DNA from: Flavobacterium davisii
Lineage (GTDB): Bacteria; Bacteroidota; Bacteroidia; Flavobacteriales; Flavobacteriaceae
DNA: 64,000 bases
Assembly: GCF_019565505.1 (NCBI RefSeq)
Contig: NZ_CP067378.1
Span: forward strand, 186,001-250,000
Direction: 5' to 3'
Position numbers and translations under genes: made by a program. Below the pieces are notes generated by a model. It was given only the letters and a program-made list of their open reading frames with translations, did not search any database and was not told the origin of the DNA. Positions within the stretch are counted from its first letter, which is position 1. The number at the start of each line of letters is the position of its first letter. Below, piece by piece: positions 1 through 64,000 of this stretch.

Positions 1-66
1 AAAAACTTGTGTTTTTTTCTTGGGAATAAATAAATATATTTTTATAAATTACTTGAGATTTCATAA

Positions 67-1171
67 TTAATTTTCTTTTAGATATAATACTTCAAAAAGA
101 GCTGCAAATAGAATGGCTTTTAATTGCAAATCACTAAAATTAGTTGAATGTGATTTTTTAAATAAGTCAAATAACTCATTTATATTATCTTCATTTGTAA
201 AAGTTGTCACATTATTAATATTGTCTTTTACAAAATTTAAAATCTTTTTATGTTCACGTTCATTTATACTCTTAAATAAATCAAAAGCAGTATTGAAATC
301 TAACTGAAATTGCTCTCTTTCAAGTGGTCTAATTCTTAATGTTTTTGCAATTTCAATTTCTTGTTTATGCCAATAATCAAAACATTTAGATTTTGTAGTT
401 AAAATTTTAAAAGCATTTTCAATTTCTTGATTACTTACTCTTTTTGATTCGTCTAATAATTTTACGATATTTCCTTGATTATAAATTTTCTCTATTTTAT
501 AAAAAGAAAAATTAAAGCATTTACAGCTGCTCTTTTGTCGAATATTTTATTGCCAAATATTTCAGAGATTTTTCCTTCTAATTGATTTTCTTGTTCTTTT
601 GAGATTGTAGTAAAAGGGATATAAATAAAACTTAAATTGTCTAATTCATTATGTAAATCAATTTCAGTAATATTATTTTTTATTTTTTCTTTAATTTCAT
701 TGGGTAAAAATGAAAAATTGGAAATTGTATTGTCTGCTTTTATAGAAACTGAAATATCCTTTAACCTTTTATCTTTTTTGTGCCTTTCGGATTGGGATTA
801 TGTTTTAAATCAATAATTTGATTAGAAGAAAAATAGAGTATATGATTATATGTTGAAGATTTAGGAATATTATCCTGAATTAATTCTTTTCCAGTTTTCA
901 ATAATTTTGTTAATATTTCATATAACTCAGGATTCAATCGCCATATGTTAGGATTTTTCTTTTTTGATTGGTATGCTTCAATTAAATTTACTTCATCATT
1001 TTCGTTTAAAAAACAAAACAAAAAATCATCGTGATGTTCTAGACAGACGAAATATTTTTTATCTTGGAACTTATTAAAATAATTATCCAACAATAAAAAA
1101 ATTGCAGTGTTTCTCTGTAAAGCAAATCCGTTTTGTGCGTCTGGCCCTGAATTTATTGTTTTATTTATCAT
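67..1171 (-). CDS. DUF4297 (Cap4-like) nuclease-domain protein, frame broken twice
   Basis: The start GPDAQNGFALQRNTAIFLLL followed by FVCLEHHDDF and EAYQSKK is the DUF4297/Cap4 pattern, a PD-(D/E)xK-type DNA endonuclease fold used as the effector of several anti-phage systems. Putative active-site residues are E45, D48/D49, E65, Q68 and K70. The first 136 codons end at 761, but the protein continues without loss in another frame through an A run near 770, and again after a T run near 518, ending at 67. The total is about 367 aa, shorter than Cap4, and no SAVED or other sensor domain is visible. I infer one intact gene with two sequence errors; true decay is the alternative. No partner gene is visible before the window edge. 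Confidence 0.6.
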
Positions 1172-1438
1172 TCTATGTTTTCATTTTTAAGGGTATAAAA
1201 TAGCTTCCAAATTAATTAACCTTAAAATCTGTTAGTTTTATTTTTTATCACAATCCCTTTTTTAATCAAAAATATTTACTTTGTATTTCTATTAACTTAA
1301 CCAAATATAACGAAAAGGATATTAAGATAAAATCCTACAATCTACAATTAAAAAGTTTAAAACAAATTTTAGTTGGAGGATGATTTGTTAAATAGGTAGT
1401 AAAAGAAAATTAATTGCGTTTCAATTTTAGTTAAAAAT

Positions 1439-1446
1439 TATATTTG
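1439..1446 (+). promoter_or_regulatory. TATATTTG -7 box
   Basis: This is a perfect TAnnTTTG Bacteroidota -7 element 32 bases before the ATG at 1479. A TTG at 1414 is a possible -33 element, with slightly long spacing. Confidence 0.5.
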
Positions 1447-1478
1447 CAAAGTTGCTTAAACCCAATAAACCAATAAAT

Positions 1479-1951
1479 ATGCTAAAAACTTATTTTGTAG
1501 TATTACTAGCTATACTTTTCATCAGTTGCAAAAAAGAAACCACTACCATCGAAGCACCAAAAGAGGCAAAAAGATACCGCCAACCTCAATAAACACCAAT
1601 TCAAAATCTATAGATGATGATTTTAAGTCTTTCCTTGATGCTTTTAGCAAAGATTCTGTATTTCAAGTAAGCCGTGTTACATTTCCATTAGTACTCGAAG
1701 AATGGATAGATCCTGAAACAGGCACAGGAAAGAAATTAATAGACAAAAAAGCTTATGAGACTATTGATTTTCGCTATCCTAAAGATGCTTTAACTAGAGA
1801 ATTTGATCGTTATACCCAAACGGTTAAGTTCAAAGATAATAAAGCAGTTGTTGAAATTAGAGGTGTCGATAACGGCATTTATGCAGATTATATTTTTGAG
1901 AAAATAAACGGGAAATGGCTATTGATTTCGTGTAATAACCAATCGATATAA
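1479..1951 (+). CDS. DUF4348 family lipoprotein
   Basis: The ATG at 1479 gives a lipoprotein signal (MLKTYFVVLLAILFISC, Cys17 as lipid site). The frame is lost at an A5 run near 1570; one extra A restores KEAKKIPPTSINTNSKS and then a DDFKSFLDAFSKDSVFQVSR segment typical of DUF4348, a Bacteroidota family of unknown function. Two possible terminators or frames were considered, and only this join keeps both the lipobox and the domain. It is probably an outer-membrane or periplasmic lipoprotein of about 157 aa. It stands alone, with its own promoter and a shared terminator downstream. Confidence 0.7.
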
Positions 1952-1955
1952 ATAA

Positions 1956-1990
1956 AAAAAGAGTATTGAAAAAAATCAACACTCTTTTTG
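1956..1990. terminator. Bidirectional terminator
   Basis: The arms AAAAAGAGTATTGA and TCAACACTCTTTTT, with A and T tracts on the two sides, separate the convergent lipoprotein and Lrp genes. Confidence 0.7.
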
Positions 1991-2012
1991 TAAAATTATC
2001 AGTATTAATAAT

Positions 2013-2492
2013 TTACATTTCTCTAAAGATTGTGTGCATTAATCTTTTCTTATCATTGATACTTTCTTCTAAAGAAATCATAGTTTCTGTTCTATACACC
2101 CCATCAATATCGTCAATCATATAGATTACATCTTTAGCATGTTTTGTGTCTTTTGCTCTAATCTTACAGAAAATATTAAATTTTCCTGTAGTCACGTGAG
2201 CAACTGTTACAAAAGGTATTTCATTAATTCTTTCTAAAACAAACTTGGTTTGTGATGTATTATTTAAAAATACTCCAACGTAGGCAATAAATGAATATCC
2301 TAATTTTTCATAATCCAATGTTAATGAAGATCCTTGAATAATACCTGCATCTTCTAATTTTTTAACACGTACATGAACAGTCCCTGCTGAAATTAAAAGC
2401 TTTTTTGCAATATCTGTAAATGGTATCCTCGTATTATCAATTAACATATCCAAAATCTGATGATCAACCTCATCTAGTTTAAACTTACTCAT
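2013..2492 (-). CDS. Lrp/AsnC family transcriptional regulator
   Basis: 159 aa. The N-terminal winged helix-turn-helix (residues about 6-50, LDEVDHQILDMLIDNTRIPF, then DIAKKLLISAGTVHVRVKKL) is followed by an RAM/AsnC ligand domain (about 70-150). Length and order are standard for a one-domain Lrp protein that binds DNA as an octamer and senses amino acids. It is transcribed away from the M14 peptidase upstream on the same strand, which may be a target; that link is inference only. Confidence 0.9.
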   Translation of the reverse strand: MSKFKLDEVDHQILDMLIDNTRIPFTDIAKKLLISAGTVHVRVKKLEDAGIIQGSSLTLDYEKLGYSFIAYVGVFLNNTSQTKFVLERINEIPFVTVAHVTTGKFNIFCKIRAKDTKHAKDVIYMIDDIDGVYRTETMISLEESINDKKRLMHTIFREM

Positions 2493-2553
2493 ATAATTAT
2501 TTCTTTGTTTGTGTTTTATTTTTTTAGTTTTTGTTTAAAATAATTCAAAAATA

Positions 2554-3698
2554 TCACTTTTTAAGTACACCATTTACAAAAATATTGTTAATATTTACAG
2601 AAAAATCAATATTTCCTCCTGGTTTGGGATAATTTCCAAATTCATCCTGATATAACCCGCCTTCTAGGTCATAAATCTGATGTGCGAAACTTCTTTCTAA
2701 GTCACCAATTTTCACAATTTCGGCTTCAAAATATACCTTTTCTTCAAAAAGGACTTCTTTATAGTGGGATGCAAATTTAGTAATAATATCTAAAGATTCG
2801 TCTTTTAACCTAATATTTTTGTAAATAAAGTCATAAAAATTGATTTTATTTTGCGGAATATTCAAATATTCTTTTAAATCTACTTCTTCTTTTTTTAAGG
2901 AAATAATAGATTTTAATCCTGCTATATATGCTATATATATATATTTTCTGGTTTCTTCTCTTTCATAATCATTTTGATAATGCCCAGCTTCGAACAAAAT
3001 AGTAGGTACTCCTGAATACTGAAAATAATCTCCAATGCAATTTAAATTAAAAGTATCATCAAATCTTCCTATTTGATCAGGTATATACTTTTGTAATTCA
3101 GTATTCATTGCTAAAATTACTCTTACTGCTTTTAATCTGCATTCATTATATTCGCAAGCTTCATTAAAAGAAGGTGCCAAAAAGAAATTGTTGCCGGCTT
3201 ATCTAAATTACCTACTCCAAATATTGTACGTTGATCATGAAGGTTAAAACAAAAATCGGGCTTAAATTCTTGAAATACTTTTCGTAGAATTTGTGATTCT
3301 GGTTGTGTTAAGGCTACTGAATCTCGATTTAAATCTATTTGATTAGCATTTACTCTTGTATAAGCAGCTGCTCCATCTGGATTAACAATAGGTATAATAA
3401 ATAAGGTGCATGCTTCCGCTATTGCTTTGGCCAATGAATCATTTGAATCTAAAAATTTAAAAAAATCAAATAATGCTTTGGTGGTTGTGGATTCATTTCC
3501 GTGCATTTGCGACCACATAAATATTTTGGTGGTTCCTGTTCCAAACGTAACGGAATAAATAGGACGTCCTTCTACTGATTGACCTAAAATTGTTTTTTGG
3601 AAACGAGGGCTCAATTCTTTTAATACTCTTTCTAAGTGAGTATTGGTAAGATAACGTCCTGAAATACTTTTTTCTTTATATTTTAAATAAAAATCCAT
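2554..3698 (-). CDS. M14 family zinc carboxypeptidase
   Basis: The N-terminal part carries the M14 zinc motif HGNE (in MWSQMHGNESTTTKALFDFF) and the third ligand in FCFNLHDQR. The substrate-binding NPDGAAAYTRVNANQIDLNRD is also present. The frame breaks at about 3179 in a T5 run (needs T6: ISF-LAPSFNEACEYN), after which the protein continues to 2554. The total is about 381 aa, as expected for flavobacterial M14 proteins. There is no clear signal peptide, so it is probably cytoplasmic. The break is judged a sequence error because both halves are fully conserved in character. Confidence 0.8.
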
Positions 3699-3876
3699 TT
3701 TTATCTGATTTTTTAATAATTTAAGATAATCGCATAGTTTTTCCTCGAAAAAAAATACCTTTAAAAATTAAATTTAAAAAATACTCTTTTTCTTTATTAA
3801 GAATAAAGACAATGTGAAAATCAAATTAACAAAAATAGTAGATGTAATTTTTCCTTTATGTATGGAGAATAAATTA

Positions 3877-4436
3877 CTATTTGGTAAAACTGTATTCAGG
3901 TACTTTTCCTACTAGACCATTAAAATAGCTTTCTAAGATTGCGAAATCTTTTTCTTTATCGCCAGAAGGTATCATTTTAGGAAAAGCAATTACTTGTTTA
4001 TTTTTCCAATCAAAACCAATGGCTACAATGGGAACATTGGCTTTTAAGGCTATATAATAAAATCCCGTTTTCCACTCTGAAACTTTTTTTCGAGTTCCTT
4101 CTGGTGAAATAGACAGTCTAAACTCTTCTTTTTGAGAAAAAATTTTAGCGATTGCATCTACTTTATTTTCATTTTTAAAGCGATTAAGAGGCTCTCCTCC
4201 TACCCATTTAAAATAATAACCAAAGGGAAATTTAAAGAGTTCTTTTTGGCAACAAAATTTATATTAATACCTAAAGAACCTCTTGTTAATAGTCCTATAT
4301 AAAAATCATGCCAACTAGTATGAGGAACTACAGGCATTACACTTTTTTTTATATCAATCATGTAGGATTGGTAGTCTCCTACTATTTTCCATCCCATTAA
4401 CTTAAAAAATATAAAACGGTATAATCTTTTTTTCAT
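3877..4436 (-). CDS. 1-acyl-sn-glycerol-3-phosphate acyltransferase-like (PlsC family)
   Basis: The protein starts MKKRLYRFIFFKLMGWKIVG and has the acyltransferase motif VVPHTSWHDF (a variant of HxxxxD). After a frame break at an A5 run near 4249 it continues with YYFKWVGGEPLNRF and SISPEGTRKK, the glycerol-phosphate-binding EGTR motif, ending EYSFTK at 3877. About 187 aa. I chose ATG 4436 over an ATG 14 codons upstream because the family begins at this MKK. It is a probable inner-membrane-associated lipid acyltransferase. Confidence 0.75.
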
Positions 4437-4658
4437 TTCTTTGAGGCTTCGTATGTATTTGATACAAAAGTAATTCAAAATTTTTATCTTATACTAAAAA
4501 AGTTGCCTTTAAAAGTTATAAAAAAACACTTTTATTGTTTTTTATATTTATTTTATTGTATTTTTTTTAAAAAAATCAAATAAACAACATGTATTGCTTA
4601 AAAATAACTACATTTTATTTTTTGTTTTTTCACATTCCTAAAGCAATTAAGGTTAAAG

Positions 4659-5336
4659 CTATTTAACTTCAATCTGTTCTAGATACCTTTGGGTTATAAA
4701 ATCAATATCTTTAATGGATTTACGAGTCCAATCAATTCGTTTTTCTAAAAATTCTGTATCTGTTAAATGCCAATTAATATTAGAATGGCGTAATCTATTA
4801 CTCAAACTTTGTATAATAATAGCAGCTGATACGGAAATATTTAAACTTTCTGTAAATCCTACCATAGGAATTTTTAAGAATCCATCTGCATTTTTTATAA
4901 CTTCTTCCGATATACCTAACCTTTCCGTACCAAAATAAATAGCTGATGGCTTGGTAATATCAAAATCTTCTAACATGCTATCTTTTTCGTGTGGAGTGGT
5001 TGCTATAATTTGATACCCTCTTGTTCTTAAATCATTAATACAATCTTGATTATTAGAAAAACGTTTAATATCTACCCATTTTTCAGCTCCTAGGGCAATT
5101 TCTTTATCAATTTTTTTTCCAAAGCGTTGTTCTACTACATTTAGTTCTTGAATACCAAAAACTTCACAACTTCTCATAACAGCACTTGTATTATGTAACT
5201 GATATACATCTTCGCAAACTACAGTAAAGTGTTTGGTTCTGTTAGCTAAAATCTTTTTAAAACCTTCTTTTCTATTTTCTGTTATAAATGTTTCTAAATA
5301 ATTTAAATATTTTTCATCTTGAAATAAGGATTGCAT
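4659..5336 (-). CDS. trmH: tRNA (guanosine-2'-O-)-methyltransferase, SpoU family
   Basis: 225 aa with the three SPOUT/TrmH motifs: HNTSAVMRSCEVFG (residues 48-61), IYFGTERLGISEEV (133-146) and IPMVGFTESLNISVSAAI (156-173). It makes 2'-O-methylguanosine in tRNA, probably at position 18, using SAM bound in the deep trefoil knot. Length and a C-terminal TDTEFLEKRIDWTRKS tail agree with TrmH rather than RlmB. It stands alone, divergent from the sirtuin gene. Confidence 0.88.
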   Translation of the reverse strand: MQSLFQDEKYLNYLETFITENRKEGFKKILANRTKHFTVVCEDVYQLHNTSAVMRSCEVFGIQELNVVEQRFGKKIDKEIALGAEKWVDIKRFSNNQDCINDLRTRGYQIIATTPHEKDSMLEDFDITKPSAIYFGTERLGISEEVIKNADGFLKIPMVGFTESLNISVSAAIIIQSLSNRLRHSNINWHLTDTEFLEKRIDWTRKSIKDIDFITQRYLEQIEVK

Positions 5337-5449
5337 TGTAAATGTTTTTAATTATATTGGCAAAAATAATTAAAGTTATGAATGTTTTTTATGAATAAAT
5401 GAATTCATAAAAAGCATCCCTTTTTATAATCCTAAAAACATCATCATAA

Positions 5450-6133
5450 ATGAAAAAAAAATTAGTTATTTTAACAGGAGCTGGCATGAGTGCTGAAAGT
5501 GGTATTAGCACCTTTAGAGATTCTAATGGATTATGGGAAAATCATGATATTATGGAAGTTGCTTCTCCAGAAGGATGGCAAAAAAATCCTGCTTTGGTTT
5601 TGGATTTTTACAACAAACGAAGGGCTCAACTTAAAGAAGTTAATCCTAATAGAGGACATGAAATAATAGCTGAATTAGAGGAAAAGTTTGATGTACAAAT
5701 CATAACACAAAATGTTGATAATTTACATGAACGAGCTGGCAGTTCAAAAGTGCTTCATTTACATGGAGAACTAACGAAAGTAAGAAGTACAAAGAATAGT
5801 CATTATGTAATTGATTGGACAGATGATTTACATATAGGTGATACAGCTCCAGATGGATCGCAACTAAGACCTCATATTGTTTGGTTTGGCGAAGCTGTTC
5901 CTAATATAAGTGAAGCAATTCCTTTATTAGAAAAAACAGATATTTTAATTATTATAGGGACTTCGTTACAAGTTTATCCTGCTGCTGGTCTTATACGCTA
6001 TACCAAAAAGCATGTCCCTATTTATTACATAGATCCCAAGCCTGCAAAAATAATGGATTCTCGAAATATTATTGAAACAATTTCTTTAAGTGCTAGTGAA
6101 GGCATAAAAAAATTAATAGAAAGAGGGATATAA
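5450..6133 (+). CDS. cobB: NAD-dependent protein deacylase, sirtuin class III, without zinc cysteines
   Basis: 227 aa. Rossmann motif GAGMSAESGI (10-19), QNVDNLH (87-93) and catalytic His105 in LHLHGEL are present. Tyr54 and Arg57 (FYNKRR) match the YxxR pair that selects succinyl/malonyl-lysine in SIRT5-like class III enzymes. There is no cysteine in the protein, so the usual Cys4 zinc site is absent; the region 112-118 reads RSTKNSH where the first CxxC is expected. It is likely a cytoplasmic lysine deacylase. Confidence 0.88.
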   Translation: MKKKLVILTGAGMSAESGISTFRDSNGLWENHDIMEVASPEGWQKNPALVLDFYNKRRAQLKEVNPNRGHEIIAELEEKFDVQIITQNVDNLHERAGSSKVLHLHGELTKVRSTKNSHYVIDWTDDLHIGDTAPDGSQLRPHIVWFGEAVPNISEAIPLLEKTDILIIIGTSLQVYPAAGLIRYTKKHVPIYYIDPKPAKIMDSRNIIETISLSASEGIKKLIERGI

Positions 6134-6142
6134 CCCTCTTTC
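6119..6142. terminator. Bidirectional terminator
   Basis: The perfect 9-bp stem GAAAGAGGG/CCCTCTTTC with a 6-base loop overlaps the last codons of the sirtuin gene and serves the convergent monooxygenase gene too. Confidence 0.75.
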
Positions 6143-6154
6143 TAGGTGTTTTAT

Positions 6155-7093
6155 CTATAGACTATAAATTTCATTTTTAGCCAGTTCAAATTCTTTTAAT
6201 AGATCGTTTACAATATCCTGAACGGGTTGTATATTATCTATTAAACCAGCTATTTGACCAATTTCTAACTCCCCTTCTTCCAAATCACCTTCAAACATAC
6301 CCCGTTTTGCTCTAGCCCGTCCTAACAATGTTTTTAATTCATCTAATGATGGACATTTAGTATAAAGGTCTTGCACATCATTGTAAAATTTATTTTTAAT
6401 TAAGCGTACTGGAGCTAATTCTTTTAAGGTAAGTTGTGTACCTCCTTCTTCTGTGGCAAGTATTGTTTTCTTAAAATTATCATGAGCTGAACTTTCTACA
6501 GAGGCTGCAAATCGTGATCCTAATTGTACACCATCTGCACCTAAGACCATAGTTGCTAACATTCCTCTACCTGTTGCAATACCTCCTGCTGCAATCAATG
6601 GAATCGTAATTTGTTTTTTAATCATAGGAATTAATGTTAGAGTTGTTGACTCTTCACGCCCATTATGTCCTCCTGCTTCAAAACCTTCTGCTACAATAGC
6701 GTCTACACCTGCTTCTTGCGCTTTTAATGCAAATTTTGTACTACTCACAACATGCACTACTATAATTCCTTTTTCTTTTAAAAAGGAAGTCCATGTTTTA
6801 GGATTTCCAGCTGAAGTAAAAACGATTTTCACACCTTCTTCTACAATTATTTGCATTATTTCCTCAATGTTCGGATAGAGCATCGGAACATTTACTCCGA
6901 AAGGTTTATTGGTTGCTTTTTTGCATTTTTGAATATGTTCTCGCAAAACATCTGGATACATAGAACCTGCTCCTATCAATCCTAATCCGCCAGCATTACT
7001 AACCGCACTTGCTAGTTTATAACCTGAATTCCAAATCATTCCTCCTTGAATAATTGGATATTTAATATTAAAAAGTGATGTTATTTTGTTCAA
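6155..7093 (-). CDS. Nitronate monooxygenase / FabK-like flavin oxidoreductase
   Basis: 312 aa TIM barrel. FMN-binding and catalytic motifs are visible: IIQGGMIW (15-21), NAGGLGLIGAGSM (33-45), EGFEAGGHNG with catalytic His143, LIAAGGIATG (167-175) and GADGVQLGSRF (185-195). The family oxidises alkyl nitronates (EC 1.13.12.16); close relatives reduce enoyl-ACP (FabK), so substrate is not certain. Monocistronic, convergent with the sirtuin gene. Confidence 0.82.
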   Translation of the reverse strand: MNKITSLFNIKYPIIQGGMIWNSGYKLASAVSNAGGLGLIGAGSMYPDVLREHIQKCKKATNKPFGVNVPMLYPNIEEIMQIIVEEGVKIVFTSAGNPKTWTSFLKEKGIIVVHVVSSTKFALKAQEAGVDAIVAEGFEAGGHNGREESTTLTLIPMIKKQITIPLIAAGGIATGRGMLATMVLGADGVQLGSRFAASVESSAHDNFKKTILATEEGGTQLTLKELAPVRLIKNKFYNDVQDLYTKCPSLDELKTLLGRARAKRGMFEGDLEEGELEIGQIAGLIDNIQPVQDIVNDLLKEFELAKNEIYSL

Positions 7094-7513
7094 AATATTT
7101 ATTTTAAATTAATTTTCTTTTTGTTTGCTTTGTTGTTGTTCTCCCTTTGGTTGAAATAAAAAACTACGCGTTAAATTACGGCTTTTGTCCCCACATCTGC
7201 AAGAAAAAATTTTCGTGTATTTTTATTTTCTTTGCCTTTATATCTTTACCATGAAGTCTAATGCAGAATTTTTATTTAACCCAGATTTCAAGAAAGTATT
7301 GTTCTTTGACAAATGAGAGCTAACTTGTACTTGCGAGCGAAGCCTATGTATAAAATGGTGAATTTATCCCCTCCCAGATTTTGGCTGAAATGTAAAAAGG
7401 CTTCCATTTGGAAGCCCTTTGAGACAATCAATGATGAAACACCATGTTATCTCGTATAGAATAATTTTAGCTAAGATATTACATTTCCTCGCATTTTAAT
7501 AAAAAGAAAATTT
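7094..7513. other. Intergenic remnant region with decayed mobile DNA
   Basis: No gene is visible here. 7255-7292 carries a half-copy of the GTCTAATGC...TTTAACCCAGATT repeat end described at 7651-7859. 7399-7416 is a small hairpin (GGCTTCC/GGAAGCC) flanked by A and T runs, probably part of the end of the IS110 remnant that starts at 7514. Confidence 0.45.
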
Positions 7514-7651
7514 ATGAAAAGTTTCGAAAAAATGCGAATTGTAAATCCCAATGTGGCAGCAATTAATGTCGGATCACGTTCTCATTTTGTAGCCATAGGA
7601 CAAGATAAAATCAAATTAGAGATTTTAATTTTTATCAATTACTTAAAATAA
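7514..7651 (+). pseudogene. IS110-family transposase N-terminal fragment
   Basis: 45 codons. MRIVNPNVAAINVGSRSHFV followed by AIGQD matches the start of IS110-family transposases (NPNAAGIDVGSKSHFVA), the first part of the DEDD RuvC-like domain. The usual GID is INV here, so the first catalytic Asp is replaced by Asn. The reading frame then leaves the family and stops at the edge of the repeat at 7651, so over 85 percent of the protein is missing. This is a dead remnant. Confidence 0.7.
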
Positions 7652-7859
7652 GTTAGATAGAATTACGCATTAGACTTTGTTGTGAAACAAAATTTTTCAA
7701 TAAATTCAAGTGCTCACGGAAAATTTTAGAAGAAGAAATAGTGAACTATTTTGATGATTAAAATTTGAGTACGTGCTTGAATTTGAAGAAAAATAAAATC
7801 GAATAGATTTACTTCGTCTATTCGCTACCCTCAGGTCTAATGCGTAATCTGGGTTTAAC
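7651..7859. repeat. Miniature inverted-repeat element, copy A
   Basis: About 200 bp bounded by inverted ends ATTACGCATTAGAC (7662-7675) and GTCTAATGCGTAAT (7835-7848), extended by GTTTAAC-like tips. The same sequence in opposite orientation lies at 52958-53156, including a shared stretch AAATTCAAGTGCTCAC followed by AAAATTTTAGAAGA. A more divergent relative lies at 60378-60660. It encodes no protein of useful length. The transposase that mobilises it is unknown. Confidence 0.7.
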
Positions 7860-8106
7860 TGATAATTATCATTATGTAAAGGCACATCTTCATTCTCTAA
7901 CGAATTTCTTATACACTCTTTTTAACTAATGAGCATTGTACAAGTTCTGCTGATAAAAGATTAAAAAAATAGAAGCATTGGCTTTCTTTAAAAAAACCAT
8001 GCTTCTACTTGTATTAATAAAACATTGGAAATTAATAAAAATCTAAAAAGTAATTATAAGATCATGTTTTTGTATTCATCTTTCAAATACACACAAAAAA
8101 GCCTTA
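7860..8106. other. Intergenic, no gene
   Basis: AT-rich spacer between the miniature repeat and the end of mnmA. A weak hairpin lies around 7965-8010 (AAGCATTGG/ CATGCTTCT type). Nothing else is supported. Confidence 0.3.
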
Positions 8107-9296
8107 TTAGTAAGCTATTACACCAGAACCGATAAGTTCTTCTCCTATATGCCAAGAAACAAATTGTCCTTGGGTTATAGCTGACATAGGTTCTTCAAAT
8201 TCTACATACATTCCGGATTCAAATTGATGTAAAATAGCTTTTTTCAATTCTTGTCGATAGCGAATACGAGCTTTTACTTCCATTTTCTGACCTATTTTAA
8301 GAGCTAAATCAGTTCTAATCCAATGAATTTCATCTTTCGCTACAAATAAGGTTTTTTTAAACAGACCGGGTGCATATTACCTTGACCTGTATAAATAATA
8401 TTATGCTGAATATCGGTTGCTATTATAAAAAGAGGTTCTTTAGTTCCTCCTATATTGAGCCCTTTACGTTGACCAATAGTATAATAATGGGCTCCTTGAT
8501 GTTTTCCTACGAGTTTTCCCATTTCTGGAGTATATTGTATACATGAAGCTTCTGATTGTAATCGTTCTTCCTCTGTAGTAAATTCGGGATTTGGTATACT
8601 ATAAATTTCATTTTTAGCCTCTATTTCGTATACGAAACCTTCTTTAGGTTGTAATTGTTGTTGTAAAAACTCGGGTAAACGAACTTTCCCGATAAAACAT
8701 AACCCTTGGGAGTCTTTTTTATCGGCTGTAATCAATTCCATTTTAGTAGCTATTTCACGTACTTGGGGTTTTGTTAATTCACCTATAGGGAATAAAGCTT
8801 TTGACAATTGTTCTTGAGATAATTGACAAAGAAAATAAGATTGATCTTTATTAGCATCCACCCCTGCTAGTAACTGAAAAATAGATTTTCCCTCTACTTC
8901 CATTTTTGATTTACGACAGTAGTGTCCTGTAGCAACATAATCAGCACCTAAAGACATTGCTATTTTAAGAAAAACGTCAAATTTAATTTCACGATTACAT
9001 AATACATCAGGATTTGGGGTACGTCCTTTTTCATATTCTGCAAACATATAATCAACAATTTTTTCTTTGTACTGTTCACTTAAGTCTACTGTTTGAAAAG
9101 GGATTCCTAATTTTTGCGCTACTAATAACGCATCATTACTATCTTCTAACCAAGGACATTCGTTAGAAATAGTTACTGAGTCATCGTGCCAGTTTTTCAT
9201 AAATAGCCCAATTACATCATAGCCTTGTTCTTTTAATAAATAGGCGGCTACACTTGAATCTACTCCTCCTGATAAACCAACAACAACTCTTTTCAT
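8107..9296 (-). CDS. mnmA: tRNA-specific 2-thiouridylase MnmA, one frame break
   Basis: It thiolates U34 of tRNA Lys, Glu and Gln. The PP-loop [12 protein letters not shown] (7-18), catalytic Cys100 (DVLCNRE) and Cys200 (SQGLCFIG) are present, and the C-terminal barrel includes [11 protein letters not shown]. The main frame ends at 8340 in [11 protein letters not shown], but inserting one base at CCGG (8366-8369) gives [20 protein letters not shown] and a normal C-terminus [16 protein letters not shown] at 8107. About 396 aa, full family length. The break is at an expected CCN-GGT Pro-Gly pair and is very likely a consensus error. Confidence 0.9.
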
Positions 9297-9324
9297 TTAT
9301 TTTTATTTTTGCATACAAAGGTAA

Positions 9325-10047
9325 TTATTTCTTTTTAATCAATGAAGGCTTCTTATAACCGTTAATTGTATCGGTATTTATTTCTTTTACTAAATTTTTA
9401 TTGGCATCAAAATATTTCCAAAGACCTTTTTTCTTTCCTTCTTTGTATTGTCCTTGAATCAAAACTACTCCGTTATCTTCAAAAACTTTATAATCACCGT
9501 GCATAAAACCTTGTAAAAAAACAGCTTCTTCTTTTAATGTTCCTGCTTTGGAGTATATTTTAGAAATTCCATTTTTAACTCCATTTTTGTACATAGCCTC
9601 TTCCGCTAATACACCATCAGTAAAAAATATTTTTTTATTCCCTTCTATCCTATCATCTATATAATTTTCTATACACATAATGACATTCAAGCCTTTATGA
9701 TAATATTTCCATGTACCTTGACGTAATTTATTAACTACTTTACCTTCACTTACTTTTAATCCATTTTCATCTAAAAAAATGGTATAAGCACCTCCTTTAC
9801 CATCAAACTCACGTGTTGCCTTTAATTTTTTTTTATCTGTATCTGTAAAATATTTAAACACTCCAACCTCTACTCCGTTTTTAAAATTTCCTTCATAACG
9901 AATTCTGTTTGATCCTTCATAGTACCCTTTCCAAAAACCAACCCTTTCGCCTTTGGCATTGGTTTGATTTTCTAATTCTTTCTTTATCTGAGAAAAAAGG
10001 CTAGCTGAACTTAAAAATAGTACACTAAATAATTTATATATTTTCAT
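9325..10047 (-). CDS. Secreted MORN-repeat (YwqK-like) protein
   Basis: 240 aa with a signal peptide (KLFSVLFLSSASLFSQ) and at least six repeats of the form xGxxxGxWKYY, for example GERVGFWKGYYE, GVEVGVFKYF, RQGTWKYYHKG, GKKKGLWKYFD. Such beta-hairpin arrays are common in exported flavobacterial proteins and are often annotated as toxin-antitoxin YwqK; the function is not known. It starts 28 bases upstream of mnmA on the same strand and may share its transcript. Confidence 0.75.
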   Translation of the reverse strand: MKIYKLFSVLFLSSASLFSQIKKELENQTNAKGERVGFWKGYYEGSNRIRYEGNFKNGVEVGVFKYFTDTDKKKLKATREFDGKGGAYTIFLDENGLKVSEGKVVNKLRQGTWKYYHKGLNVIMCIENYIDDRIEGNKKIFFTDGVLAEEAMYKNGVKNGISKIYSKAGTLKEEAVFLQGFMHGDYKVFEDNGVVLIQGQYKEGKKKGLWKYFDANKNLVKEINTDTINGYKKPSLIKKK

Positions 10048-10195
10048 CTTTTTACTTTAAAAATAAAACTCAAAATTATTAGTTTTATTTCGTAAACAAA
10101 AATAAAAAACCTCTTTTAATCCAGAAAAACCGATCATATAATTTGAGAGTAACCAAATAATTTTAACAAAAAAGATATTTCAATTAAAACACAAA

Positions 10196-10262
10196 AAGTG
10201 TGAGGTGTCGGAAAATAACAATCAAAAGTTAAATTTGTTAATTTCCTGACAACCTCACACTT
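10196..10262. terminator. Long inverted repeat, probable bidirectional terminator
   Basis: The arms AAGTGTGAGGT (10196-10206) and ACCTCACACTT (10252-10262) are perfect, and the inner part GTCGGAAA / TTTCCTGAC extends the stem to nearly 20 bp. It lies between the MORN gene and the DJ-1 gene, both on -, so on that strand it would end the DJ-1 transcript. Confidence 0.55.
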
Positions 10263-10292
10263 AAAGTAATTCAGTAAGTGTAATTATGAAGA

Positions 10293-10964
10293 TTAAGGTA
10301 ATAATTCTAATATAGCTTCTGCTACTCCTTTAGCAGATGCAGGATTTTGACCTGTAACGACTCTTTGATCTACTGTGATGTGTTTTTCCCATAAACCAGA
10401 ATTTTCAAAAATAGCACCTCTTTCAACTAATTTAGTTTCAAGCATATAAGGAACTACCTTTTCTAATTTTATAGAAATTTCTTCATCATTTGTAAAAGAG
10501 TTTATTTTTTTCCCGTCTACCAAATATTTACCATTACTAAGTTTAATATTTACTAATCCTGAAGGACCGTGACATATACCTGCTACAATACCTTCATTTT
10601 CATAAATTTTTGCAGCTATTTCTGCTAGTTCAACATTATCTGCAAAATCCCACATGGTACCATGACCACCAATATAAACGATAGCAGAGTAATCATTTAT
10701 ATTAACTTCTGAAGGTTTTAAGGTATTATGTACTTTATGATTATAAGTTGAATCATTCCAAAATTTAGCATTTATAGAATCTTCTAAATCAAAGCCTTCA
10801 ACTGGCGCAACTCCTCCTTTAGGACTTACAAAATCTACTTCATAGCCTGCATTAACCAAAACGTCCCAACAATGACTTACTTCTGATAAGTAATAACCTG
10901 TTGGCTCACCAGTACTCCCTTTAACATTGTGACTTGTTAAAACAAATAAAATTTTTGTTTTCAT
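10293..10964 (-). CDS. DJ-1/PfpI family protein, Hsp31-like glyoxalase III candidate
   Basis: 223 aa. The nucleophile elbow VAGICHGPSGL places Cys131 next to His132, and Glu20 (STGEPTGYY) is at the position of the third catalytic residue in Hsp31/glyoxalase III enzymes. GGHGTMWD (99-106) is a typical family loop. Such proteins detoxify methylglyoxal or act as deglycases or chaperones. It is first of three minus-strand genes that end near an AraC regulator and an ABM monooxygenase, suggesting a reactive-carbonyl or electrophile response. Confidence 0.8.
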   Translation of the reverse strand: MKTKILFVLTSHNVKGSTGEPTGYYLSEVSHCWDVLVNAGYEVDFVSPKGGVAPVEGFDLEDSINAKFWNDSTYNHKVHNTLKPSEVNINDYSAIVYIGGHGTMWDFADNVELAEIAAKIYENEGIVAGICHGPSGLVNIKLSNGKYLVDGKKINSFTNDEEISIKLEKVVPYMLETKLVERGAIFENSGLWEKHITVDQRVVTGQNPASAKGVAEAILELLP

Positions 10965-10985
10965 AGTTTATATATTTATTTTATA

Positions 10986-11774
10986 TTACTTAAGACTTTC
11001 AAAATAATAATGAGGATTCTTTTTATTAAAATATTCTTTAGGAGATATTCCAATAAATTCTTTAAAATCTTTATTAAAATGACTTTGATCATAATAACCA
11101 AACTCTAAAGAATCTAATAATTTTCCTTCTGAAAGATGAATTGATTTAATTGTTTTTTCAAGACGTACTAACTTTTGAAAAACTTTTGGAGTAATACCAA
11201 AAGTTTCTTTAAAATTTCGCTCAAAAGTACGTTTAGAAAATTTTGAATAATCCGATAAATCAGCTATTCTTAAATCTCTATATTCATCATAAATCTTTTG
11301 ATTAAAATAATCCCAATTAATCAATTCTTGTTTTTTAAATTTAAACAACAACTGAATTAAAAAACTTTCAATCTGTTCTATTTTATTCAATACAGTTACT
11401 TCTTCTAAAAATATTTTTTGAAATTCTTTAAAATAATTCCCCCAAACATCTTCTGCTGTAACAAATTGATTTATTATATTACAATACGGTATATTAGAAA
11501 AATGTCGAAACATTCCTGATTTAAATCGAACCCCTATAAACTCTCCTTTTGGAATACTTTTTTTATCCAATATATCTCTTGGACACACCAAATAAGAGTC
11601 GCCTAACTCCGTTTTAGAATTAGAAACGCTTTCATCAAAATGAAAAAAAAGATCTAATCCCGTACCGGGCAAGAAGAAAGGAAAAGTATCATTATGATCT
11701 GTATAATCATCATAAAAATACCTATCTACATAAGGTTGTAATTGAATAGAAGGTTTTACTGACCATTTAACCAT
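10986..11774 (-). CDS. AraC family transcriptional regulator
   Basis: 262 aa. The N-terminal half (VKWSVKPSIQLQPYVDRYFY, LPGTGLDLFFHF) matches the DUF6597 sensor domain common in Bacteroidota AraC proteins. The C-terminal half has two HTH motifs ending in the family signature GYYDQSHFNKDFKEFIGISP. It is 22 bases from the DJ-1 gene and 15 from the monooxygenase gene, on the same strand, so it probably controls this small operon. Confidence 0.85.
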   Translation of the reverse strand: MVKWSVKPSIQLQPYVDRYFYDDYTDHNDTFPFFLPGTGLDLFFHFDESVSNSKTELGDSYLVCPRDILDKKSIPKGEFIGVRFKSGMFRHFSNIPYCNIINQFVTAEDVWGNYFKEFQKIFLEEVTVLNKIEQIESFLIQLLFKFKKQELINWDYFNQKIYDEYRDLRIADLSDYSKFSKRTFERNFKETFGITPKVFQKLVRLEKTIKSIHLSEGKLLDSLEFGYYDQSHFNKDFKEFIGISPKEYFNKKNPHYYFESLK

Positions 11775-11788
11775 ATACTATTTTCTAT

Positions 11789-12079
11789 TTAGTTATTATC
11801 TAAATACGATTTTACAACAGGATCCTCTCTTAACATTGGAGTTAATTTTTCAATAAAATCTTTATAATAATCTGTGTTTAGATGAAATTCAAAAGCTTCT
11901 GAGTCTAAAAACTTCTCAACAAAGATAAAACTTGATTCATCATTATACTCATTATATAGCATATATGAAATATTACCTTTTTCCTTTCTTGTATTTTCTA
12001 TCATTACTTTAGCCATTTCTAAAAAAAATGATACATACTGACTTTGCAGTTTTATCGTAACGGTTATATTTTTATTCAT
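11789..12079 (-). CDS. Antibiotic biosynthesis monooxygenase (ABM) domain protein
   Basis: 96 aa, a single ABM ferredoxin-like domain: VTIKLQSQYVSFFLEMAKVM, then TRKEKGNISYMLYNEYNDES and FVEKFLDSEAFEFHLNTDYY. Such dimeric proteins are cofactor-free quinol or aldehyde monooxygenases. First gene of the three-gene minus-strand cluster with the AraC regulator and the DJ-1 protein. Confidence 0.8.
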   Translation of the reverse strand: MNKNITVTIKLQSQYVSFFLEMAKVMIENTRKEKGNISYMLYNEYNDESSFIFVEKFLDSEAFEFHLNTDYYKDFIEKLTPMLREDPVVKSYLDNN

Positions 12080-12179
12080 ATTTATTATTTTATTTTCAAA
12101 ACATTATAAATCTAGACTTATTTTACAGTACAAAATTATTTCTTTTATAGGATTAAAAATTGTAAAAAAGCGACATGAA

Positions 12180-12222
12180 AAAAAAAATAATATGCGCGCA
12201 TATTATTTTTTTTGTATATTTG
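12180..12222 (+). promoter_or_regulatory. 34-bp palindromic operator overlapping the marR-fad promoter
   Basis: 12180-12213 is a perfect palindrome, A8-TAATATGC-GCGC-type core (AATAATATGC/GCATATTATT), which is unusual in sequence this AT-rich. The -7 box TATATTTG (12215-12222) follows directly and the marR ATG is 15 bases further. Its position over the promoter suggests autoregulation by MarR and control of the fad genes downstream. Confidence 0.7.
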
Positions 12223-12237
12223 AATTTTAGAATCTAA

Positions 12238-12681
12238 ATGAAAGATAAGACAATAGACTATTTACTTAGAACAACTTGGCAAGCCGTCTCTAGAATGTAT
12301 AATGAAGAAGGATCTAAATATGAAGGTTCTATGGCAATTGGTTTTGCTCTTTTAAGTATCGATAAGGAAGAAGGAACGCCTTCTACAAGTGTAAGTGCTC
12401 GTATGGGAATGGAAGCAACTAGCCTTACACGAACCTTAAAATCATTAGAAGAAAAAGGATTAATTGAAAGAAAACCAAATCCTAAAGATGGAAGAGGAGT
12501 TTTAATTTACCTTACCAAAGAAGGAAAATTAAAGAGAGAACTATCTAAACAAACAGTTCTAAGGTTTAATGAAGTCATTAAACAACATATCAGCGAAGAA
12601 AAGCTAATGCACTTTATAGAAGTTACAGAAAAAATAAATGAATTAATACAAGATAAAAAAATATTCAATCAACCAGAGTAA
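12238..12681 (+). CDS. MarR family transcriptional regulator of the fad operon
   Basis: 147 aa winged-helix protein: TSVSARMGMEATSLTRTLKS is the recognition helix region and KDGRGVLIYLTKEGK the wing. It is only 7 bases from fadN on the same strand. By position it is the local regulator of beta-oxidation, perhaps sensing acyl-CoA like other fatty-acid MarR/TetR switches; the ligand is inferred, not seen. Confidence 0.88.
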   Translation: MKDKTIDYLLRTTWQAVSRMYNEEGSKYEGSMAIGFALLSIDKEEGTPSTSVSARMGMEATSLTRTLKSLEEKGLIERKPNPKDGRGVLIYLTKEGKLKRELSKQTVLRFNEVIKQHISEEKLMHFIEVTEKINELIQDKKIFNQPE

Positions 12682-12688
12682 TTACAAA

Positions 12689-15079
12689 ATGAAAAGAACA
12701 ATTAAAAAAATTGCTGTAGTTGGTTCAGGGATTATGGGTTCAGGAATTGCCTGCCATTTTGCAAATATTGGAGTAGAAGTTTTACTACTTGATATTGTAC
12801 CTCGTGAACTTACAGAAGCAGAACAAAAAAAAGGTTTAACACTAGAAAATAAAGTAGTAAGAAACCGAATTGTAAATGATAGTTTAACAAATGCGTTAAA
12901 ATCTAAACCTTCACCTATTTATCATACAAAATTTGCTAATCGTATCACGACAGGAAATTTAACAGATGATATAACAAAAATTAAAGATGTAGATTGGATT
13001 ATTGAAGTAGTTGTTGAAAGATTAGATATTAAAAAATCAGTTTTTGAACAAATTGACACACATAGAAAACCGGAACTCTTGTTACTTCAAACACTTCTGG
13101 TATTCCTATTCACTTTATGAGTGAAGGTCGTAGCGAAGATTTTCAAAAGCATTTTTGCGGTACTCACTTCTTCAACCCAGCTCGTTATTTAAAATTATTT
13201 GAAATCATTCCGGGACCTAAAACTTCTCAAGAAGTATTGGATTTTTTAAATAACTACGGCGAACAATTTTTAGGAAAAACATCTGTAGTTGCTAAAGACA
13301 CACCAGCATTTATTGGTAACCGTATTGGTATCTTCGGAATTCAAAGTTTATTTCATCAAGTAAAAGAAATGGGACTAACTATTGAAGAAGTAGATAAATT
13401 AACGGGTCCTGTAATCGGTCGCCCAAAATCAGCTACTTTCCGTACAGTAGACGTGGTAGGTTTAGATACTTTAGTACATGTAGCCAACGGAATTTACGAC
13501 AACTGTCCTAATGACGAAGCACACGAATTATTTAAGTTGCCTGATTTCATCAACAAAATGATGGAAAACAAATGGTTAGGAAGCAAAACAAAACAAGGTT
13601 TCTACAAAAAAGAAGGAAAAGATATTCTATCATTGGATCTAAATACTTTGGAATATCGTCCCAATAAAAAAGCGTCATTTGCTACTCTTGAAATGACAAA
13701 AACTATCGAAAAACCAATTGATAGATTTAAAGTTTTGGTAAAAGGAACGGATAAAGCAGGTGAATTTTACCGTAAAAACTTCTCAGCAATGTTTGCTTAC
13801 GTTTCTAACAGAGTGCCTGAAATTACAGATGATTTTTACAAAATTGACGATGCTATGAAAGCTGGTTTCGGTTGGGAAAATGGTCCATTCGAAATTTGGG
13901 ATGCTATCGGTGTTCAAAAAGGTATCGAAATGATGCAAGCAGAAGGCTACACACCTGCTTCTTGGGTTACTGATATGGTTGCTTCAGGTAGTACATCTTT
14001 CTACTCTGTTAAAGAAGGCGCAACAAATTACTATAATACGGCTTCAAAATCACAAGTAAAAGTACCCGAGTCAAGATGCCTTCATTATCCTAAATAATAT
14101 TCGTGAAAGCAAAAAAGTTTGGGGTAATGCTGATAGTACCATTCAGCATTTAGGCGATGGCATTTTAAATTTAGAATTCCACTCAAAAATGAACTCTATT
14201 GGAGGTGGTGTTTTACAAGGAATCAACAAAGCTATCGACTTAGCTGAAAAAGAATACAACGGATTAGTTATTGGAAATCAAGGAACAAATTTCTCTGTAG
14301 GAGCCAATATTGGTATGATTTTCATGATGGCTGTTGAACAAGAATATGATGAATTAAACATGGCTATCAAAATGTTCCAAGACACGATGATGCGTGCTCG
14401 TTATTCATCTATCCCTGTAGTTGTAGCGCCACATGGCATGACATTGGGTGGCGGTTGCGAATTAACTATGCACGCTGACAAAGTAGTGGCTGCCGCAGAA
14501 ACTTACATCGGTTTAGTAGAATTTGGTGTAGGTGTTATTCCCGGCGGTGGTGGTTCTAAAGAAATGGCATTAAGAGCTGCTGACACTTTCCGTAAAAACG
14601 ACGTTGAATTAAATGTTTTACAAGAGTATTTCTTAACGGTTGGTATGGCAAAAGTAGCTACTTCTGCTTATGAAGCTTACGATTTAGGCATCTTACAAAA
14701 AGGAAAAGACATCGTTGTGGTAAACAAAGACCGTCAAATTGCAGAAGCTAAAAAACACGCATTGTTAATGGCAGAAGCGGGCTATACACAACCAGCTCGT
14801 CGTAAAGACATTAAAGTATTAGGAAAACAAGCTTTAGGTATGTTCTTAGTAGGTACTGACCAAATGGTGGCAGGACAATACATTTCTGAACACGACCAAA
14901 AAATTGCAAACAAATTAGCTTATGTAATGGCTGGCGGTGATTTATCTGAACCAACATTAGTTACAGAACAATATTTGTTAGATTTAGAAAGAGAAGCTTT
15001 CTTATCACTTTGTACAGAGAGAAAAACATTGGAGCGTATCCAGTTTATGTTAACTAAAGGGAAACCTCTACGTAATTAG
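12689..15079 (+). CDS. fadN: 3-hydroxyacyl-CoA dehydrogenase / enoyl-CoA hydratase, two frame breaks
   Basis: 796 aa when joined. The dehydrogenase comes first (VGSGIMGSG Rossmann loop, residues 11-19; GTHFFNPARYLKLFEIIPGP) and the crotonase domain is C-terminal (GNQGTNFSVGANIGM, LGGGCELTMHADKVV, GVIPGGGG). This order and length match Bacillus FadN rather than E. coli FadB. Breaks: one base missing at CCGG 13070-13073 (KP-GTLVTSNTSGIP) and one base extra at CCCGAG 14065-14070 (VP-GQDAFIILNN). Both lie at Pro-Gly codons, net length is in frame, and no residues are lost. I infer a functional gene with consensus errors. It catalyses steps 2 and 3 of beta-oxidation. Confidence 0.88.
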
Positions 15080-15176
15080 AGCCCCCTATCCCCCAAAGGG
15101 GGAACTTGGAACGCATAATAATAACTAAAAACCTATTGACCCCTAATAGGTATTCCCCTTCGGGGGTTAGGGGGCT
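15080..15176. repeat. Two G/C-rich flavobacterial intergenic repeat units
   Basis: Unit 1 (15080-15105) is AGCCCCCTATCCCCC then AAAGGGGGAAC. Unit 2 (15132-15176) is CCTATTGACCCCTAATAGG then TATTCCCCTTCGGGGGTTAG and GGGGCT. Each can fold into a hairpin. Unit 2 ends 4 bases before the fadA ATG. Confidence 0.8.
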
Positions 15177-15180
15177 GATA

Positions 15181-16360
15181 ATGAAAACAGCATATATAGT
15201 AAAAGGATATAGAACAGCTGTAGGTAAAGCACCTAAAGGACTGTTCCGTTTTAAAAGACCTGACGAATTAGCCGCTGAAACCATCGAACACATGATGGCT
15301 CAATTACCTAACTTCGACAAGTCTAGAATTGACGATGTAATGGTAGGTAATGCTATGCCAGAAGCAGAACAAGGATTAAATGTAGGACGTTTAATCTCTC
15401 TAATGGGATTAAAAGTAACCGATGTACCGGAGTTACAGTTAATCGTTACTGTGCCTCTGGTTTAGAGACCATTGGTATGGCTACTGCAAAAATACAAGCA
15501 GGTATGGCACACTGTATCATTGCGGGTGGTGCTGAAAGCATGAGTTATATTCCTATGGGCGGATACAAACCTACTCCTGATTATAAAGTAGCTGCCGCAG
15601 GTAACGAAGATTATTACTGGGGTATGGGATTAACAGCTGAAGCTGTTGCAAAACAATTCAACATCTCTCGTGCAGACCAAGATGAATTTGCGTACCAATC
15701 GCACATGAAAGCCTTGAAAGCACAAGCAGAAGGCAAATTTGATGCTCAAATTGCGCCTATAACAGTAGAACAAACATTTATTAACGAAGCTGGTAAAAAG
15801 AAACAAAATCATACGTAGTAACGAAAGACGAAGGACCTCGTGCAGGTACTTCTGTTGAAGCACTTTCAGGATTAAAACCTGTATTTGCTGCTGATGGCTC
15901 AGTTACCGCAGGTAACTCTTCCCAAATGAGTGATGGTGCTGCATTTGTACTAATCATGAGCGAAGAAATGGTAAAAGAATTAAACCTTGAACCTATTGCC
16001 CGTTTAGTAAACTTTGCATCTGCTGGTGTAGAACCAAGAATTATGGGAATAGGTCCTGTAAAAGCAATTCCTAAAGTAGTTCAACAAGCAGGTTTAAAAA
16101 TTTCTGACATTGAATTATTCGAATTAAACGAAGCTTTTGCTGCACAATCATTAGCTGTAATTCGCGAATTAAATTTAAATCCGGAAATCATTAATGTAAA
16201 CGGTGGTGCTATTGCTTTAGGACACCCTCTAGGATGTACAGGTGCTAAATTATCTGTTCAACTATTTGATGAAATGAAACGTCGCGGTAACAAATACGGT
16301 ATGGTAACTATGTGTGTAGGTACTGGACAAGGAACTGCAGGGGTATTTGAATTATTATAA
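15181..16360 (+). CDS. fadA: Acetyl-CoA acyltransferase (3-ketoacyl-CoA thiolase), two frame breaks
   Basis: About 393 aa. Start MKTAYIVKGYRTAVGKAPKG. The active-site Cys lies in NRYCASGLETIGMATAKIQAG, read after restoring one base at CCGG 15427-15430. ELNEAFAAQSLAVIREL and GGAIALGHPLGCTGAKL hold the catalytic His and second Cys. The second break is an A run near 15801 (AGKKK-TKSYVVTKDEG). Catalyses the last, thiolytic step of beta-oxidation. Second gene of the fadN-fadA-fadE operon. Confidence 0.9.
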
Positions 16361-16565
16361 GCCTCCCCCAACCCCTCCAAATGAGGGGAGCACCAAACGT
16401 TCATTAATATAGAAATAAATTAAAACCTTTATTCTTAACATAGAATAAGAAGGAACTTAAAAACATTATTAACACAACCTCTAAATTCCCCCTTGGGGGG
16501 TTAGAGGGCTATTCTAAAACCCTACTTACCCCTAGTAGGAATTCCCCTTTGGGGGTTAGGGGGCT
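16361..16565. repeat. Three G/C-rich intergenic repeat units
   Basis: Units at 16360-16391 (AGCCTCCCCCAACCCC...), 16484-16510 (TTCCCCCTTGGGGGGTTAG...) and 16521-16565 (CCTACTTACCCCTAGTAGG, then ATTCCCCTTTGGGGGTTAG). They are the same family as 15080-15176. The last unit ends 3 bases before the fadE ATG, just as at fadA. Confidence 0.8.
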
Positions 16566-16568
16566 AAT

Positions 16569-18365
16569 ATGGAAGACATTACAAGAGGCGGACAGTTTTT
16601 AGTTAAAGAAACGAAATGCGAAAATATTTTTACTCCTGAGGATTTCTCAGAAGAACAAATTATGATGCGTGATTCTATCAAAGAATTCGTAGATAAAGAA
16701 TTATGGGCTCAAAAACCTCGTTTTGAGAAAAAAGATTACGCTTATACAGAAGAATCTATGCGTAAAGCAGGTGAACTAGGCTTCTTAGGGGTAGCAGTTC
16801 CTGAAGCTTACGGTGGTTTAGGCATGGGATTTGTTTCCACTATGTTAACTTGTGATTATATTTCGGGTGCGACAGGCTCATTCTCTACTGCTTTTGGAGC
16901 ACATACAGGTATTGGTACAATGCCCATCACTTTATATGGTACAGAAGAACAAAGATTAAAATACGTTCCCAAATTAGCTTCTGGCGAATGGTTTGGTGCT
17001 TACTGTTTGACTGAGCCAGGAGCTGGTTCTGATGCCAATTCAGGAAAAACAAAGGCAGAATTATCTGCTGATGGAAAATCATACAAAATTAATGGACAGA
17101 AAATGTGGATTTCTAATGCTGGTTTCTGTAACTTAATGATTGTTTTTGCTCGTATTGAAGATGATAAAAACATTACTGGTTTCATCGTTGAATATGACTC
17201 AGCAAACCCTAACGGAATTACTTTAGGTGAAGAAGAACACAAATTAGGTATCCGTGCAAGTTCTACACGTCAAGTTTTCTTTAATGATACTGTTGTTCCT
17301 GTTGAAAATATGTTAGCAGGTCGTGGTGAAGGTTTCAAAATTGCTATGAATGCCTTAAACGTAGGTCGTATCAAATTAGCAGCTGCTTGTTTAGATGCAC
17401 AACGTCGTACTATTACAGAAGCAGTTAAATATGCTAACGAAAGAATCCAGTTTAAAACACCTATCGCTAACTTTGGAGCTATACAAGCAAAATTAGCTAA
17501 TATGGCAACTAATGCTTATGTAGATGAAGCAGCATCTTACCGTGCAGCTAAAGATATCGAAACAAGAATCGAATTACGTGAAGCAGCTGGTAATACACAC
17601 CAAGAAGCAGAATTAAAAGGAGTGGAAGAATTCGCTATCGAATGTTCTATCCTTAAAGTAGCGGTTTCTGAAGACGTTCAAAGCTGTACTGACGAAGGTA
17701 TCCAAATTTTTGGAGGTATGGGATTCTCAGAAGAAACACCAATGGAATCAGCTTGGAGAGATGCTCGTATTGCTCGTATCTATGAAGGAACAAACGAAAT
17801 TAACCGTATGTTATCCGTAGGTATGTTAGTTAAAAAAGCCATGAAAGGTCAAGTAGATTTATTAGGCCCTGCTATGAAAGTAGCCGAAGAATTAATGGGT
17901 ATTCCTGATTTCAACACTCCTGATTACACTGAATTATTTGCTGAAGAAAAAGAATTAATCGGCAAATTGAAAAAAGCATTCTTAATGGTTGCAGGATCTG
18001 CTGTACAAAAATTTGGTCCAGATTTAGAAAAACACCAACAATTATTAATGTGTGCTTCTGACATGTTAATCGAAATATACATGGCAGAATCTGGAATTTT
18101 ACGTACTGAAAAATTAGCAAAAACCAAAGGAGCTGAAAATGTAAAAGAGCAAATTGCAATGGCACAATTGTATTTATATCAAGCAGTGGATATCGTTTCT
18201 CAAAAAGGGAAGGAAGGTATTGTTTCTTTTGCTGAAGGTGATGAACAACGTATGATGCTAATGGGATTACGTCGTTTTACAAAATATACCAATATGCCAA
18301 ATGTAGTCGCACTACGCGAAACAATTACGGCAAAAATGGTAGCAGAAAATAGCTATTGCTATTAA
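16569..18365 (+). CDS. fadE: Acyl-CoA dehydrogenase
   Basis: 598 aa, matching the long FadE of Bacillus (about 594). FAD and substrate motifs are visible: CLTEPGAGSDANSGKTKAEL, KMWISNAGFCNLMIVF, GIQIFGGMGFSEETPMESAW and RIYEGTNEINRM. A C-terminal extension of about 170 aa follows the standard fold. It makes trans-2-enoyl-CoA in the first step of beta-oxidation. It is intact, the only unbroken gene of the operon; the electron acceptor ETF is not in this window. Confidence 0.92.
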   Translation: MEDITRGGQFLVKETKCENIFTPEDFSEEQIMMRDSIKEFVDKELWAQKPRFEKKDYAYTEESMRKAGELGFLGVAVPEAYGGLGMGFVSTMLTCDYISGATGSFSTAFGAHTGIGTMPITLYGTEEQRLKYVPKLASGEWFGAYCLTEPGAGSDANSGKTKAELSADGKSYKINGQKMWISNAGFCNLMIVFARIEDDKNITGFIVEYDSANPNGITLGEEEHKLGIRASSTRQVFFNDTVVPVENMLAGRGEGFKIAMNALNVGRIKLAAACLDAQRRTITEAVKYANERIQFKTPIANFGAIQAKLANMATNAYVDEAASYRAAKDIETRIELREAAGNTHQEAELKGVEEFAIECSILKVAVSEDVQSCTDEGIQIFGGMGFSEETPMESAWRDARIARIYEGTNEINRMLSVGMLVKKAMKGQVDLLGPAMKVAEELMGIPDFNTPDYTELFAEEKELIGKLKKAFLMVAGSAVQKFGPDLEKHQQLLMCASDMLIEIYMAESGILRTEKLAKTKGAENVKEQIAMAQLYLYQAVDIVSQKGKEGIVSFAEGDEQRMMLMGLRRFTKYTNMPNVVALRETITAKMVAENSYCY

Positions 18366-18395
18366 AAATTAAATTTTAATTAGTTTGGTTGAAAG

Positions 18396-18421
18396 GGTCA
18401 CTATTTTTTTAAATAGTGGCC
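18396..18421 (+). terminator. Terminator of the fad operon
   Basis: Stem GGTCACTATTT/AAATAGTGGCC with a T-rich loop is followed by CTTTTTT, 31 bases after the fadE stop. Confidence 0.8.
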
Positions 18422-18920
18422 TTTTTTATAAATAAAGTCATAAAACTAAAAACGATATTATAAAAATTTATGGGGCATTTACCTTCTTTTCCGTTCTACT
18501 TATACAATAAAATATATCACTTAAAAATAAATAAGCTTCTTTTATTATTTTTATAACTTATTTAAAGAAAACAGCTTCATCATATTCTATTTTCGTTCTT
18601 TAAACAACTTTATTATAGATAAAATACTGGAATTAAAAATAATAAAATGACCATTTTAAAAGTCGAAATAAAAAATTATCAATCTTTCAAAAGCAAGAAA
18701 TTTTTTCATAGAATTTGAGTTTGAAAATAAAAAAGAATTAGAGACTGTCCTAAAAGGTCTTAGTCTTATCTTTTTGACTAAAGGAAAGAATTAGATAATA
18801 TTAATAATGTAACTTCTTACAAAATAGTTTTTATAATCTCAAAATTAAAATGTTCAAAAAATGTTTATGAAATATACAAATTTAAACTTTTTAAACCATT
18901 ATGTTCATTTTTAAATTTCA
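18422..18920. other. Intergenic spacer before the prophage
   Basis: No gene of useful length. Around 18744-18790 there is GACTGTCCTAAAAGGTC followed by an imperfect inverse (CTTAGTC...GACTAAAGG). It resembles the tip of the element at 63780-63919 and may be a decayed miniature element. Confidence 0.35.
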
Positions 18921-18947
18921 CCTCGTTTAATATCTATTTAAACGAGG
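18921..18947 (+). terminator. Strong terminator hairpin
   Basis: Perfect 10-bp stem CCTCGTTTAA/TTAAACGAGG, 7-base loop, then TTTTTT. It lies at the edge of the prophage region; which transcript it ends is unclear because no gene precedes it closely. Confidence 0.75.
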
Positions 18948-19042
18948 TTTTTTATAACTTTAAATCGTTGAATCGTTGAAACAAAATAATTACGACTGCA
19001 CTTAACTTTATTATAACTCCTATTGACAATCTTGAATTTGGT

Positions 19043-19234
19043 ATGTGGCTAATTGACTTAAATACAGTTAAGTACTCATTTACTGTTTTTATTGAGACTC
19101 TCTCTAAAATTGGTGAGATAGAATTTTCTACAAAATATCAAACAACGATAGACACAAATACTTATATGCTTCATCACCTTGACGAATCTAACAACAAAGC
19201 ATATTTACTCCTTACTTCAAAGCTTTTAGATTAA
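19043..19234 (+). CDS. Small ORF at the prophage right end, unknown
   Basis: 63 codons from ATG; the same frame is open upstream for about 17 codons (TTALNFIITPIDNLEFG). The residue mix is protein-like, but no family is recognised. It is convergent with the methyltransferase-like tail at 19231. It may be a truncated gene cut by the phage end. Confidence 0.35.
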   Translation: MWLIDLNTVKYSFTVFIETLSKIGEIEFSTKYQTTIDTNTYMLHHLDESNNKAYLLLTSKLLD

Positions 19235-19473
19235 AACCATTGCTTTCTTATTTCGTTTGCAATTCTAGCAGTTATCAATGGCGGTACACTCATTCCGCAA
19301 ACATAACGAACTATAATCGAAAAATTTAAATGTGTTATTGCTGTACTAAAAAAAGAGCTACATTGGGGTAATAAAATATAAACCAAATCAAAAAATACTT
19401 TCAAAAAGACTACGACGTGTTGTTTTTCCAACGTATACTTGCCGTGTAAAAAAACGAAAATATGAAAGCACAA
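19231..19473 (-). pseudogene. Possible C-terminal scrap of a C5 DNA methyltransferase
   Basis: The last 25 codons (19231-19310) read RYVCGMSVPPLITARIANEI followed by RKQWF, like the C-terminal end of phage Dcm-type enzymes, where a GxSVPP loop precedes an alpha-helix. The 50 codons before this show no methyltransferase motif, so catalytic PCQ, ENV and QRR motifs are absent. Could be a remnant, or a chance match in a spurious ORF. Confidence 0.4.
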
Positions 19474-19641
19474 GTATTACAATTCTTAACAACTGACCCA
19501 AAAAATAAACGAGGCGAAATTGGAATAATAATAAAAACTAATGAAGAAGATGAAGTATATACATTGCTATTCGAGGATGGTGTTACTGGACTATACTCAT
19601 TCGATGCGGTGAGTATTTTAAAAGACTTAAAGCCCTTTTAA
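19462..19641 (+). CDS. Small conserved-looking phage protein, 59 aa
   Basis: ATG 19462 gives MKAQVLQFLTTDPKNKRGEI and ends SILKDLKPF. The middle GIIIKTNEEDEVYTLLFEDG looks like a small beta-barrel. It is convergent with dam, whose stop is 23 bases away. No family recognised; it may be a right-end accessory gene. The 5' region has TATACTTG about 20 bases upstream as a weak -7 box. Confidence 0.5.
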   Translation: MKAQVLQFLTTDPKNKRGEIGIIIKTNEEDEVYTLLFEDGVTGLYSFDAVSILKDLKPF

Positions 19642-19663
19642 ATCTACTTTAAAAGGCTTAAGT

Positions 19664-20491
19664 TTATCCAGCAAGCTTATAAATCATTATATCTGTATAA
19701 CTCGATTGATGAGTAACATTTGTATTCATTGTTTCCATTTTAGAGCCATTGAAAGGATTCGCTAAAGTCGAACGGCTTTCAATCCACTCACATAACTCCA
19801 CAATTTGACTTTTATTAGAAGTAAAATAAAAGTAATTCGAACCTTCAAGCACGTTTAGTACGTCCAAATAATCCCTTAAATTCCAATAGCCTTTATAAGT
19901 GCTTGCGTCAGTAGATAAGTACGGTGGGTCGACCAAAAACACAATGTTTTTACAATCCTTATACTTTTTGAAAAGCTCTTTGTAATCCATTTGAACGACT
20001 TCTATTGCGTCTAAATAACCCTCTGCGGTATAGTTGGATTGGCGCACGCAATTGTAAAGCGTTGACTTTTCAATTTCATTATAGCAAGTTGCATAGTTCA
20101 TTGAAAACAGAATTGAGCTTGATATCGTTATGTAATCAACGTATCCTTTTGCTTCTTCTAATTTGATCCGCTCTAAAATTTCCTTACGCGCTTCTTCTTT
20201 AATGATTTTGTCTTTTGGGTGGTTTGCTAATATTTGTCTAATATCACTTAGTAAAACGTTGGTTTTATCAATGTTTGCCAAGCGTTCGCTATAGCCGTCG
20301 AAGTCATTGTAAACTACTGTGGCATTTGGGTAAAACGCTTTAACGGTATGACTAAGTAAACCCGAACCGCCGAACATATCTATATAAATTGCATCAGATG
20401 GGAAATCGTTTAAAGCTGGTTTGAATTTCTTTAAAAATTGACGTTTTTGCCCCATGAAAGGAAGGGGTGCACTTGAAAAAACTTTTTTCAT
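19664..20491 (-). CDS. dam: D12 class N6-adenine DNA methyltransferase (Dam-like)
   Basis: 275 aa. LPFMGQKRQFLKKF is the N-terminal FxGxK SAM-binding motif, DMFGGSGLLSHTVK the motif I loop, and FLVDPPYLSTDAS the DPPY catalytic motif. Orphan phage Dam enzymes mark phage DNA against host restriction or control transposase and packaging; recognition sequence cannot be read here. Last gene of the late minus-strand series and divergent from the structured RNA at 20548. Confidence 0.88.
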   Translation of the reverse strand: MKKVFSSAPLPFMGQKRQFLKKFKPALNDFPSDAIYIDMFGGSGLLSHTVKAFYPNATVVYNDFDGYSERLANIDKTNVLLSDIRQILANHPKDKIIKEEARKEILERIKLEEAKGYVDYITISSSILFSMNYATCYNEIEKSTLYNCVRQSNYTAEGYLDAIEVVQMDYKELFKKYKDCKNIVFLVDPPYLSTDASTYKGYWNLRDYLDVLNVLEGSNYFYFTSNKSQIVELCEWIESRSTLANPFNGSKMETMNTNVTHQSSYTDIMIYKLAG

Positions 20492-20515
20492 TTCTTGATT
20501 TTTTTTGATTGATGA

Positions 20516-20545
20516 TTGATTAATTAAATTTGATGATTACCTTTG
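20516..20545 (+). promoter_or_regulatory. Consensus promoter driving the structured RNA
   Basis: TTG (20516-20518), 19 bases, then TACCTTTG (20538-20545) match the Bacteroidota -33 TTG / -7 TAnnTTTG promoter. The expected start at about 20550 falls on the first bases of the inverted repeat, on the strand opposite to dam and the tail genes. Confidence 0.65.
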
Positions 20546-20547
20546 CA

Positions 20548-20672
20548 CTTCCTACGATAATTTATAACATAGTAAAGCCACGACATAGAAGACTTTTTGT
20601 CCTCCAACGTCGTGGCTTTGTGCTATAATAAATTACCGTAGGAAGTATTTATTTTGTTGGAGGACTTTTTTT
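20548..20672 (+). ncRNA. Candidate structured phage RNA with pseudoknot and U-tract
   Basis: Nested stems: CTTCCTACG (20548-20556) with CGTAGGAAG (20637-20645); an AT-rich middle stem; and AAAGCCACGAC (20574-20584) with GTCGTGGCTTT (20609-20619), 11 bp perfect. The apical loop ends in GTCCTCCAAC (20599-20608), which is the exact complement of GTTGGAGGAC (20656-20665) directly before T7 (20666-20672). The last pairing can form either a pseudoknot with the big stem or a terminator in competition with it. No ORF is present. I do not recognise an Rfam family, but cannot exclude one such as Flavo-1. Confidence 0.6.
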
Positions 20673-20692
20673 ATTCTCCCCTCCGAAAGAAA

Positions 20693-20854
20693 TTACTTTA
20701 CTGCATCTTGCGAAAAGATTAGACCAATACCCGCAAGTACGGCCGTTAAAGATTCAATAATTTTTGTTTTATCATTCACGAATAATAAAACTCCTGATGC
20801 TATGGAAACAACGCCGGCCGACGTGGTTTTCCAGTTTTTAAAAATTAATCCCAT
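20693..20854 (-). CDS. Small membrane protein, holin-like candidate
   Basis: 53 aa: MGLIFKNWKTTSAGVVSIAS, then GVLLFVNDKTKIIESLTAVL and AGIGLIFSQDAVK. Two short hydrophobic stretches flank a charged turn. Small KNWKTT...GIGLIFS proteins are common in phage late regions and are often called holins, but this one is far from the endolysin gene. Its start overlaps the stop of the gene at 20854. Confidence 0.5.
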   Translation of the reverse strand: MGLIFKNWKTTSAGVVSIASGVLLFVNDKTKIIESLTAVLAGIGLIFSQDAVK

Positions 20855-21399
20855 TATTTTTCAATTTTTATTTTAATGATTTCCCCACCTAAACCTAAAC
20901 ATAAATAGCGGACGGCATCGATAGTTTTTATAAACAAGTTCCCCTGTGTTGCTGATTCATTATCTACAGATAATACAATTGCGGTACCCTGTAAGCTAGG
21001 AAGTTTAAAAATCCCTTCCGTGTTGTTATCGCTAGGAATGATCGCTATATGTTTATTTTTTTCTTTGTTTAGGAAAGAGATCTTCGTGTTTGTCAGTTCT
21101 AAAGAAGAAAATGAATCGCTAAACTCAAGACCATTTTCTTTAAATGTTGTTTTATTATCTAGGGCGGTTCCATATTCGCATGTAGAGGATGTCGTTAGTA
21201 TTCCTTGCAATGTTGGTGGGACAATTATACTACGCTTATCGACTTGTTTGATCATTCCAGAATGATCACGGACTAAAATATTTTCTGAGCCTGTGCCTGC
21301 GGGTACGCTGGTCAATTTCAAGGGTTTCACAATAGTGTGTGTCTGTGCGTTTGCTATCATCCCGATAGCCAAAGCGCAAAATATATTCAATAGTTTCAT
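20854..21399 (-). CDS. Phage protein with signal peptide, fibre region
   Basis: 181 aa with a clear signal peptide (LLNIFCALAIGMIANAQ). The rest (TSVPAGTGSENILVRDHSGM, LPSLQGTAIVLSVDNESATQ) resembles the repeated linker text of Bacteroidota fibre and adhesin proteins. An exported protein among fibre genes is unusual; it could be a lysogenic conversion factor or an adhesion component. Function not recognised. Confidence 0.6.
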   Translation of the reverse strand: MKLLNIFCALAIGMIANAQTHTIVKPLKLTSVPAGTGSENILVRDHSGMIKQVDKRSIIVPPTLQGILTTSSTCEYGTALDNKTTFKENGLEFSDSFSSLELTNTKISFLNKEKNKHIAIIPSDNNTEGIFKLPSLQGTAIVLSVDNESATQGNLFIKTIDAVRYLCLGLGGEIIKIKIEK

Positions 21400-21402
21400 T
21401 TT

Positions 21403-21792
21403 TTACATTATTTTAATAGATGATTGTTTAATTTCTGTCATATTTACGATATCGTAAGAGGATATATTATGTATATCGCCGTCTATATACACCCCCTCTA
21501 TATACACATCGCCAATTATTCTTTTAACAAAATCCCCTCTTTCTAACACGCTGTTATTTGAATTTGGGGAAACTTTAAATATTAGAAGTTGCCCAACTGG
21601 AACGATGCGGATGTTTTGTTGGTTTTGAGAAATATTGTTTATAGCATCAAAAATTCGTTCCATTCCTTCAATTTGCGTAATAGGGATTTTGTCCATTTTA
21701 TGCCAAAATGAATCCCACGTAGCACTAAACTGGTCTTGCGTTGGTTTCAAACCTGTTTTAAAAAAACTTTTTATTACATCGATTGCTATCAT
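21403..21792 (-). CDS. Tail fibre N-terminal-type protein
   Basis: 129 aa. FFKTGLKPTQDQFSATWDSF and WHKMDKIPITQIEGM form the opening found in many Bacteroidota prophage tail-fibre and collagen-like proteins. The stretch after residue 60 is short, without the long repeats of full fibres. Genes either side are fibre or exported proteins with only a few bases between. Confidence 0.6.
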   Translation of the reverse strand: MIAIDVIKSFFKTGLKPTQDQFSATWDSFWHKMDKIPITQIEGMERIFDAINNISQNQQNIRIVPVGQLLIFKVSPNSNNSVLERGDFVKRIIGDVYIEGVYIDGDIHNISSYDIVNMTEIKQSSIKIM

Positions 21793-21796
21793 TATT

Positions 21797-22618
21797 TTAT
21801 TTTCCTGTATAAATTATAAAATGTACGACCAAGCATGGGTTTAAAAAATCAATCTCTATTTGATTGGTCGCGGATGTTCCAATACTTACATCTCGTTGTG
21901 AAGGTTTGAAATACGGGGTGCCACCGCCCGGAGAACTATCTGTGTTCCCCTCTTGTTCGATTGTTCCCGTTGTGAATTTAAATTCTGGAATATGCTCTTT
22001 TGATAGTTTTTTTTTGCGAGATCCTAAAGGAACTAATAATGCGTCATAATCTGACTGACTACCGTCAAAACCCAGTGGCATTCGTCCGTGTAAGGGTGTA
22101 AACTCTTCCCAACCTTTGGGAATTTCGTTAGATGGTCTGCCCCATATAGCAATCATACCTATAGGCACGTTTGCCATTGGTCTTTCTTCTAATTGTTTCA
22201 CACGCTGGATTAGCTTTTCCAGCTCGGTTTGTTCTGCTTTCTCTTTTGTCAACTGAATAGTTGATTTTGGGCGTTTAAAATCCGACCAGTTGTAAGTCGT
22301 ATTTCCTATTCCAAAAGTGGCAAACCGAATAAACAAAACGTCTTTTTCTTCGCCGTTTTCAAACTCTTTTTTTATGGGCGTTTCAACAATGATAACGGTA
22401 GTCGTAGGATTGCCCCCGCGAAACTCCAACACTTCACCATTTATAAAGACTACTCCATTTGATATTACTCCATTATTATTTTCACATCCTGAAATAACAG
22501 CTAAATCTCCAGCTATATTCCCTAGACTGTTAAATATATTGTAGGCGGTTTGCATATCGTTTAATACTTCCGTTTCCAACGGAAAGCCCTCTGATTGATT
22601 GAAATTTTGCTTATTCAT
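21797..22618 (-). CDS. Tail fibre protein with tail-collar domain
   Basis: 273 aa. The C-terminal half reads MIAIWGRPSNEIPKGWEEFT then GRMPLGFDGSQ, the PF07484 phage tail-collar signature, ending with a beta-rich tip (NPCLVVHFIIYTGK). The N-terminal part (SEGFPLETEVLNDMQTAYNI) is the baseplate-attachment type of Bacteroidota fibres. Likely receptor-binding fibre of the contractile tail. Confidence 0.75.
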   Translation of the reverse strand: MNKQNFNQSEGFPLETEVLNDMQTAYNIFNSLGNIAGDLAVISGCENNNGVISNGVVFINGEVLEFRGGNPTTTVIIVETPIKKEFENGEEKDVLFIRFATFGIGNTTYNWSDFKRPKSTIQLTKEKAEQTELEKLIQRVKQLEERPMANVPIGMIAIWGRPSNEIPKGWEEFTPLHGRMPLGFDGSQSDYDALLVPLGSRKKKLSKEHIPEFKFTTGTIEQEGNTDSSPGGGTPYFKPSQRDVSIGTSATNQIEIDFLNPCLVVHFIIYTGK

Positions 22619-23078
22619 ATCTTTTCTATTCTGTATCGTTTACCTGCTAATTTGTAATATTTTATTAAAAATTTCAGTTTGTGAATGTTTAGTTCTACAA
22701 TCTCTTTTGGTGCAAAAACCACAAAGTCGACCCCTGTATTTTCAAATTCCGTTTTGTTGTTAATAAATACCTTTCCTAAATAAATAGGCTTTTTTTCTGC
22801 TTTTGTATAGATGTATTTCCGTTTGAATGATGTACCATCGTCAATCCGAATACGCCTTTGTCGGGTGTCTAGTTCGTCATTTAAAACCTTTCGTAACTTG
22901 CATCTTTGCCCGTTATGGTTTAACATATACCAATCACTTTGCCTTTTTGTTTCCATTGGTAATACACCTCGTCAATTGGTTTAACCAAGCAATGTAAATA
23001 GGCAATCGTTTTACGTTTTCGTAACGCTATAGGCAATAGTAGTACTATTAACTTCTTATAATCAACCTCAAACCACAT
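22615..23078 (-). CDS. Phage protein between fibre and baseplate genes, frame restored
   Basis: ATG 23076-23078 gives MWFEVDYKKLIVLLLPIALR and continues to VYYQWKQK; adding one A to an A5 run near 22953 joins it to RQSDWYMLNHNGQRCKLRKV and the rest of the frame ending KRYRIEKI. About 154 aa. It is basic, and no known domain was recognised. Its start overlaps the end of the gpJ-like gene and its stop overlaps the fibre ATG, so it belongs to the tail transcription unit. Confidence 0.6.
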
Positions 23079-23907
23079 ATTTAAACACGCTTTGATTATC
23101 TATTTCAAAATACCCAGCCAAAGGGATCGTTTTCACATTTATAGCCGTGAAAGGCGTGTAAGTGTTAGTGGTCAAATCTAAGTAACTACTTTGAATGGTA
23201 GTTATGTTTACGTTAATCACCCCGTCAACACTTCTAAGATGAGCAATCAAATCGTTAACCACTAATTCACCATCAAAGGGTAAGTTTTTTAAATATTTTT
23301 TTAAATCAATTTCTACTGTTTTACTTCCAAGCCTAACGTTTGTCCCGTTGCTATCAAATAATAGTGGGTCGATATAAACGTCCATTTTTAACAGTAATTT
23401 GTCCGCTGGATTATTGATAATTAAAAGTTGCACACCCGCAAAACTTACTTCTTTCATATAAGTGGTGAAGCTTCCAATTTCATTTGCTGAAAGCTTGCGC
23501 AAATTATCACCTTGCTCACCTGCCACTTTCAAAATCACCTTACTACTTTCTAAGCCTTCCTTAACAGAACAGTACTTTACAATCTTTGAAGCTTCAATTT
23601 GTTTGGTTGTCGCTCCTTGGTTATTAAACTGGTCATCGTCTGGTTTTAAATTAAACCCAAATTGAAAGGCTAACGCCATATTTCTGTACCAGCGTGGCGA
23701 TCCGGGTTTATATTCATGAATTGTTGTGTCAACTTGGGTTTTGTGGGTATCAAACAATTGCTCTAAACTCCAAATTGCTACTGCTACTATATAACAAAAA
23801 AGTCTGTAAATTGCCGTTTTACTTGTGCTGTTTAACTCTTGCAAGTCGGGATGATTGGCAATGTTTGCCAACATATTCCCGTGTATTTCTTCGATGCTTC
23901 TTGCCAT
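23068..23907 (-). CDS. Baseplate J-like protein
   Basis: 279 aa from MARSIEEIHGNMLANIANHP (a start nine codons further upstream exists but is less likely). The N-terminal helix region with LFCYIVAVAIWSLEQLFDTH and a later sequence YIDPLLFDSNGTNV follow the gp47/gpJ pattern of Bacteroidota contractile phages. It forms part of the baseplate wedge. Confidence 0.65.
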   Translation of the reverse strand: MARSIEEIHGNMLANIANHPDLQELNSTSKTAIYRLFCYIVAVAIWSLEQLFDTHKTQVDTTIHEYKPGSPRWYRNMALAFQFGFNLKPDDDQFNNQGATTKQIEASKIVKYCSVKEGLESSKVILKVAGEQGDNLRKLSANEIGSFTTYMKEVSFAGVQLLIINNPADKLLLKMDVYIDPLLFDSNGTNVRLGSKTVEIDLKKYLKNLPFDGELVVNDLIAHLRSVDGVINVNITTIQSSYLDLTTNTYTPFTAINVKTIPLAGYFEIDNQSVFKYVV

Positions 23908-23908
23908 A

Positions 23909-24208
23909 TTATTGTACTGTAAAATCAAAACCAATGGTCATATAGCCTATGCCTTGGGGTTCTAAGCTTTGGATTTGGGTTTGGGTTAGTGCTGATGCAG
24001 GAACTAATTTTTTGTTCTTAAAATAATCCGTTATTTGTTTGTCTATTGTAGCACTTGGACTTTCTAAACAGCTTCCAACAAGTAAATTATCTGTAATGCT
24101 TTTATTGTTTAATAATGCTACCTCAAACAAGGCTTCGATAGTCCCTTTTTCTTGTACTGTGAAGTCCAATAAACTTTGGTTGTGTTTAATTTGGATTTGA
24201 TTTTGCAT
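23909..24208 (-). CDS. Small tail or baseplate protein, unknown
   Basis: 99 aa: MQNQIQIKHNQSLLDFTVQE with later LVPASALTQTQIQSLEPQGI. The opening IKHNQSLLDFTVQEKGTIEA is LysM/gpX-like, as in tail protein X that follows or precedes gpD in P2- and Mu-like baseplate operons. Function inferred from place and this likeness. Confidence 0.5.
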   Translation of the reverse strand: MQNQIQIKHNQSLLDFTVQEKGTIEALFEVALLNNKSITDNLLVGSCLESPSATIDKQITDYFKNKKLVPASALTQTQIQSLEPQGIGYMTIGFDFTVQ

Positions 24209-24548
24209 TTTTCAAATTTTTGTTTTCTCTTTTTAGTTCTATAATCTCACGCTCTAGAAGCTTTATTTTGCGATCTCGCATTTTTATTTCTTCTTCCAAA
24301 ATTTGAACCTTGCGCCCCATCATTTGTTCAAATTCGTGGTACTTGTTTTCGTAGCGTTTTTGCAAGTCATCTAAAATGTCTTTGTAATGATTCGATAATT
24401 TTACATCATTTTCAATCGCCGTGGTTTCGGCATTTTCTTTGGCTTGGATAACTTCAATTTTATATTTACTTCGTGTAAACAAAAACGTTACAAAACCTGT
24501 ACTGCCTACAGCACCAACAATTGATGTGATAAAAACTCCTAATTCCAT
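24186..24548 (-). CDS. Membrane-anchored coiled-coil phage protein
   Basis: 120 aa. One N-terminal membrane segment (FITSIVGAVGSTGFVTFLFT) is followed by about 80 residues of charged coiled coil (KVQILEEEIKMRDRKIKLLE). This looks like an inner-membrane spanin or a chaperone-type accessory, but it sits among baseplate genes. Function unknown. Confidence 0.55.
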   Translation of the reverse strand: MELGVFITSIVGAVGSTGFVTFLFTRSKYKIEVIQAKENAETTAIENDVKLSNHYKDILDDLQKRYENKYHEFEQMMGRKVQILEEEIKMRDRKIKLLEREIIELKRENKNLKNAKSNPN

Positions 24549-24565
24549 TTAAAACCCATTTAAAA

Positions 24566-25081
24566 TCATTTTAAAAACTGCTTAAAGCGTTCCTTTATTT
24601 TTGTAAAATCTGCCTTATTGTTTAATAGTGTTGTACTTCCTGATTGCGCTGCAGCACTTCCTGTTGTGCTTACCGAGTAGCTTTGATTTTCAATAGCATC
24701 AATTAAATCAACTATCAATGCTTTTAATGTTTCATTTTCTTTTTGAAGCAAAAAACCATTTGCATCCATTTGGAACTTCATTTCTTCAATTAAAAATTCC
24801 ATACTTTCAATTTCAGAGTAAGCCTCTACATACAACTTGGTCAAATCTTCATTGATAGGACTTACCAAAACCTGACTTCCAACTTTTGGATAAAGAAAAA
24901 AAGCCTTTGCGTTTTCTTGGATAATTGCCGTTAGCCGTACATCTGTATATTGTAAGGTTTCATCACTAACCGTACAAATCCCTTTTGTCTTATCAACAGC
25001 AACCACTTCACAAGGGAATGTGTCCACATCCCGCTGTTTTAATTGTCGTATTTCTCTTGCTAATTCTAAATCTAACCCCAT
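24566..25081 (-). CDS. Baseplate assembly protein gpV-like (spike)
   Basis: 171 aa. An OB-fold-like start (TFPCEVVAVDKTKGICTVSD, VGSQVLVSPINEDLTKLYVE) is followed by a helical tail. It lies directly after gpD-like and before the X-like gene, the order of gpD-gpV in Mu/P2 tails. The usual beta-helix spike tip is not obvious, so this may be a short hub protein. Confidence 0.6.
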   Translation of the reverse strand: MGLDLELAREIRQLKQRDVDTFPCEVVAVDKTKGICTVSDETLQYTDVRLTAIIQENAKAFFLYPKVGSQVLVSPINEDLTKLYVEAYSEIESMEFLIEEMKFQMDANGFLLQKENETLKALIVDLIDAIENQSYSVSTTGSAAAQSGSTTLLNNKADFTKIKERFKQFLK

Positions 25082-25083
25082 TT

Positions 25084-26051
25084 TTATAATTTATTTGCTA
25101 ACGAAACTTTTCGCCTTGCGCCAGCAGTTCCGAAAGTGGTTACTACTTTTTTTATAAAATAATTCCCCTCACGTTGCGGACGTTCTTTGTCCAATAACTT
25201 AGCTTTCATTCCTCTCGTGCTATACGGAATTAAAAAACTGGTCACATCGCCATCAAAGCCTTCGTACTTCATTTTTTTAGTTCCGACTCAGCCATTTTCT
25301 TTAAATCGGCTTCGTTACTGACTTTGCTTGTTTTGAAACTTCTTTTTTCTCCATCAGCATCGCCCACTTCAACAAACTTGCGTTTGTTGGTTTTTGGGTC
25401 GATGTACTCGTATTCTATTTTTACACGCCTGTCTTCTTCTGTTTTATAATCCAAATCGTTTGAAACTAGATTGTAATTGAGGTCATAAACTACCGTTTGT
25501 CCAACGTTAATTAATTGCTCTAAGCCACAATACAATTTACCTTCATCATTGATAAAAATACTCATTAGCAAATCTTTTCTTACAGACTCCAGAACTTGCG
25601 CACCATTGGCGTTTTTTATAATCCATTTATCAAGTTTGACCGTTGGAATATTGTCTGCCAGTTGCAAAGGCGTATCTTTCACCACTTCCTCGAGTAAATC
25701 CCGTAACGTACAATGCTCCCAGCTTTTCGTAATATTTTTACGTCGCAATAGCCAAATGGCATCCTCGCAATGAATTTCGACGGGTATTTTTGCGCTTATT
25801 TTTTTGACATAACCTACAAATTCAACGCCTGAGTAATGTCCTTTATAACCTAAAGTGATGATCACTTTATCACCTATTTTTATCGCCGTTTCTACTACTT
25901 TATCCTCACCGTTATCACGTACTTTAAAGCGTTTTGGTAGCTTGATAGTTGCCGTATCACTCATTTCGTCAACCGATTTGGTGATTTCTATCTCATTAAC
26001 TTGATGAAATACATAATTTCCTATTTCAACCTTACACGTTAATAGAAACAT
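25084..26051 (-). CDS. Phage late control gene D-like baseplate hub, frame restored
   Basis: The first 260 codons (VEIGNYVFHQVNEIEITKSV, VIITLGYKGHYSGVEFVGYV) match the gpD/gp27-like hub fold. The frame ends at 25269 in SELKK-stop; one added A in the A6 run joins it to MKYEGFDGDVTSFLIPYSTR and a basic C-terminus ending RRKVSLANKL, as these hubs normally end. About 322 aa. Start overlaps the previous gene by one base. Confidence 0.7.
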
Positions 26052-26643
26052 TAGCTTAAAAGATTTGCTTTTTGGTTATCTCTATCGTTTAAATCGGCGT
26101 AAAAATCTTGGTCGGATATCGCTTTAATGGAATAAGCTTGTTGTCCTGGTCTGCCCATCATTTCATCAAAATTTATATCTTCAATTACGATGCGTCGAAT
26201 GCCAAACAATTCAAAAAAGGATTATCTACCACATCCAAAGCATCATCAATATCAACCAACTCTTTCAGCATTGCCACTTGTTCGGCTGGGTATTCTTCGG
26301 GGTCATCTTCATTTACACATAACCCACGAATTGTAATTGTATAATCTTCTGTTGTAATATATTCCTTAACCGTGCCTTTTCTGCGTTTTCCAACCGTTGC
26401 CGTTTTTACAATAGTTTTTGTTAAAGAAAACGAGATTAAAGGCTCGTTGGGTAATTGATATTCCGTGCCTTCATGCGACAATTTAAGTTGCAAGAAGTAG
26501 GGTTTACCAAGCTTTAACGCATTTATCAAATGCAATCCGGGTGCATTGAATTTATGACCATTTTTCGCCCACCAAAGCGGAAATGGAGGACCCACATAAT
26601 CAATAAGCGCACGTGCGGTCATTTCTTTAAAATCAAACTCCAT
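26051..26643 (-). CDS. DUF6046-like tail protein, frame restored
   Basis: 152 codons of the main frame (DYVGPPFPLWWAKNGHKFNA, then EYITTEDYTITIRGLCVNED) end in NPFLNCLAFDAS, but one more T in a T6 run gives NPFFELFGIRRIVIEDINFD and EMMGRPGQQAYSIKAISDQD, the conserved C-terminus of this Bacteroidota tail family. About 197 aa. It lies between hub and tape measure. Confidence 0.65.
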
Positions 26644-28466
26644 TATATAGATTGCATTTGGTTAATACTGTTAAACACTCGTAATACCGCTTCTTGAATT
26701 TTTTCTTGAAATTTGTCGATGCCTTTTTCCGAACTATCCACATTGATTACGGTATCTGTCCCTACATTTTCAATATTAACCGTGATATGGGTCATTTTAG
26801 AACCACCCGAAACGATGGAATCCGATTTTTTAGGGTTTTTGGCATCCGATTTTCCGCCGCCTTTACCCATTAAACCACCGCTTTTTTGTTTGGCTATAAA
26901 ATCATCATAAGCTGATGTACTGCTATCTTTTTTACCTAAGCCACTGAACATTGATTTTGTCTTATTCCAATCTTTTTTAACACCGTCCATGTCAAACGTA
27001 ACACCAACTTGACTAAACTCATTTTTAGCTTTTCTAGCTGTTTCTCCAATTTTTTTATAACTGTTTATAAACGATTTCTTTTGATTTTCAACATCAGTAT
27101 TAATCTGAGCAATCATTTTTTGATTTTGCCCGCTGTCACCCATACCGACCGCTTCCTTGAACTTATACCAGCCTAATTTGATTTTATCTATACCAATCAT
27201 TAAGCCGTTTACTAAAGTGTTAAATTGCGCTTTCACATAATCGACATAAACCTGCCAAATGAGTTTTGCTCCGTTTACCGTGTGTTTCCAACTTTGTGCC
27301 CAACCATCGGTATATTTTATAACCAATCCTAGAACCGTGATAAGAGCAACAATACCCATAACCACCCAAGTGATAGGATTTACCGCCATTAGCATGTTAA
27401 ACACCGCAACCGCACCGTTCAACAAATACCAACCGCCTACAAGTTTTAACAATCCTTGACCTAGTGGCGACATTAAGCCTGTAACGAAGTAATCGACCAC
27501 CATTAAAACACCTGTCATAATGTTACCAAAGGTTTGTAGTGTATTACCTGCAGATTCAAAACCGAAAAATTCAGTTATAAGTTTACCCACCATAATAAAG
27601 ACAGGTTTAATAGTTTGCCATAGCATATCAAACCATTGCGATACATAAGGTAAATAAGTGGTTAAGAATGCTAAGCCTTGACTCAATAAGGAGATAACTC
27701 CCGTAAAAATCCCGCCCGATTCACCGCCTACAGCAACAAGAAAATTATTCCATTGGTCAGCAAGATTTGAAATTTTACCACCTAATGTTTGAGATATTGC
27801 ATTCATTGAACCTGCCACGCCTGTCATTTCTCCGTATTGCATCAGGGCATCACGGATTGCACTTTCGTTGTTTTTAACTTCTTTCGTCACCCCCTTAAAT
27901 GAAAGCATTACTTTATCCCCATTTTTAGAAGCCTTAATACCAAATTCTTTTAGACGTTCAAACTCTCCCGTTTGTGCATCGAGCATTGCTTCTGTCAATT
28001 GGTCAAAACCTTTCCCTTGTGAGCTTGCTAAGTCGCCTAACTTCGTTAACTCGTTCGCCGTAGGATTAAAACCACGATTGACCAACTTTACAAATGAGCC
28101 TGTAAGCTCATTCAATTGGAATGGTGTTTTTGTGGCAAAATCGGTTAGCATATTTAAAGCAGCTGCACCTACCTTATCTGATTGAAAAGTATTCGTTAAA
28201 ACGGCATTAAACTTTTCATATTCTGCCCGAGCTTCGACGACTTTATTGCCAAAGCTCATAATGGCGCCAACGGCAAAAACCGAGGCAATAAGTCCTTTTA
28301 TATTATTCAGCTGATTAGATAAACTAGCTGATGATTTTTCTACTTTCCCAAACGTATCGTTTAATCTATTCGCTCTATTATCTGCAACGCCTACTGAACT
28401 AGCCATTCTTTGAAGTGAAGAACTAGCCATATCTTGCATTTTTATAATAAATTCGTAAGCGTTCAT
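26643..28466 (-). CDS. Tail tape measure protein
   Basis: 607 aa, the longest tail gene. Start MNAYEFIIKMQDMASSSLQR; helical region with LTDFATKTPFQLNELTGSFV typical of tape measures; several hydrophobic stretches near residues 60, 300-400; Gly-rich KSGGLMGKGGGKSD linker near 530. Sets tail length and helps DNA ejection. It overlaps the chaperone T frame by one base. Confidence 0.85.
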   Translation of the reverse strand: MNAYEFIIKMQDMASSSLQRMASSVGVADNRANRLNDTFGKVEKSSASLSNQLNNIKGLIASVFAVGAIMSFGNKVVEARAEYEKFNAVLTNTFQSDKVGAAALNMLTDFATKTPFQLNELTGSFVKLVNRGFNPTANELTKLGDLASSQGKGFDQLTEAMLDAQTGEFERLKEFGIKASKNGDKVMLSFKGVTKEVKNNESAIRDALMQYGEMTGVAGSMNAISQTLGGKISNLADQWNNFLVAVGGESGGIFTGVISLLSQGLAFLTTYLPYVSQWFDMLWQTIKPVFIMVGKLITEFFGFESAGNTLQTFGNIMTGVLMVVDYFVTGLMSPLGQGLLKLVGGWYLLNGAVAVFNMLMAVNPITWVVMGIVALITVLGLVIKYTDGWAQSWKHTVNGAKLIWQVYVDYVKAQFNTLVNGLMIGIDKIKLGWYKFKEAVGMGDSGQNQKMIAQINTDVENQKKSFINSYKKIGETARKAKNEFSQVGVTFDMDGVKKDWNKTKSMFSGLGKKDSSTSAYDDFIAKQKSGGLMGKGGGKSDAKNPKKSDSIVSGGSKMTHITVNIENVGTDTVINVDSSEKGIDKFQEKIQEAVLRVFNSINQMQSI

Positions 28467-28674
28467 TATGTTGGAATTTGTGAGTTTTCTTTTTCTGTTT
28501 TTCTAATAAAATGAAGGTTTTGCACTTCAATTGCCCAGTCCTCATCATTCAAATTTGAAGGGTTAGGAATGTGCATATAATACCGTAAATAAGCATCGAA
28601 CAGTCTTAAATTGATATTTTCAGCCAGTTCAAATGCTGAGGCGTCATCGGCATCAATAACCGCCTCTTCTAAAG
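28466..28674 (-). CDS. Tail assembly chaperone T frame (no own start)
   Basis: An open frame, KALEEAVIDADDASAFELAE then NINLRLFDAYLRYYMHIPNP, overlaps the end of the chaperone gene in the -1 frame and runs to the tape-measure ATG. There is no start codon before the overlap, which suggests translation by frameshift at 28675-28681. A missing A in the A6 run would also join the frames, so an assembly error is possible. Confidence 0.6.
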
Positions 28675-29205
28675 CTTTTTTAAGATTGCTACTTTAGTGT
28701 TTTGCAACTTTTCGATTGCCTGATACAAAGGGAATCTTACCGAGGCATTATTTCTATCATTATAAGCGTCGTCTTTTTCAAGGCAAATAGCTTCAAATAA
28801 TTTTTCTTGAGTAACAAAAGGCTTGCCGCTTGGATTTCTCCTTTCGGCTGTTTTTATATCATCACGCGTAATAACACGAACTAGACATCTATGACCGTTA
28901 ATAATAATTTCGCTTTTTTGTCCTTTCGTATTAACTTCTGCATCGTCATAATTAAAGAAGCTTACTAATTCTTTTCGCGCGGGAAAGAAATAAGTATCGT
29001 CTGTCTTAATTTCAGCATCTCCGCCGATAAATAAGGCTTCGAGCATTACTTCGCCAAAGGCTAAATCGCCATCCTTTTGCATGGCTGTAAAAGCTCGTTT
29101 AAAATCAAGCATTTTAGGCGCACGCAAATACGCCGTTTTATCTTCTACAGGAAGTGCATACACTTCACCGTACTTTTCTTTCCATTCGTTGATTTGTTGT
29201 TCCAT
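28669..29205 (-). CDS. Tail assembly chaperone G-like protein
   Basis: 178 aa, MEQQINEWKEKYGEVYALPV with PARKELVSFFNYDDAEVN and the last codons TKVAILKKL. Position directly upstream of the tape measure is that of the G/GT chaperone of long-tailed phages (Mu gp41 position). Ends with AAAAAAG followed by CTT TAG. Confidence 0.65.
   Translation of the reverse strand: MEQQINEWKEKYGEVYALPVEDKTAYLRAPKMLDFKRAFTAMQKDGDLAFGEVMLEALFIGGDAEIKTDDTYFFPARKELVSFFNYDDAEVNTKGQKSEIIINGHRCLVRVITRDDIKTAERRNPSGKPFVTQEKLFEAICLEKDDAYNDRNNASVRFPLYQAIEKLQNTKVAILKKL
28675..28681 (-). other. Slippery heptamer A AAA AAG
   Basis: On the minus strand the zero-frame codons are tta-aaa-aag-ctt-tag, giving the canonical X XXY YYZ heptamer A AAA AAG two codons before the stop. 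A -1 slip continues into KALEEAVIDADD. Confidence 0.5.
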
Positions 29206-29224
29206 ATTGTAGTGTCTTTTTTTA

Positions 29225-29260
29225 AAAAATACCGTCCGCTCTAGCTAAGACGGTATTTTT
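29225..29260. terminator. Terminator between tail tube and chaperone genes
   Basis: Perfect 12-bp stem AAAAATACCGTC/GACGGTATTTTT. On the transcribed minus strand it follows the highly expressed tube gene, so it may attenuate downstream tail genes that are needed in lower amount. Confidence 0.75.
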
Positions 29261-29269
29261 GTTTTCTTA

Positions 29270-29685
29270 TTAAACTTGACGGTTTACGTCTAGGAAAATG
29301 ATAGGTAATTCGATTAACATATTTTTATCGCCTTGCTTCATTCCTTTTTAACCTCTGTAAACTCGCATCCTTTTAAAATGTCGATTACTGGGATTCCAAT
29401 TTCAGGCGGTATGTAAGAAATAACCACGTCGAAATTCAAGGCTAAAATGTCTTTATTGGGCGAATCCTGAACCATCGCTTCTAATTCACTTTGCCAAATG
29501 GTTAGTTTACCATCAAAATCCTTATTCCCACGTAAAATAGCGTGTCCTTTTTCGCCTCGACCTCTTAACGTTTCTTTTTCTTGCTTTTCGGTGTATTCTA
29601 TCTCGGTTACACCTTCCAAGATTCTACCACCGATAACAATGGTAATATCTTTCCAACCATATTGCTTACTGCTAAATGTTGCCAT
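29270..29685 (-). CDS. Tail tube protein, frame restored
   Basis: The main frame (SKQYGWKDITIVIGGRILEG, RGRGEKGHAILRGNKDFDGK, SYIPPEIGIPVIDILKGCEF) ends TEVKKE-stop; adding one A gives TEVKKGMKQGDKNMLIELPI and ends FLDVNRQV. About 138 aa with the tube-type beta-rich pattern. Directly after the sheath gene, sharing one base. Confidence 0.75.
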
Positions 29686-30860
29686 TATTCCATTTTTGTG
29701 GTAAAGCCTATGTTTACCGTTATGTAATCTGAATAGCCCACAGGTAACAATTTCAAGTCAACGTTTAAATTGTTTGTTTTCAAAATGTTTTGATTTTCAT
29801 CAATGTGCGCCTTTGCTCCTGATAATTTTCCTTTATCTACCATCAGCCCTTTTAGCTGATTTTCGATGTTATTCTGCCACGTTTTCACAATGGCAGGATG
29901 AATAGTTCCTGTAGGTGTAATGGCTATTTCATCACTTAACTCTTCCACTAAAGTATTGTAGGCAATCAGTACCGCTTCATCCATGACTAAGCCACGAGCC
30001 AAAGAGTTAAAATCGTCAGTTGCACTAGTCAAAGTGCCATCACCTGTAAAGAAATAACCTGAACGGTTGGCAAAGCTTCGTAAAAAGATATAATTCTTAT
30101 TATGTATCGCATTCCAAGCGGTGTCCAACGTTTCTATCTCTTTACCATTGGTGAAATAAGCATATAGCGGCGACACAGAACCATCTTTAACTCGATTGAT
30201 TTTTCTCTGAGTCGGAATACTTGCTAAACGTCCTAAAAGCAAACCAATTGATGCCTCATTACTTGCATCGTTATTTGCTAATAGTATCGAAACTTTGTTC
30301 AAAGCAGTTGTTTGATAATCTTTCAAATCAGCCACAACACCGTTAAACTTGTTTCCTGAAATAATAGCACGCACAGGGAAATAACGATCAGACGAATCCT
30401 CACAAAGTGCCTGAGCATTAATTACAGCAGTCGTTACATCAGCATCTAAACCGTTAGTAATGGTTTCGCCTGTGCTTGATTTTTTCACAAAACCTAAAAC
30501 ACGGATTTTACCTTTGGAATCAGCAAGTAATTTTTTAGCATACGCCTTGGTCAAGTCTGCCATATCGGTCATGCTTACCGTTTGTGGAACTAGCATAACC
30601 CAAAGTTCTGCGCCTGTTTTAGCTTCAGCATAGAAATTTTTAAGTTGATTGTAGGCAAAGACATTTGCTCCTGTGCTTTCAATACCTAAATTTTCAGCTT
30701 CTTTCAAAGAAAATATTTGATACGAAGTACCCGCTTGTACCTTATTACTTCCTGCTACAGTTACTCCTGTTAATACTATTGCTGGTATCTTTTGAATATC
30801 GGCTTGTAACAATCCCAAACCATTTTTGGAAATATTAAATTTTATATTGGGTAGATTCAT
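29685..30860 (-). CDS. Tail sheath protein (DUF2586-like)
   Basis: 391 aa. IPAIVLTGVTVAGSNKVQAG at the start, GRLASIPTQRKINRVKDGSV in the middle, and a C-terminal LKLLPVGYSDYITVNIGFTT beta strand that follows the usual handshake form of contractile sheath proteins. Shows that the phage is a myovirus. Confidence 0.8.
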   Translation of the reverse strand: MNLPNIKFNISKNGLGLLQADIQKIPAIVLTGVTVAGSNKVQAGTSYQIFSLKEAENLGIESTGANVFAYNQLKNFYAEAKTGAELWVMLVPQTVSMTDMADLTKAYAKKLLADSKGKIRVLGFVKKSSTGETITNGLDADVTTAVINAQALCEDSSDRYFPVRAIISGNKFNGVVADLKDYQTTALNKVSILLANNDASNEASIGLLLGRLASIPTQRKINRVKDGSVSPLYAYFTNGKEIETLDTAWNAIHNKNYIFLRSFANRSGYFFTGDGTLTSATDDFNSLARGLVMDEAVLIAYNTLVEELSDEIAITPTGTIHPAIVKTWQNNIENQLKGLMVDKGKLSGAKAHIDENQNILKTNNLNVDLKLLPVGYSDYITVNIGFTTKME

Positions 30861-31335
30861 AGTATTCTAAATAATTTAAGTGTGTAACAAACAGCGAAAC
30901 CAGCTATAAAAGCAAATAATAAATTCCAAAAACTAAAACCTAAACTTTTCCTGACCTCTTCCTTTTTTGACTTAAATCAGTATGATAGTCGCGAATTAAT
31001 TCCTTTTTATTTTCGCCACGATTGCTAAACTATCACAGCTAGCAGTGGCATAAATAGTGTCATGAACCACTTTGATTTTAACGGTAGCTTGACCGTTTTT
31101 TTTGTTCGATTTTAAATGGTTTTGAAATACCTTTTAAATCTGTTTTAATGCCTAATTCACTTACAGGTATTTTTAGGCTTGTTTGAGCCTTTGGAGCAAA
31201 TACCGTTGTATCTCTATAGCTCTCTTTTGTTTCTTTTACTGTGGTTTTTTGATTCTCTTGAATCACCTGCCGACTGGAACGACAGGCGATTGAGAGACAA
31301 CAAACCAACACTACAAGTCCTATTTTTTTAAACAT
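30857..31335 (-). CDS. Candidate unimolecular spanin, several frame breaks
   Basis: Starts MFKKIGLVVLVCCLSIACRS, a lipoprotein signal with Cys18. The main frame ends at 31078; one A changed in the A8 run gives KNGQATVKIKVVHDTIYATA and SCDSLAIVAKIKKELIRDYH, then two more A-run repairs give a C-terminal membrane segment FSFWNLLFAFIAGFAVCYTL ending FRIL at 30857. About 160 aa. An outer-membrane lipid anchor at one end and an inner-membrane helix at the other is the u-spanin layout. It overlaps the endolysin gene, which supports a lysis role. Confidence 0.6.
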
Positions 31336-31738
31336 TTTTGTACTCTTTTTTTGCATCGAAGCTTGGGCAGGCTTTTTTTACGTTGGGAAAATCACGATGC
31401 CCTTGAATGATAGCGTTAGGAAATTGTTTTTTAAATTCTTTCAATAATTTTAAAAGGGTCTCCTTTTGTTCTTTAGTGCGATTATCAAAAGGCTTTCCTT
31501 TAGGATCAACACCGCCTATATAAGAGATATTAATAGTTTCGTGATTGAAGCCTTTAACTCCGTTTGAAACTTTCTCAATGCTTAGTAAGTTGACCGCCTC
31601 ACCATTGGGTTTTATTATAAAATGATAGCCGGGCGATTGCCATCCTAGATGTTCACGCCAGTAAGTTTGAATTTTATCAATAGTGGCAGTCTGTGCCGTG
31701 GCGGTGCAATGCACGGCTATGTATTTTATATTTCGCAT
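31328..31738 (-). CDS. N-acetylmuramoyl-L-alanine amidase endolysin
   Basis: 136 aa, a single Amidase_2 domain of the T7 lysozyme type: IAVHCTATAQTATIDKIQTY (His10), GYHFIIKPNGEAV, and AIIQGHRDFPNVKKACPSF with the second His and Cys zinc ligands. No signal peptide, so export needs a holin. Overlaps the spanin start by 8 bases. Confidence 0.9.
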   Translation of the reverse strand: MRNIKYIAVHCTATAQTATIDKIQTYWREHLGWQSPGYHFIIKPNGEAVNLLSIEKVSNGVKGFNHETINISYIGGVDPKGKPFDNRTKEQKETLLKLLKEFKKQFPNAIIQGHRDFPNVKKACPSFDAKKEYKNV

Positions 31739-32097
31739 TACTTATTTAAATTTTGTTTGTATTCTTCTAAAGCTTTGATTAATGTTTCTGCTTTTGGGTC
31801 AGTAGTTTCGATGTTTAATGCTTTTACAATTTCTTTGATACTATTGTAGTTTTTCTTATCCAAACCATTTTTAAGAATCTCAATTTGAGTTTCTGTTAAG
31901 TTTTCTAAACCATCAACATCATCCGAAATTAAATCACCATCCCTTCCCAATGTCAAGACTTGCTTATCGTCTAAAGTGTTTGCGTGTGCAATTGCATTAG
32001 GCATCCAATCAAAAACGAAACCATCCGAAGTTTCATAAACTTTTGTTGCATCAGGAGTATTTTGAAAATACTCCTGCGCTCTTGTTTGTGTAGCCAT
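31738..32097 (-). CDS. Phage protein next to capsid gene, unknown
   Basis: 119 aa from MATQTRAQEYFQNTPDATKV (five codons of the upstream frame overlap the capsid gene). Acidic, with LDDKQVLTLGRDGDLISDDV and a helical C-terminus KALNIETTDPKAETLIKALE. It may be a head-decoration or head-completion protein by position only. Confidence 0.5.
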   Translation of the reverse strand: MATQTRAQEYFQNTPDATKVYETSDGFVFDWMPNAIAHANTLDDKQVLTLGRDGDLISDDVDGLENLTETQIEILKNGLDKKNYNSIKEIVKALNIETTDPKAETLIKALEEYKQNLNK

Positions 32098-32098
32098 A

Positions 32099-32938
32099 CT
32101 ATAATATTGCACCTCCGTATTTAGGATTAGAAGCTCTGATACTTCCTACTAAAGCTCTTTGAGCAAACGATATGATATCGGCTTGTAATCCTGAATGTCC
32201 TAAAGTTGGGAATACTTCAACGTCACCAAAACAACGGAATACTTCGTCCTCAGCCCAAGTAAAAGAAGCTTGCTTATCAGTACCAATTGGAGCAGTTCCA
32301 AAAGGATTCTTTACTCCAGTACTTGAATAGTATGGGTTTTGTGAATATTGGTGTACTGTGAAACCATACAGTTTTTCACCGTTTAAAATATCCTTGTAAA
32401 GATTTTTGTTTTCTTTACGAATACTTGCCATATGAGCAGGTGTTAAACAAATATGCAATCCTTCTGCTTTGTCAAGACCTGCATAAAATGCTTGCATATC
32501 AATAATAGCTTCAATCACTGACGCACCATTAGCTAAAATCACCACTTTATTAAACGAATTCGCTTGTGTAGGAGCCCATGAATGAGCCGCTCTTTTACCA
32601 ATGTTTTTGGCTAAAGATATTTTATGACGGTTAATAATAGAACCACGCTTATCGTATTGCAATTCTACTTCTTGTAATTTACGGTGACGTGTTTGAGCTG
32701 TACTATACGTTTTCAAAACTACCTCCGATGGAATATCGGTAATAGCTTGTGTAGGTAATTCAGTTTCATTACCTGTAAAGTAATCCTCGTACACCGCTGG
32801 TTCTACGCCAGCCTCAGCCAAGTGTAATTTGTTATTATCAACGTGGATACTCATATCCGTTGATGCGTTGATAAATGAATTGTCAGGGATTGGATTTTCC
32901 TTAATATCCGCTACCCAAATTTCTTTAGTTAATGCCAT
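32099..32938 (-). CDS. Major capsid protein
   Basis: 279 aa. Follows the protease/scaffold gene, as in Mu (I-Z then T). Start MALTKEIWVADIKENPIPDN; then YSTAQTRHRKLQEVELQYDK, LHICLTPAHMASIRKENKNL and C-terminal HSGLQADIISFAQRALVGSI. The family is seen in Bacteroidota Mu-like prophages; HK97 fold is expected. Confidence 0.75.
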   Translation of the reverse strand: MALTKEIWVADIKENPIPDNSFINASTDMSIHVDNNKLHLAEAGVEPAVYEDYFTGNETELPTQAITDIPSEVVLKTYSTAQTRHRKLQEVELQYDKRGSIINRHKISLAKNIGKRAAHSWAPTQANSFNKVVILANGASVIEAIIDMQAFYAGLDKAEGLHICLTPAHMASIRKENKNLYKDILNGEKLYGFTVHQYSQNPYYSSTGVKNPFGTAPIGTDKQASFTWAEDEVFRCFGDVEVFPTLGHSGLQADIISFAQRALVGSIRASNPKYGGAIL

Positions 32939-32956
32939 ATACTTTTAGCTTTAAGA

Positions 32957-33941
32957 TTATTTTTTATGTCGTACGCCCTTAGCGTAGTCTGCTACTAATG
33001 ATTTGTAAACTTCTGGTGTTTCTTGTTGAATTTTCGCCAGTTTGATTGAGTCAAACTTTTGCAGATAATCAAAAGTTTCTTGTGTATTTGATGCTTGATT
33101 TGGTTTCCCGTTCAACACCACTTCTTTAATTTTTTGATTTACTTCTTGCTGTCCTTCCGATGTTTCTTTTTCTAAAATAAGCTTAGATAATACCGCTTTT
33201 TGTCCATCAAAATCACCTGTAAAAGCACCTAACTGAACCGTTTTTAAAGCTTCTGGGATTAACCCAAGGACTATAGCTTTATCAACCAATTGGGTCGCTT
33301 CTTGTTCTTGAATGCCTTTAAGTTGTGTTTCTGCATTAGTTGCACGAGTTTCGGCATTGGTTTTGGCAAGGCGTAATTCCTGCACTTCTTTTAAAATAAC
33401 GTCCTCCGTACTATCGGCGGGGATGTTAAGCGCTAAGGCTATGGTTTTTAAATTCATGTCTACAGTATTTGTAATTTTTTTAAGTTTTAAAGTGTCCACT
33501 TTCGATTTTGAAAGTTTCAAAGCGTCGTCATTACCACCTATCTCCACTATAGAAATTTCAACCAGTTTGCACTTTGTTACCGTTTCATACGTTTGCCCGA
33601 GGGAGCAAAAGTTCTACATCCATTGACGACTCTTTAACATCGCCGTACATCGATGCCATGCGAATGAATCCACGTGCTACTTTACCTGCAATTTTTTGAG
33701 CAAATTCGTCGGCTTCGTCAAATTCGATAGTAGCGACTAAGTCAGTCCCCTTTTTGTTTAGTTTAATACAGCGACCAATAACAGCACTCCCTTTTTCTTT
33801 ACCGTTTTTTTGGTATTCCCTTTCGTGCATAAACAATACCACAGGGTTACGCATATACTGTTTATAGTCGATACCATCGGTTAAAATGCGATAACCGTAT
33901 TCGTTTACATTTTCAGTATTTATGATAAAGTCGTAAGTCAT
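32957..33941 (-). CDS. Prohead protease with scaffold C-terminus, frame restored
   Basis: The N-terminal part (MTYDFIINTENVNEYGYRIL, RNPVVLFMHEREYQKNGKEK, ATIEFDEADEFAQKIAGKVA) is a U35-like prohead protease with catalytic His in FMHERE. The frame ends after LLLPRANV; removing one base at CCTCGGG (33596-33603) gives LLLPGQTYETVTKCKLVEIS and joins the scaffold-like coiled coil with NAETRATNAETQLKGIQEQE and VVLNGKPNQASNTQETFDYL. About 328 aa, a protease-scaffold fusion like Mu gpI/Z. ATG 33941 is preferred over the TTG 15 codons upstream. Confidence 0.72.
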
Positions 33942-34136
33942 TTTCTGTTTGATTTCTGAGGCAAAGTTGTGGTGATTTTCAGCCAAAAAAAAATGCTTGC
34001 ACGAGCGTTGTAGTCAGTAATTACAAGGCTTGTGTGGTGATTTTACAAGTATTGGATACCAATTTTTTTAGGTGTATTTATAGTAGAATTTTGTTGAAAC
34101 AATAGCGGTTTTAAATCGCTTTTAATACATTTTTAA

Positions 34137-34427
34137 ATGCAAGATTTTCTACTTGACCAAGACGGCGACCTTGATTTTTCGGCTGGCGATTTTAATATCG
34201 GAAATTCCGATGCTCAGCATCAAGAACACATCCTCGTGGCTCACAAAGGAGAGTTTAAACAGTTCCCTGAATTAGGCGTAGGGATCAATCAAATGCTTAA
34301 TGATGATGACTATATGGGAACATTAATAGAGATAAAGAAAAACCTTGAATACGATGGGATGCAAGTAAAAAATGTAAAGTTTATGCCTAACGGTAATTTA
34401 TACATCGATGGAAACTACAAAAAATAA
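34137..34427 (+). CDS. gp25/gp46-like baseplate wedge protein
   Basis: 96 aa. MQDFLLDQDGDLDFSAGDFN, HILVAHKGEFKQFPELGVGI and YIDGNYKK. Small baseplate wedge proteins share this DFxxGDF...KGEFKQxPxxGVGI pattern in Bacteroidota phages. It heads the plus-strand block of head genes, apart from its baseplate partners. Confidence 0.5.
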   Translation: MQDFLLDQDGDLDFSAGDFNIGNSDAQHQEHILVAHKGEFKQFPELGVGINQMLNDDDYMGTLIEIKKNLEYDGMQVKNVKFMPNGNLYIDGNYKK

Positions 34428-34895
34428 AGGCGGACGTTTGACCGCTACCGAAAGAGATTATAAAAAAGTCAGGGTAAGGATTTATTTATAAAAGGCTTTT
34501 CACTTACTAACATATCTGAAATTATAGGCGTAGGTATCAAAACGCTTGGTAATTGGCGTGATGAGAATGATTGGGAGAAAGAGAAGGAACTGAATAACAT
34601 TCGCCCATCCGAAATTAAAAAGATGATTTTGGAATATGTCCGTGACTTGAAAAACGGCGAAACACCTCTTTACAAAGCAGACGATTTAGCCAAAGTATCA
34701 GCCGCATTTGACCGATTAAATGATAGTCGAAAGAAAACTGTTTATACCATGGAAAGCTTCGATGATTTTAGTCAATTTATGATGGTTATGGCTGGTAATG
34801 CTTCGGGCAAAAAGAGAGAAGAAATTTTGGAACAATTAAAAACTATTCGAACATTATTTGATAAGTATGTAACTGAACTGCTCCAAAATGACTAA
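34408..34895 (+). CDS. Terminase small subunit-like protein, frame restored
   Basis: ATG 34408 gives METTKNKGGRLTATERDYKK; one extra A in the A6 run near 34463 joins it to SQGKDLFIKGFSLTNISEII and GVGIKTLGNWRDENDWEKEK, a helix-turn-helix, then a helical C-terminus. About 162 aa. Overlaps the gene before by 20 bases and terminase large by 8. This is the place and fold of the DNA-recognition subunit. Confidence 0.7.
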
Positions 34896-36474
34896 AACTG
34901 AATTAAAAGAAGCAAAAGAACGTTATTTCCAACAATCGAAAATGATTCAAACAATAACTTCGAATTCATTAGAAAAGGAAAATACCGACCAACAACAAGA
35001 ACGAATAAAACGATTATTAATGCCAGAAAATTACATCGACTTCTTCGATTATTATTTTGGAGTCAATTCTGGTTTACCTCTAGCTGATGCACCTAGTTCA
35101 AAGTTTCATCAATCAAGTTATGAAAAAGTATATCATGACAATAAAATTAGGCAGTTCCGAATGTGGTTCAGAGGTGCCGCAAAATCGATACATACCAATG
35201 TAGGCAATATTTTACATCTCAAAGAAAATAACGAACTGTTTTTTGCCATTTTAATTGGTGCTAATGAAGGATTAGCAAAAATTTTATTAAGCGATTTACA
35301 GGTACATCTCGAAAGCAATGAACGAATAATTAAAGATTTCGGAGTTCAATTGAGTTACGGGAATTGGGCAGATGGAGAATTTCAAACTAAAGATGGTCGC
35401 TTTTTTAAAGCATTGGGTTTAAACCAACCTTTTAGAGGGCTTCGTTTTGGACAATTCCGTCCAGACTTTGCAAGTGTCGATGATTGTGAAGATAGAGACC
35501 GTGCGAAAAATCCAACAATGATAAGGAAATACGGTGAGAAAATTTCGGGCGACTTAAAGAAAGCATTTCATAAGGAGAGAGGTCGTTTAATTATTCCTAA
35601 CAATTACATTGTTAAAGAAGGTATAATTGACTTTTTAATAGACCAATTCAAAGAAAGTTCCCATTATGATTTGAGTAAGGTTGATTTAGCCACAAAAAAC
35701 ATAACAAAAGAAACTTACAAGCAGGTAAAAGATTGGAAACCTTCTTGGGAAAGATATTCTAAAAAAGATGTAATTGATATTATATGCGATGATGATTATT
35801 ACACTTCGCAAAGAGAAGATTTTAATAATCCTATTGAAGAAGGAAAACTATTTAAAGAAAAAGACATTATTTACACTCGTGTAGCTGATAATGAAGTTTG
35901 GGATGGAATTTTAGACCATTGGGATTTATCCTATACAGGACTTGGTGATTACAAAGCTGGAGTCCTACTAGGGATTAAAGGGATAAAATTATTTGTACTA
36001 GAGGTATTTTGCCAAAAGTGCGAAATAAACTCCGCAATGGAAGTTCGTGCTGAGTGGTATCGAAAGTACCTAAAGAAAGGCTACAATATGATGGGATTTT
36101 TTGATGCTACTGCGGCACAACAAGTTGTTTACACTCCTATTATTTTGCAATCTGCAGATGATAACAAATGTCCCAATATTCCAATTGGACTACATCAAGA
36201 AGGCGATAAACATAATAGAATTGCGGCAGGAATAGGGAATGCGTTATTTAGGAAAATTTTGCTTTGGGACGAAAGTTTAAAAGAACGTTCTAAAGATTTC
36301 CCTCTTTTTATGAAATTAATTTTAGCATTTGAAAAAGGGATGGCAACTGGAGATGACCCTGCGGATACACTAGAAAGAGGAATCACGTTAGCACAAACGT
36401 ATTTCGGCTTTACTGATAACACAGAGAGTACAAAACCTAAAATAGGCGAACGAAAAAAAACCCGAAGAGTATGA
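34888..36474 (+). CDS. terL: Terminase large subunit
   Basis: 528 aa. ATPase with deviant Walker A RMWFRGAAKSIHTNV and Walker B FASVDDCED; the nuclease part has DHWDLSYTGLGDYKAGV and GFFDATAAQQVVY, with metal-binding Asp residues. Cuts and pumps phage DNA into the head. Mu-type packaging of integrated DNA is expected. Confidence 0.88.
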   Translation: MTKTELKEAKERYFQQSKMIQTITSNSLEKENTDQQQERIKRLLMPENYIDFFDYYFGVNSGLPLADAPSSKFHQSSYEKVYHDNKIRQFRMWFRGAAKSIHTNVGNILHLKENNELFFAILIGANEGLAKILLSDLQVHLESNERIIKDFGVQLSYGNWADGEFQTKDGRFFKALGLNQPFRGLRFGQFRPDFASVDDCEDRDRAKNPTMIRKYGEKISGDLKKAFHKERGRLIIPNNYIVKEGIIDFLIDQFKESSHYDLSKVDLATKNITKETYKQVKDWKPSWERYSKKDVIDIICDDDYYTSQREDFNNPIEEGKLFKEKDIIYTRVADNEVWDGILDHWDLSYTGLGDYKAGVLLGIKGIKLFVLEVFCQKCEINSAMEVRAEWYRKYLKKGYNMMGFFDATAAQQVVYTPIILQSADDNKCPNIPIGLHQEGDKHNRIAAGIGNALFRKILLWDESLKERSKDFPLFMKLILAFEKGMATGDDPADTLERGITLAQTYFGFTDNTESTKPKIGERKKTRRV

Positions 36475-36947
36475 CCCCGAGAAAAGAAATATTTATACAG
36501 ATGCGTGATGTGTTAAACGCATCGGGAAGTTTCGAGTTAGTGGATTGGAACAAAAAGCAATTCACCAACCCAAAAGAAAACTATCCTACCTATTGGACGG
36601 CGGTACTCATAGCTGTAAAAGCGATTCGTTGGGAAAATATGACTAACGATAGACAGGAAGGCGTTTGTACCGTGGAAGCAACTTTATACTGCAAAGATGG
36701 TTGGACGGATAGTTTTAACGGGACTAGCGATGCTGATACAGGATTAGCTGAAATTGATTTGATTGATACGCTTGTTGAAAAACTTGAAGGCTTGAAAGGT
36801 AATTCTTTTACGCCTTTAGAATTGAGTGAGGAAACCGCAGATAACGAAGATAATACGATAATGAGCTACACACTCACATTTACAACAAACATTTACAGAA
36901 CCATTTCACCCAAATATAAAAAAAGAAAATTAACCCTAAATCCTTGA
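36471..36947 (+). CDS. Phage head-tail region protein, unknown
   Basis: 158 aa, MTPRKEIFIQMRDVLNASGS, WTAVLIAVKAIRWENMTNDR and EATLYCKDGWTDSFN. It overlaps the terminase stop by 4 bases and the next start. It resembles Mu gp37-like minor tail/connector proteins in position and size, but I do not recognise the domain. Confidence 0.55.
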   Translation: MTPRKEIFIQMRDVLNASGSFELVDWNKKQFTNPKENYPTYWTAVLIAVKAIRWENMTNDRQEGVCTVEATLYCKDGWTDSFNGTSDADTGLAEIDLIDTLVEKLEGLKGNSFTPLELSEETADNEDNTIMSYTLTFTTNIYRTISPKYKKRKLTLNP

Positions 36948-36949
36948 TT

Positions 36950-37381
36950 ATGTTTTTACAAAAAGCAGAATTAAAAACCGTAGCACTGGATGAAATTATA
37001 AACAAAATTATCAATAATGACGACACCATTGTTACGGATATTATAGACGAAAGCATAGACTTAATGTCGGGTTATTTGTATCAGTATTTTGATACGGAAG
37101 CTATTTTTAGTGCGACTGGTAAAGCTCGAAACAAATCGGTTTTAAAACATTTAAAAGGGATTGTGATACACGAAATATACACCCGTCGTACCAAGGCGTT
37201 TAACGAGGTGGCTAAAACTCGTTATAATGAGGCAATGCTTTGGTTGGAGAAGATTTCGGAAGGCAAAATAAAACCGCCTTTACCAATCCGTAAAATTGAC
37301 ACCAATGCAGATGGCACAGCCGATACACCTGCTAGTTTCTTGAAATTAGGGAGTAACAAGAAATATCAAAATCATTTTTAA
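36950..37381 (+). CDS. gp36/DUF1320-like head-tail connector
   Basis: 143 aa. FLQKAELKTVALDEIINKII followed by HLKGIVIHEIYTRRTKAFNE, RYNEAMLWLEKISEGKIKPP. Helical, matching the DUF1320 (Mu gp36) pattern. ATG 36950 is two codons after a TTG in the same frame. Confidence 0.7.
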   Translation: MFLQKAELKTVALDEIINKIINNDDTIVTDIIDESIDLMSGYLYQYFDTEAIFSATGKARNKSVLKHLKGIVIHEIYTRRTKAFNEVAKTRYNEAMLWLEKISEGKIKPPLPIRKIDTNADGTADTPASFLKLGSNKKYQNHF

Positions 37382-37879
37382 ATGGCTGACCTACGAGAAT
37401 TACAAAGACTACTAGAACAAGCTTCAAGAGAAATACCTGACAAAGCCTTACGAGTAATTGGCACAGAAGGAAAGAACTTTATACAAAAGAACTTTCAGGA
37501 CCGGGGTTTCACCGATACCAGTACAAAAAAATGGGAAGCTCGCAAAACAGAAGACGAACGTGGTCGAGATATTACCCGCTACAGAACCAATAGAGTTGGA
37601 CGTGTAGGGAACTTGAACCGCTACGGTAGTAAAATAAAGGATAGAGCACTATTAGTTGGACACGCTACAGGTGGCGATAAATTAAAAAACTCTTTCCGAT
37701 ATAGGGTAAGTTTAGGTAGCAAGCAAGTGCATTTTACAACTTATAAAGAGTATGCACAACGCCATAACGAAGGATTAGACGGGATGCCGAAACGTCAATT
37801 TATGGGTAAATCCCATTATTTAAATACCAAAATTAGTAACAAGATTCGAAAAGAATTAGACAAAATATTTAACCGATGA
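37382..37879 (+). CDS. Virion morphogenesis protein gpG-like (tail completion)
   Basis: 165 aa. MADLRELQRLLEQASREIPD, FIQKNFQDRGFTDTSTKKWE, RKTEDERGRD and YAQRHNEGLDGMPKRQFMG are the PF05069 signature (FxxxGFxxxxxxxW and RQFxG). In Mu this protein joins head and tail. Confidence 0.85.
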   Translation: MADLRELQRLLEQASREIPDKALRVIGTEGKNFIQKNFQDRGFTDTSTKKWEARKTEDERGRDITRYRTNRVGRVGNLNRYGSKIKDRALLVGHATGGDKLKNSFRYRVSLGSKQVHFTTYKEYAQRHNEGLDGMPKRQFMGKSHYLNTKISNKIRKELDKIFNR

Positions 37880-39127
37880 AAGAAGGATTATTTAATACCC
37901 TAAAAAGCAAAATACGCTCAAGTTTTCACCTTTCAGGAAATACTTTAAACAAAAATTTTTCCCTTTCAGGCAAAGATGTACATAATGTTGAAAAGGTGAC
38001 GCAATTAATGATTGATGTTATTCGTCGAAATCGTAGATTATGGCGTAAGGAATTGACGGACTGGCAATCGGCACGTTATGCACGATTTCGTGTCGAAAAT
38101 CCGAAAACATATCCTATGCAAGAACTGTATGAAGATGTAATGCTTGATGGTCATTTGACAGGTATTACCAGCAATAGAACGTTAAGAACTACCAATAAGG
38201 ATTATATTTTCACCATTGATGGTATCCAAAACGATGAATTAACTAATTTAATCAAGAATAAAGAATGGTTTGAAAATATTATTCAATGGGCGCATGAATC
38301 GGTCTATTACGGCTATTCTCTTATTTGGATAAATGACTTTGAAAAAGGTAATATTAAAGAAGTGTCACTTATTCCAAGGGGAATGGTTGTACCTGAACAT
38401 AAAGTATTGTTATATGACATAAATGGAGATAGAGGCATAGACTATTCCGATATTAATATTTTATTATACGCCCAGTTTTACGATAATATCGGCTTATTAG
38501 AAAAGGCAGCCGTTTATACAATTCTTAAGCGTCATTCTTGGGGAAGTTGGGACGAATTTGAAGAATTATTTGGTGTACCGATTCGGATCGCTAAAATAGC
38601 TTCGCAAAGTGAACAGGTCAAAAATGAAGTCGCGGGTTGGCTGGAGGATATGGGATCAGCTTCATATGGCGTTTTCCCAACAGGAACGGATATTGATATC
38701 AAGGAAAATAGCAAAAGTGATGCTTTTAATGTGTTCTTTCAAAAAATAAAAGCCTTAGATGCTGAACTTTCTAAATTAGTATTGCATCAAACGATGACCA
38801 CAGAAAACGGATCGAGTAAATCGCAAGGTGAAGTACACGAAAACACTTTAGAGCAGTTAGTTTATGCAGACGAAAAAAAGGAATTAGCTTTCTTAAACAA
38901 TCGTCTTGTTCCTACTATGCGTTTGTTAGGGTATCAAATACCCGATAATGCAAAAATAAGTATCGAAAAGACAAAAAGACCCTGAAAGGCAAATTATGAT
39001 TGATAGCGAATTATTAACTAATGGTTATGTATTAACACAAAACTATATAGAAGGCACGTATGGCGTAGAAATTGAATCGATGCCCAATCAGAGCGCACCA
39101 ACACCAAACAACGGAAAAAAGCATTAA
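37876..39127 (+). CDS. Portal protein, DUF935 (gp29-like), frame restored
   Basis: The main frame has 369 codons: DWQSARYARFRVENPKTYPM, LYEDVMLDGHLTGITSNRTL, SVYYGYSLIWINDFEKGNIK, LKRHSWGSWDEFEELFGVPI, LHQTMTTENGSSKSQGEVHE. It ends ...KTKRP; removing one A near 38978 gives KTKDPERQIMIDSELLTNGY and the proper end PTPNNGKKH at 39127. About 416 aa, normal for DUF935. Confidence 0.82.
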
Positions 39128-39174
39128 GCCTGCTTAAATTATTCTATCGTACCAATTGCTGTACTCATGAAGTT

Positions 39175-39935
39175 GTGAAGCTTAATAATACAGCTGAAGA
39201 CGATTTTTTAAGCAGGCTCATTACAAGCTATATCCGTCAACTGTTCGATGATAGAGAAGTTACTGCAGAAATGCAAAAAAAACTATTTGACTACTACTAT
39301 CAGAAACTAGCCAAAGCCGTTGATGTAGGGTATTCGCCAAAATTTAAAATGTATGATGAAGCTTTAGCGGTTTCGTTTAAGAAGAATATTGCAGAATTTT
39401 CAGCATTCAAGGCTACAAGTTTCAAAAACCAATTAGAATCCTTACTTATTCAAGATGGTAAAATTGCGCCCGGAGTGCGTTTAAAAAATTAGCAGATGAT
39501 TTGCATTTAGATTACAACCGTCGTTGGTTGCAAACGGAATACCACCAAACGGTGGCTGTGGCGAATATGGCGCAACAATGGCAACAATTTGAAGCCGACG
39601 CGGATTTATATCCGAACTTAAAATACAACGCCGTAAATGACGGACGAACCCGTGAAGAACACCGCGCTTGGGACGGTTTAGTTTTACCTATTAATCACCC
39701 GTTTTGGGAAAAACATTTACCACCCAATGACTGGGGATGCCGTTGTAATGTAACCCAAACCGATGAAGAAGTAAGCAAAGATATTTCAAAAATAAAAAGC
39801 AAAGGCGCATTTGCCAACAATCCTGCTTTAAGTGGTAAAGTATTTGCCGAAAATGCGTATAAAAAAGGGCTTGATGCAGATGGTGTCAAAGAAAGTAAAG
39901 AGCTTGTTTCTGAATTTTTAGCAAGTAAAATGTAA
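39175..39935 (+). CDS. Phage head morphogenesis protein gpF-like (SPP1 gp7), frame restored
   Basis: First part: LNNTAEDDFLSRLITSYIRQ, AFKATSFKNQ. One base is missing near 39471-39480 (APGV...) and the frame continues FKKLADDLHLDYNRRWLQTE, DGRTREEHRAWDGLVLPIN, HLPPNDWGCRCNVTQTDEEV, the PF04233 domain. The real start is unclear: the frame is open for another 40 bases (SLLKLFYRTNCCTHEV) with no ATG, so a further error may hide it. Confidence 0.72.
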
Positions 39936-39971
39936 TCTTATATTTATTTACTAAATGTTTTAAAATGACGA

Positions 39972-39991
39972 AAGCCCCTTTTATGGGGCTT
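39972..39991. terminator. Terminator of the head gene block
   Basis: AAGCCCC ttttat GGGGCTT hairpin just after the gpF stop, between convergent operons. Weak T tract, good stem. Confidence 0.6.
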
Positions 39992-40101
39992 CCGCTTCTT
40001 AGGTTGCTTCGAACTAGCCGAGGCTGCATTTTTATACTGAGTGAGAGTAATCTGTTTTATAACAGCAAGTATACAATTTTTAAACCAATTTTTAAAGCCT
40101 T

Positions 40102-40332
40102 TTAAAATGCCATTAAAATTTGATTAGGGTCTTGGCTGTTTTTCTTTTCTTTACCGCCATAAATTCCCTCGTGGCTAATGATGGCGTTTACTGTCCTTTC
40201 AGATAAGAACACTTTGCTTGCAACTTCCTCAATGACGCATTCCACACGCCATTTTGGGTATTTCGCCATTGTCTTGTAAAACAAGTCTCTTACATAGGCA
40301 TTTCGTTGTTCAAATCTTTGTTCTTTAGACAT
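40102..40332 (-). CDS. Small HTH protein, candidate middle/late gene activator
   Basis: 76 aa from MSKEQRFEQRNAYVRDLFYK (codons upstream in the frame overlap the next gene). CVIEEVASKVFLSERTVNAI forms a helix-turn-helix. It is the last gene of the minus-strand early/middle series, the place of Mor/C in Mu. DNA binding is inferred from the motif; the role in late activation from position. Confidence 0.55.
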   Translation of the reverse strand: MSKEQRFEQRNAYVRDLFYKTMAKYPKWRVECVIEEVASKVFLSERTVNAIISHEGIYGGKEKKNSQDPNQILMAF

Positions 40333-40391
40333 ATAGGCAAAAATACTAAAGAACAAAATAAATTGCAAAAAAAAAGCCCGCAATTGCGAGC

Positions 40392-40853
40392 TTAAATTTT
40401 GGACTTTATTTCCCACAAACCTTCTTGGGAAGTTTTTCTTAAACTTTGATTACCATTTTTATTATCCCAATCAGTCCCTAATTTCTGTATTTTCTCTTTA
40501 TCTGCTTTAGAATTAAATAGGTTTTTATATAAGTCAAAAACTATTAAATATTTACTTGCAACAGAATCGATAGTCCATTTTTTTACACCTTTTTCACCTA
40601 GGTCTTTATTTTCACCTTGATTATGGGTGAAGTATAATATATAAAATACATTATTCTCATTATCAACATATTTATCATAAGTCTTCCACTCTAATTTTCC
40701 AGTTTCAATTTTCTTTAAATTTAATTTTGATTCCGTTATTAATTTTGAGCAAATATTAACAAATTGAATAGAATCGAGTCCCTTAAAATTAATTGATTGA
40801 GCATTCAAAAATAAACAACTTAATAAAGCTGTAAGTAAAATTAGTTTTTTCAT
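40392..40853 (-). CDS. Exported phage-encoded protein, possible lysogenic conversion gene
   Basis: 153 aa with a signal peptide (KLILLTALLSCLFLNAQ). The mature part (KLNLKKIETGKLEWKTYDKY, KWTIDSVASKYLIVFDLYKN) has no recognised domain. Exported proteins encoded inside phage regulatory regions are often morons. Confidence 0.55.
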   Translation of the reverse strand: MKKLILLTALLSCLFLNAQSINFKGLDSIQFVNICSKLITESKLNLKKIETGKLEWKTYDKYVDNENNVFYILYFTHNQGENKDLGEKGVKKWTIDSVASKYLIVFDLYKNLFNSKADKEKIQKLGTDWDNKNGNQSLRKTSQEGLWEIKSKI

Positions 40854-40859
40854 TTTTAT

Positions 40860-41065
40860 CTAGTTTGTTTTTACAATTGTTAAATACTTAGGTAAAGGCG
40901 TAATTATTCTCTCAACTTTTATGATTGCACAATCTGCTATTGGTACACCCTCAAAATCTAAAACAGTATAACCTAATTCTTTCATTTGTAATTGAGGATG
41001 AATCTTTATACCAGAGCATTATAAGCCTCTATTAAATCGTATCTTAACTCTATATTTTTTATCAT
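40860..41065 (-). CDS. Small phage protein, frame restored
   Basis: MIKNIELRYDLIEAYNAL, then one missing base near 41007, then IKIHPQLQMKELGYTVLDFE and KVERIITPLPKYLTIVKTN. About 68 aa. It starts inside the stop codon of the upstream gene (ATGA overlap), so both are one unit. Function unknown. Confidence 0.45.
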
Positions 41066-41361
41066 AACTTAATTACCTTATAAGTAAATTCTTTTAATGG
41101 ATTATACATTGCATCAAAGACAACAATTTCATTTTGATAATGAGGTATAATTTCTTTACCATATATCAAATCTGCATTTGAATTTGAAACCGGATAACTC
41201 CCTAGCAAATACATATTTCTTTTTTCAAGCATTGTTTTTAAAAAAATAGGCATTGCAACTTTTATATACACAGGATTAACTTGTTTAATTTCTGATAATT
41301 CCCAAATAGCCTCTCTTATTCCATTATGAATACTATCTAGTATATCGTATTTGATTATCAT
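41062..41361 (-). CDS. Small phage protein, unknown
   Basis: 99 aa, MIIKYDILDSIHNGIREAIW with PVYIKVAMPIFLKTMLEKRN. Overlaps the next gene by 4 bases. A terminator lies just upstream at 41392-41414, so it begins a separate short unit that also contains the exported protein and the HTH gene. Not recognised. Confidence 0.5.
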   Translation of the reverse strand: MIIKYDILDSIHNGIREAIWELSEIKQVNPVYIKVAMPIFLKTMLEKRNMYLLGSYPVSNSNADLIYGKEIIPHYQNEIVVFDAMYNPLKEFTYKVIKL

Positions 41362-41391
41362 TTATTTTTTCATAACTCAAAAATAATAAAA

Positions 41392-41414
41392 AAAGCTACT
41401 AATTCAGTAGCTTT
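41392..41414 (-). terminator. Terminator closing the long early operon
   Basis: AAAGCTACT aattc AGTAGCTTT stem; reading on the minus strand it is followed by TTTTTTTATTATT. It separates the early operon (41520-49134) from the 40.1-41.4 kb unit. Confidence 0.75.
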
Positions 41415-41519
41415 CTGTTAATATAATCAGTAAGGAAATGGCAAAGGTAGTTTGAAGTGTTCCAGAACATTTTTTGAACATTTTAATTTTGAGATTACAT
41501 AAAATATCTTTCATTTTGT
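41415..41519. other. Spacer with repeated GAACATTTT
   Basis: Contains TTCCAGAACATTTTTTGAACATTTT, a tandem GAACATTTT pair that may be a binding site between the early operon and the next unit. Short and uncertain. Confidence 0.3.
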
Positions 41520-41804
41520 TTATATTTCGTTTAAAACTGGGTAAATATCGATATAAATGACATCCTCAATATAGAACGATGTTACGCCTTTATCGCCTTT
41601 ATCAAACTGTTTTAGTTCGGGATGTTTGGCGCGCCCGCTATAACTTTCTAAGGCTTGTTCAAAAACGGTTTTTATGGCTTTTTTAGCCGATGGTAAATCT
41701 GACGCTAGGGAGAAGTTTAATTCCTTTAATTCGTTAAGGCAAATCTTTTGGATTTTATTCTTTGTCGAGTAGGTTCTTGAGACCCTTATAAAATATTGTG
41801 CCAT
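41520..41804 (-). CDS. Early phage protein, unknown
   Basis: 94 aa, MAQYFIRVSRTYSTKNKIQK with SYSGRAKHPELKQFDKGDKG. Last gene of the early operon. Basic start, no recognised domain. Confidence 0.5.
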   Translation of the reverse strand: MAQYFIRVSRTYSTKNKIQKICLNELKELNFSLASDLPSAKKAIKTVFEQALESYSGRAKHPELKQFDKGDKGVTSFYIEDVIYIDIYPVLNEI

Positions 41805-41808
41805 TTTT

Positions 41809-42039
41809 TTAGTTATCTAAATAATGAATAAAAAAGCCTACTCTCGTTTCATCATAGCCCAGTGCTTTGAGCTTTTTAATAAGCTCCCACATTGATTCTT
41901 GTACAATTTTATGGGCTTCGCTTTGAGTTTCAGAAGGAGGTAATTTATCAATGAAATTTACCGTTTCGTGAGTCATAAATGATTCGTGATTCACATAGCC
42001 TTTTTTTGGCTTTTTTGTTTTGAAAATTAATTTTGACAT
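41809..42039 (-). CDS. Early phage protein, unknown
   Basis: 76 aa: MSKLIFKTKKPKKGYVNHES, then VQESMWELIKKLKALGYDET. Four bases from the next gene. Lys-rich start. No family recognised. Confidence 0.5.
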   Translation of the reverse strand: MSKLIFKTKKPKKGYVNHESFMTHETVNFIDKLPPSETQSEAHKIVQESMWELIKKLKALGYDETRVGFFIHYLDN

Positions 42040-42054
42040 TGCTATATGATTAAA

Positions 42055-42279
42055 TTATAAATTTACTAATTGTAGATATTTCGTTAAAAAACTCCCACTA
42101 AAGCATTCGAGAAGAACTACTTCGTCCTGATGCCTATCGATGTAACTATTCGTTTGAGTTGTCCAAATTTTACCTTTATGCAGGTGATAATTAGCTTCTA
42201 TACAAGAGTGCATTACAACTTTATCTCCTTTTTTAAAGGTTTTTGTTTTGTTATCATTGATATATTTGTCTGTTGTCAT
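42055..42279 (-). CDS. Early phage protein, SH3-like, unknown
   Basis: 74 aa: KTKTFKKGDKVVMHSCIEAN, KGKIWTTQTNSYIDRHQDEV, VVLLECFSGSFLTKYLQLVN. The GDKVVMHSC...G-W-x-x-x-x-x-DEVVLL layout is that of small barrel proteins common in Bacteroidota phages. Role unknown. Confidence 0.5.
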   Translation of the reverse strand: MTTDKYINDNKTKTFKKGDKVVMHSCIEANYHLHKGKIWTTQTNSYIDRHQDEVVLLECFSGSFLTKYLQLVNL

Positions 42280-42291
42280 TGGTTTTAATTT

Positions 42292-42740
42292 TTACTTATC
42301 CCACCACCTTTGATTGATAAACACTTCTGCATAAGGAAAGGCTGTCCCTTCTTTAGTTTTGAGTTTCTTATACTCGGGTAGGTTCATCATTAGTTTAATT
42401 TTCTCACCGTCTTTGAGTTTCTCCCAGCGGTCGCGAGCTATTTTCTTTTTGATAGCTCGTTTTTTGGGTACGTATTCCAAAAGGTTTCAAAATCGATAAC
42501 TGGTTCTGCTTTTATGATTTCAAAATTGGATTTTAACTGTTGTTTCCAAGCTTCAATGATCATTTGTTTACCGTGGAAACGACCTGAGCAAAAAAGCCAT
42601 TGATATTGCTTGGGTGATAATTCGCCATCTAATATTTCAAAGCTTTTAAAAACGCCGTTTAAATCATATTTAAACAGCCATATAAATCCATCGGTTTTAC
42701 TCTTGATGGTGTAAATGGTGAGTTGTTCTTTTTGTTCCAT
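42292..42740 (-). CDS. Replication-type protein fragment, FxxFWxxYPKK motif, frame restored
   Basis: MEQKEQLTIYTIKSKTDGFI to VIDFETFWNTYPK; adding one A at the A5 run near 42452 joins KKRAIKKKIARDRWEKLKDG and ends EVFINQRWWDK. About 150 aa. The FETFWNTYPKKRAIKKKIARDRW stretch is typical of phage replication and helicase-loader C-termini. Function inferred. Confidence 0.6.
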
Positions 42741-42864
42741 TCTTATTTTTTGTTTCTTCAATTACTTCATCCCAAAAAAGCTCTATTGCATCCCAGTTGT
42801 AGCCTTGCTGGCGTAGCTCTTGGTTTACTTTTTCTATTCGTTTTCGAAGCTCGCAGTAAGTCAT
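42697..42864 (-). CDS. Small early protein, 55 aa
   Basis: MTYCELRKRIEKVNQELRQQ, then GYNWDAIELFWDEVIEETKN, ending HHLHHQE. Helical, overlaps both neighbours by a few bases, as usual in this compact operon. No family recognised. Confidence 0.5.
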   Translation of the reverse strand: MTYCELRKRIEKVNQELRQQGYNWDAIELFWDEVIEETKNKNGTKRTTHHLHHQE

Positions 42865-43193
42865 GCAATTTTTTGATTAATAAAGTCCTTTATTTTATTT
42901 AAGCTATTTCGAGCTAAATCATCGTTTACAGATTGAATGAGTAGCATTATCATTTTTTCTAGTGCATAAGCTTCGTGGTATTTAAGATTGATAGTTTGCT
43001 TTTTGGAACTATTAAAAAGATTGTTGTTTTCGATTGAGTTCTGATGAGCTTTTTGAAATTTCTTCGCTAGATCAAAGCAGATGCTTTGTACTAGCTTTAC
43101 TTCTTTATCAGGACTAGAATTATAAACTATTTGATGGGTCAGTTTATTGACAGCCGATATGCTGTCGGCATTTATTTTTAACGTGATTTTCAT
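42861..43193 (-). CDS. Early phage protein, unknown
   Basis: 110 aa: MKITLKINADSISAVNKLTH, SICFDLAKKFQKAHQNSIEN, MLLIQSVNDDLARNSLNKIK. Mostly helical, mildly basic. Four-base overlaps on both sides. No known domain. Confidence 0.5.
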   Translation of the reverse strand: MKITLKINADSISAVNKLTHQIVYNSSPDKEVKLVQSICFDLAKKFQKAHQNSIENNNLFNSSKKQTINLKYHEAYALEKMIMLLIQSVNDDLARNSLNKIKDFINQKIA

Positions 43194-43399
43194 CTGCAGT
43201 CTGTTTTAGGATTAGTTACTAATTTGCCACAATGCAAACATTTTAGGGCGGTGGTTTCGCAGGTGTGTGTGGCATTTAGCACGCTTAAATAAGTTTCTTT
43301 ATGGTCGCAGTTTTCTTGTTCTATGGGACTGCAGTTGTAATTTTCGCAGTAAGTGCGACATGGACAAATTTTGGTAATATCATTTTTACAGTAATTCAT
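43190..43399 (-). CDS. Small cysteine-rich early protein
   Basis: 69 aa with 10 Cys: CKNDITKICPCRTYCENYNC, CDHKETYLSVLNATHTC, LKCLHCGKLVTNPKTDC. Paired CxxC and CxC elements suggest a zinc-binding protein. Overlaps both neighbours. Confidence 0.5.
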   Translation of the reverse strand: MNYCKNDITKICPCRTYCENYNCSPIEQENCDHKETYLSVLNATHTCETTALKCLHCGKLVTNPKTDCR

Positions 43400-43868
43400 A
43401 ATTTTTAACTATCATACTTTCTAATGCTGAAATAATTTTACTTATTTCTTCAGGTGACATTGATTTTAACGGTTTTTGAACAGGCGAACGGCGACTTTTT
43501 AACCAGTCCGAAAATCTATTCAAATCAGCAATCTCTCCATATTTGTTGCTTTTGACGCTCCAACCCAGTTGGATAAGCAGGGATAAGATGTATCTGTGTT
43601 GTGTGTTTTCTTTATAATAATACGCCCAAAATTCTGTCACAACTTGTTTAGCGATGGTTTTATTCTCATTGCCTGAGAATTGTTTGATGATTTCAATCGC
43701 TTGGGCTTGTTTTAAAGCTTTTAAGCTAGATGTTTTACCGTTAGTTGCTTGGAGGATAAGCTTGTTTTTTTCTTCTTCATTGAAATTGCATAGCTGGCGT
43801 ATGCTTTGTATTTGAAACGGCGTTATTTCGCCGTTTGGGTCGTAAATAGGTGGTTTTTTTGTTTTCAT
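43386..43868 (-). CDS. GemA/gp16-like early regulatory protein
   Basis: 160 aa. An N-terminal helical part (GEITPFQIQSIRQLCNFNEE) and a C-terminal part SDWLKSRRSPVQKPLKSMSP followed by EEISKIISALESMI resemble the C-terminal region of Mu gp16 (DUF1018), which also lies in the early operon. The match is by pattern only. Confidence 0.4.
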   Translation of the reverse strand: MKTKKPPIYDPNGEITPFQIQSIRQLCNFNEEEKNKLILQATNGKTSSLKALKQAQAIEIIKQFSGNENKTIAKQVVTEFWAYYYKENTQHRYILSLLIQLGWSVKSNKYGEIADLNRFSDWLKSRRSPVQKPLKSMSPEEISKIISALESMIVKNYELL

Positions 43869-44005
43869 CGTTTTAAAAGGTATTTTATAGGTTTAGTCTC
43901 AATTCTGTTTTTAGAAATTTCCAAGGCTTTTTTCCTTGCTAGTTTCATTTCTTCAAAAATGGTGGTCCCATCATTGGGTTTTGTTTTTGTTTTTCCTAGT
44001 CGCAT
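43865..44005 (-). CDS. Small basic early protein, 46 aa
   Basis: MRLGKTKTKPNDGTTIFEEM, LARKKALEISKNRIETKPIK, ends YLLKR. Its stop overlaps the next ATG. Very basic, too short to classify. Confidence 0.4.
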   Translation of the reverse strand: MRLGKTKTKPNDGTTIFEEMKLARKKALEISKNRIETKPIKYLLKR

Positions 44006-44346
44006 TCAATTTGGTCTTTAAAGATGGTTGGGGCTTTGGTTCTAAAACCAACCCGTCTGTATCGAAGTCTTTTTGTGAAAATGATTCAGATTTTTTTTAA
44101 AGCCTTAATATCTCCTTTTTGCAAAGGAATCCAGCAAAGCCTTTGGTCAGGGAGTCTGTGTCTTTCTATTTCGTCTACAAACTCCGTTACGGTTTTTCGC
44201 TGGGTTAGTTCTTCGACTTGTTTTTTATCTTTTTTCAAAATGAATAACTCATAATCATAATGCGCTATATCAGATATAAATTTCAAAACAACCTTATAAC
44301 GTACCACTATAAAGGGAATGTTTGATTTTAGTAGAATGGATATCAT
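43971..44346 (-). CDS. Early phage protein, frame restored, unknown
   Basis: The first 86 codons (ISILLKSNIPFIVVRYKVVL, RKTVTEFVDEIERHRLPDQR) end in ALKKI at an A8 run; removing one A gives ALKKSESFSQKDFDTDGLVL and then PKPQPSLKTKLNATRKNKNK, ending at 43971. About 125 aa. The extension overlaps the 46-aa gene by 35 bases, which is unusual, so the true end may be earlier. Confidence 0.45.
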
Positions 44347-44645
44347 TAGTTCAAAAATGTTAAAGGAAACAAGTGTTTTTCTTCTGTTTTTAAAGCTTGA
44401 TTTATCAAGGGTCTGCTGTAGAATTGCAAAACATCTTTCATCATCATTTCTTTTAAACGTGGTTTTAAACCACTTTTAAAAGTATTTAAAAGCCTGTTGA
44501 TTTTATTCAATTGAGCCATGAAGTAATTGTTGACCGCTGGACTTGCTAAGAGTAATTGTAATTCATTTGAATTACTCGAGTACTTTGAGCAATATTCAAA
44601 ATATAAATCCCACGTTTGTTGTTCTTGTAGTGTATTTGTTGTCAT
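44346..44645 (-). CDS. Early phage protein, unknown
   Basis: 99 aa from MTTNTLQEQQTWDLYFEYCS; the frame is open upstream into the tRNA-like sequence but the ATG at 44645 gives a sensible start. VNNYFMAQLNKINRLLNTFK then MMMKDVLQFYSRPLINQALK, helical. No family recognised. Confidence 0.5.
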   Translation of the reverse strand: MTTNTLQEQQTWDLYFEYCSKYSSNSNELQLLLASPAVNNYFMAQLNKINRLLNTFKSGLKPRLKEMMMKDVLQFYSRPLINQALKTEEKHLFPLTFLN

Positions 44646-44664
44646 GTTCTGTTTATTTTTTTGC

Positions 44665-44730
44665 TCCCCACACAGGATTCGAACCTGCATTTTGACTATT
44701 GTCCTGTTTTACCATTTAAACTAGTGGGGA
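44665..44730 (-). tRNA. tRNA-like sequence, 66 nt, without a normal anticodon arm
   Basis: On the minus strand: 7-bp acceptor stem TCCCCAC/GTGGGGA, D arm GTTTAAATGGTAAAAC, and T arm GCAGG TTCGAAT CCTGT with the standard TTCGAAT loop. Between D and T arms there are only about 17 bases where a tRNA needs 22 or more; they can form just a 3-bp GAC/GTC hairpin around AATA. No encoded CCA; GCAA follows. It lies inside the early operon between the DUF3164 gene and the gene at 44346. Confidence 0.55.
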
Positions 44731-44752
44731 AACCAACCAAAAAACCTATTTT

Positions 44753-45361
44753 TTAAATATTTGAAAAATTCAAGTTCAACGTTTTCCAACTTCCTGATGG
44801 GTCTCTATATTGAAATAATATGTAATCTCTTTTTAAGCTATAATTGTAACTTTCTTTCAAAAGAGCTATACCTTTTCTCCAATTTTTATCATCAAATCTA
44901 TCTTCCATTTTGTAAAGCTTTTGAACCAGATTAATGTCAAAATCATTATTTTTTTTCTCCAATAATGAAATGATAAGATCATGAGTGTCTGTATCTTCTT
45001 TAAATCTATTACTTACAAATTCTTTGATAAATTCTTCAGCTATTGCTGCACGTTCGTCAAATGATGCTTGTCCTTGTCTTGAATATTTTATCCTGTAATT
45101 ACCCTCTTGTGCTGTAAAGTTTCCAACTCCTTGTGCATGGCGTTCTGAATATTCTTTTAACAGTTCAAACAAAGTTCCTAGCTCTTTAAATGCTAATATG
45201 TGAAACTCGACCATTTCTTTATTTAACTTTGTTGCTTTTTCTGATAAACTAGTTACCACTGTAGCTCTTAGACTTTCATAATCAGTTTGCTTTTGCCGTT
45301 TTGCTCTTAAAAAATCTTCTTGTAGTTCCTTTAGAGACTTATTTTCTACTTTATTTTCCAT
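44753..45361 (-). CDS. DUF3164-like early protein
   Basis: 202 aa. Helical start KSLKELQEDFLRAKRQKQTD, then NFTAQEGNYRIKYSRQGQAS FDERAAIAEEF split across the characteristic N-x-T-x-x-x-G-x-Y-x-[IV] and FDER positions of DUF3164 proteins found near MuA/MuB in Mu-like phages. Function unknown in the family. Confidence 0.6.
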   Translation of the reverse strand: MENKVENKSLKELQEDFLRAKRQKQTDYESLRATVVTSLSEKATKLNKEMVEFHILAFKELGTLFELLKEYSERHAQGVGNFTAQEGNYRIKYSRQGQASFDERAAIAEEFIKEFVSNRFKEDTDTHDLIISLLEKKNNDFDINLVQKLYKMEDRFDDKNWRKGIALLKESYNYSLKRDYILFQYRDPSGSWKTLNLNFSNI

Positions 45362-45503
45362 ATTCTTCTATTTCAATGATTCTATTCACGTAGTAATTAC
45401 GTGCTTGTACTTTTTTTTTATAATCAGAATTTTTTTGATTCTCAGGATTTTGAAGCCATTCGTTTAATTCTTTGATTTTAGCTTCTAATTCTAATTTTGT
45501 CAT
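45351..45503 (-). CDS. Small early protein, 50 aa
   Basis: MTKLELEAKIKELNEWLQNP, ENQKNSDYKKKVQARNYYVN, ends IEEYGK. Helical, overlaps both neighbours (ATGA with the ATPase stop). Function unknown. Confidence 0.5.
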   Translation of the reverse strand: MTKLELEAKIKELNEWLQNPENQKNSDYKKKVQARNYYVNRIIEIEEYGK

Positions 45504-46130
45504 TTTCCTGTTGATTTTTTATGTCCTTCTTCCCAAATTATATATGTGTTTATCTTATTAAATCTTCGTCCTCTGTTTGTTGCCTTATAGGCTTCACAAA
45601 AAATTTTTTGATGTGCATCAAACATTATACGTCTCTCTAGTTCTGTGGCTGGTTTACTGCCATCTGCATGAGCAATAATTATTATTAATTTCTTTTTTTT
45701 AAACTCGTTCGCAAATTCAAAATATTCCTCTTTATCTTTAAACTGATAAGTTGCGGAGTTGATTATAACAATTTTTGCCGATTTACTTTTTCGTAACCTA
45801 GTTTTAAGTTCATCCAGCGGATCGTGAATTGTAAAGAAGTTTTTAACCTCATGCATCCCTAAAGTTTTTAATCTTTTTGATAATCCTCCGAATCTTCTTC
45901 TTCTAATTCATTATTGTACACTTTTGTACCAATGATGAGTGCTAATTCTTTTGCAATTTGTAAACTCAATGCGCTTTTGCCTGACCCTGACCCCCCCAGA
46001 TTAGCCAAACTCCTTTTTTTGGAATCGTTCCAAAACAGTCCTTTAATGTGCTGTCTCTAATCTCATAATTTTCATATTTCTTATTCAGAACGTCTGCCGT
46101 TGTTGAGACTCTTTTTAATTTAACTGACAT
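45500..46130 (-). CDS. P-loop ATPase of the early operon, two frame breaks
   Basis: ATG 46130: MSVKLKRVSTTADVLNKKYE; a G7 run (needs one more G) gives GVWLIWGGSGSGKSALSLQI, a Walker A loop; a second missing A near 45895 gives NNELEEERFGGLSKRLKTLG, then FFTIHDPLDELKTRLRKSKS and KKLIIIIAHADGSKPATELE with a sensor-like stretch, ending GHKKSTGK. About 210 aa, RecA/AAA-type. It starts inside the MuB stop codon. Probably a replication or transposition accessory. Confidence 0.7.
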
Positions 46131-47041
46131 TTTTTATTTTTTCTCTTTTTATAATTCGGTATAATCTTCTTAAATCGGTAGCAAATTCTACTATTGCATC
46201 TTTTTCTCCTTGTTCGGTTCTTACTCTAACCATCTTATTGACCTTTTCCAATTCAAACCAAATAGCTTGGTATTTTTCGGGTGTAATTCCATTAGCTAAA
46301 CAAATCGCATTTACATCATTTTCATTAGCTCCTTTTAGTGTTATGAAGTTTCTCCCTATTCTTGAATGAACTTCGTCGAATCCTTTTTATTTAGTCTAAC
46401 ACCCGCTTTTATTTCTTTCTCTAGGTTTTCCGTGCCACTCAAAACAACGCCTAGACGATCCTCCGTTTTGTTGTACAATGGAATTAAAGCACGGAAGGCG
46501 GCTGGTCGAAGTTTGTCCGCTTCATCTATCAATAGCACAGGCTTATCAAATTGCTTTTCGTTAAAAAAATCTGAAAGCAATTGAATAAGTTCCATATTGG
46601 TTTTGTACTTTCCTTTTATCTCCTCACCAACTGTTTTTTTTATCAATTGCATCAAGAATTGACGCCCTGACCATTCTTCGCATTGTATTAAAATAACGCT
46701 TCCAGTTTCGTCCTGATTAAACAAATGCTCTAATGTTTTTGTTTTTCCTGAGCCTGCTGGATTAGAGATTGCAAACCACATACTTTCATTTTTAGCATCA
46801 TTAACCACTTTTGCAATGGTTCTGTAATTGTTTATTGTTGGTACTATTTGCCAGTTACTTTCTTTATAACCTAATGCTACCGCAATTTTGGTTAGCATTT
46901 TGCTTTCGTCTGCTCCGTATTTGCCCGCTAAGATTGTACTTAATGCGCCGTGGTTTATTCCGCATTTTTCAGCCACCTTTTTTGGCTACCTAACTTTTTT
47001 TCCCACAGCTCTACGAGTTGAATGATTGCATTTCTGTTCAT
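46120..47041 (-). CDS. MuB-like transposition ATPase, two frame breaks
   Basis: N-terminal HTH (VAEKCGINHGALSTILAGKY) after MNRNAIIQLVELWEKKLGSQ; Walker A ISNPAGSGKTKTLEHLF; Walker B KPVLLIDEADKLRPAAFRAL. Two A-run errors (near 46977 and 46382) restore the start and a C-terminus GFDEVHSRIGRNFITLKGAN ending RIIKREKIKNVS. About 308 aa, near Mu B (312). Target-capture ATPase that delivers target DNA to MuA. Confidence 0.85.
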
Positions 47042-47046
47042 ATTGT

Positions 47047-49134
47047 CTAGTATTGAGATTGGACATCGTCTATAATTTGATATTCGGTTGACTTTAACTC
47101 TACAAGTTTATTTTTGTTTATTTTTAATGGTTTTTCCGTTTCTAATTGCTTAATCTCCTTATGTTTTCCTAACGAGTTAGTTATCATTAATTTGTTGAGT
47201 ATTTGTAATTGAGGGTTCAAAGCAATTAATCCTGATATTATCTGATTGTTTTCTTCTATATCTGCTATGATATGATTGTGAAGTTGATTGTTAAAATTGT
47301 AAATTTTGTGTAACTCTTGTGCATCGCTAGGTAAACGGTCTGCAAGCGCCATAGGTTGTATATATTTTTCTTCTAAAAGGAACTCTGTAGTTCCTATGAT
47401 TTCTTGACATCGCCCATCTTTGCTCTTTGCATTAACTGCGAGAACTTTTGTTAAGTCCATTGGGTCATACTTTATTGCCCAATCCATATATGCATGCTGT
47501 CTAAATGATAAATCGAATGTATCATAAGCCTTTTCGAGCCCCATAATAGTAGGTGTTATACCACTTCCAGTTAATTTGTTTGTATAGCCCGTAGTTTCGC
47601 CAAAGTATCTTAAGAAATCATTAGTAGATAGCGGTTGTTTATAATTAACATCCATTTCTTCCCAAGCCTGTAAATACTCTTCTCTTTTTTCTTTTCTTTC
47701 TCCCTCTAAAAGCTCCATAATTTGCATTGCACAGCCTACGGCATCAGGAAAATCTTTTTTTATCAAATTTAAAACGTCGCCGTTAGGTTGATTTTCTGGT
47801 TTTGCTATTATATTATGCCCCGACCAGTTAGGAGTTAATTCGGCTTGTAGTTTACTGTTTAGCGACTTAAAATAACGCTCAATTACTTTTGATTGTGCAT
47901 TACCCACCTTAGCAGGAATATAATATTTAGAAGCCTCTTCATATAACGGTTTCATTGTTTTTTTAGCGAAATTGTCCGTTTGTAATTGATACGGAATATA
48001 TCGCTGACCAAATAACTCTCTAGTGTGGTTAATTGCGTTTCTTAATGCTTCTTTAATTAATTGGCTGTTCTCCTTTTCACCTATGGCGTAACCAATAGGA
48101 TATTTTGTGAAAGGATCTAAAACAACAACTACATTAAGTCTATTGTGATAAGTTCTTGTTTTCTTTCCTTTTATTACTTCTTCTTTTTGAAAGAGAAGTT
48201 CTGCGTCCCAGCCGTCGAGCGTCCAGAACAACATAGGTGTTGAAGGTTTTTGACGTTTTACAGCCATTTCTAACAAGCGTTTTAATGCTTTTTTCCCTTC
48301 GGCACCTGCAACTGTTTCTAATCTGTATTTTTTTCTATACGCTGCTACAGTTACAGCATCAATGGTTTTCCAAGCGGTCTCAGAAGCTATTTTATTATAT
48401 ATTTCAGCTATTTGTGTGTCTTGCAGATTTTGATGCGCTCGCAGTAATTGCTTAATAACTGCTATTTGTTCTTTTGAAACTATTTTTGAGGCATTCCTCA
48501 TTCCATATTTTTTTGAAACAACCGAGTAATAACTGTCTTTTATGTATTTTGTTACCTTATGTCTTAAGGTGTCGGCTGTTTGCGGTAAATTATGCTCTAC
48601 ATCCCTAAAGTCGTTTACATCGTTTGATAAAGATTGCCATATATCAAACTTTTCCATTCTTGTAGTTGCAAGAGCTTTACGATATTTTTGGCGGTCGTCT
48701 TTCGCACGAATAACCGCATTTAAAACAGATGCATTATAAGTATATAACTCTATTATTTCGTCAGGTAATTTTTGGTTACTACCGTATCTGTAATCGTTGA
48801 AGTATTTGAACGCTTCATAATCCTTTTTAAAGCGTTCCTGTAAAAAACTCTTACGGATTTTCTCGGGTGGGTTTCCGAATGTTTCAATAAGCCTTTTTCG
48901 CCAATCTTGACAAAGTGTATCAAATTCTACTAAAGCATCCTGTGTATATGATGCAGAACGCAATTTTGTTTCAACACAGGTCTTAGATACAAGTCTTTTG
49001 TGCAATGTGTCGTATTTTACAACACTAATAGAATTTTCATGTTTAATTTTTTTGCTCTTGCCATTGTCAATATCAGATATCAGATACTTTATCTTAACTC
49101 CTATTTTTTCTCCAAACATTTCATAAGCTCCCAT
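47047..49134 (-). CDS. MuA-like DDE transposase
   Basis: 695 aa. The RNase H-like core has FWTLDGWDAELLF (Asp307), PYQLQTDNFAKK (Asp387) and SKVIERYFKSLN (Glu419), the DDE triad with D-x31-E spacing. N-terminal 200 residues are helical DNA-binding parts; the C-terminal part ends with a basic region KINKNKLVELK. Five bases before MuB. Drives integration and replicative transposition. Confidence 0.9.
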   Translation of the reverse strand: MGAYEMFGEKIGVKIKYLISDIDNGKSKKIKHENSISVVKYDTLHKRLVSKTCVETKLRSASYTQDALVEFDTLCQDWRKRLIETFGNPPEKIRKSFLQERFKKDYEAFKYFNDYRYGSNQKLPDEIIELYTYNASVLNAVIRAKDDRQKYRKALATTRMEKFDIWQSLSNDVNDFRDVEHNLPQTADTLRHKVTKYIKDSYYSVVSKKYGMRNASKIVSKEQIAVIKQLLRAHQNLQDTQIAEIYNKIASETAWKTIDAVTVAAYRKKYRLETVAGAEGKKALKRLLEMAVKRQKPSTPMLFWTLDGWDAELLFQKEEVIKGKKTRTYHNRLNVVVVLDPFTKYPIGYAIGEKENSQLIKEALRNAINHTRELFGQRYIPYQLQTDNFAKKTMKPLYEEASKYYIPAKVGNAQSKVIERYFKSLNSKLQAELTPNWSGHNIIAKPENQPNGDVLNLIKKDFPDAVGCAMQIMELLEGERKEKREEYLQAWEEMDVNYKQPLSTNDFLRYFGETTGYTNKLTGSGITPTIMGLEKAYDTFDLSFRQHAYMDWAIKYDPMDLTKVLAVNAKSKDGRCQEIIGTTEFLLEEKYIQPMALADRLPSDAQELHKIYNFNNQLHNHIIADIEENNQIISGLIALNPQLQILNKLMITNSLGKHKEIKQLETEKPLKINKNKLVELKSTEYQIIDDVQSQY

Positions 49135-49198
49135 AATCGAAAATCTTTACTATATTTGTATTAGTATATGCAAAACATGTTGTTGCATTTATTTAAAG

Positions 49199-49250
49199 CA
49201 AATATAGTGAAATATTTCACTTTACAAAAAATTAAAGTGCATTTTTTCAC
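49199..49250. promoter_or_regulatory. MuA promoter and twin repressor operators
   Basis: Minus-strand -7 box TATATTTG (49206-49199). Directly upstream lies GTGAAATATTTCAC (49207-49220), then GTGCATTTTTTCAC (49237-49250): two GTG-N8-CAC dyads 30 bases apart, centre to centre. A third dyad TGCAAAACATGTTGTTGCA lies near 49169-49187. They fit the early operator between mutually divergent repressor and transposase. Confidence 0.65.
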
Positions 49251-49277
49251 TTTTAAAAACGTTTTATATATATAATT

Positions 49278-49841
49278 ATGGATGGCTCAATATTGAAAGA
49301 AAACAGAAAGAAGTATGGTTTAACTCAATCAGATCTTGGAAAACTTTTAGGTGTTGCCAAGAGAACCATTATAAATTATGAAAAAGGCGAAATTATCCCA
49401 GATACAAAAAGTGAATTATTGCACAATATTTTTTCTAAATTAAAAGCCGAGAACTCTAATTCTATTTCCAAAGTAAATTTTGAAGAAAACGAAAAAAATA
49501 ATTTTTTAAAAGAGAAAATTGAAATGTTATCTGAACAAGTTAATATTTTAAAAGACTCTAATAAGGAATTGAAAGAGCAACTAAAATATTACAAAGATCT
49601 ATTTACCAAAAGCCAAAATAGTAGCCAAATTGATATAATCACTAATTTTAATCAAGAAAAAGAATCTTTCTTGCAAAAGATTGAATTATTATATAGTACT
49701 ATGTCTAATTATCAAAAGAGCAATGATGAAAGTGATAGCTTGATGAAAAAACAAATAAACGAAATTCACATGTTTATTTCACGTGATGCCTTTAGAGAAA
49801 GTATAAATAGCTTACCAATCAAAAAAACAATCGAACGATAA
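49278..49841 (+). CDS. Cro/CI-type phage repressor with coiled coil
   Basis: 187 aa. HTH_3 domain at residues 7-50 (KYGLTQSDLGKLLGVAKRTI, INYEKGEIIPD). A long coiled coil follows (INEIHMFI, LSEQVNILKDSNKELKEQLK). No LexA-type protease domain, so induction must differ from lambda CI. Divergent from MuA across the operators at 49199-49250. Confidence 0.8.
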   Translation: MDGSILKENRKKYGLTQSDLGKLLGVAKRTIINYEKGEIIPDTKSELLHNIFSKLKAENSNSISKVNFEENEKNNFLKEKIEMLSEQVNILKDSNKELKEQLKYYKDLFTKSQNSSQIDIITNFNQEKESFLQKIELLYSTMSNYQKSNDESDSLMKKQINEIHMFISRDAFRESINSLPIKKTIER

Positions 49842-49848
49842 CAAACTC

Positions 49849-50043
49849 TTATTCAATTAGATTTTGTAAAAAAGAATTTAAAAAACTTTCTTGAATTCTT
49901 TTATCTTCTTTATCTCCTTCTTTAATAAGTTCAGTTGCTATTATATCAAGTTCTTCTTGGGTTATTTCTCCAGAATTAAATTTTGCTTTTGCCTCTTCAG
50001 CCAATACAAATAACTTTAAATATGTAGATCCTTTTCTATCCAT
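49849..50043 (-). CDS. Small acidic protein of left-end cassette
   Basis: 64 aa, MDRKGSTYLKLFVLAEEAKA, FNSGEITQEELDIIATELIK. Cytoplasmic and helical. Convergent with the repressor (7 bases between stops). Third gene of the minus-strand cassette with a membrane protein and a lipoprotein. Confidence 0.5.
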   Translation of the reverse strand: MDRKGSTYLKLFVLAEEAKAKFNSGEITQEELDIIATELIKEGDKEDKRIQESFLNSFLQNLIE

Positions 50044-50056
50044 TCAAATTTGAAAG

Positions 50057-50542
50057 TTATATTGTTTTGTTTCTCAAGATTAATTGCAAATCTAGCATTG
50101 ATTTTAGATAATCAATTTTTTGATTTTTATACTCATTATCTTTAACCGCTCTATTAATTACAACAATTAATAAAGCAAACAATAGAGTTAAGCCGATTAC
50201 CGAAAAACTAAAGTACTCATAAGAAGTATTAGTTACATGAAAGAATACCCAGTACAGCTGTAAGCACTGGATATAAAATATGAATAGATAAGATATTCTA
50301 TAAGGCTTAACCTTAATAAGAATAGAGGCAACTATTATGATGCCGCTAATTGATTGTGATACGTTGTAGATTAAGTTTTGTGAACTTGAAAAGCCAAAAT
50401 TATTTTTAAACTTAATATCAAAGTTTTTTATTATTAAATCATCTGATACTAAAAGTATCGCGGATAAAACAACAATAAAACTTAGTAGTATTCTTAGTTT
50501 GATTTTACCTTGGTCTTCCATTATTTGTGTCTCTTTCATCAA
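50057..50542 (-). CDS. Four-helix membrane protein of left-end cassette
   Basis: 161 aa. Membrane segments: LRILLSFIVVLSAILLV, ISGIIIVASILI, ISYLFIFYIQCLQLYWVFF, FSVIGLTLLFALLIVVI, then a charged coiled tail. No family recognised. The start codon overlaps the lipoprotein gene by 38 bases; a start seven codons in is also possible. Candidate superinfection-exclusion protein. Confidence 0.55.
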   Translation of the reverse strand: MMKETQIMEDQGKIKLRILLSFIVVLSAILLVSDDLIIKNFDIKFKNNFGFSSSQNLIYNVSQSISGIIIVASILIKVKPYRISYLFIFYIQCLQLYWVFFHVTNTSYEYFSFSVIGLTLLFALLIVVINRAVKDNEYKNQKIDYLKSMLDLQLILRNKTI

Positions 50543-50711
50543 CTATTTGTGTATAACTGCTTGGGGGTTCAGAATTAGCCCCTTTATTTACTTGTTCTTT
50601 TTGTTCTTCGTTTAAATTGCTTTCTTTTCCCATTAAGTAATTTACTACATCCTGGTAGGTACAAGAACTTAACAACAGTGAAACGCTTAATAATAAGATA
50701 AATTTCCTCAT
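50505..50711 (-). CDS. Small lipoprotein of left-end cassette
   Basis: 68 aa, KFILLLSVSLLLSSCTYQDV with lipobox Cys17. The mature 50 residues are polar. First gene of the cassette, expressed away from the left end. Unknown function. Confidence 0.6.
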   Translation of the reverse strand: MRKFILLLSVSLLLSSCTYQDVVNYLMGKESNLNEEQKEQVNKGANSEPPSSYTQIVDERDTNNGRPR

Positions 50712-51123
50712 AGTTTTTAAATTTTAATTAAGCAACTAAATTAACGATTCTTGCTAACAATATGAAAATATTTTGCCAGCTAAAGTAATATTTTAAATTA
50801 TATTGTATTTACGGTTTTTCCGTATATTTTATTAAAGTTTACTTTGCTTTTTAAGATAAATCAATATAATAAACATTATAAACCTAACATTTTCATATAC
50901 AGGAAAATGCACTTTTTATAGGAATGTAATAAATGGTTTAATACCCTTTTATTATATACTGCTAAATTTTTATTTTTTATAACTACTTGATAATTAGTTT
51001 TTTATAGTATTTTCAGTTGTTAAGCTGTGTTATTATGGGGGGGTGTAAATGCTATTTTTAGGCTTTATAGTGTTTCAATGTTGTATTATAGGGGGGTATT
51101 CAGCGTTTTTTTTTATATAAAAA

Positions 51124-51159
51124 GTTACACCCTACGTTACACCCTATGTTACACCCTAT
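51124..51159. repeat. Three tandem GTTACACCCTAY repeats
   Basis: GTTACACCCTAC, GTTACACCCTAT, GTTACACCCTAT in direct tandem, 12-bp period. An inverse GGGTGTAA lies at 51041-51048. Possibly transposase end-binding sites. Confidence 0.6.
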
Positions 51160-51325
51160 AAAAAAACGTACCTTTTTTTAGGCTTTAAAATTGTTTTTAA
51201 AAAAGGGTTTAAAAGGGTTTAAATGAGGTTTGCTTCACCTTGTATTGGTTTTGGTGCGTTGGTTGCTTGTAAGTGCTTAAAACGCTTGTTTTATTAGGTT
51301 TTTAAGGGTTTTAGTGTGTTGTTGT

Positions 51326-51426
51326 GGTAGTTTATTTGTTGGTTTTGTCCCTTAATGGTAGTATATACTTACTTAATGGTAGTTAATAATTAAATAAACG
51401 GTAGTTAAATGGTAGTAAATGGTAGT
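51326..51426. repeat. Six phased GGTAGT boxes
   Basis: GGTAGT starts at 51326, 51357, 51378, 51400, 51411 and 51421. The spacings 31, 21, 22, 11 and 10 are close to 3, 2, 2, 1 and 1 helical turns. Common form WWRYGGTAGTWW, all on one strand. Confidence 0.65.
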
Positions 51427-51454
51427 TTTTGTACGTTTCATTTTGGGTACAAAA

Positions 51455-51479
51455 AAGGCTTAATTTGTTGTTAAGCCTT
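51455..51479. terminator. Hairpin after the GGTAGT array
   Basis: AAGGCTTAA tttgttg TTAAGCCTT, with an A tract before and GGTTTTATT after. Could end transcription in both directions at the prophage edge. Confidence 0.5.
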
Positions 51480-51573
51480 GGTTTTATTGGGGTTTTCGGG
51501 GTTTTTTATTTGTATTGTATTTGTATATTTTAATTGTTAGCCCTTATTTTTTTAATTAATAAAATAAATACAA

Positions 51574-52098
51574 ATGAATCTATTAGGTATAGGATCCCGA
51601 ATCAATCATCCCGAATTAGGAAAAGGTGTAGTAACTAATGTGTCTTCAAAAGAATATTGGGTCACATTTATTGAAGGTGGACTTGAAACCATCTTAATTG
51701 ATAGCAAATTTGAAGTTATTGAAGAAACAAGAAACGAAGTCGATACTGTCAGTTTTTATGATGTAGAACAAAGTTTACTTTCTATTTTAAAAAAATGGAA
51801 CGGACTAGGTCAACCAGTAGCTATTGGTGACAAATGGAAAGGTGGTTCTTTAAAATTAATTCCTGGACAAGCTGGTTTACAAACTAAAGAAATACCAATT
51901 GACACTTTTTTTCACAAAATAGTAATGTTACGAGACCGATTACGTGTAATGGAACAAAAAATTAATGCTAGTAAATTGGAAGAATTTGAAAAAATTGAGT
52001 TACAACAATATATTACTCGTATTTACGGAACTCTAACAACATTTAACGTATTATTTAAATCACAAAATGATCAATTTGTAGGTGAAAAATCAAAATAA
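51574..52098 (+). CDS. Conserved flavobacterial protein with Tudor-like N-terminus
   Basis: 174 aa: LGIGSRINHPELGKGVVTNV, YWVTFIEGGLETILIDSKFE, then helical LSILKKWNGLGQPVAIGDKW and AGLQTKEIPIDTFFHKIVML. The first 50 residues look like the small barrel at the C-end of UvrD/PcrA helicases or CarD. Host gene; first good host sequence after the prophage. Confidence 0.65.
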   Translation: MNLLGIGSRINHPELGKGVVTNVSSKEYWVTFIEGGLETILIDSKFEVIEETRNEVDTVSFYDVEQSLLSILKKWNGLGQPVAIGDKWKGGSLKLIPGQAGLQTKEIPIDTFFHKIVMLRDRLRVMEQKINASKLEEFEKIELQQYITRIYGTLTTFNVLFKSQNDQFVGEKSK

Positions 52099-52272
52099 GG
52101 TTTTGTTTAACTTATATTTATATAAATTTTAACTATCGTTAATAACATCAGGCTTGTTTCAATATTTTAAATTTGCATTATATCCTAATTCTATATTTAA
52201 GTATAGGATTTTCAATCAAAAAGGATTAAATAAAGGACTTTTTAAGTCTTAATCTTAAACATCTTTAAAATA

Positions 52273-52794
52273 ATGAAAAAAAAAATTGTCTTTGGTCTTT
52301 CTATTTTAGCGTTATATGGTAGCTGTCAAAGTTCACACGTAACAAAAAATGAAATCAACGTGGCTCTTTCTTCAAAAAGTGATAGCCGAGTAACTGGAAC
52401 TGCTGTATTTTCTGAAAAAAATGGCATTATAACAATGGTAGCGAATATGAGTGGTTTAACACCGGGTGAACATGCTATTCATTTGCATGAAAAGGCTGAT
52501 TGTTCTGCTCCCGATGGAAATTCAACAGGTGGACACTGGAATCCTACTTTTAAAAAACATGGTAAATGGGGACAAGCAGAATACCATAGAGGGGATATTG
52601 GTAACTTTACTGCAGATGATAAAGGAAATGCTGTTGTTACATTTTCAACTAATGAATGGTGCATTGGTTGTGGTGATTCCGCAAGGGACATAACTGGTAA
52701 AGGTCTAATTGTTCATAAAGGTGTAGACGATTTTACTACTCAACCAACAGGTAATGCTGGAGGCAGAATTGCTTGTGCTGGTATCTTAAAATAA
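52273..52794 (+). CDS. sodC: Cu/Zn superoxide dismutase, lipoprotein
   Basis: 173 aa. Lipobox near SILALYGSC. Metal motifs: GEHAIHLHEKADCSAPDGNS, TGGHWNPTFKKHG, YHRGDIGNFTADDKGNAVVT, LIVHKGVDDF, and the disulfide Cys in GGRIACAGI. Detoxifies superoxide in the periplasm or at the outer membrane. Followed by a perfect terminator. Confidence 0.92.
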   Translation: MKKKIVFGLSILALYGSCQSSHVTKNEINVALSSKSDSRVTGTAVFSEKNGIITMVANMSGLTPGEHAIHLHEKADCSAPDGNSTGGHWNPTFKKHGKWGQAEYHRGDIGNFTADDKGNAVVTFSTNEWCIGCGDSARDITGKGLIVHKGVDDFTTQPTGNAGGRIACAGILK

Positions 52795-52798
52795 TCCT

Positions 52799-52835
52799 TA
52801 TATCTGTCAGGTTTTAATAAAACCTGACAGATATA
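52799..52835. terminator. Terminator after sodC
   Basis: Perfect stem TATATCTGTCAGGTTTT / AAAACCTGACAGATATA with a 3-base loop (AAT), 5 bases after the stop. Confidence 0.85.
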
Positions 52836-52957
52836 AAAATAGCCTCTTTTTATTGCCTCTTCTCTCTATATATTTCAATAGTTTCATTTCCTTTTATAAA
52901 TATAAAAAAACATCCCATTAACTATTATTAGGGTACTTTTATTCTACATCTATCAAT

Positions 52958-53156
52958 GTTTAACCCAAATTCGAACGAAGTGAATTGGAAAAGCCTAAAT
53001 CTATTCCTCTTTATTTTTCTTCCAATTTAAGCACGCACTCCATTTTTATTCATCGAAATAGTTGATTATTTCATCTTCTAAAATTTTCTGTGAGCACTTG
53101 AATTTATTGAAAATTTTTTCTTAACAACGAAATCTAATGCACAATCTAGGTTAAAC
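52958..53156. repeat. Miniature inverted-repeat element, copy B
   Basis: 199 bp ending in GTTTAACCC (52958) and GGTTAAAC (53156), the reverse complement of copy A at 7651-7859. Shared interior GTGAGCACTTGAATTTATTG. Lies between sodC and the Crp/Fnr gene. Confidence 0.7.
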
Positions 53157-53298
53157 TCTTTATTTAACTTTTAGTAATTTCTGATTTATTCTTATTAAAA
53201 TATATTTTTTTAACGTCAACAAGAATAAACATAAAATTTTGTTAACATTTATTTTAAGATAATCTAATTTATTATTTTTAAATTCCAATCTAACATTT

Positions 53299-53979
53299 AT
53301 GTATGAAGAACTAAAATATTGGTATTTAAGAGATCACAAACTTTTCAAAACTCTTAGTATGTCACAGCTCAAACAGCTGTGTATAATTGTTGGTTTTAAA
53401 AAGGCTAAAAAAGGTGAAATTATTTATTTTTCTGATTCTGAAAGTCCTCGGGTTTTTTTATTAAAAAAAGGAAGTATTAAAATTGTTGCTATTGATCATG
53501 ACGGAAATGAAATCATAAAAGATATCATACAAAAAGGAGATCTGTTTGGTGAATTAACTTTAGAACCCGATAAAACATCTGATGAATTAGCTGTTGCATT
53601 AACAGAAGAAGTGTCTATATGTAGCTTTTTATTATCTGATTTTGAAAATCTGATGCTCAAACATCCTGATTTAGCATTAAGTTATATGAAATTCGTGGGG
53701 CTTAAACTAAAGCGAATCAAAAATAATTATGCAAACCTAATGTCTAAGGATGCTAAAACTCGTCTTAAAACATTTTTATTAGATTGGTGTGAAAGAGAAG
53801 GAAATAATGAAGGAAATAACATTGTTTTAGAAAATTATCTAACTCAAACAGATATTGCCCAAATTATTTGTACTTCTAGACCTACAGCTACCAAACTATT
53901 AATAGAATTAGAAGAAAAAGGAATTATTCAATATACTCGTAAAGAAATTATTATCTCAAATATTAAACTTTTACAATAA
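53299..53979 (+). CDS. Crp/Fnr family transcriptional regulator
   Basis: 226 aa. cNMP-binding barrel (FFLKKGSIKIVAID-like region, KGDLFGELTLEPDKTSDELA) then winged HTH with LTQTDIAQIICTSRPTATKL. No N-terminal Fnr-type Cys cluster, so not an Fe-S oxygen sensor. 85 bases before the peroxiredoxin gene, so it probably controls the redox genes that follow. Confidence 0.85.
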   Translation: MYEELKYWYLRDHKLFKTLSMSQLKQLCIIVGFKKAKKGEIIYFSDSESPRVFLLKKGSIKIVAIDHDGNEIIKDIIQKGDLFGELTLEPDKTSDELAVALTEEVSICSFLLSDFENLMLKHPDLALSYMKFVGLKLKRIKNNYANLMSKDAKTRLKTFLLDWCEREGNNEGNNIVLENYLTQTDIAQIICTSRPTATKLLIELEEKGIIQYTRKEIIISNIKLLQ

Positions 53980-54064
53980 TTTTTAGGCTTTTGTAAAGTA
54001 TCTTACAAAATACATTTTTCACTCCTCTTAATTTTACATCGTAACAATAAAAATAAAGAGAATT

Positions 54065-54655
54065 ATGAAAAATGTATTTTTTTATTTACTATTTTTTCCT
54101 TTAACGCTTTTAGGACAAAAACATATAGCTTCTTCTTCTTCTGGGATCAATCCTATTTTAATAGGAGAAACCATTCCTAATGCTCAAATTCAAAAAATAG
54201 ATAGTAGCTTTGTTTCTACTCATTCTATCACAAATAAAAAGAAAACCGTATTAATTGTATATCGTGGTGGATGGTGTCCTTATTGTAATGTGCATTTAAG
54301 TAATGTTGCAACAATTGAAAATGATATTATTAAATTAGGCTACCAAATAATTGCTATTAGTCCTGATTCACCTAGTTCATTAGTTAAAACTTCTGATAAA
54401 GATAAATTAAAATATACTCTTTACTCTGATAGTAAAGGAGATTTATTAACTGCTATGGGAATTACTTATGAGGCTCCTCTAACATACAAATCTATTATTA
54501 GTAAAGGCTCTAACAATGTTAACAAAAATTTCTTGCCTGTATCTTCATTATTTGTGATTGGTGAAGACAACAAAGTCATTTTTGAATACATAGCGCCTGA
54601 TTATAAAAATCGTATTTCAGATAAATTACTATTAAACGTATTAAAAAACTTATAA
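54065..54655 (+). CDS. Exported peroxiredoxin-like (AhpC/TSA) protein
   Basis: 196 aa with signal peptide (VFFYLLFFPLTLLGQ). The motif VYRGGWCPYCNVHLSNVATI has a CPYC pair in a thioredoxin fold of the peroxiredoxin-like family; IAISPDSPSSLVKTSDKDKL follows. Likely periplasmic thiol peroxidase or reductase working with the thioredoxin 16 bases downstream. Confidence 0.82.
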   Translation: MKNVFFYLLFFPLTLLGQKHIASSSSGINPILIGETIPNAQIQKIDSSFVSTHSITNKKKTVLIVYRGGWCPYCNVHLSNVATIENDIIKLGYQIIAISPDSPSSLVKTSDKDKLKYTLYSDSKGDLLTAMGITYEAPLTYKSIISKGSNNVNKNFLPVSSLFVIGEDNKVIFEYIAPDYKNRISDKLLLNVLKNL

Positions 54656-54671
54656 ATTAAAAAAATTAAAG

Positions 54672-55067
54672 ATGAAATTACCTTTCACAATTGCTGTACT
54701 ATTAATCAGTTTTTCATTTTTCGGACAAACTCCTAAAAATTTAGTATCAGATAAACAGGAAAAAATAAAATTAGAAAAATTAACTATTGAAAAATATAAT
54801 CAATTATTATCTAAAGATTCTATAATAATTGTTGACTTTAATGCAAAATGGTGTGGTCCTTGCAAAAAGTTAGCACCTATTTTAGAAAAAGTTTCAAAAG
54901 AGAAAAAAATAAAACTAATTAAAATAGATACTGATAAAAATCCTGAATTAGCTCAAAAATTAAATGTTGAAGGACTTCCTACTCTACACTATTATAAGAA
55001 TGGAAAATTAATTTGGGAAAATTTAGGTTTCATAACCGAGGCAGAACTTATTAAAAAACTAAATTAA
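54672..55067 (+). CDS. Exported thioredoxin family protein
   Basis: 131 aa with signal peptide (FTIAVLLISFSFFGQ). VDFNAKWCGPCKKLAPILEK holds the WCGPC active site, and VEGLPTLHYYKNGK the cis-Pro loop. Probably reduces the peroxiredoxin-like protein encoded just upstream. Confidence 0.88.
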   Translation: MKLPFTIAVLLISFSFFGQTPKNLVSDKQEKIKLEKLTIEKYNQLLSKDSIIIVDFNAKWCGPCKKLAPILEKVSKEKKIKLIKIDTDKNPELAQKLNVEGLPTLHYYKNGKLIWENLGFITEAELIKKLN

Positions 55068-55265
55068 TTTATTGTATAAAATAGTCCTTAGATAAAGGTA
55101 TTCCAAAAGGTTATAATCTTGTGATTTCTCTTATCCTTGAAGTAACAGATTAGACGTTAAATTTTGACTTTTCAGACACTTCGTATATAATTAAGATAAT
55201 CTATAAAAAATCTAACGGACTAAATATAATCCATTTATTACCACCGAAAATAAATTTTAATCAAT
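55068..55265. other. Spacer with a decayed repeat
   Basis: No gene. GGTATTCCAAAAGG and CTTTTCAGACACTTCG around 55096-55185 resemble the ends of the element at 63780-63919 but are too degraded to define. Confidence 0.3.
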
Positions 55266-56292
55266 ATGAAAAACAAATTCTTAAATCTAACATTAAAAGC
55301 TTTCCTTAGTAGCTTTTTTATTTTATCTTGTGAAAAGAGTAATGATGATAACAATCAAAATAACTTATACGAGGAAACAGTTGCTGTTGCAAACAGAAAT
55401 TCCTCTTCAATAAGCTTTTTTGATGCCAATACGAATGTTGTTACTAGCACATTGAAAATTACCAATTCAGAACCTATGTATCTAGTATTTGTTCCTTCTA
55501 AAGACAAACTATACGTTGGGGATAGAAAAAATAAACAGGTTCATATTATTAACCCTAGTACAAAAAAATTAGAAAGCTCAATAAACGTAGGAAATGGAGT
55601 ATTCCACATGTGGGCTGATGAATTAGGTAAGCAACTTTGGGTTAATAATGATATAGACAATACCATTTCTGTTATTGATTTAGCTACTAGTTCTGTTATA
55701 AAAACGATTAATTTAGACATGAAGCCACATGATGTTTTCTTAACAAAAGACGGAACTAAAGCTTATGTTTCAATTATTAACTCTGATTCAACAATGCCTG
55801 ATAAAATATATATGTATTCTATTAGTAATTATGAAAAATTAAAAGAAGTTAATGTAGGCAAAGATCCTCATTTATTTCATTTACCTAATAACAATAAGCT
55901 AATTGTACCTTGTCAATCTGGCGAAGTATACAATATTGACAGCGAAAAATTACAAATCATTTCTCAAAAATCATATCCTCGGTGCTCATGGGTTATACCC
56001 TAGTCCTAACTTAGATAATATCTTTGTTACTAATATAATGGGAGGACAAATATACTCTATTAAAACAACTGATCTAACAGAAAATTATGCTCCTATTGCA
56101 ACTAATAAACCTGTACCTCATAATTTAGTTTTAAATAAAGAAGGAAGTAAAGTTTTCGCAACGCATTCTGGACCTAATGGAACAACTGTATCAGCATATA
56201 AGGTAAATCAGAATAAATTAGTATATGAACAAGATATTACTGTTGAAAACAATCCTTTTGGTTTAACTTATTATAAAAGAAATATTAAATAA
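55266..56292 (+). CDS. YncE-like beta-propeller lipoprotein, frame restored
   Basis: Lipoprotein signal (LKAFLSSFFILSC, Cys at about 22). Repeated propeller blades: VAVANRNSSSISFFDANTNV, LYVGDRKNKQVHIINPSTKK, LWVNNDIDNTISVIDLATSS. The frame breaks at CCTCGG 55977-55982; removing one base gives SYPGAHGLYPSPNLDNIFVT and the rest to YYKRNIK. About 341 aa. Last gene of the redox cluster; such proteins may bind metal or electron donors, not shown here. Confidence 0.8.
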
Positions 56293-56877
56293 TTAAGTCG
56301 TTTTGATTTAGTAACAAATAGTCTAAACTTTAATTAATTTTCAACAAGCGTTTTATTAAGCATTTTAATGGAGAGAAAAGAAACTATTTCTTTTTCTCTC
56401 TGTTAAATTTTTTATTAAAATACAAACAATTTTTTATTGTTTTTAACTCTATCTACTAAATATCTCATTTTTATTGAATTGGATCAAATGAATATAAACA
56501 TCTAAAAAGTAGTCACTTAACATCTTGGTTATCATTTACTTTTATGAAAGAAAAATCACATTTCAACACTATGCAATTTGCTTTACCTATTCATTTCCTA
56601 GAAGCCTCCCTCCGATCGATTACAAAATTACAATCTTTTAGAACAGCCTTCTTATTTTAAGCATTTTTATATGTTAACTTTTTATTTTTTTTAGTATTAG
56701 TGTTTATCTCACATTGTAATCGAAACTTTTTTATTAAAAAAACAGCAACTTATTCATTTCTTATCCAAAAATTTAAACAGAAATCAGATTGTATTCTCTT
56801 ATATTAACATCCGTTTCATATTCAAACAACAAAAAGTTTTGAAAAACAAAAAACAATATTAACTTGATTTTTTACAA
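56293..56877. other. Intergenic region, no gene supported
   Basis: 585 bases, AT-rich. The only ORF with an ATG (56543-56659, 38 codons) shows no family likeness. No clear terminator or repeat apart from AT hairpins. The promoter of the operon at 56878 must lie at its end but no perfect TAnnTTTG box is seen. Confidence 0.4.
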
Positions 56878-57279
56878 ATGGACTCTTCTAAAATACATTT
56901 TATATTAAAACTTGTTTTAACAATAATATTAATTCAAACATTATTTTACAAACTGACCGCTAGTCCTCAATCTATTTATATCTTTAAAAAACTACATATA
57001 GAACCCTTTGGAAGGATTTTTTCTGGAATCATAGAATTAATTTGCCCATTTCTATTGTTTATTGATAGAACAAAGTTTTATGCTTCTTTACTTATTTTAA
57101 TAAATATGACCATTGCTTTATTATCGCATTTATGTATTTTAGGAATTGTGATTATAAATGACGGAGGAGTTCTTTATATCTTAGCCTGTATTTGTTTTAC
57201 AATAAGTGCCTATTTTTCTCTTTTATATAAAAACGATTTAATAAAAGATTATAATCAATTTAAAAAAACATTTTTATGA
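56878..57279 (+). CDS. DoxX/MauE-like membrane protein
   Basis: 133 aa, four membrane segments, with LILTLTI-type start (LKLVLTIILIQTLFYKLTAS) and GRIFSGIIELICPFLLF, the DoxX/MauE pattern. Overlaps the next gene by 4 bases. First gene of a five-gene operon. Confidence 0.75.
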   Translation: MDSSKIHFILKLVLTIILIQTLFYKLTASPQSIYIFKKLHIEPFGRIFSGIIELICPFLLFIDRTKFYASLLILINMTIALLSHLCILGIVIINDGGVLYILACICFTISAYFSLLYKNDLIKDYNQFKKTFL

Positions 57280-57764
57280 ATTTTACCGCAATTAAAAATA
57301 CCCTTTTAGAACTAAAAGAAATTATTACACAATTACATGATCCTGATTATATTAAGCCTATCCTTTCTTTAAGCAATGCCACTATAGGACAACATTCTCG
57401 ACATATTATTGAATTATATCAAGCCCTTTTAAAAGGATATGATAACGGTATTATTAATTATGATAATAGAGAAAGAGAAATTAGTATACAAACTATAAGA
57501 ACTCAAGCCATTTCTGCTATTGATATAATTATTAATCAAATTGAAAAAGAAAATAAAAATCTCGTCATAAATCATTTTATTTCTAGAGTCCCAACTCTTA
57601 TAGAAACCAATTATTTTAGAGAAGTACTTTACAATTTAGAACATTGTATTCATCATCAAGCTCTAATAAAAGTTGCTTTATTAAATTTTAAATATATTTC
57701 AATTTCTGAAACTTTTGGTGTGGCACCATCTACCATTGAATTTCGCAAAATATGTGTACAGTAA
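57276..57764 (+). CDS. DinB-like four-helix metal-binding protein
   Basis: 162 aa. Putative metal His in TIGQHSRHIIELYQALLK and in LEHCIHHQALIKVALLN, with helical layout of the DinB/YfiT superfamily. Overlaps both neighbours (the NRDE ATG lies inside its end). Substrate unknown; relatives are thiol transferases. Confidence 0.7.
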   Translation: MNFTAIKNTLLELKEIITQLHDPDYIKPILSLSNATIGQHSRHIIELYQALLKGYDNGIINYDNREREISIQTIRTQAISAIDIIINQIEKENKNLVINHFISRVPTLIETNYFREVLYNLEHCIHHQALIKVALLNFKYISISETFGVAPSTIEFRKICVQ

Positions 57765-58462
57765 GTTATGTTTTTAGCAATAATAAGGTCATTATTACTT
57801 CAAATAGAGATGAAAAAATAGCACGACCTAAAGCATTGGTTCCCAAATCGTATATGGGGGAACGTAAGAAAATGTTTTTTCCTAAAGATTCAAAAGCAGG
57901 TGGTACCTGGTATGTATTAGATGACAAAGGAAACATTATGGTTTTACTAAATGGTGCATTTGAAAAACACACACCAAAAGAAAAATACCGAAAAAGTAGA
58001 GGTTTAATCTTACTTGAAATATTTGATAATTGTGATTGTATAAATAAATGGTTTGAAATAAATCTTGATGATATCGAACCCTTTACTCTAATTGCTTATG
58101 CAAATAAAAGGCTCTATCAATTACGGTGGGATGGAAATGTAAAGAATACTAAAGAATTAAATAATCAAGAAAGTTATATTTGGTCTTCATCCACCCTATA
58201 TTCTAATAATATTAGAACAGAAAGAGAACTATTATTCAAGACATTTACTCAAAGTAAAAATATAATTAAAGCCAAGGATATAGCAGATTTTCATGAACAT
58301 ACAAATTCAGACGACAAAGAAAACGGACTTATTATTAACCGAAATAACACCTTAATCACGCAAAGTATTACACAAACAGTTATTAATCAAAACAAAATGA
58401 TTTTCAGCCATAAAGATTTGATTAATGATAAAACTTACGACAACAATTTTTTAATGTTATAA
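57752..58462 (+). CDS. NRDE/TANGO2 family protein
   Basis: 236 aa. MCTVSYVF with Cys2 at the N-terminus and ITSNRDEKIARP give the NRDE motif that names the family; AGGTWYVLDDKGNIMVLLNG is the second conserved block. TANGO2 proteins are linked to haem and lipid handling in eukaryotes; bacterial role unknown. ATG overlaps the DinB stop and its stop overlaps the ATP-grasp ATG. Confidence 0.85.
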   Translation: MCTVSYVFSNNKVIITSNRDEKIARPKALVPKSYMGERKKMFFPKDSKAGGTWYVLDDKGNIMVLLNGAFEKHTPKEKYRKSRGLILLEIFDNCDCINKWFEINLDDIEPFTLIAYANKRLYQLRWDGNVKNTKELNNQESYIWSSSTLYSNNIRTERELLFKTFTQSKNIIKAKDIADFHEHTNSDDKENGLIINRNNTLITQSITQTVINQNKMIFSHKDLINDKTYDNNFLML

Positions 58463-59483
58463 TGAAACTTTTTATACATAAACTAACGCACTGGGAATAT
58501 TGGCCATTCCAAATTGTTTATATACCTATCTATTTTTTGTGGCTCTATTATGCTTTACGTTCACGTACCTTATTCTTTTTAATACTGTGAACCCAACCAT
58601 TAAAAACGGTGGTTTTTTTAATGAAAGTAAAAATGATATATACCTTTTAATTCCACAGCAATACTATCCTAAAACTTATTTAATAAATCATAAAAATTCT
58701 ATTAAAAGTATTAAAGAGTACCCTCTTTCTTATCCCTTCATCGTAAAACCTGACATAGGTTTACGCGGAAGTGCTGTAAAACGTGTTCATTCTTTAGAAG
58801 AACTAAAAAGTTATCACGAAAGTGTTGAATTTGATTATCTTATTCAAGATTTAATTCCTTATACTAATGAAGTGGGAATATTTTACGTTCGTTTACCTAA
58901 TGAAAAAAAAGGACGTATTACAGGAATTGTATCAAAAGAATTTATGATTATTACAGGTGATGGAAAAAGCTCTATTGAAAATCTTATCAAACAAAATCCA
59001 CGCTATGAGTTACAATTAAATGCTTTACAAAAAGAATTGGGCAGCAAAATTCATGATATTTTACCAAAGGGAAAAAACTATAATCTTGTCCCTTTTGGCA
59101 ACCATTCCAGAGGAACAAAATTTTTAGATATAAGTCATAAAATTTCTAAAAAGCTAACAGAAGTAATTGATACTATGTGTCAAGAAATAGATGGTTTTTA
59201 TTATGGTCGTATGGATTTAATGTATAATACTTGGGAAGAGTTAGAAGAAGGGAAAAACTTTATGATTGTAGAGTTAAACGGTTCAGCAAGTGAACCTACT
59301 CACATTTATGACCCCAATCATTCTCTTTTTTTTGCTTGGAAAGAAATTGCCCGACATATTCGTTATATGTTTCAAATTAGCCAACAAAATCATATAAAGG
59401 GTATTCCTTACCTCAATCATAAAGAAGGTATGAATGAATACCGTAAACATCAAGAACATTTTTACAGACTAACTCAAGTTTAG
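58462..59483 (+). CDS. ATP-grasp family ligase, frame restored
   Basis: ATG 58462 gives MKLFIHKLTHWEYWPFQIVY, a membrane segment; adding one T to the T5 run near 58579 joins FFNTVNPTIKNGGFFNESKN. ATP-grasp features: PFIVKPDIGLRGSAVKRVHS (ATP lid), YYGRMDLMYN and FMIVELNGSASEPTHIYDPN (Mg ligands). About 341 aa, D-Ala-D-Ala ligase-like fold with a membrane anchor at the N-terminus. Product unknown. Confidence 0.78.
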
Positions 59484-59515
59484 TTACAAATAATTATTGA
59501 CTATAAATAACAAAA

Positions 59516-60151
59516 ATGTATCTAAAAATTAAAAATAGCATTGTAGGATTTTCTATAAGTTTCATAGGTTCCATACCTCTTGGCTATCTAAACATAATGG
59601 GATTACATTATTTTAAACAAGATCTTATAACTTCTACATTATTTTATTTATTAGGTGTTGTAATCATAGAAAGTTTAGTTATTTTTTTTACGGCCAAAGG
59701 CGTTTCTAAAATTAATTTAACCCCTCATTTAAAAACCAAAATATCATTATTTAGTATTGCTTTTTTACTACTTCTATCCTATTTAGCTAAACAATCAGCT
59801 ACTCCAGAAGAATCCCATAATCCTCTTGTAATACAAATAATAAACTATCCTTTTATTACTGGAATAATTTTAAGTAGTCTTAACTTTAGTCAAATCCCCT
59901 TTTGGCTTAGCTGGAATTTATATATACTTAATGAAAAATATGCCAATTTTCAACAAAACGGAATACTATCATATACTATAGGTGCTTCGTTAGGAACCTT
60001 TATAGGTATGCTTAGTTTGATTGTTTTTTTAGATAAAACTGTAAATTACACTCAATTGCCCTTACAAAATTATATCCCAAAAATCTTTGTATGTTTAGCC
60101 ATTTGGCAAGCTTTTATTTTAATAAAAAACAAAAATTATTTTATCCACTAA
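59516..60151 (+). CDS. LysE/RhtB-like membrane transporter
   Basis: 211 aa, about six membrane segments. GFSISFIGSIPLGYLNIMGL near the N-terminus is close to the LysE/RhtB start. A later segment holds FSQIPFWLSWNLYILNEKYA. Last gene of the operon after ATP-grasp; an export step for its product is a fair guess. Confidence 0.65.
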   Translation: MYLKIKNSIVGFSISFIGSIPLGYLNIMGLHYFKQDLITSTLFYLLGVVIIESLVIFFTAKGVSKINLTPHLKTKISLFSIAFLLLLSYLAKQSATPEESHNPLVIQIINYPFITGIILSSLNFSQIPFWLSWNLYILNEKYANFQQNGILSYTIGASLGTFIGMLSLIVFLDKTVNYTQLPLQNYIPKIFVCLAIWQAFILIKNKNYFIH

Positions 60152-60377
60152 ACTTTTTAATTCTAAGCATGAACTCAACTAAAAATATCAATTAACTACT
60201 TTTAAATGATAAATTCAACAAGTCATAAAATACTATTTTAAAAATAGAAATAACGATAGCTATACAATTGAAAATAAAAATTATATAGCACATAAATTAA
60301 AGTAGTTAATTAATCATTATAAAAAACAACTCATCAACCAGTATACAACAATATTTTAGTTTTCAATCAACAAATAT
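60152..60377. other. Intergenic AT-rich spacer
   Basis: No gene. Contains a GAAAATAAAAATTATATAGC-type AT stretch and weak stems only. Confidence 0.35.
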
Positions 60378-60660
60378 TTTAAACCTAAATTCTGTACTAG
60401 ACTTCATGTTCGAGATGAAAAGACAAAAAATGAACAATTCTTTTTTCTAGATAGGGAGCAAAAGCCGTAATCTAGTCGTAGTTTGTCACTTCGACCCAAG
60501 GGAGAAGTCACATTATTTATAGTATGTGATTTCGCTCCCATTCTATAAATGACAAGATGGTGAACCTTTAAGACAACCCTAATGCAATAAAAAAGTACGC
60601 TTTTTAGATTTAAAGTTCTTATTTATTGTAATAAATTCCTACCGCATATTTGGGTTAAAC
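60378..60660. repeat. Miniature inverted-repeat element, divergent copy C
   Basis: Bounded by TTTAAACCTAAATTCTG (60378) and CATATTTGGGTTAAAC (60660), matching the ends of copies A and B, with a different interior. Inside, GGGAGAAGTCACAT and ATGTGATTTCGCTCCC (60501-60540) form a hairpin. Confidence 0.55.
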
Positions 60661-60841
60661 TTAAAAAAATCCGTTAAATACATTTCATATTAAGAATTAA
60701 CAATACTTATTAAAAAATTAATCCCTTATTAATAAAAAATTAAGACAACTAATCTTAACTAAAAGTTTAATACTCTTTTATAGTTTTAAAACGTTACTAA
60801 AATGAAACTTTATACATTCTTATTTTAAAACTATATTTATT

Positions 60842-60849
60842 TACCTTTG
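60842..60849 (+). promoter_or_regulatory. TACCTTTG -7 box of uvrA
   Basis: Matches TAnnTTTG, 21 bases before the ATG at 60871. No good TTG at -33. Confidence 0.5.
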
Positions 60850-60870
60850 TAAAAATTCGTTTTTCTTAAA

Positions 60871-63677
60871 ATGATACAAGATATCCAAACTCTAGACCCT
60901 AAAAAAATATACTTATAAAAGGAGCGCAAATCCATAATCTAAAAAATTTAGATGTTGCAATTCCCAGAAACAAGTTAGTTGTTATTACTGGATTATCAGG
61001 CTCTGGTAAATCAAGCTTGGCATTTGATACACTATATGCAGAAGGACAACGCAGATATGTAGAAAGTTTATCTAGCTATGCACGACAATTTTTGGGTAGA
61101 CTAGATAAACCAAAAGTGGATTATATTAAAGGAATTGCTCCCGCCGTAGCAATAGAACAAAAAGTAAATACCACCAATGCAAGATCTACTGTAGGTACTT
61201 CTACTGAAATTTATGACTATCTAAAACTTTTATTTGCCCGAATTGGTAAAACGTATTCTCCTATTTCTGGTTTAGAAGTTAAAAAACACACTGTAACAGA
61301 TGTGATAGAACACATTCAAAAATTAGATGAAGGAAGTCGTTATTTACTTTTATCCCCTATTCATTTAGAAGAAGGAAGATCTTTAGAAAACAAATTAAAA
61401 GTACTTTTACAACAAGGTTTTAGTAGAATCTTAATTAATAATGAAACTATTCGTTTAGATGAATTTATTGAATCCGAAGAAGCAAATGCAAAAAAACACT
61501 ATGCTGATAGCGAAATTTCATTAATAATAGACCGTTTAGTAATACGCCATGAAGAAGATTTTTATAATAGATTAGCGGATGCTGTTCAAACAGCTTTTTA
61601 TGAAGGAAAAGGGTTTTGTCATCTGCAAGAATTTAATACGAATGAAAAAGTAACATTTAGTGCTAATTTTGAATTAGACGGTCTTTCCTTTTTAGAACCT
61701 AATATTCATTTATTTAGTTTTAATAATCCTTATGGTGCTTGTCCTGTATGTGAAGGATATGGCAATATAATAGGCATAGATTTGGATCTTGTAATACCTA
61801 ATACGGCATTATCAGTATATGAAAACTGTATTGCTCCATGGAAAGGAGAAAGTATGAGTTGGTATCGTGATCAATTAGTTAATAATTCACATAAATTTGA
61901 TTTTCCCATTCACAAACCTTATTTTCAATTAGAAGAATCACAAAAACAATTAATTTGGGAGGGTAATCAATACTTTGAAGGGCTTCATAGTTTTTTCAAA
62001 GAATTAGAAGAAAAAAACTACAAAATTCAAAATCGAGTCTTATTATCTCGTTATAGAGGTAAAACAAAATGTTCTAGTTGTAAAGGAAAACGACTAAGAC
62101 CTGAAGCAAGTTATATAAAAATAAATCACAAAACATTACCTGAACTTGTAGACTTACCTATCCGTAAATTAATCCCTTTCTTTAAAGAATTAAATTTATC
62201 AGAATATGACGCAAAAATAGCTAAAAGACTACTTATTGAAATCAATAGCCGTTTGGCATTTTTAGAAAATGTAGGACTGGATTATCTAACTCTCAACAGA
62301 AATTCCGCTACTCTTTCTGGCGGCGAGTCACAACGTATCAACCTAGCTACATCATTAGGAAGTAGTTTAGTTGGCTCTATGTACATACTGGATGAACCCA
62401 GTATAGGATTACATCCAAAAGATACTGAAAAACTAACCAAAGTATTAGAATCATTACGTGATTTAGGCAATACCGTAATAGTAGTAGAACATGATGAAGA
62501 TATCATGAAATCAGCTGATATGATCATTGATATTGGCCCTGAAGCTGGAACTTATGGAGGTAATTTAGTAGCACAAGGTACATATAAAGAAATATTAAAA
62601 TCCAATTCCCTCACGTCCCAATATTTAAATGGAAAATTAACGATAGATATACCTCAAAAAAGAAGAAAATTTAAAAATCATATAGAGATTATTGGTGCTA
62701 GAGAAAATAATTTACAAAATCTAGATATCACAATTCCCCTTGACGTATTAACAATCATTACAGGAGTATCAGGATCAGGTAAAAGCACATTAGTAAAAAA
62801 AATATTATACCCTGCATTACAAAAACAGTTAGAAGGTGTAAGTGAAAAAGCAGGACAATTTACAGAAATATCAGGTAGTTATTCTCATATCAAACATGTA
62901 GAATATGTAGATCAAAATCCAATAGGTCGCAGTTCGCGTTCTAATCCTGTAACATATATAAAAGCATACGATGACATTCGTGATTTATTTGCTAAAGAAA
63001 AAATTTCTAAACTAAGAGGATATCAACCTAAACATTTTTCTTTTAACGTAGACGGAGGTAGATGTGAAAGCTGCAAAGGAGAAGGTACAATAAATGTAGA
63101 AATGGTTTTCATGGCAGACGTTTCGTTACCTTGTGAAACTTGCAATGGCAAACGTTTTAAAAAAGAAATTCTAGAAATTCAATTTGAAGGTAAAAACATA
63201 GATGATATATTAAACCTAACTATAGATGATGCGTTAGACTTTTTTAAAGCAAAAAACCAAAATAAAATCATTCAAAAATTACAACCCTTACAAGATGTTG
63301 GTTTAGGTTATGTTCAATTAGGACAATCTTCATCTACTCTTTCTGGAGGTGAAGCACAACGTATTAAATTGGCTTCTTTTTTAGTTAAAGGAGCCACCAA
63401 GGACAAAGCTCTTTTTATTTTTGATGAACCCACAACAGGTCTCCACTTTCATGATATCAAAAAACTATTAAAATCATTTGATGCACTAATCGAAAAAGGA
63501 CATTCTATTGTAGTTATTGAACATAATCTTGATATGATTAAATGTGCTGATTATATTCTAGATTTAGGACCTGAGGGCGGCGAAAATGGAGGACAATTAC
63601 TTGCCTTTGGCACACCTGAAGAAATTGCAAATAACAAAAAATCAATTACAGGACATTATTTAAAAAGCAAATTATAG
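60871..63677 (+). CDS. uvrA: Excinuclease ABC subunit A, one frame break
   Basis: About 936 aa. The true ATG is 60871 (MIQDIQTLDPKK); adding one A to the A7 run near 60906 gives NILIKGAQIHNLKNLDVAIP and the first Walker A GLSGSGKSSLAFDTLYAEGQ. Zinc fingers CPVC, CSSCKGKR, CESCKGEG, CETCNGKR; two ABC signatures LSGGESQRI and LSGGEAQRI; second Walker A GVSGSGKSTL. Damage-recognition ATPase of nucleotide excision repair. uvrB is not in the window. Confidence 0.93.
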
Positions 63678-63779
63678 ATTTGGCATACTATTTGATAACC
63701 ATTCATAAGATTTTAATTCATATTAAGTTGGATACTGATATAATAAAATTTAATTAGGTTGGTTTTGTTTTTATAAAGG

Positions 63780-63919
63780 GGTGTCCTAAAAAATAGCAAT
63801 CTTGTTCTTTTGATCAAAAGAAAGTGTAACAGGTAAATAAATCATAAAATCCTGATCGCAAAATTTTCTATCGCATCAAAACAATAAATTAAATACTAGA
63901 TTGTTGCTTTTCGGACACC
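63780..63919. repeat. 140-bp miniature element with terminal inverted repeats
   Basis: Ends GGTGTCCTAAAAAATAGCAA and TTGCTTTTCGGACACC are near-perfect inverse (GGTGTCC...GGACACC), extended by TAAAGG / CCTTTA. No ORF. Lies after uvrA; partial likenesses at 18744 and 55096. Confidence 0.6.
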
Positions 63920-64000
63920 TTTATTACATTTTTTAGACAATATTATTCTTTATATAATATTCTCAAATACAACCAAGTCCTCCCTATTAAACAAAGTTTG

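Follow-up and report, generated by a model that had tools for sequence, protein, structure and literature searches.

A candidate antisense RNA opposite the leaders of predicted DNA-modification operons in phages of Bacteroidota

Introduction

In plasmid antisense systems such as RNAI/RNAII and RNAIII of pIP501, an antisense hairpin RNA covers the leader of the gene that it controls. The mom gene of phage Mu is held back by a leader structure that Com opens, according to the accessible sections of PMC6483171, and in Bacteroides, cis-antisense RNAs have been proposed to act as repressors of their operons (PMC7366714, accessible sections). The paper on the Flavobacterium columnare phage fF4 likens the methylase gene of this phage, its second last ORF, to mom, and its accessible text contains no mention of an RNA like the one described below (PMC7761591). 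The same is true of the accessible text of PMC6199706, PMC10367356 and PMC5395568. As far as the open-licence PMC literature could be accessed, we recognized no paper describing the element, and in the part of this literature that was searched we know of no account of an RNA that controls the DNA-modification operons of Bacteroidota phages.

Here we analyze a structured element in a prophage of Flavobacterium davisii. The window is the whole stretch of 64,000 nt that was analyzed (NZ_CP067378.1, positions 186,001 to 250,000 of the forward strand), and all coordinates below are counted from its first nucleotide. A preliminary description had singled out this element as an undescribed structured RNA with its own promoter.

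Results

The element lies between late genes and a divergent methyltransferase gene

The prophage in the window carries genes for a transposase (phrog_310) and a transposition protein (phrog_296) at 46-49 kb, followed toward the element by terminase, portal, head and tail-sheath genes, while the element and a methyltransferase gene are found at the opposite side of the prophage at about 20 kb. Like fF4, this phage is transposable and has a contractile tail. We checked three Mu-like phages, namely the window prophage, fF4 and the hankyphage, and in these the element is located beyond the late genes near the phage end. In most copies of the family, the ORFs on the far side of the tail share the gene strand and point at the element. 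The preliminary description had placed the element against the methyltransferase and the late genes, and this was borne out. We refer to the strand of the predicted promoter (+ in the window) as the promoter strand and to that of the methyltransferase as the gene strand. The features are as follows.

19664..20491 (-): D12-type DNA methyltransferase gene, divergent (phrog_56 DNA methyltransferase, E 1.6e-31)
20516..20518 (+): TTG, -33-like promoter element, 19 nt ahead of the -7 box
20538..20545 (+): TACCTTTG, Bacteroidota-type -7 box (TAnnTTTG)
20547..20556 (+): P1 5′ arm, with the predicted RNA 5′ end at or adjoining it (fold, swap test)
20558..20565 (+): AT-rich middle stem, 5′ side (fold)
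20574..20584 (+): P2 5′ arm, 11-bp stem (fold, swap test)
20587..20593 (+): AGAAGAC, purine strand at the tip, weak pairing with the C-rich loop strand (fold); its invariance among relatives is partly a product of the search pattern
20599..20608 (+): GTCCTCCAAC, C-rich loop strand, P3 5′ strand (covariation)
20609..20619 (+): P2 3′ arm (fold)
20628..20635 (+): AT-rich middle stem, 3′ side (fold)
20637..20646 (+): P1 3′ arm (fold)
20656..20665 (+): GTTGGAGGAC, G-rich tail, P3 3′ strand (covariation, wobble direction)
20666..20672 (+): T7 tract, predicted transcript end (sequence; T-run in relatives)
20680..20684 (+): CCTCC, complement of the tail (P5), in many relatives within the loop of a further hairpin
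20693..20854 (-): 53-aa gene, the last ahead of the element on the gene strand, converging on the RNA

The TTG, the -7 box, the three-part stem, the loop-tail complement and the T7 tract of the preliminary description are all present, and the promoter assigned there agrees with the consensus in its TAnnTTTG box and in a -33-like TTG 19 nt upstream. Its hairpin is real, but the stem given as 98 nt spans 100 nt in full (20547-20646), of which P1 accounts for 10 bp (20547-20556 with 20637-20646) and P2 for 11 bp. The loop strand GTCCTCCAAC is the exact complement of the tail GTTGGAGGAC, and the conserved CCTCC beyond the T-tract (20680-20684) adds to the parts listed before. For the predicted transcript (20546-20672), the folding energy is -46.7 kcal/mol with z = -8.37, a value equaled by 0 of 200 shuffles, and the stretch 20516-20680 gives z = -7.63. 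The opposite strand (20546-20690) folds even better in the window copy, at -66.6 kcal/mol with z = -12.3.

The methyltransferase start codon is separated from the promoter box by 46 bp, and the protein has no Pfam match at E 0.001. In fF4, the methyltransferase (L010 335-799) has an annotated length of 154 aa, and its alignment with the 275-aa protein of the window covers residues 1-136 of the latter; the gene thus appears to be shortened in this inducible phage.

Rfam gave no match at the gathering score in the whole window. A permissive scan of the element region yielded RF03532 (SQ2397) as the best match, with 24.2 bits where the gathering score is 100, and permissive scans of 26 loci yielded only sub-threshold matches, the best being RF03716 in L050 (30.8 vs 74). 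6S-Flavo (Flavo-1), which is likewise a structured RNA and comes from the same class of bacteria, was absent among the Rfam matches to the element region up to E 10. With no matching family in Rfam, Flavo-1 included, the element fits its earlier designation as undescribed. A structured motif from a 2017 motif survey, the D12-methyl RNA motif, is reportedly located upstream of D12 methyltransferase genes, as the element is. This name was absent among the matches of the Rfam scans of the window and the 26 loci, and the open-licence literature yielded no paper using the term.

Relatives of the element are found in phages and prophages of Flavobacteriia

A second copy with 87% identity is located about 120 kb off in the same genome (G000:C1:329242-329440; L002, L018) and has the same neighboring phage genes, and the element of fF4 is 74.6% identical to the window copy. 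We rejected a MITE or multicopy repeat, as the genome itself harbors only two strong copies, both beside the same phage genes. The plasmid collection contained no match to the element.

To collect relatives, we used a search pattern consisting of the loop and tail motifs only, in which neither the promoter nor the gene was included. The pattern matched 90 viral and 74 genome stretches, and a script applying it over all loci found 171 places, 145 of them distinct. The family was defined as the 121 distinct sequences, including that of the window, that have TAnnTTTG 40-56 nt ahead of the loop motif; their named hosts are almost all Flavobacteriia. Seven family hits that matched the AT-rich promoter flank only were left aside. 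An 18-base pattern was discarded with one unrelated GC-rich match, and comparisons with attC, retrons, ribozymes and pRNA were dropped with no supporting feature.

The box was found at -40 to -56 from the loop motif in 85 of the 90 viral and 54 of the 74 genome matches. Records titled Bacteroidota account for 53 of the 54 boxed genome matches, the exception being a MAG labeled Cardiobacteriaceae (L127), while 19 of the 20 unboxed genome matches are from other taxa, and the remaining one (L129) is a Flavobacterium copy that has been truncated. Among the five unboxed viral matches, four have near-boxes by eye and L076 is a GC-rich chance match. The promoter box was absent from the pattern and yet segregates with Bacteroidota titles, which provides an independent check on the pattern.

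Two rearranged copies were observed in this collection. In L129 (Flavobacterium sp. TAB 87), the promoter and the P1 5′ arm are missing, and the remainder of the truncated element adjoins what appears by eye to be the 3′ end of a D12 gene. In one viral contig (L292 and L035), the tail unit, GGAGGAC with the T-tract, is tandemly duplicated.

The long stems and the loop-tail helix covary

The 121 sequences were grouped by greedy clustering into 41 representatives. The mean longest stem formed between the arms of the same member was 11.0 bp for P1 and 10.3 bp for P2, but only 5.1 bp and 4.4 bp, respectively, when the arms were swapped between members. In the loop-tail helix, positions 1-7 are fixed by the search pattern save one A/G choice and thus have little proof value, whereas positions 8-10 are unfixed. 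Watson-Crick plus G-U pairs were found in 39+2 of the 41 representatives at position 8, 29+10 at position 9 and 24+5 at position 10, while the Watson-Crick pairs expected by swapping were 20, 12 and 16, respectively, and A-U, G-C and C-G pairs are exchanged at these positions. The element is thus more than a chance structure, since arms from different relatives pair far worse and the loop-tail positions 8-10 covary; the covariation in relatives that the preliminary description had proposed to look for exists in the stems as well as in the loop-tail helix.

A swap null for the loop-tail score over 56 broad representatives did not discriminate (8/56 above the 95% null). This null is uninformative because the members share the complement, and the covariation at positions 8-10 is the usable test. 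RNAalifold on a plain MAFFT alignment of 41 of 42 sequences (L065 omitted) recovered the tip only, owing to variable stem lengths, and stems were therefore determined per sequence and evaluated by the swap tests.

The wobble pairs were examined for the strand on which they can form. Read on the promoter strand, loop-tail positions 8-10 of the 41 representatives contain 17 G-U and no A-C pairs, and the loop-tail wobble over 56 representatives of all clades favors the promoter strand by 76 vs 13, although these cells are not independent events. It is the promoter strand that the box and the loop-tail helix both indicate.

The long stem behaves differently between clades. Among the Flavobacteriia-type copies, the gene strand is more stable than the promoter strand in 119/121, and the P1/P2 wobble read on the promoter strand consists of 50 A-C vs 13 G-U in the 41 representatives, with ratios of gene strand to promoter strand of 12:3 for P1 and 40:7 for P2. 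In the other clades, the long-stem wobble favors the promoter strand instead, and the sum over 28 broad clusters is 39 for the promoter strand vs 33 for the gene strand. A gene-strand fold inferred from the Flavobacteriia-type P1/P2 wobble was withdrawn after the broader sampling had reversed the bias elsewhere; as the bias conflicts between clades, the long stem is assigned to neither strand.

A run of at least four T follows the tail GGRGGAC in 117/121 members, and the 5′ strand of the loop-tail helix is unusually far upstream, in the loop of the hairpin. The distance from P1 to GGRGGAC is 9-17 nt, and the loop-tail pairing is conserved. Downstream, CCTCC follows 80 of 110 GGAGG tails and CCCC follows 10 of 11 GGGGG tails, and a hairpin around this CCTCC or CCCC was predicted in 69/121 members vs 9% of flank-shuffled controls. 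Of the 90 broader representatives, 84 have a recognizable tail, and in 75 of these the tail is complementary to the downstream strand. The wobble of this P5-tail pairing leans to the gene strand (24:12), on which its loop is A-rich. Titration of Shine-Dalgarno sequences by GGAGG/CCTCC was rejected, since other clades use GGGGGC/GCCCCC. The 3′ internal strand may also pair with the linker: at least 7 bp were found in 54% of the cases when both came from the same member vs 22% after swapping, but this pairing is AT-rich.

The predicted promoter opposes the leader of an exchangeable gene

The two free positions of TAnnTTTG vary in the -7 consensus of Bacteroidota, and they do so across the family (TATA, TACC, TATC, TACT, TAAA and others). 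A TTG is located 17-22 nt ahead of the box in 63/121 members vs 19% of shuffled upstream sequences. The P1 stem begins 0-5 nt past the box in all 41 representatives (1-4 nt in 39), and thus the predicted start of the opposite transcript coincides with the base of the hairpin. The promoter and the 3′ end signal of the predicted RNA are assigned by consensus.

On the gene strand, TAnnTTTG was found in 0/187 elements within the 48 nt from the box onward and in 6/187 when the element and the leader were considered together, which is under the shuffled mean. As the leader has no promoter box of its own on the gene strand, the gene is probably reached only by transcription through the element. The first ATG is located 0-47 nt behind the box in 180/187 elements, and the element is upstream of this ATG on the gene strand. 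If transcribed as leader on that strand, the element would overlap the leader of its target.

The first gene on the opposite strand belongs to one of six kinds in all 120 testable motif-found copies (121 in total): D12 methyltransferase (54), thymidylate-synthase-like (30), a 42-aa gene with an ATPase-acetyltransferase-formyltransferase set (21), Mom (5), ParB-linked methyltransferase (5) and C5 methyltransferase (5). The first gene was identified by tblastn in 113/121 copies, and one of the other eight has only 54 nt of sequence. The D12 tally comprises 46 by tblastn, seven by Pfam (PF02086) and one by eye; this last is L142, one of the 113, in which a D12-like gene is first by eye and Mom was recognized at 870 nt. 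Some neighbor genes are broken or cut, e.g., in L128 and L041. Family assignments are supported by PF25680 for Mom (E 1.8e-62), PF00303 for thymidylate synthase and PF00145 for DNA_methylase. The D12, Mom, thymidylate-synthase-like, ParB-linked or C5 gene is the first recognized gene in 99/120 copies; in the other 21, the 42-aa gene comes first, one example of which encodes one cysteine and has no Pfam match. We infer that the thymidylate-synthase-like and ATPase-set genes modify DNA.

The same element is followed by a thymidylate-synthase-like gene alone in L061 and L020 and by a ParB-linked methyltransferase in L031, L047 and L086. The retention of the element with differing modification neighbors suggests that the cargo is exchanged behind it. 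Small ORFs were also observed in this position. In the loci examined between L236 and L296, a conserved first gene of 42-47 aa lies about 125-140 nt ahead of the ATPase gene in 14/15, and similar 80-aa ORFs are situated between the element and the D12 gene in L191, L193, L197, L204, L208 and L226, about 300-315 nt ahead of the latter and alike in 6/6 loci examined.

The same layout with other sequences is present beyond Flavobacteriia

Further loci were fetched through the neighbor proteins and not by the motif. The strict motif was present in the upstream regions of 3/41 D12, 1/6 Mom and 10/70 ATPase genes thus obtained. A search for the layout, which required the box and a stable hairpin, detected the same arrangement with other sequences in 37 distinct candidates among 50 D12 and Mom loci, of which L219 and L221 were judged false by eye, and in 24 candidates among 80 ATPase loci. 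For example, the tail strand GCCCCCAG is accompanied by the tip CUGGGGGC in L202, and the tail strand AGCCCCUGAC by GUCAAGGGCU in L223.

A blastn search with one of these other-sequence elements retrieved 22 phage records, 19 of which are named Bacteroides phages, including hankyphage p00. The hankyphage element (BK010646, box at 40,686, tail strand starting at 40,556) is flanked by the retroelement genes on one side and by an 80-aa ORF on the other, after which thymidylate synthase and N6 methyltransferase genes are encoded. Five Porphyromonas gingivalis phages harbor the element ahead of a 42-aa gene and the ATPase gene, and the 42-aa gene is annotated as an acr candidate in 4/5 records. In one of these phages (BK068090.1; L314, ~870-977), the loop is inverted between perfect arms compared with L316-L319, which abolishes the loop-tail complementarity; the inverted repeat has apparently undergone an inversion or a template switch.

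Discussion

Late genes converge on the element, the modification gene has no box of its own, and the opposing promoter starts at the base of the hairpin. The simplest account of this arrangement is an antisense RNA, and we propose with moderate confidence that the element encodes a cis-antisense RNA of about 125 nt to the leader, which would restrain leakage into the late modification operon and silence it except in the late phase. The modification gene is probably reached only by polymerases that pass through the element, and the opposing promoter would fire across the leader of the operon to produce an RNA predicted to extend from the hairpin base to the T-tract. The loop-tail helix adjoins the T-tract and would be a natural terminator stem, possibly in the form of a pseudoknot; as the 9-17 nt must span a stem of about 25 bp or more, this would require the stem to bend, P1 to open or two separate molecules to pair. 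Repression would occur through pairing of the RNA with the leader (and cutting by RNase III) together with polymerase collision, and strong late transcription would overcome it.

Several observations weigh against the antisense RNA. The promoter is a putative one, recognized as a consensus match, and the wobble of the long stem, conflicting between clades, does not indicate which strand would be at work. It is odd that P5 is conserved beyond the T-tract if the RNA always ends there. The predicted RNA would stop short of covering the start codon, and late timing is supposed by analogy with Mu. The sets of a 42-aa gene, ATPase, acetyltransferase and formyltransferase, 21/120, are not proven to modify DNA, and in the Bacteroides-type phages it is an 80-aa ORF that comes first.

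The serious rival, although we consider it unlikely, is that the gene-strand mRNA leader is the working molecule, in which the long hairpin and a small upstream hairpin or pseudoknot would set processing, stability or translation and the opposing promoter would be secondary. The better folding of the gene strand in 119/121 Flavobacteriia-type copies, the wobble in P1, P2 and the P5-tail pairing (12:3, 40:7 and 24:12) and the A-rich P5-tail loop on this strand are in its favor, as is the control of Mu mom at such a leader hairpin (PMC6483171, accessible sections). Against it stand the opposite wobble bias in the other clades, the loop-tail wobble on the promoter strand and the fact that the opposite transcript is predicted to start right at the hairpin base. 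A promoter box and predicted terminator of its own would also suit a trans-acting phage RNA with a separate target, for instance a sponge or an anti-defense decoy, whose only tie to the modification genes is an anti-restriction island common to both. The conserved C-rich loop, the long near-perfect duplex and the neighboring genes of anti-restriction type fit such an RNA, but a trans role does not need the fixed head-to-head place with little spacing that is seen in 120/120 testable copies, and we regard it as distinctly improbable.

Promoter interference alone could block late transcription, with the hairpin and T-tract acting as a compact terminator or roadblock, and the lack of a gene-strand promoter box in the leader and the T-tract after the G-rich tail agree with this idea; however, a plain terminator needs neither a loop-tail design that covaries across clades nor two long covarying stems, which makes it very unlikely. 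The least probable explanation is a site acting at the DNA level, either a recombination hot spot for swapping modification cassettes or the packaging or transposition signal considered in the preliminary description. Unrelated genes behind the same element and the inverted loop between perfect arms in one Porphyromonas phage would fit a recombination site, but we found nothing tying the element to packaging or pointing to a transposition signal, and the promoter box, the T-tract, the covarying stems and the strand-specific loop-tail wobble favor an RNA.

If the antisense RNA is extended to the whole group, we would tentatively suggest, while considering it somewhat doubtful, that an RNA switch with exchangeable cargo replaces the Com-type protein in Mu-like phages of Bacteroidota. 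The C-rich strand would pick either the weak tip or the G-rich tail that ends transcription, the tail might alternatively take the downstream C-rich hairpin, and any modification operon placed behind the element would be silent in the lysogen and released late.

The element is found in the hankyphage, a widespread phage of gut Bacteroides, and other phages that harbor it infect bacteria of the mouth or bacteria associated with fish. TAnnTTTG, the C-rich loop, the G-rich tail and the T-tract together provide a handle for finding modification operons, which also reaches the unexplained ATPase-acetyltransferase-formyltransferase set. Strand-specific RNA-seq of the hankyphage has been published and could test the predicted RNA (PMC12135933, accessible sections), and the timing of DNA modification by transposable phages becomes testable in culturable lysogens.

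Among the known systems, the plasmid antisense RNAs resemble the proposed RNA in being hairpin RNAs antisense to a leader. No T-run was seen by eye after the hairpin on the gene strand, and attenuation of the pIP501 type is thus not indicated. The DonS-type cis-antisense sRNAs of Bacteroides are likewise small RNAs from the opposite strand, in the same phylum, and are proposed operon repressors, but they concern host genes of polysaccharide-utilization loci, and the accessible text mentions neither a loop-tail design nor a link to DNA modification (PMC7366714).

The com-mom operon of Mu resembles this locus in that a Mu-like phage carries its modification gene near the right end, and in Mu the control is post-transcriptional, through an RNA structure in the leader, with Com activating the translation of mom. 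The accessible texts on fF4 and the hankyphage place a modification gene near the right end (PMC7761591, PMC6199706), and in the window prophage the transposition genes at 46-49 kb are at the side opposite to the modification gene. The Haemophilus phage SuMu has an annotated Com ahead of a gene related to the D12 methyltransferase of the window (38% identity), which indicates that the modification gene is exchangeable in com systems too. No Com-like zinc finger was seen ahead of the modification gene among the 120 testable copies, where the 42-aa gene was tested in one example. The two systems differ in that the position of Com, where Mu uses a protein, is occupied here by a structured element with an opposing promoter.
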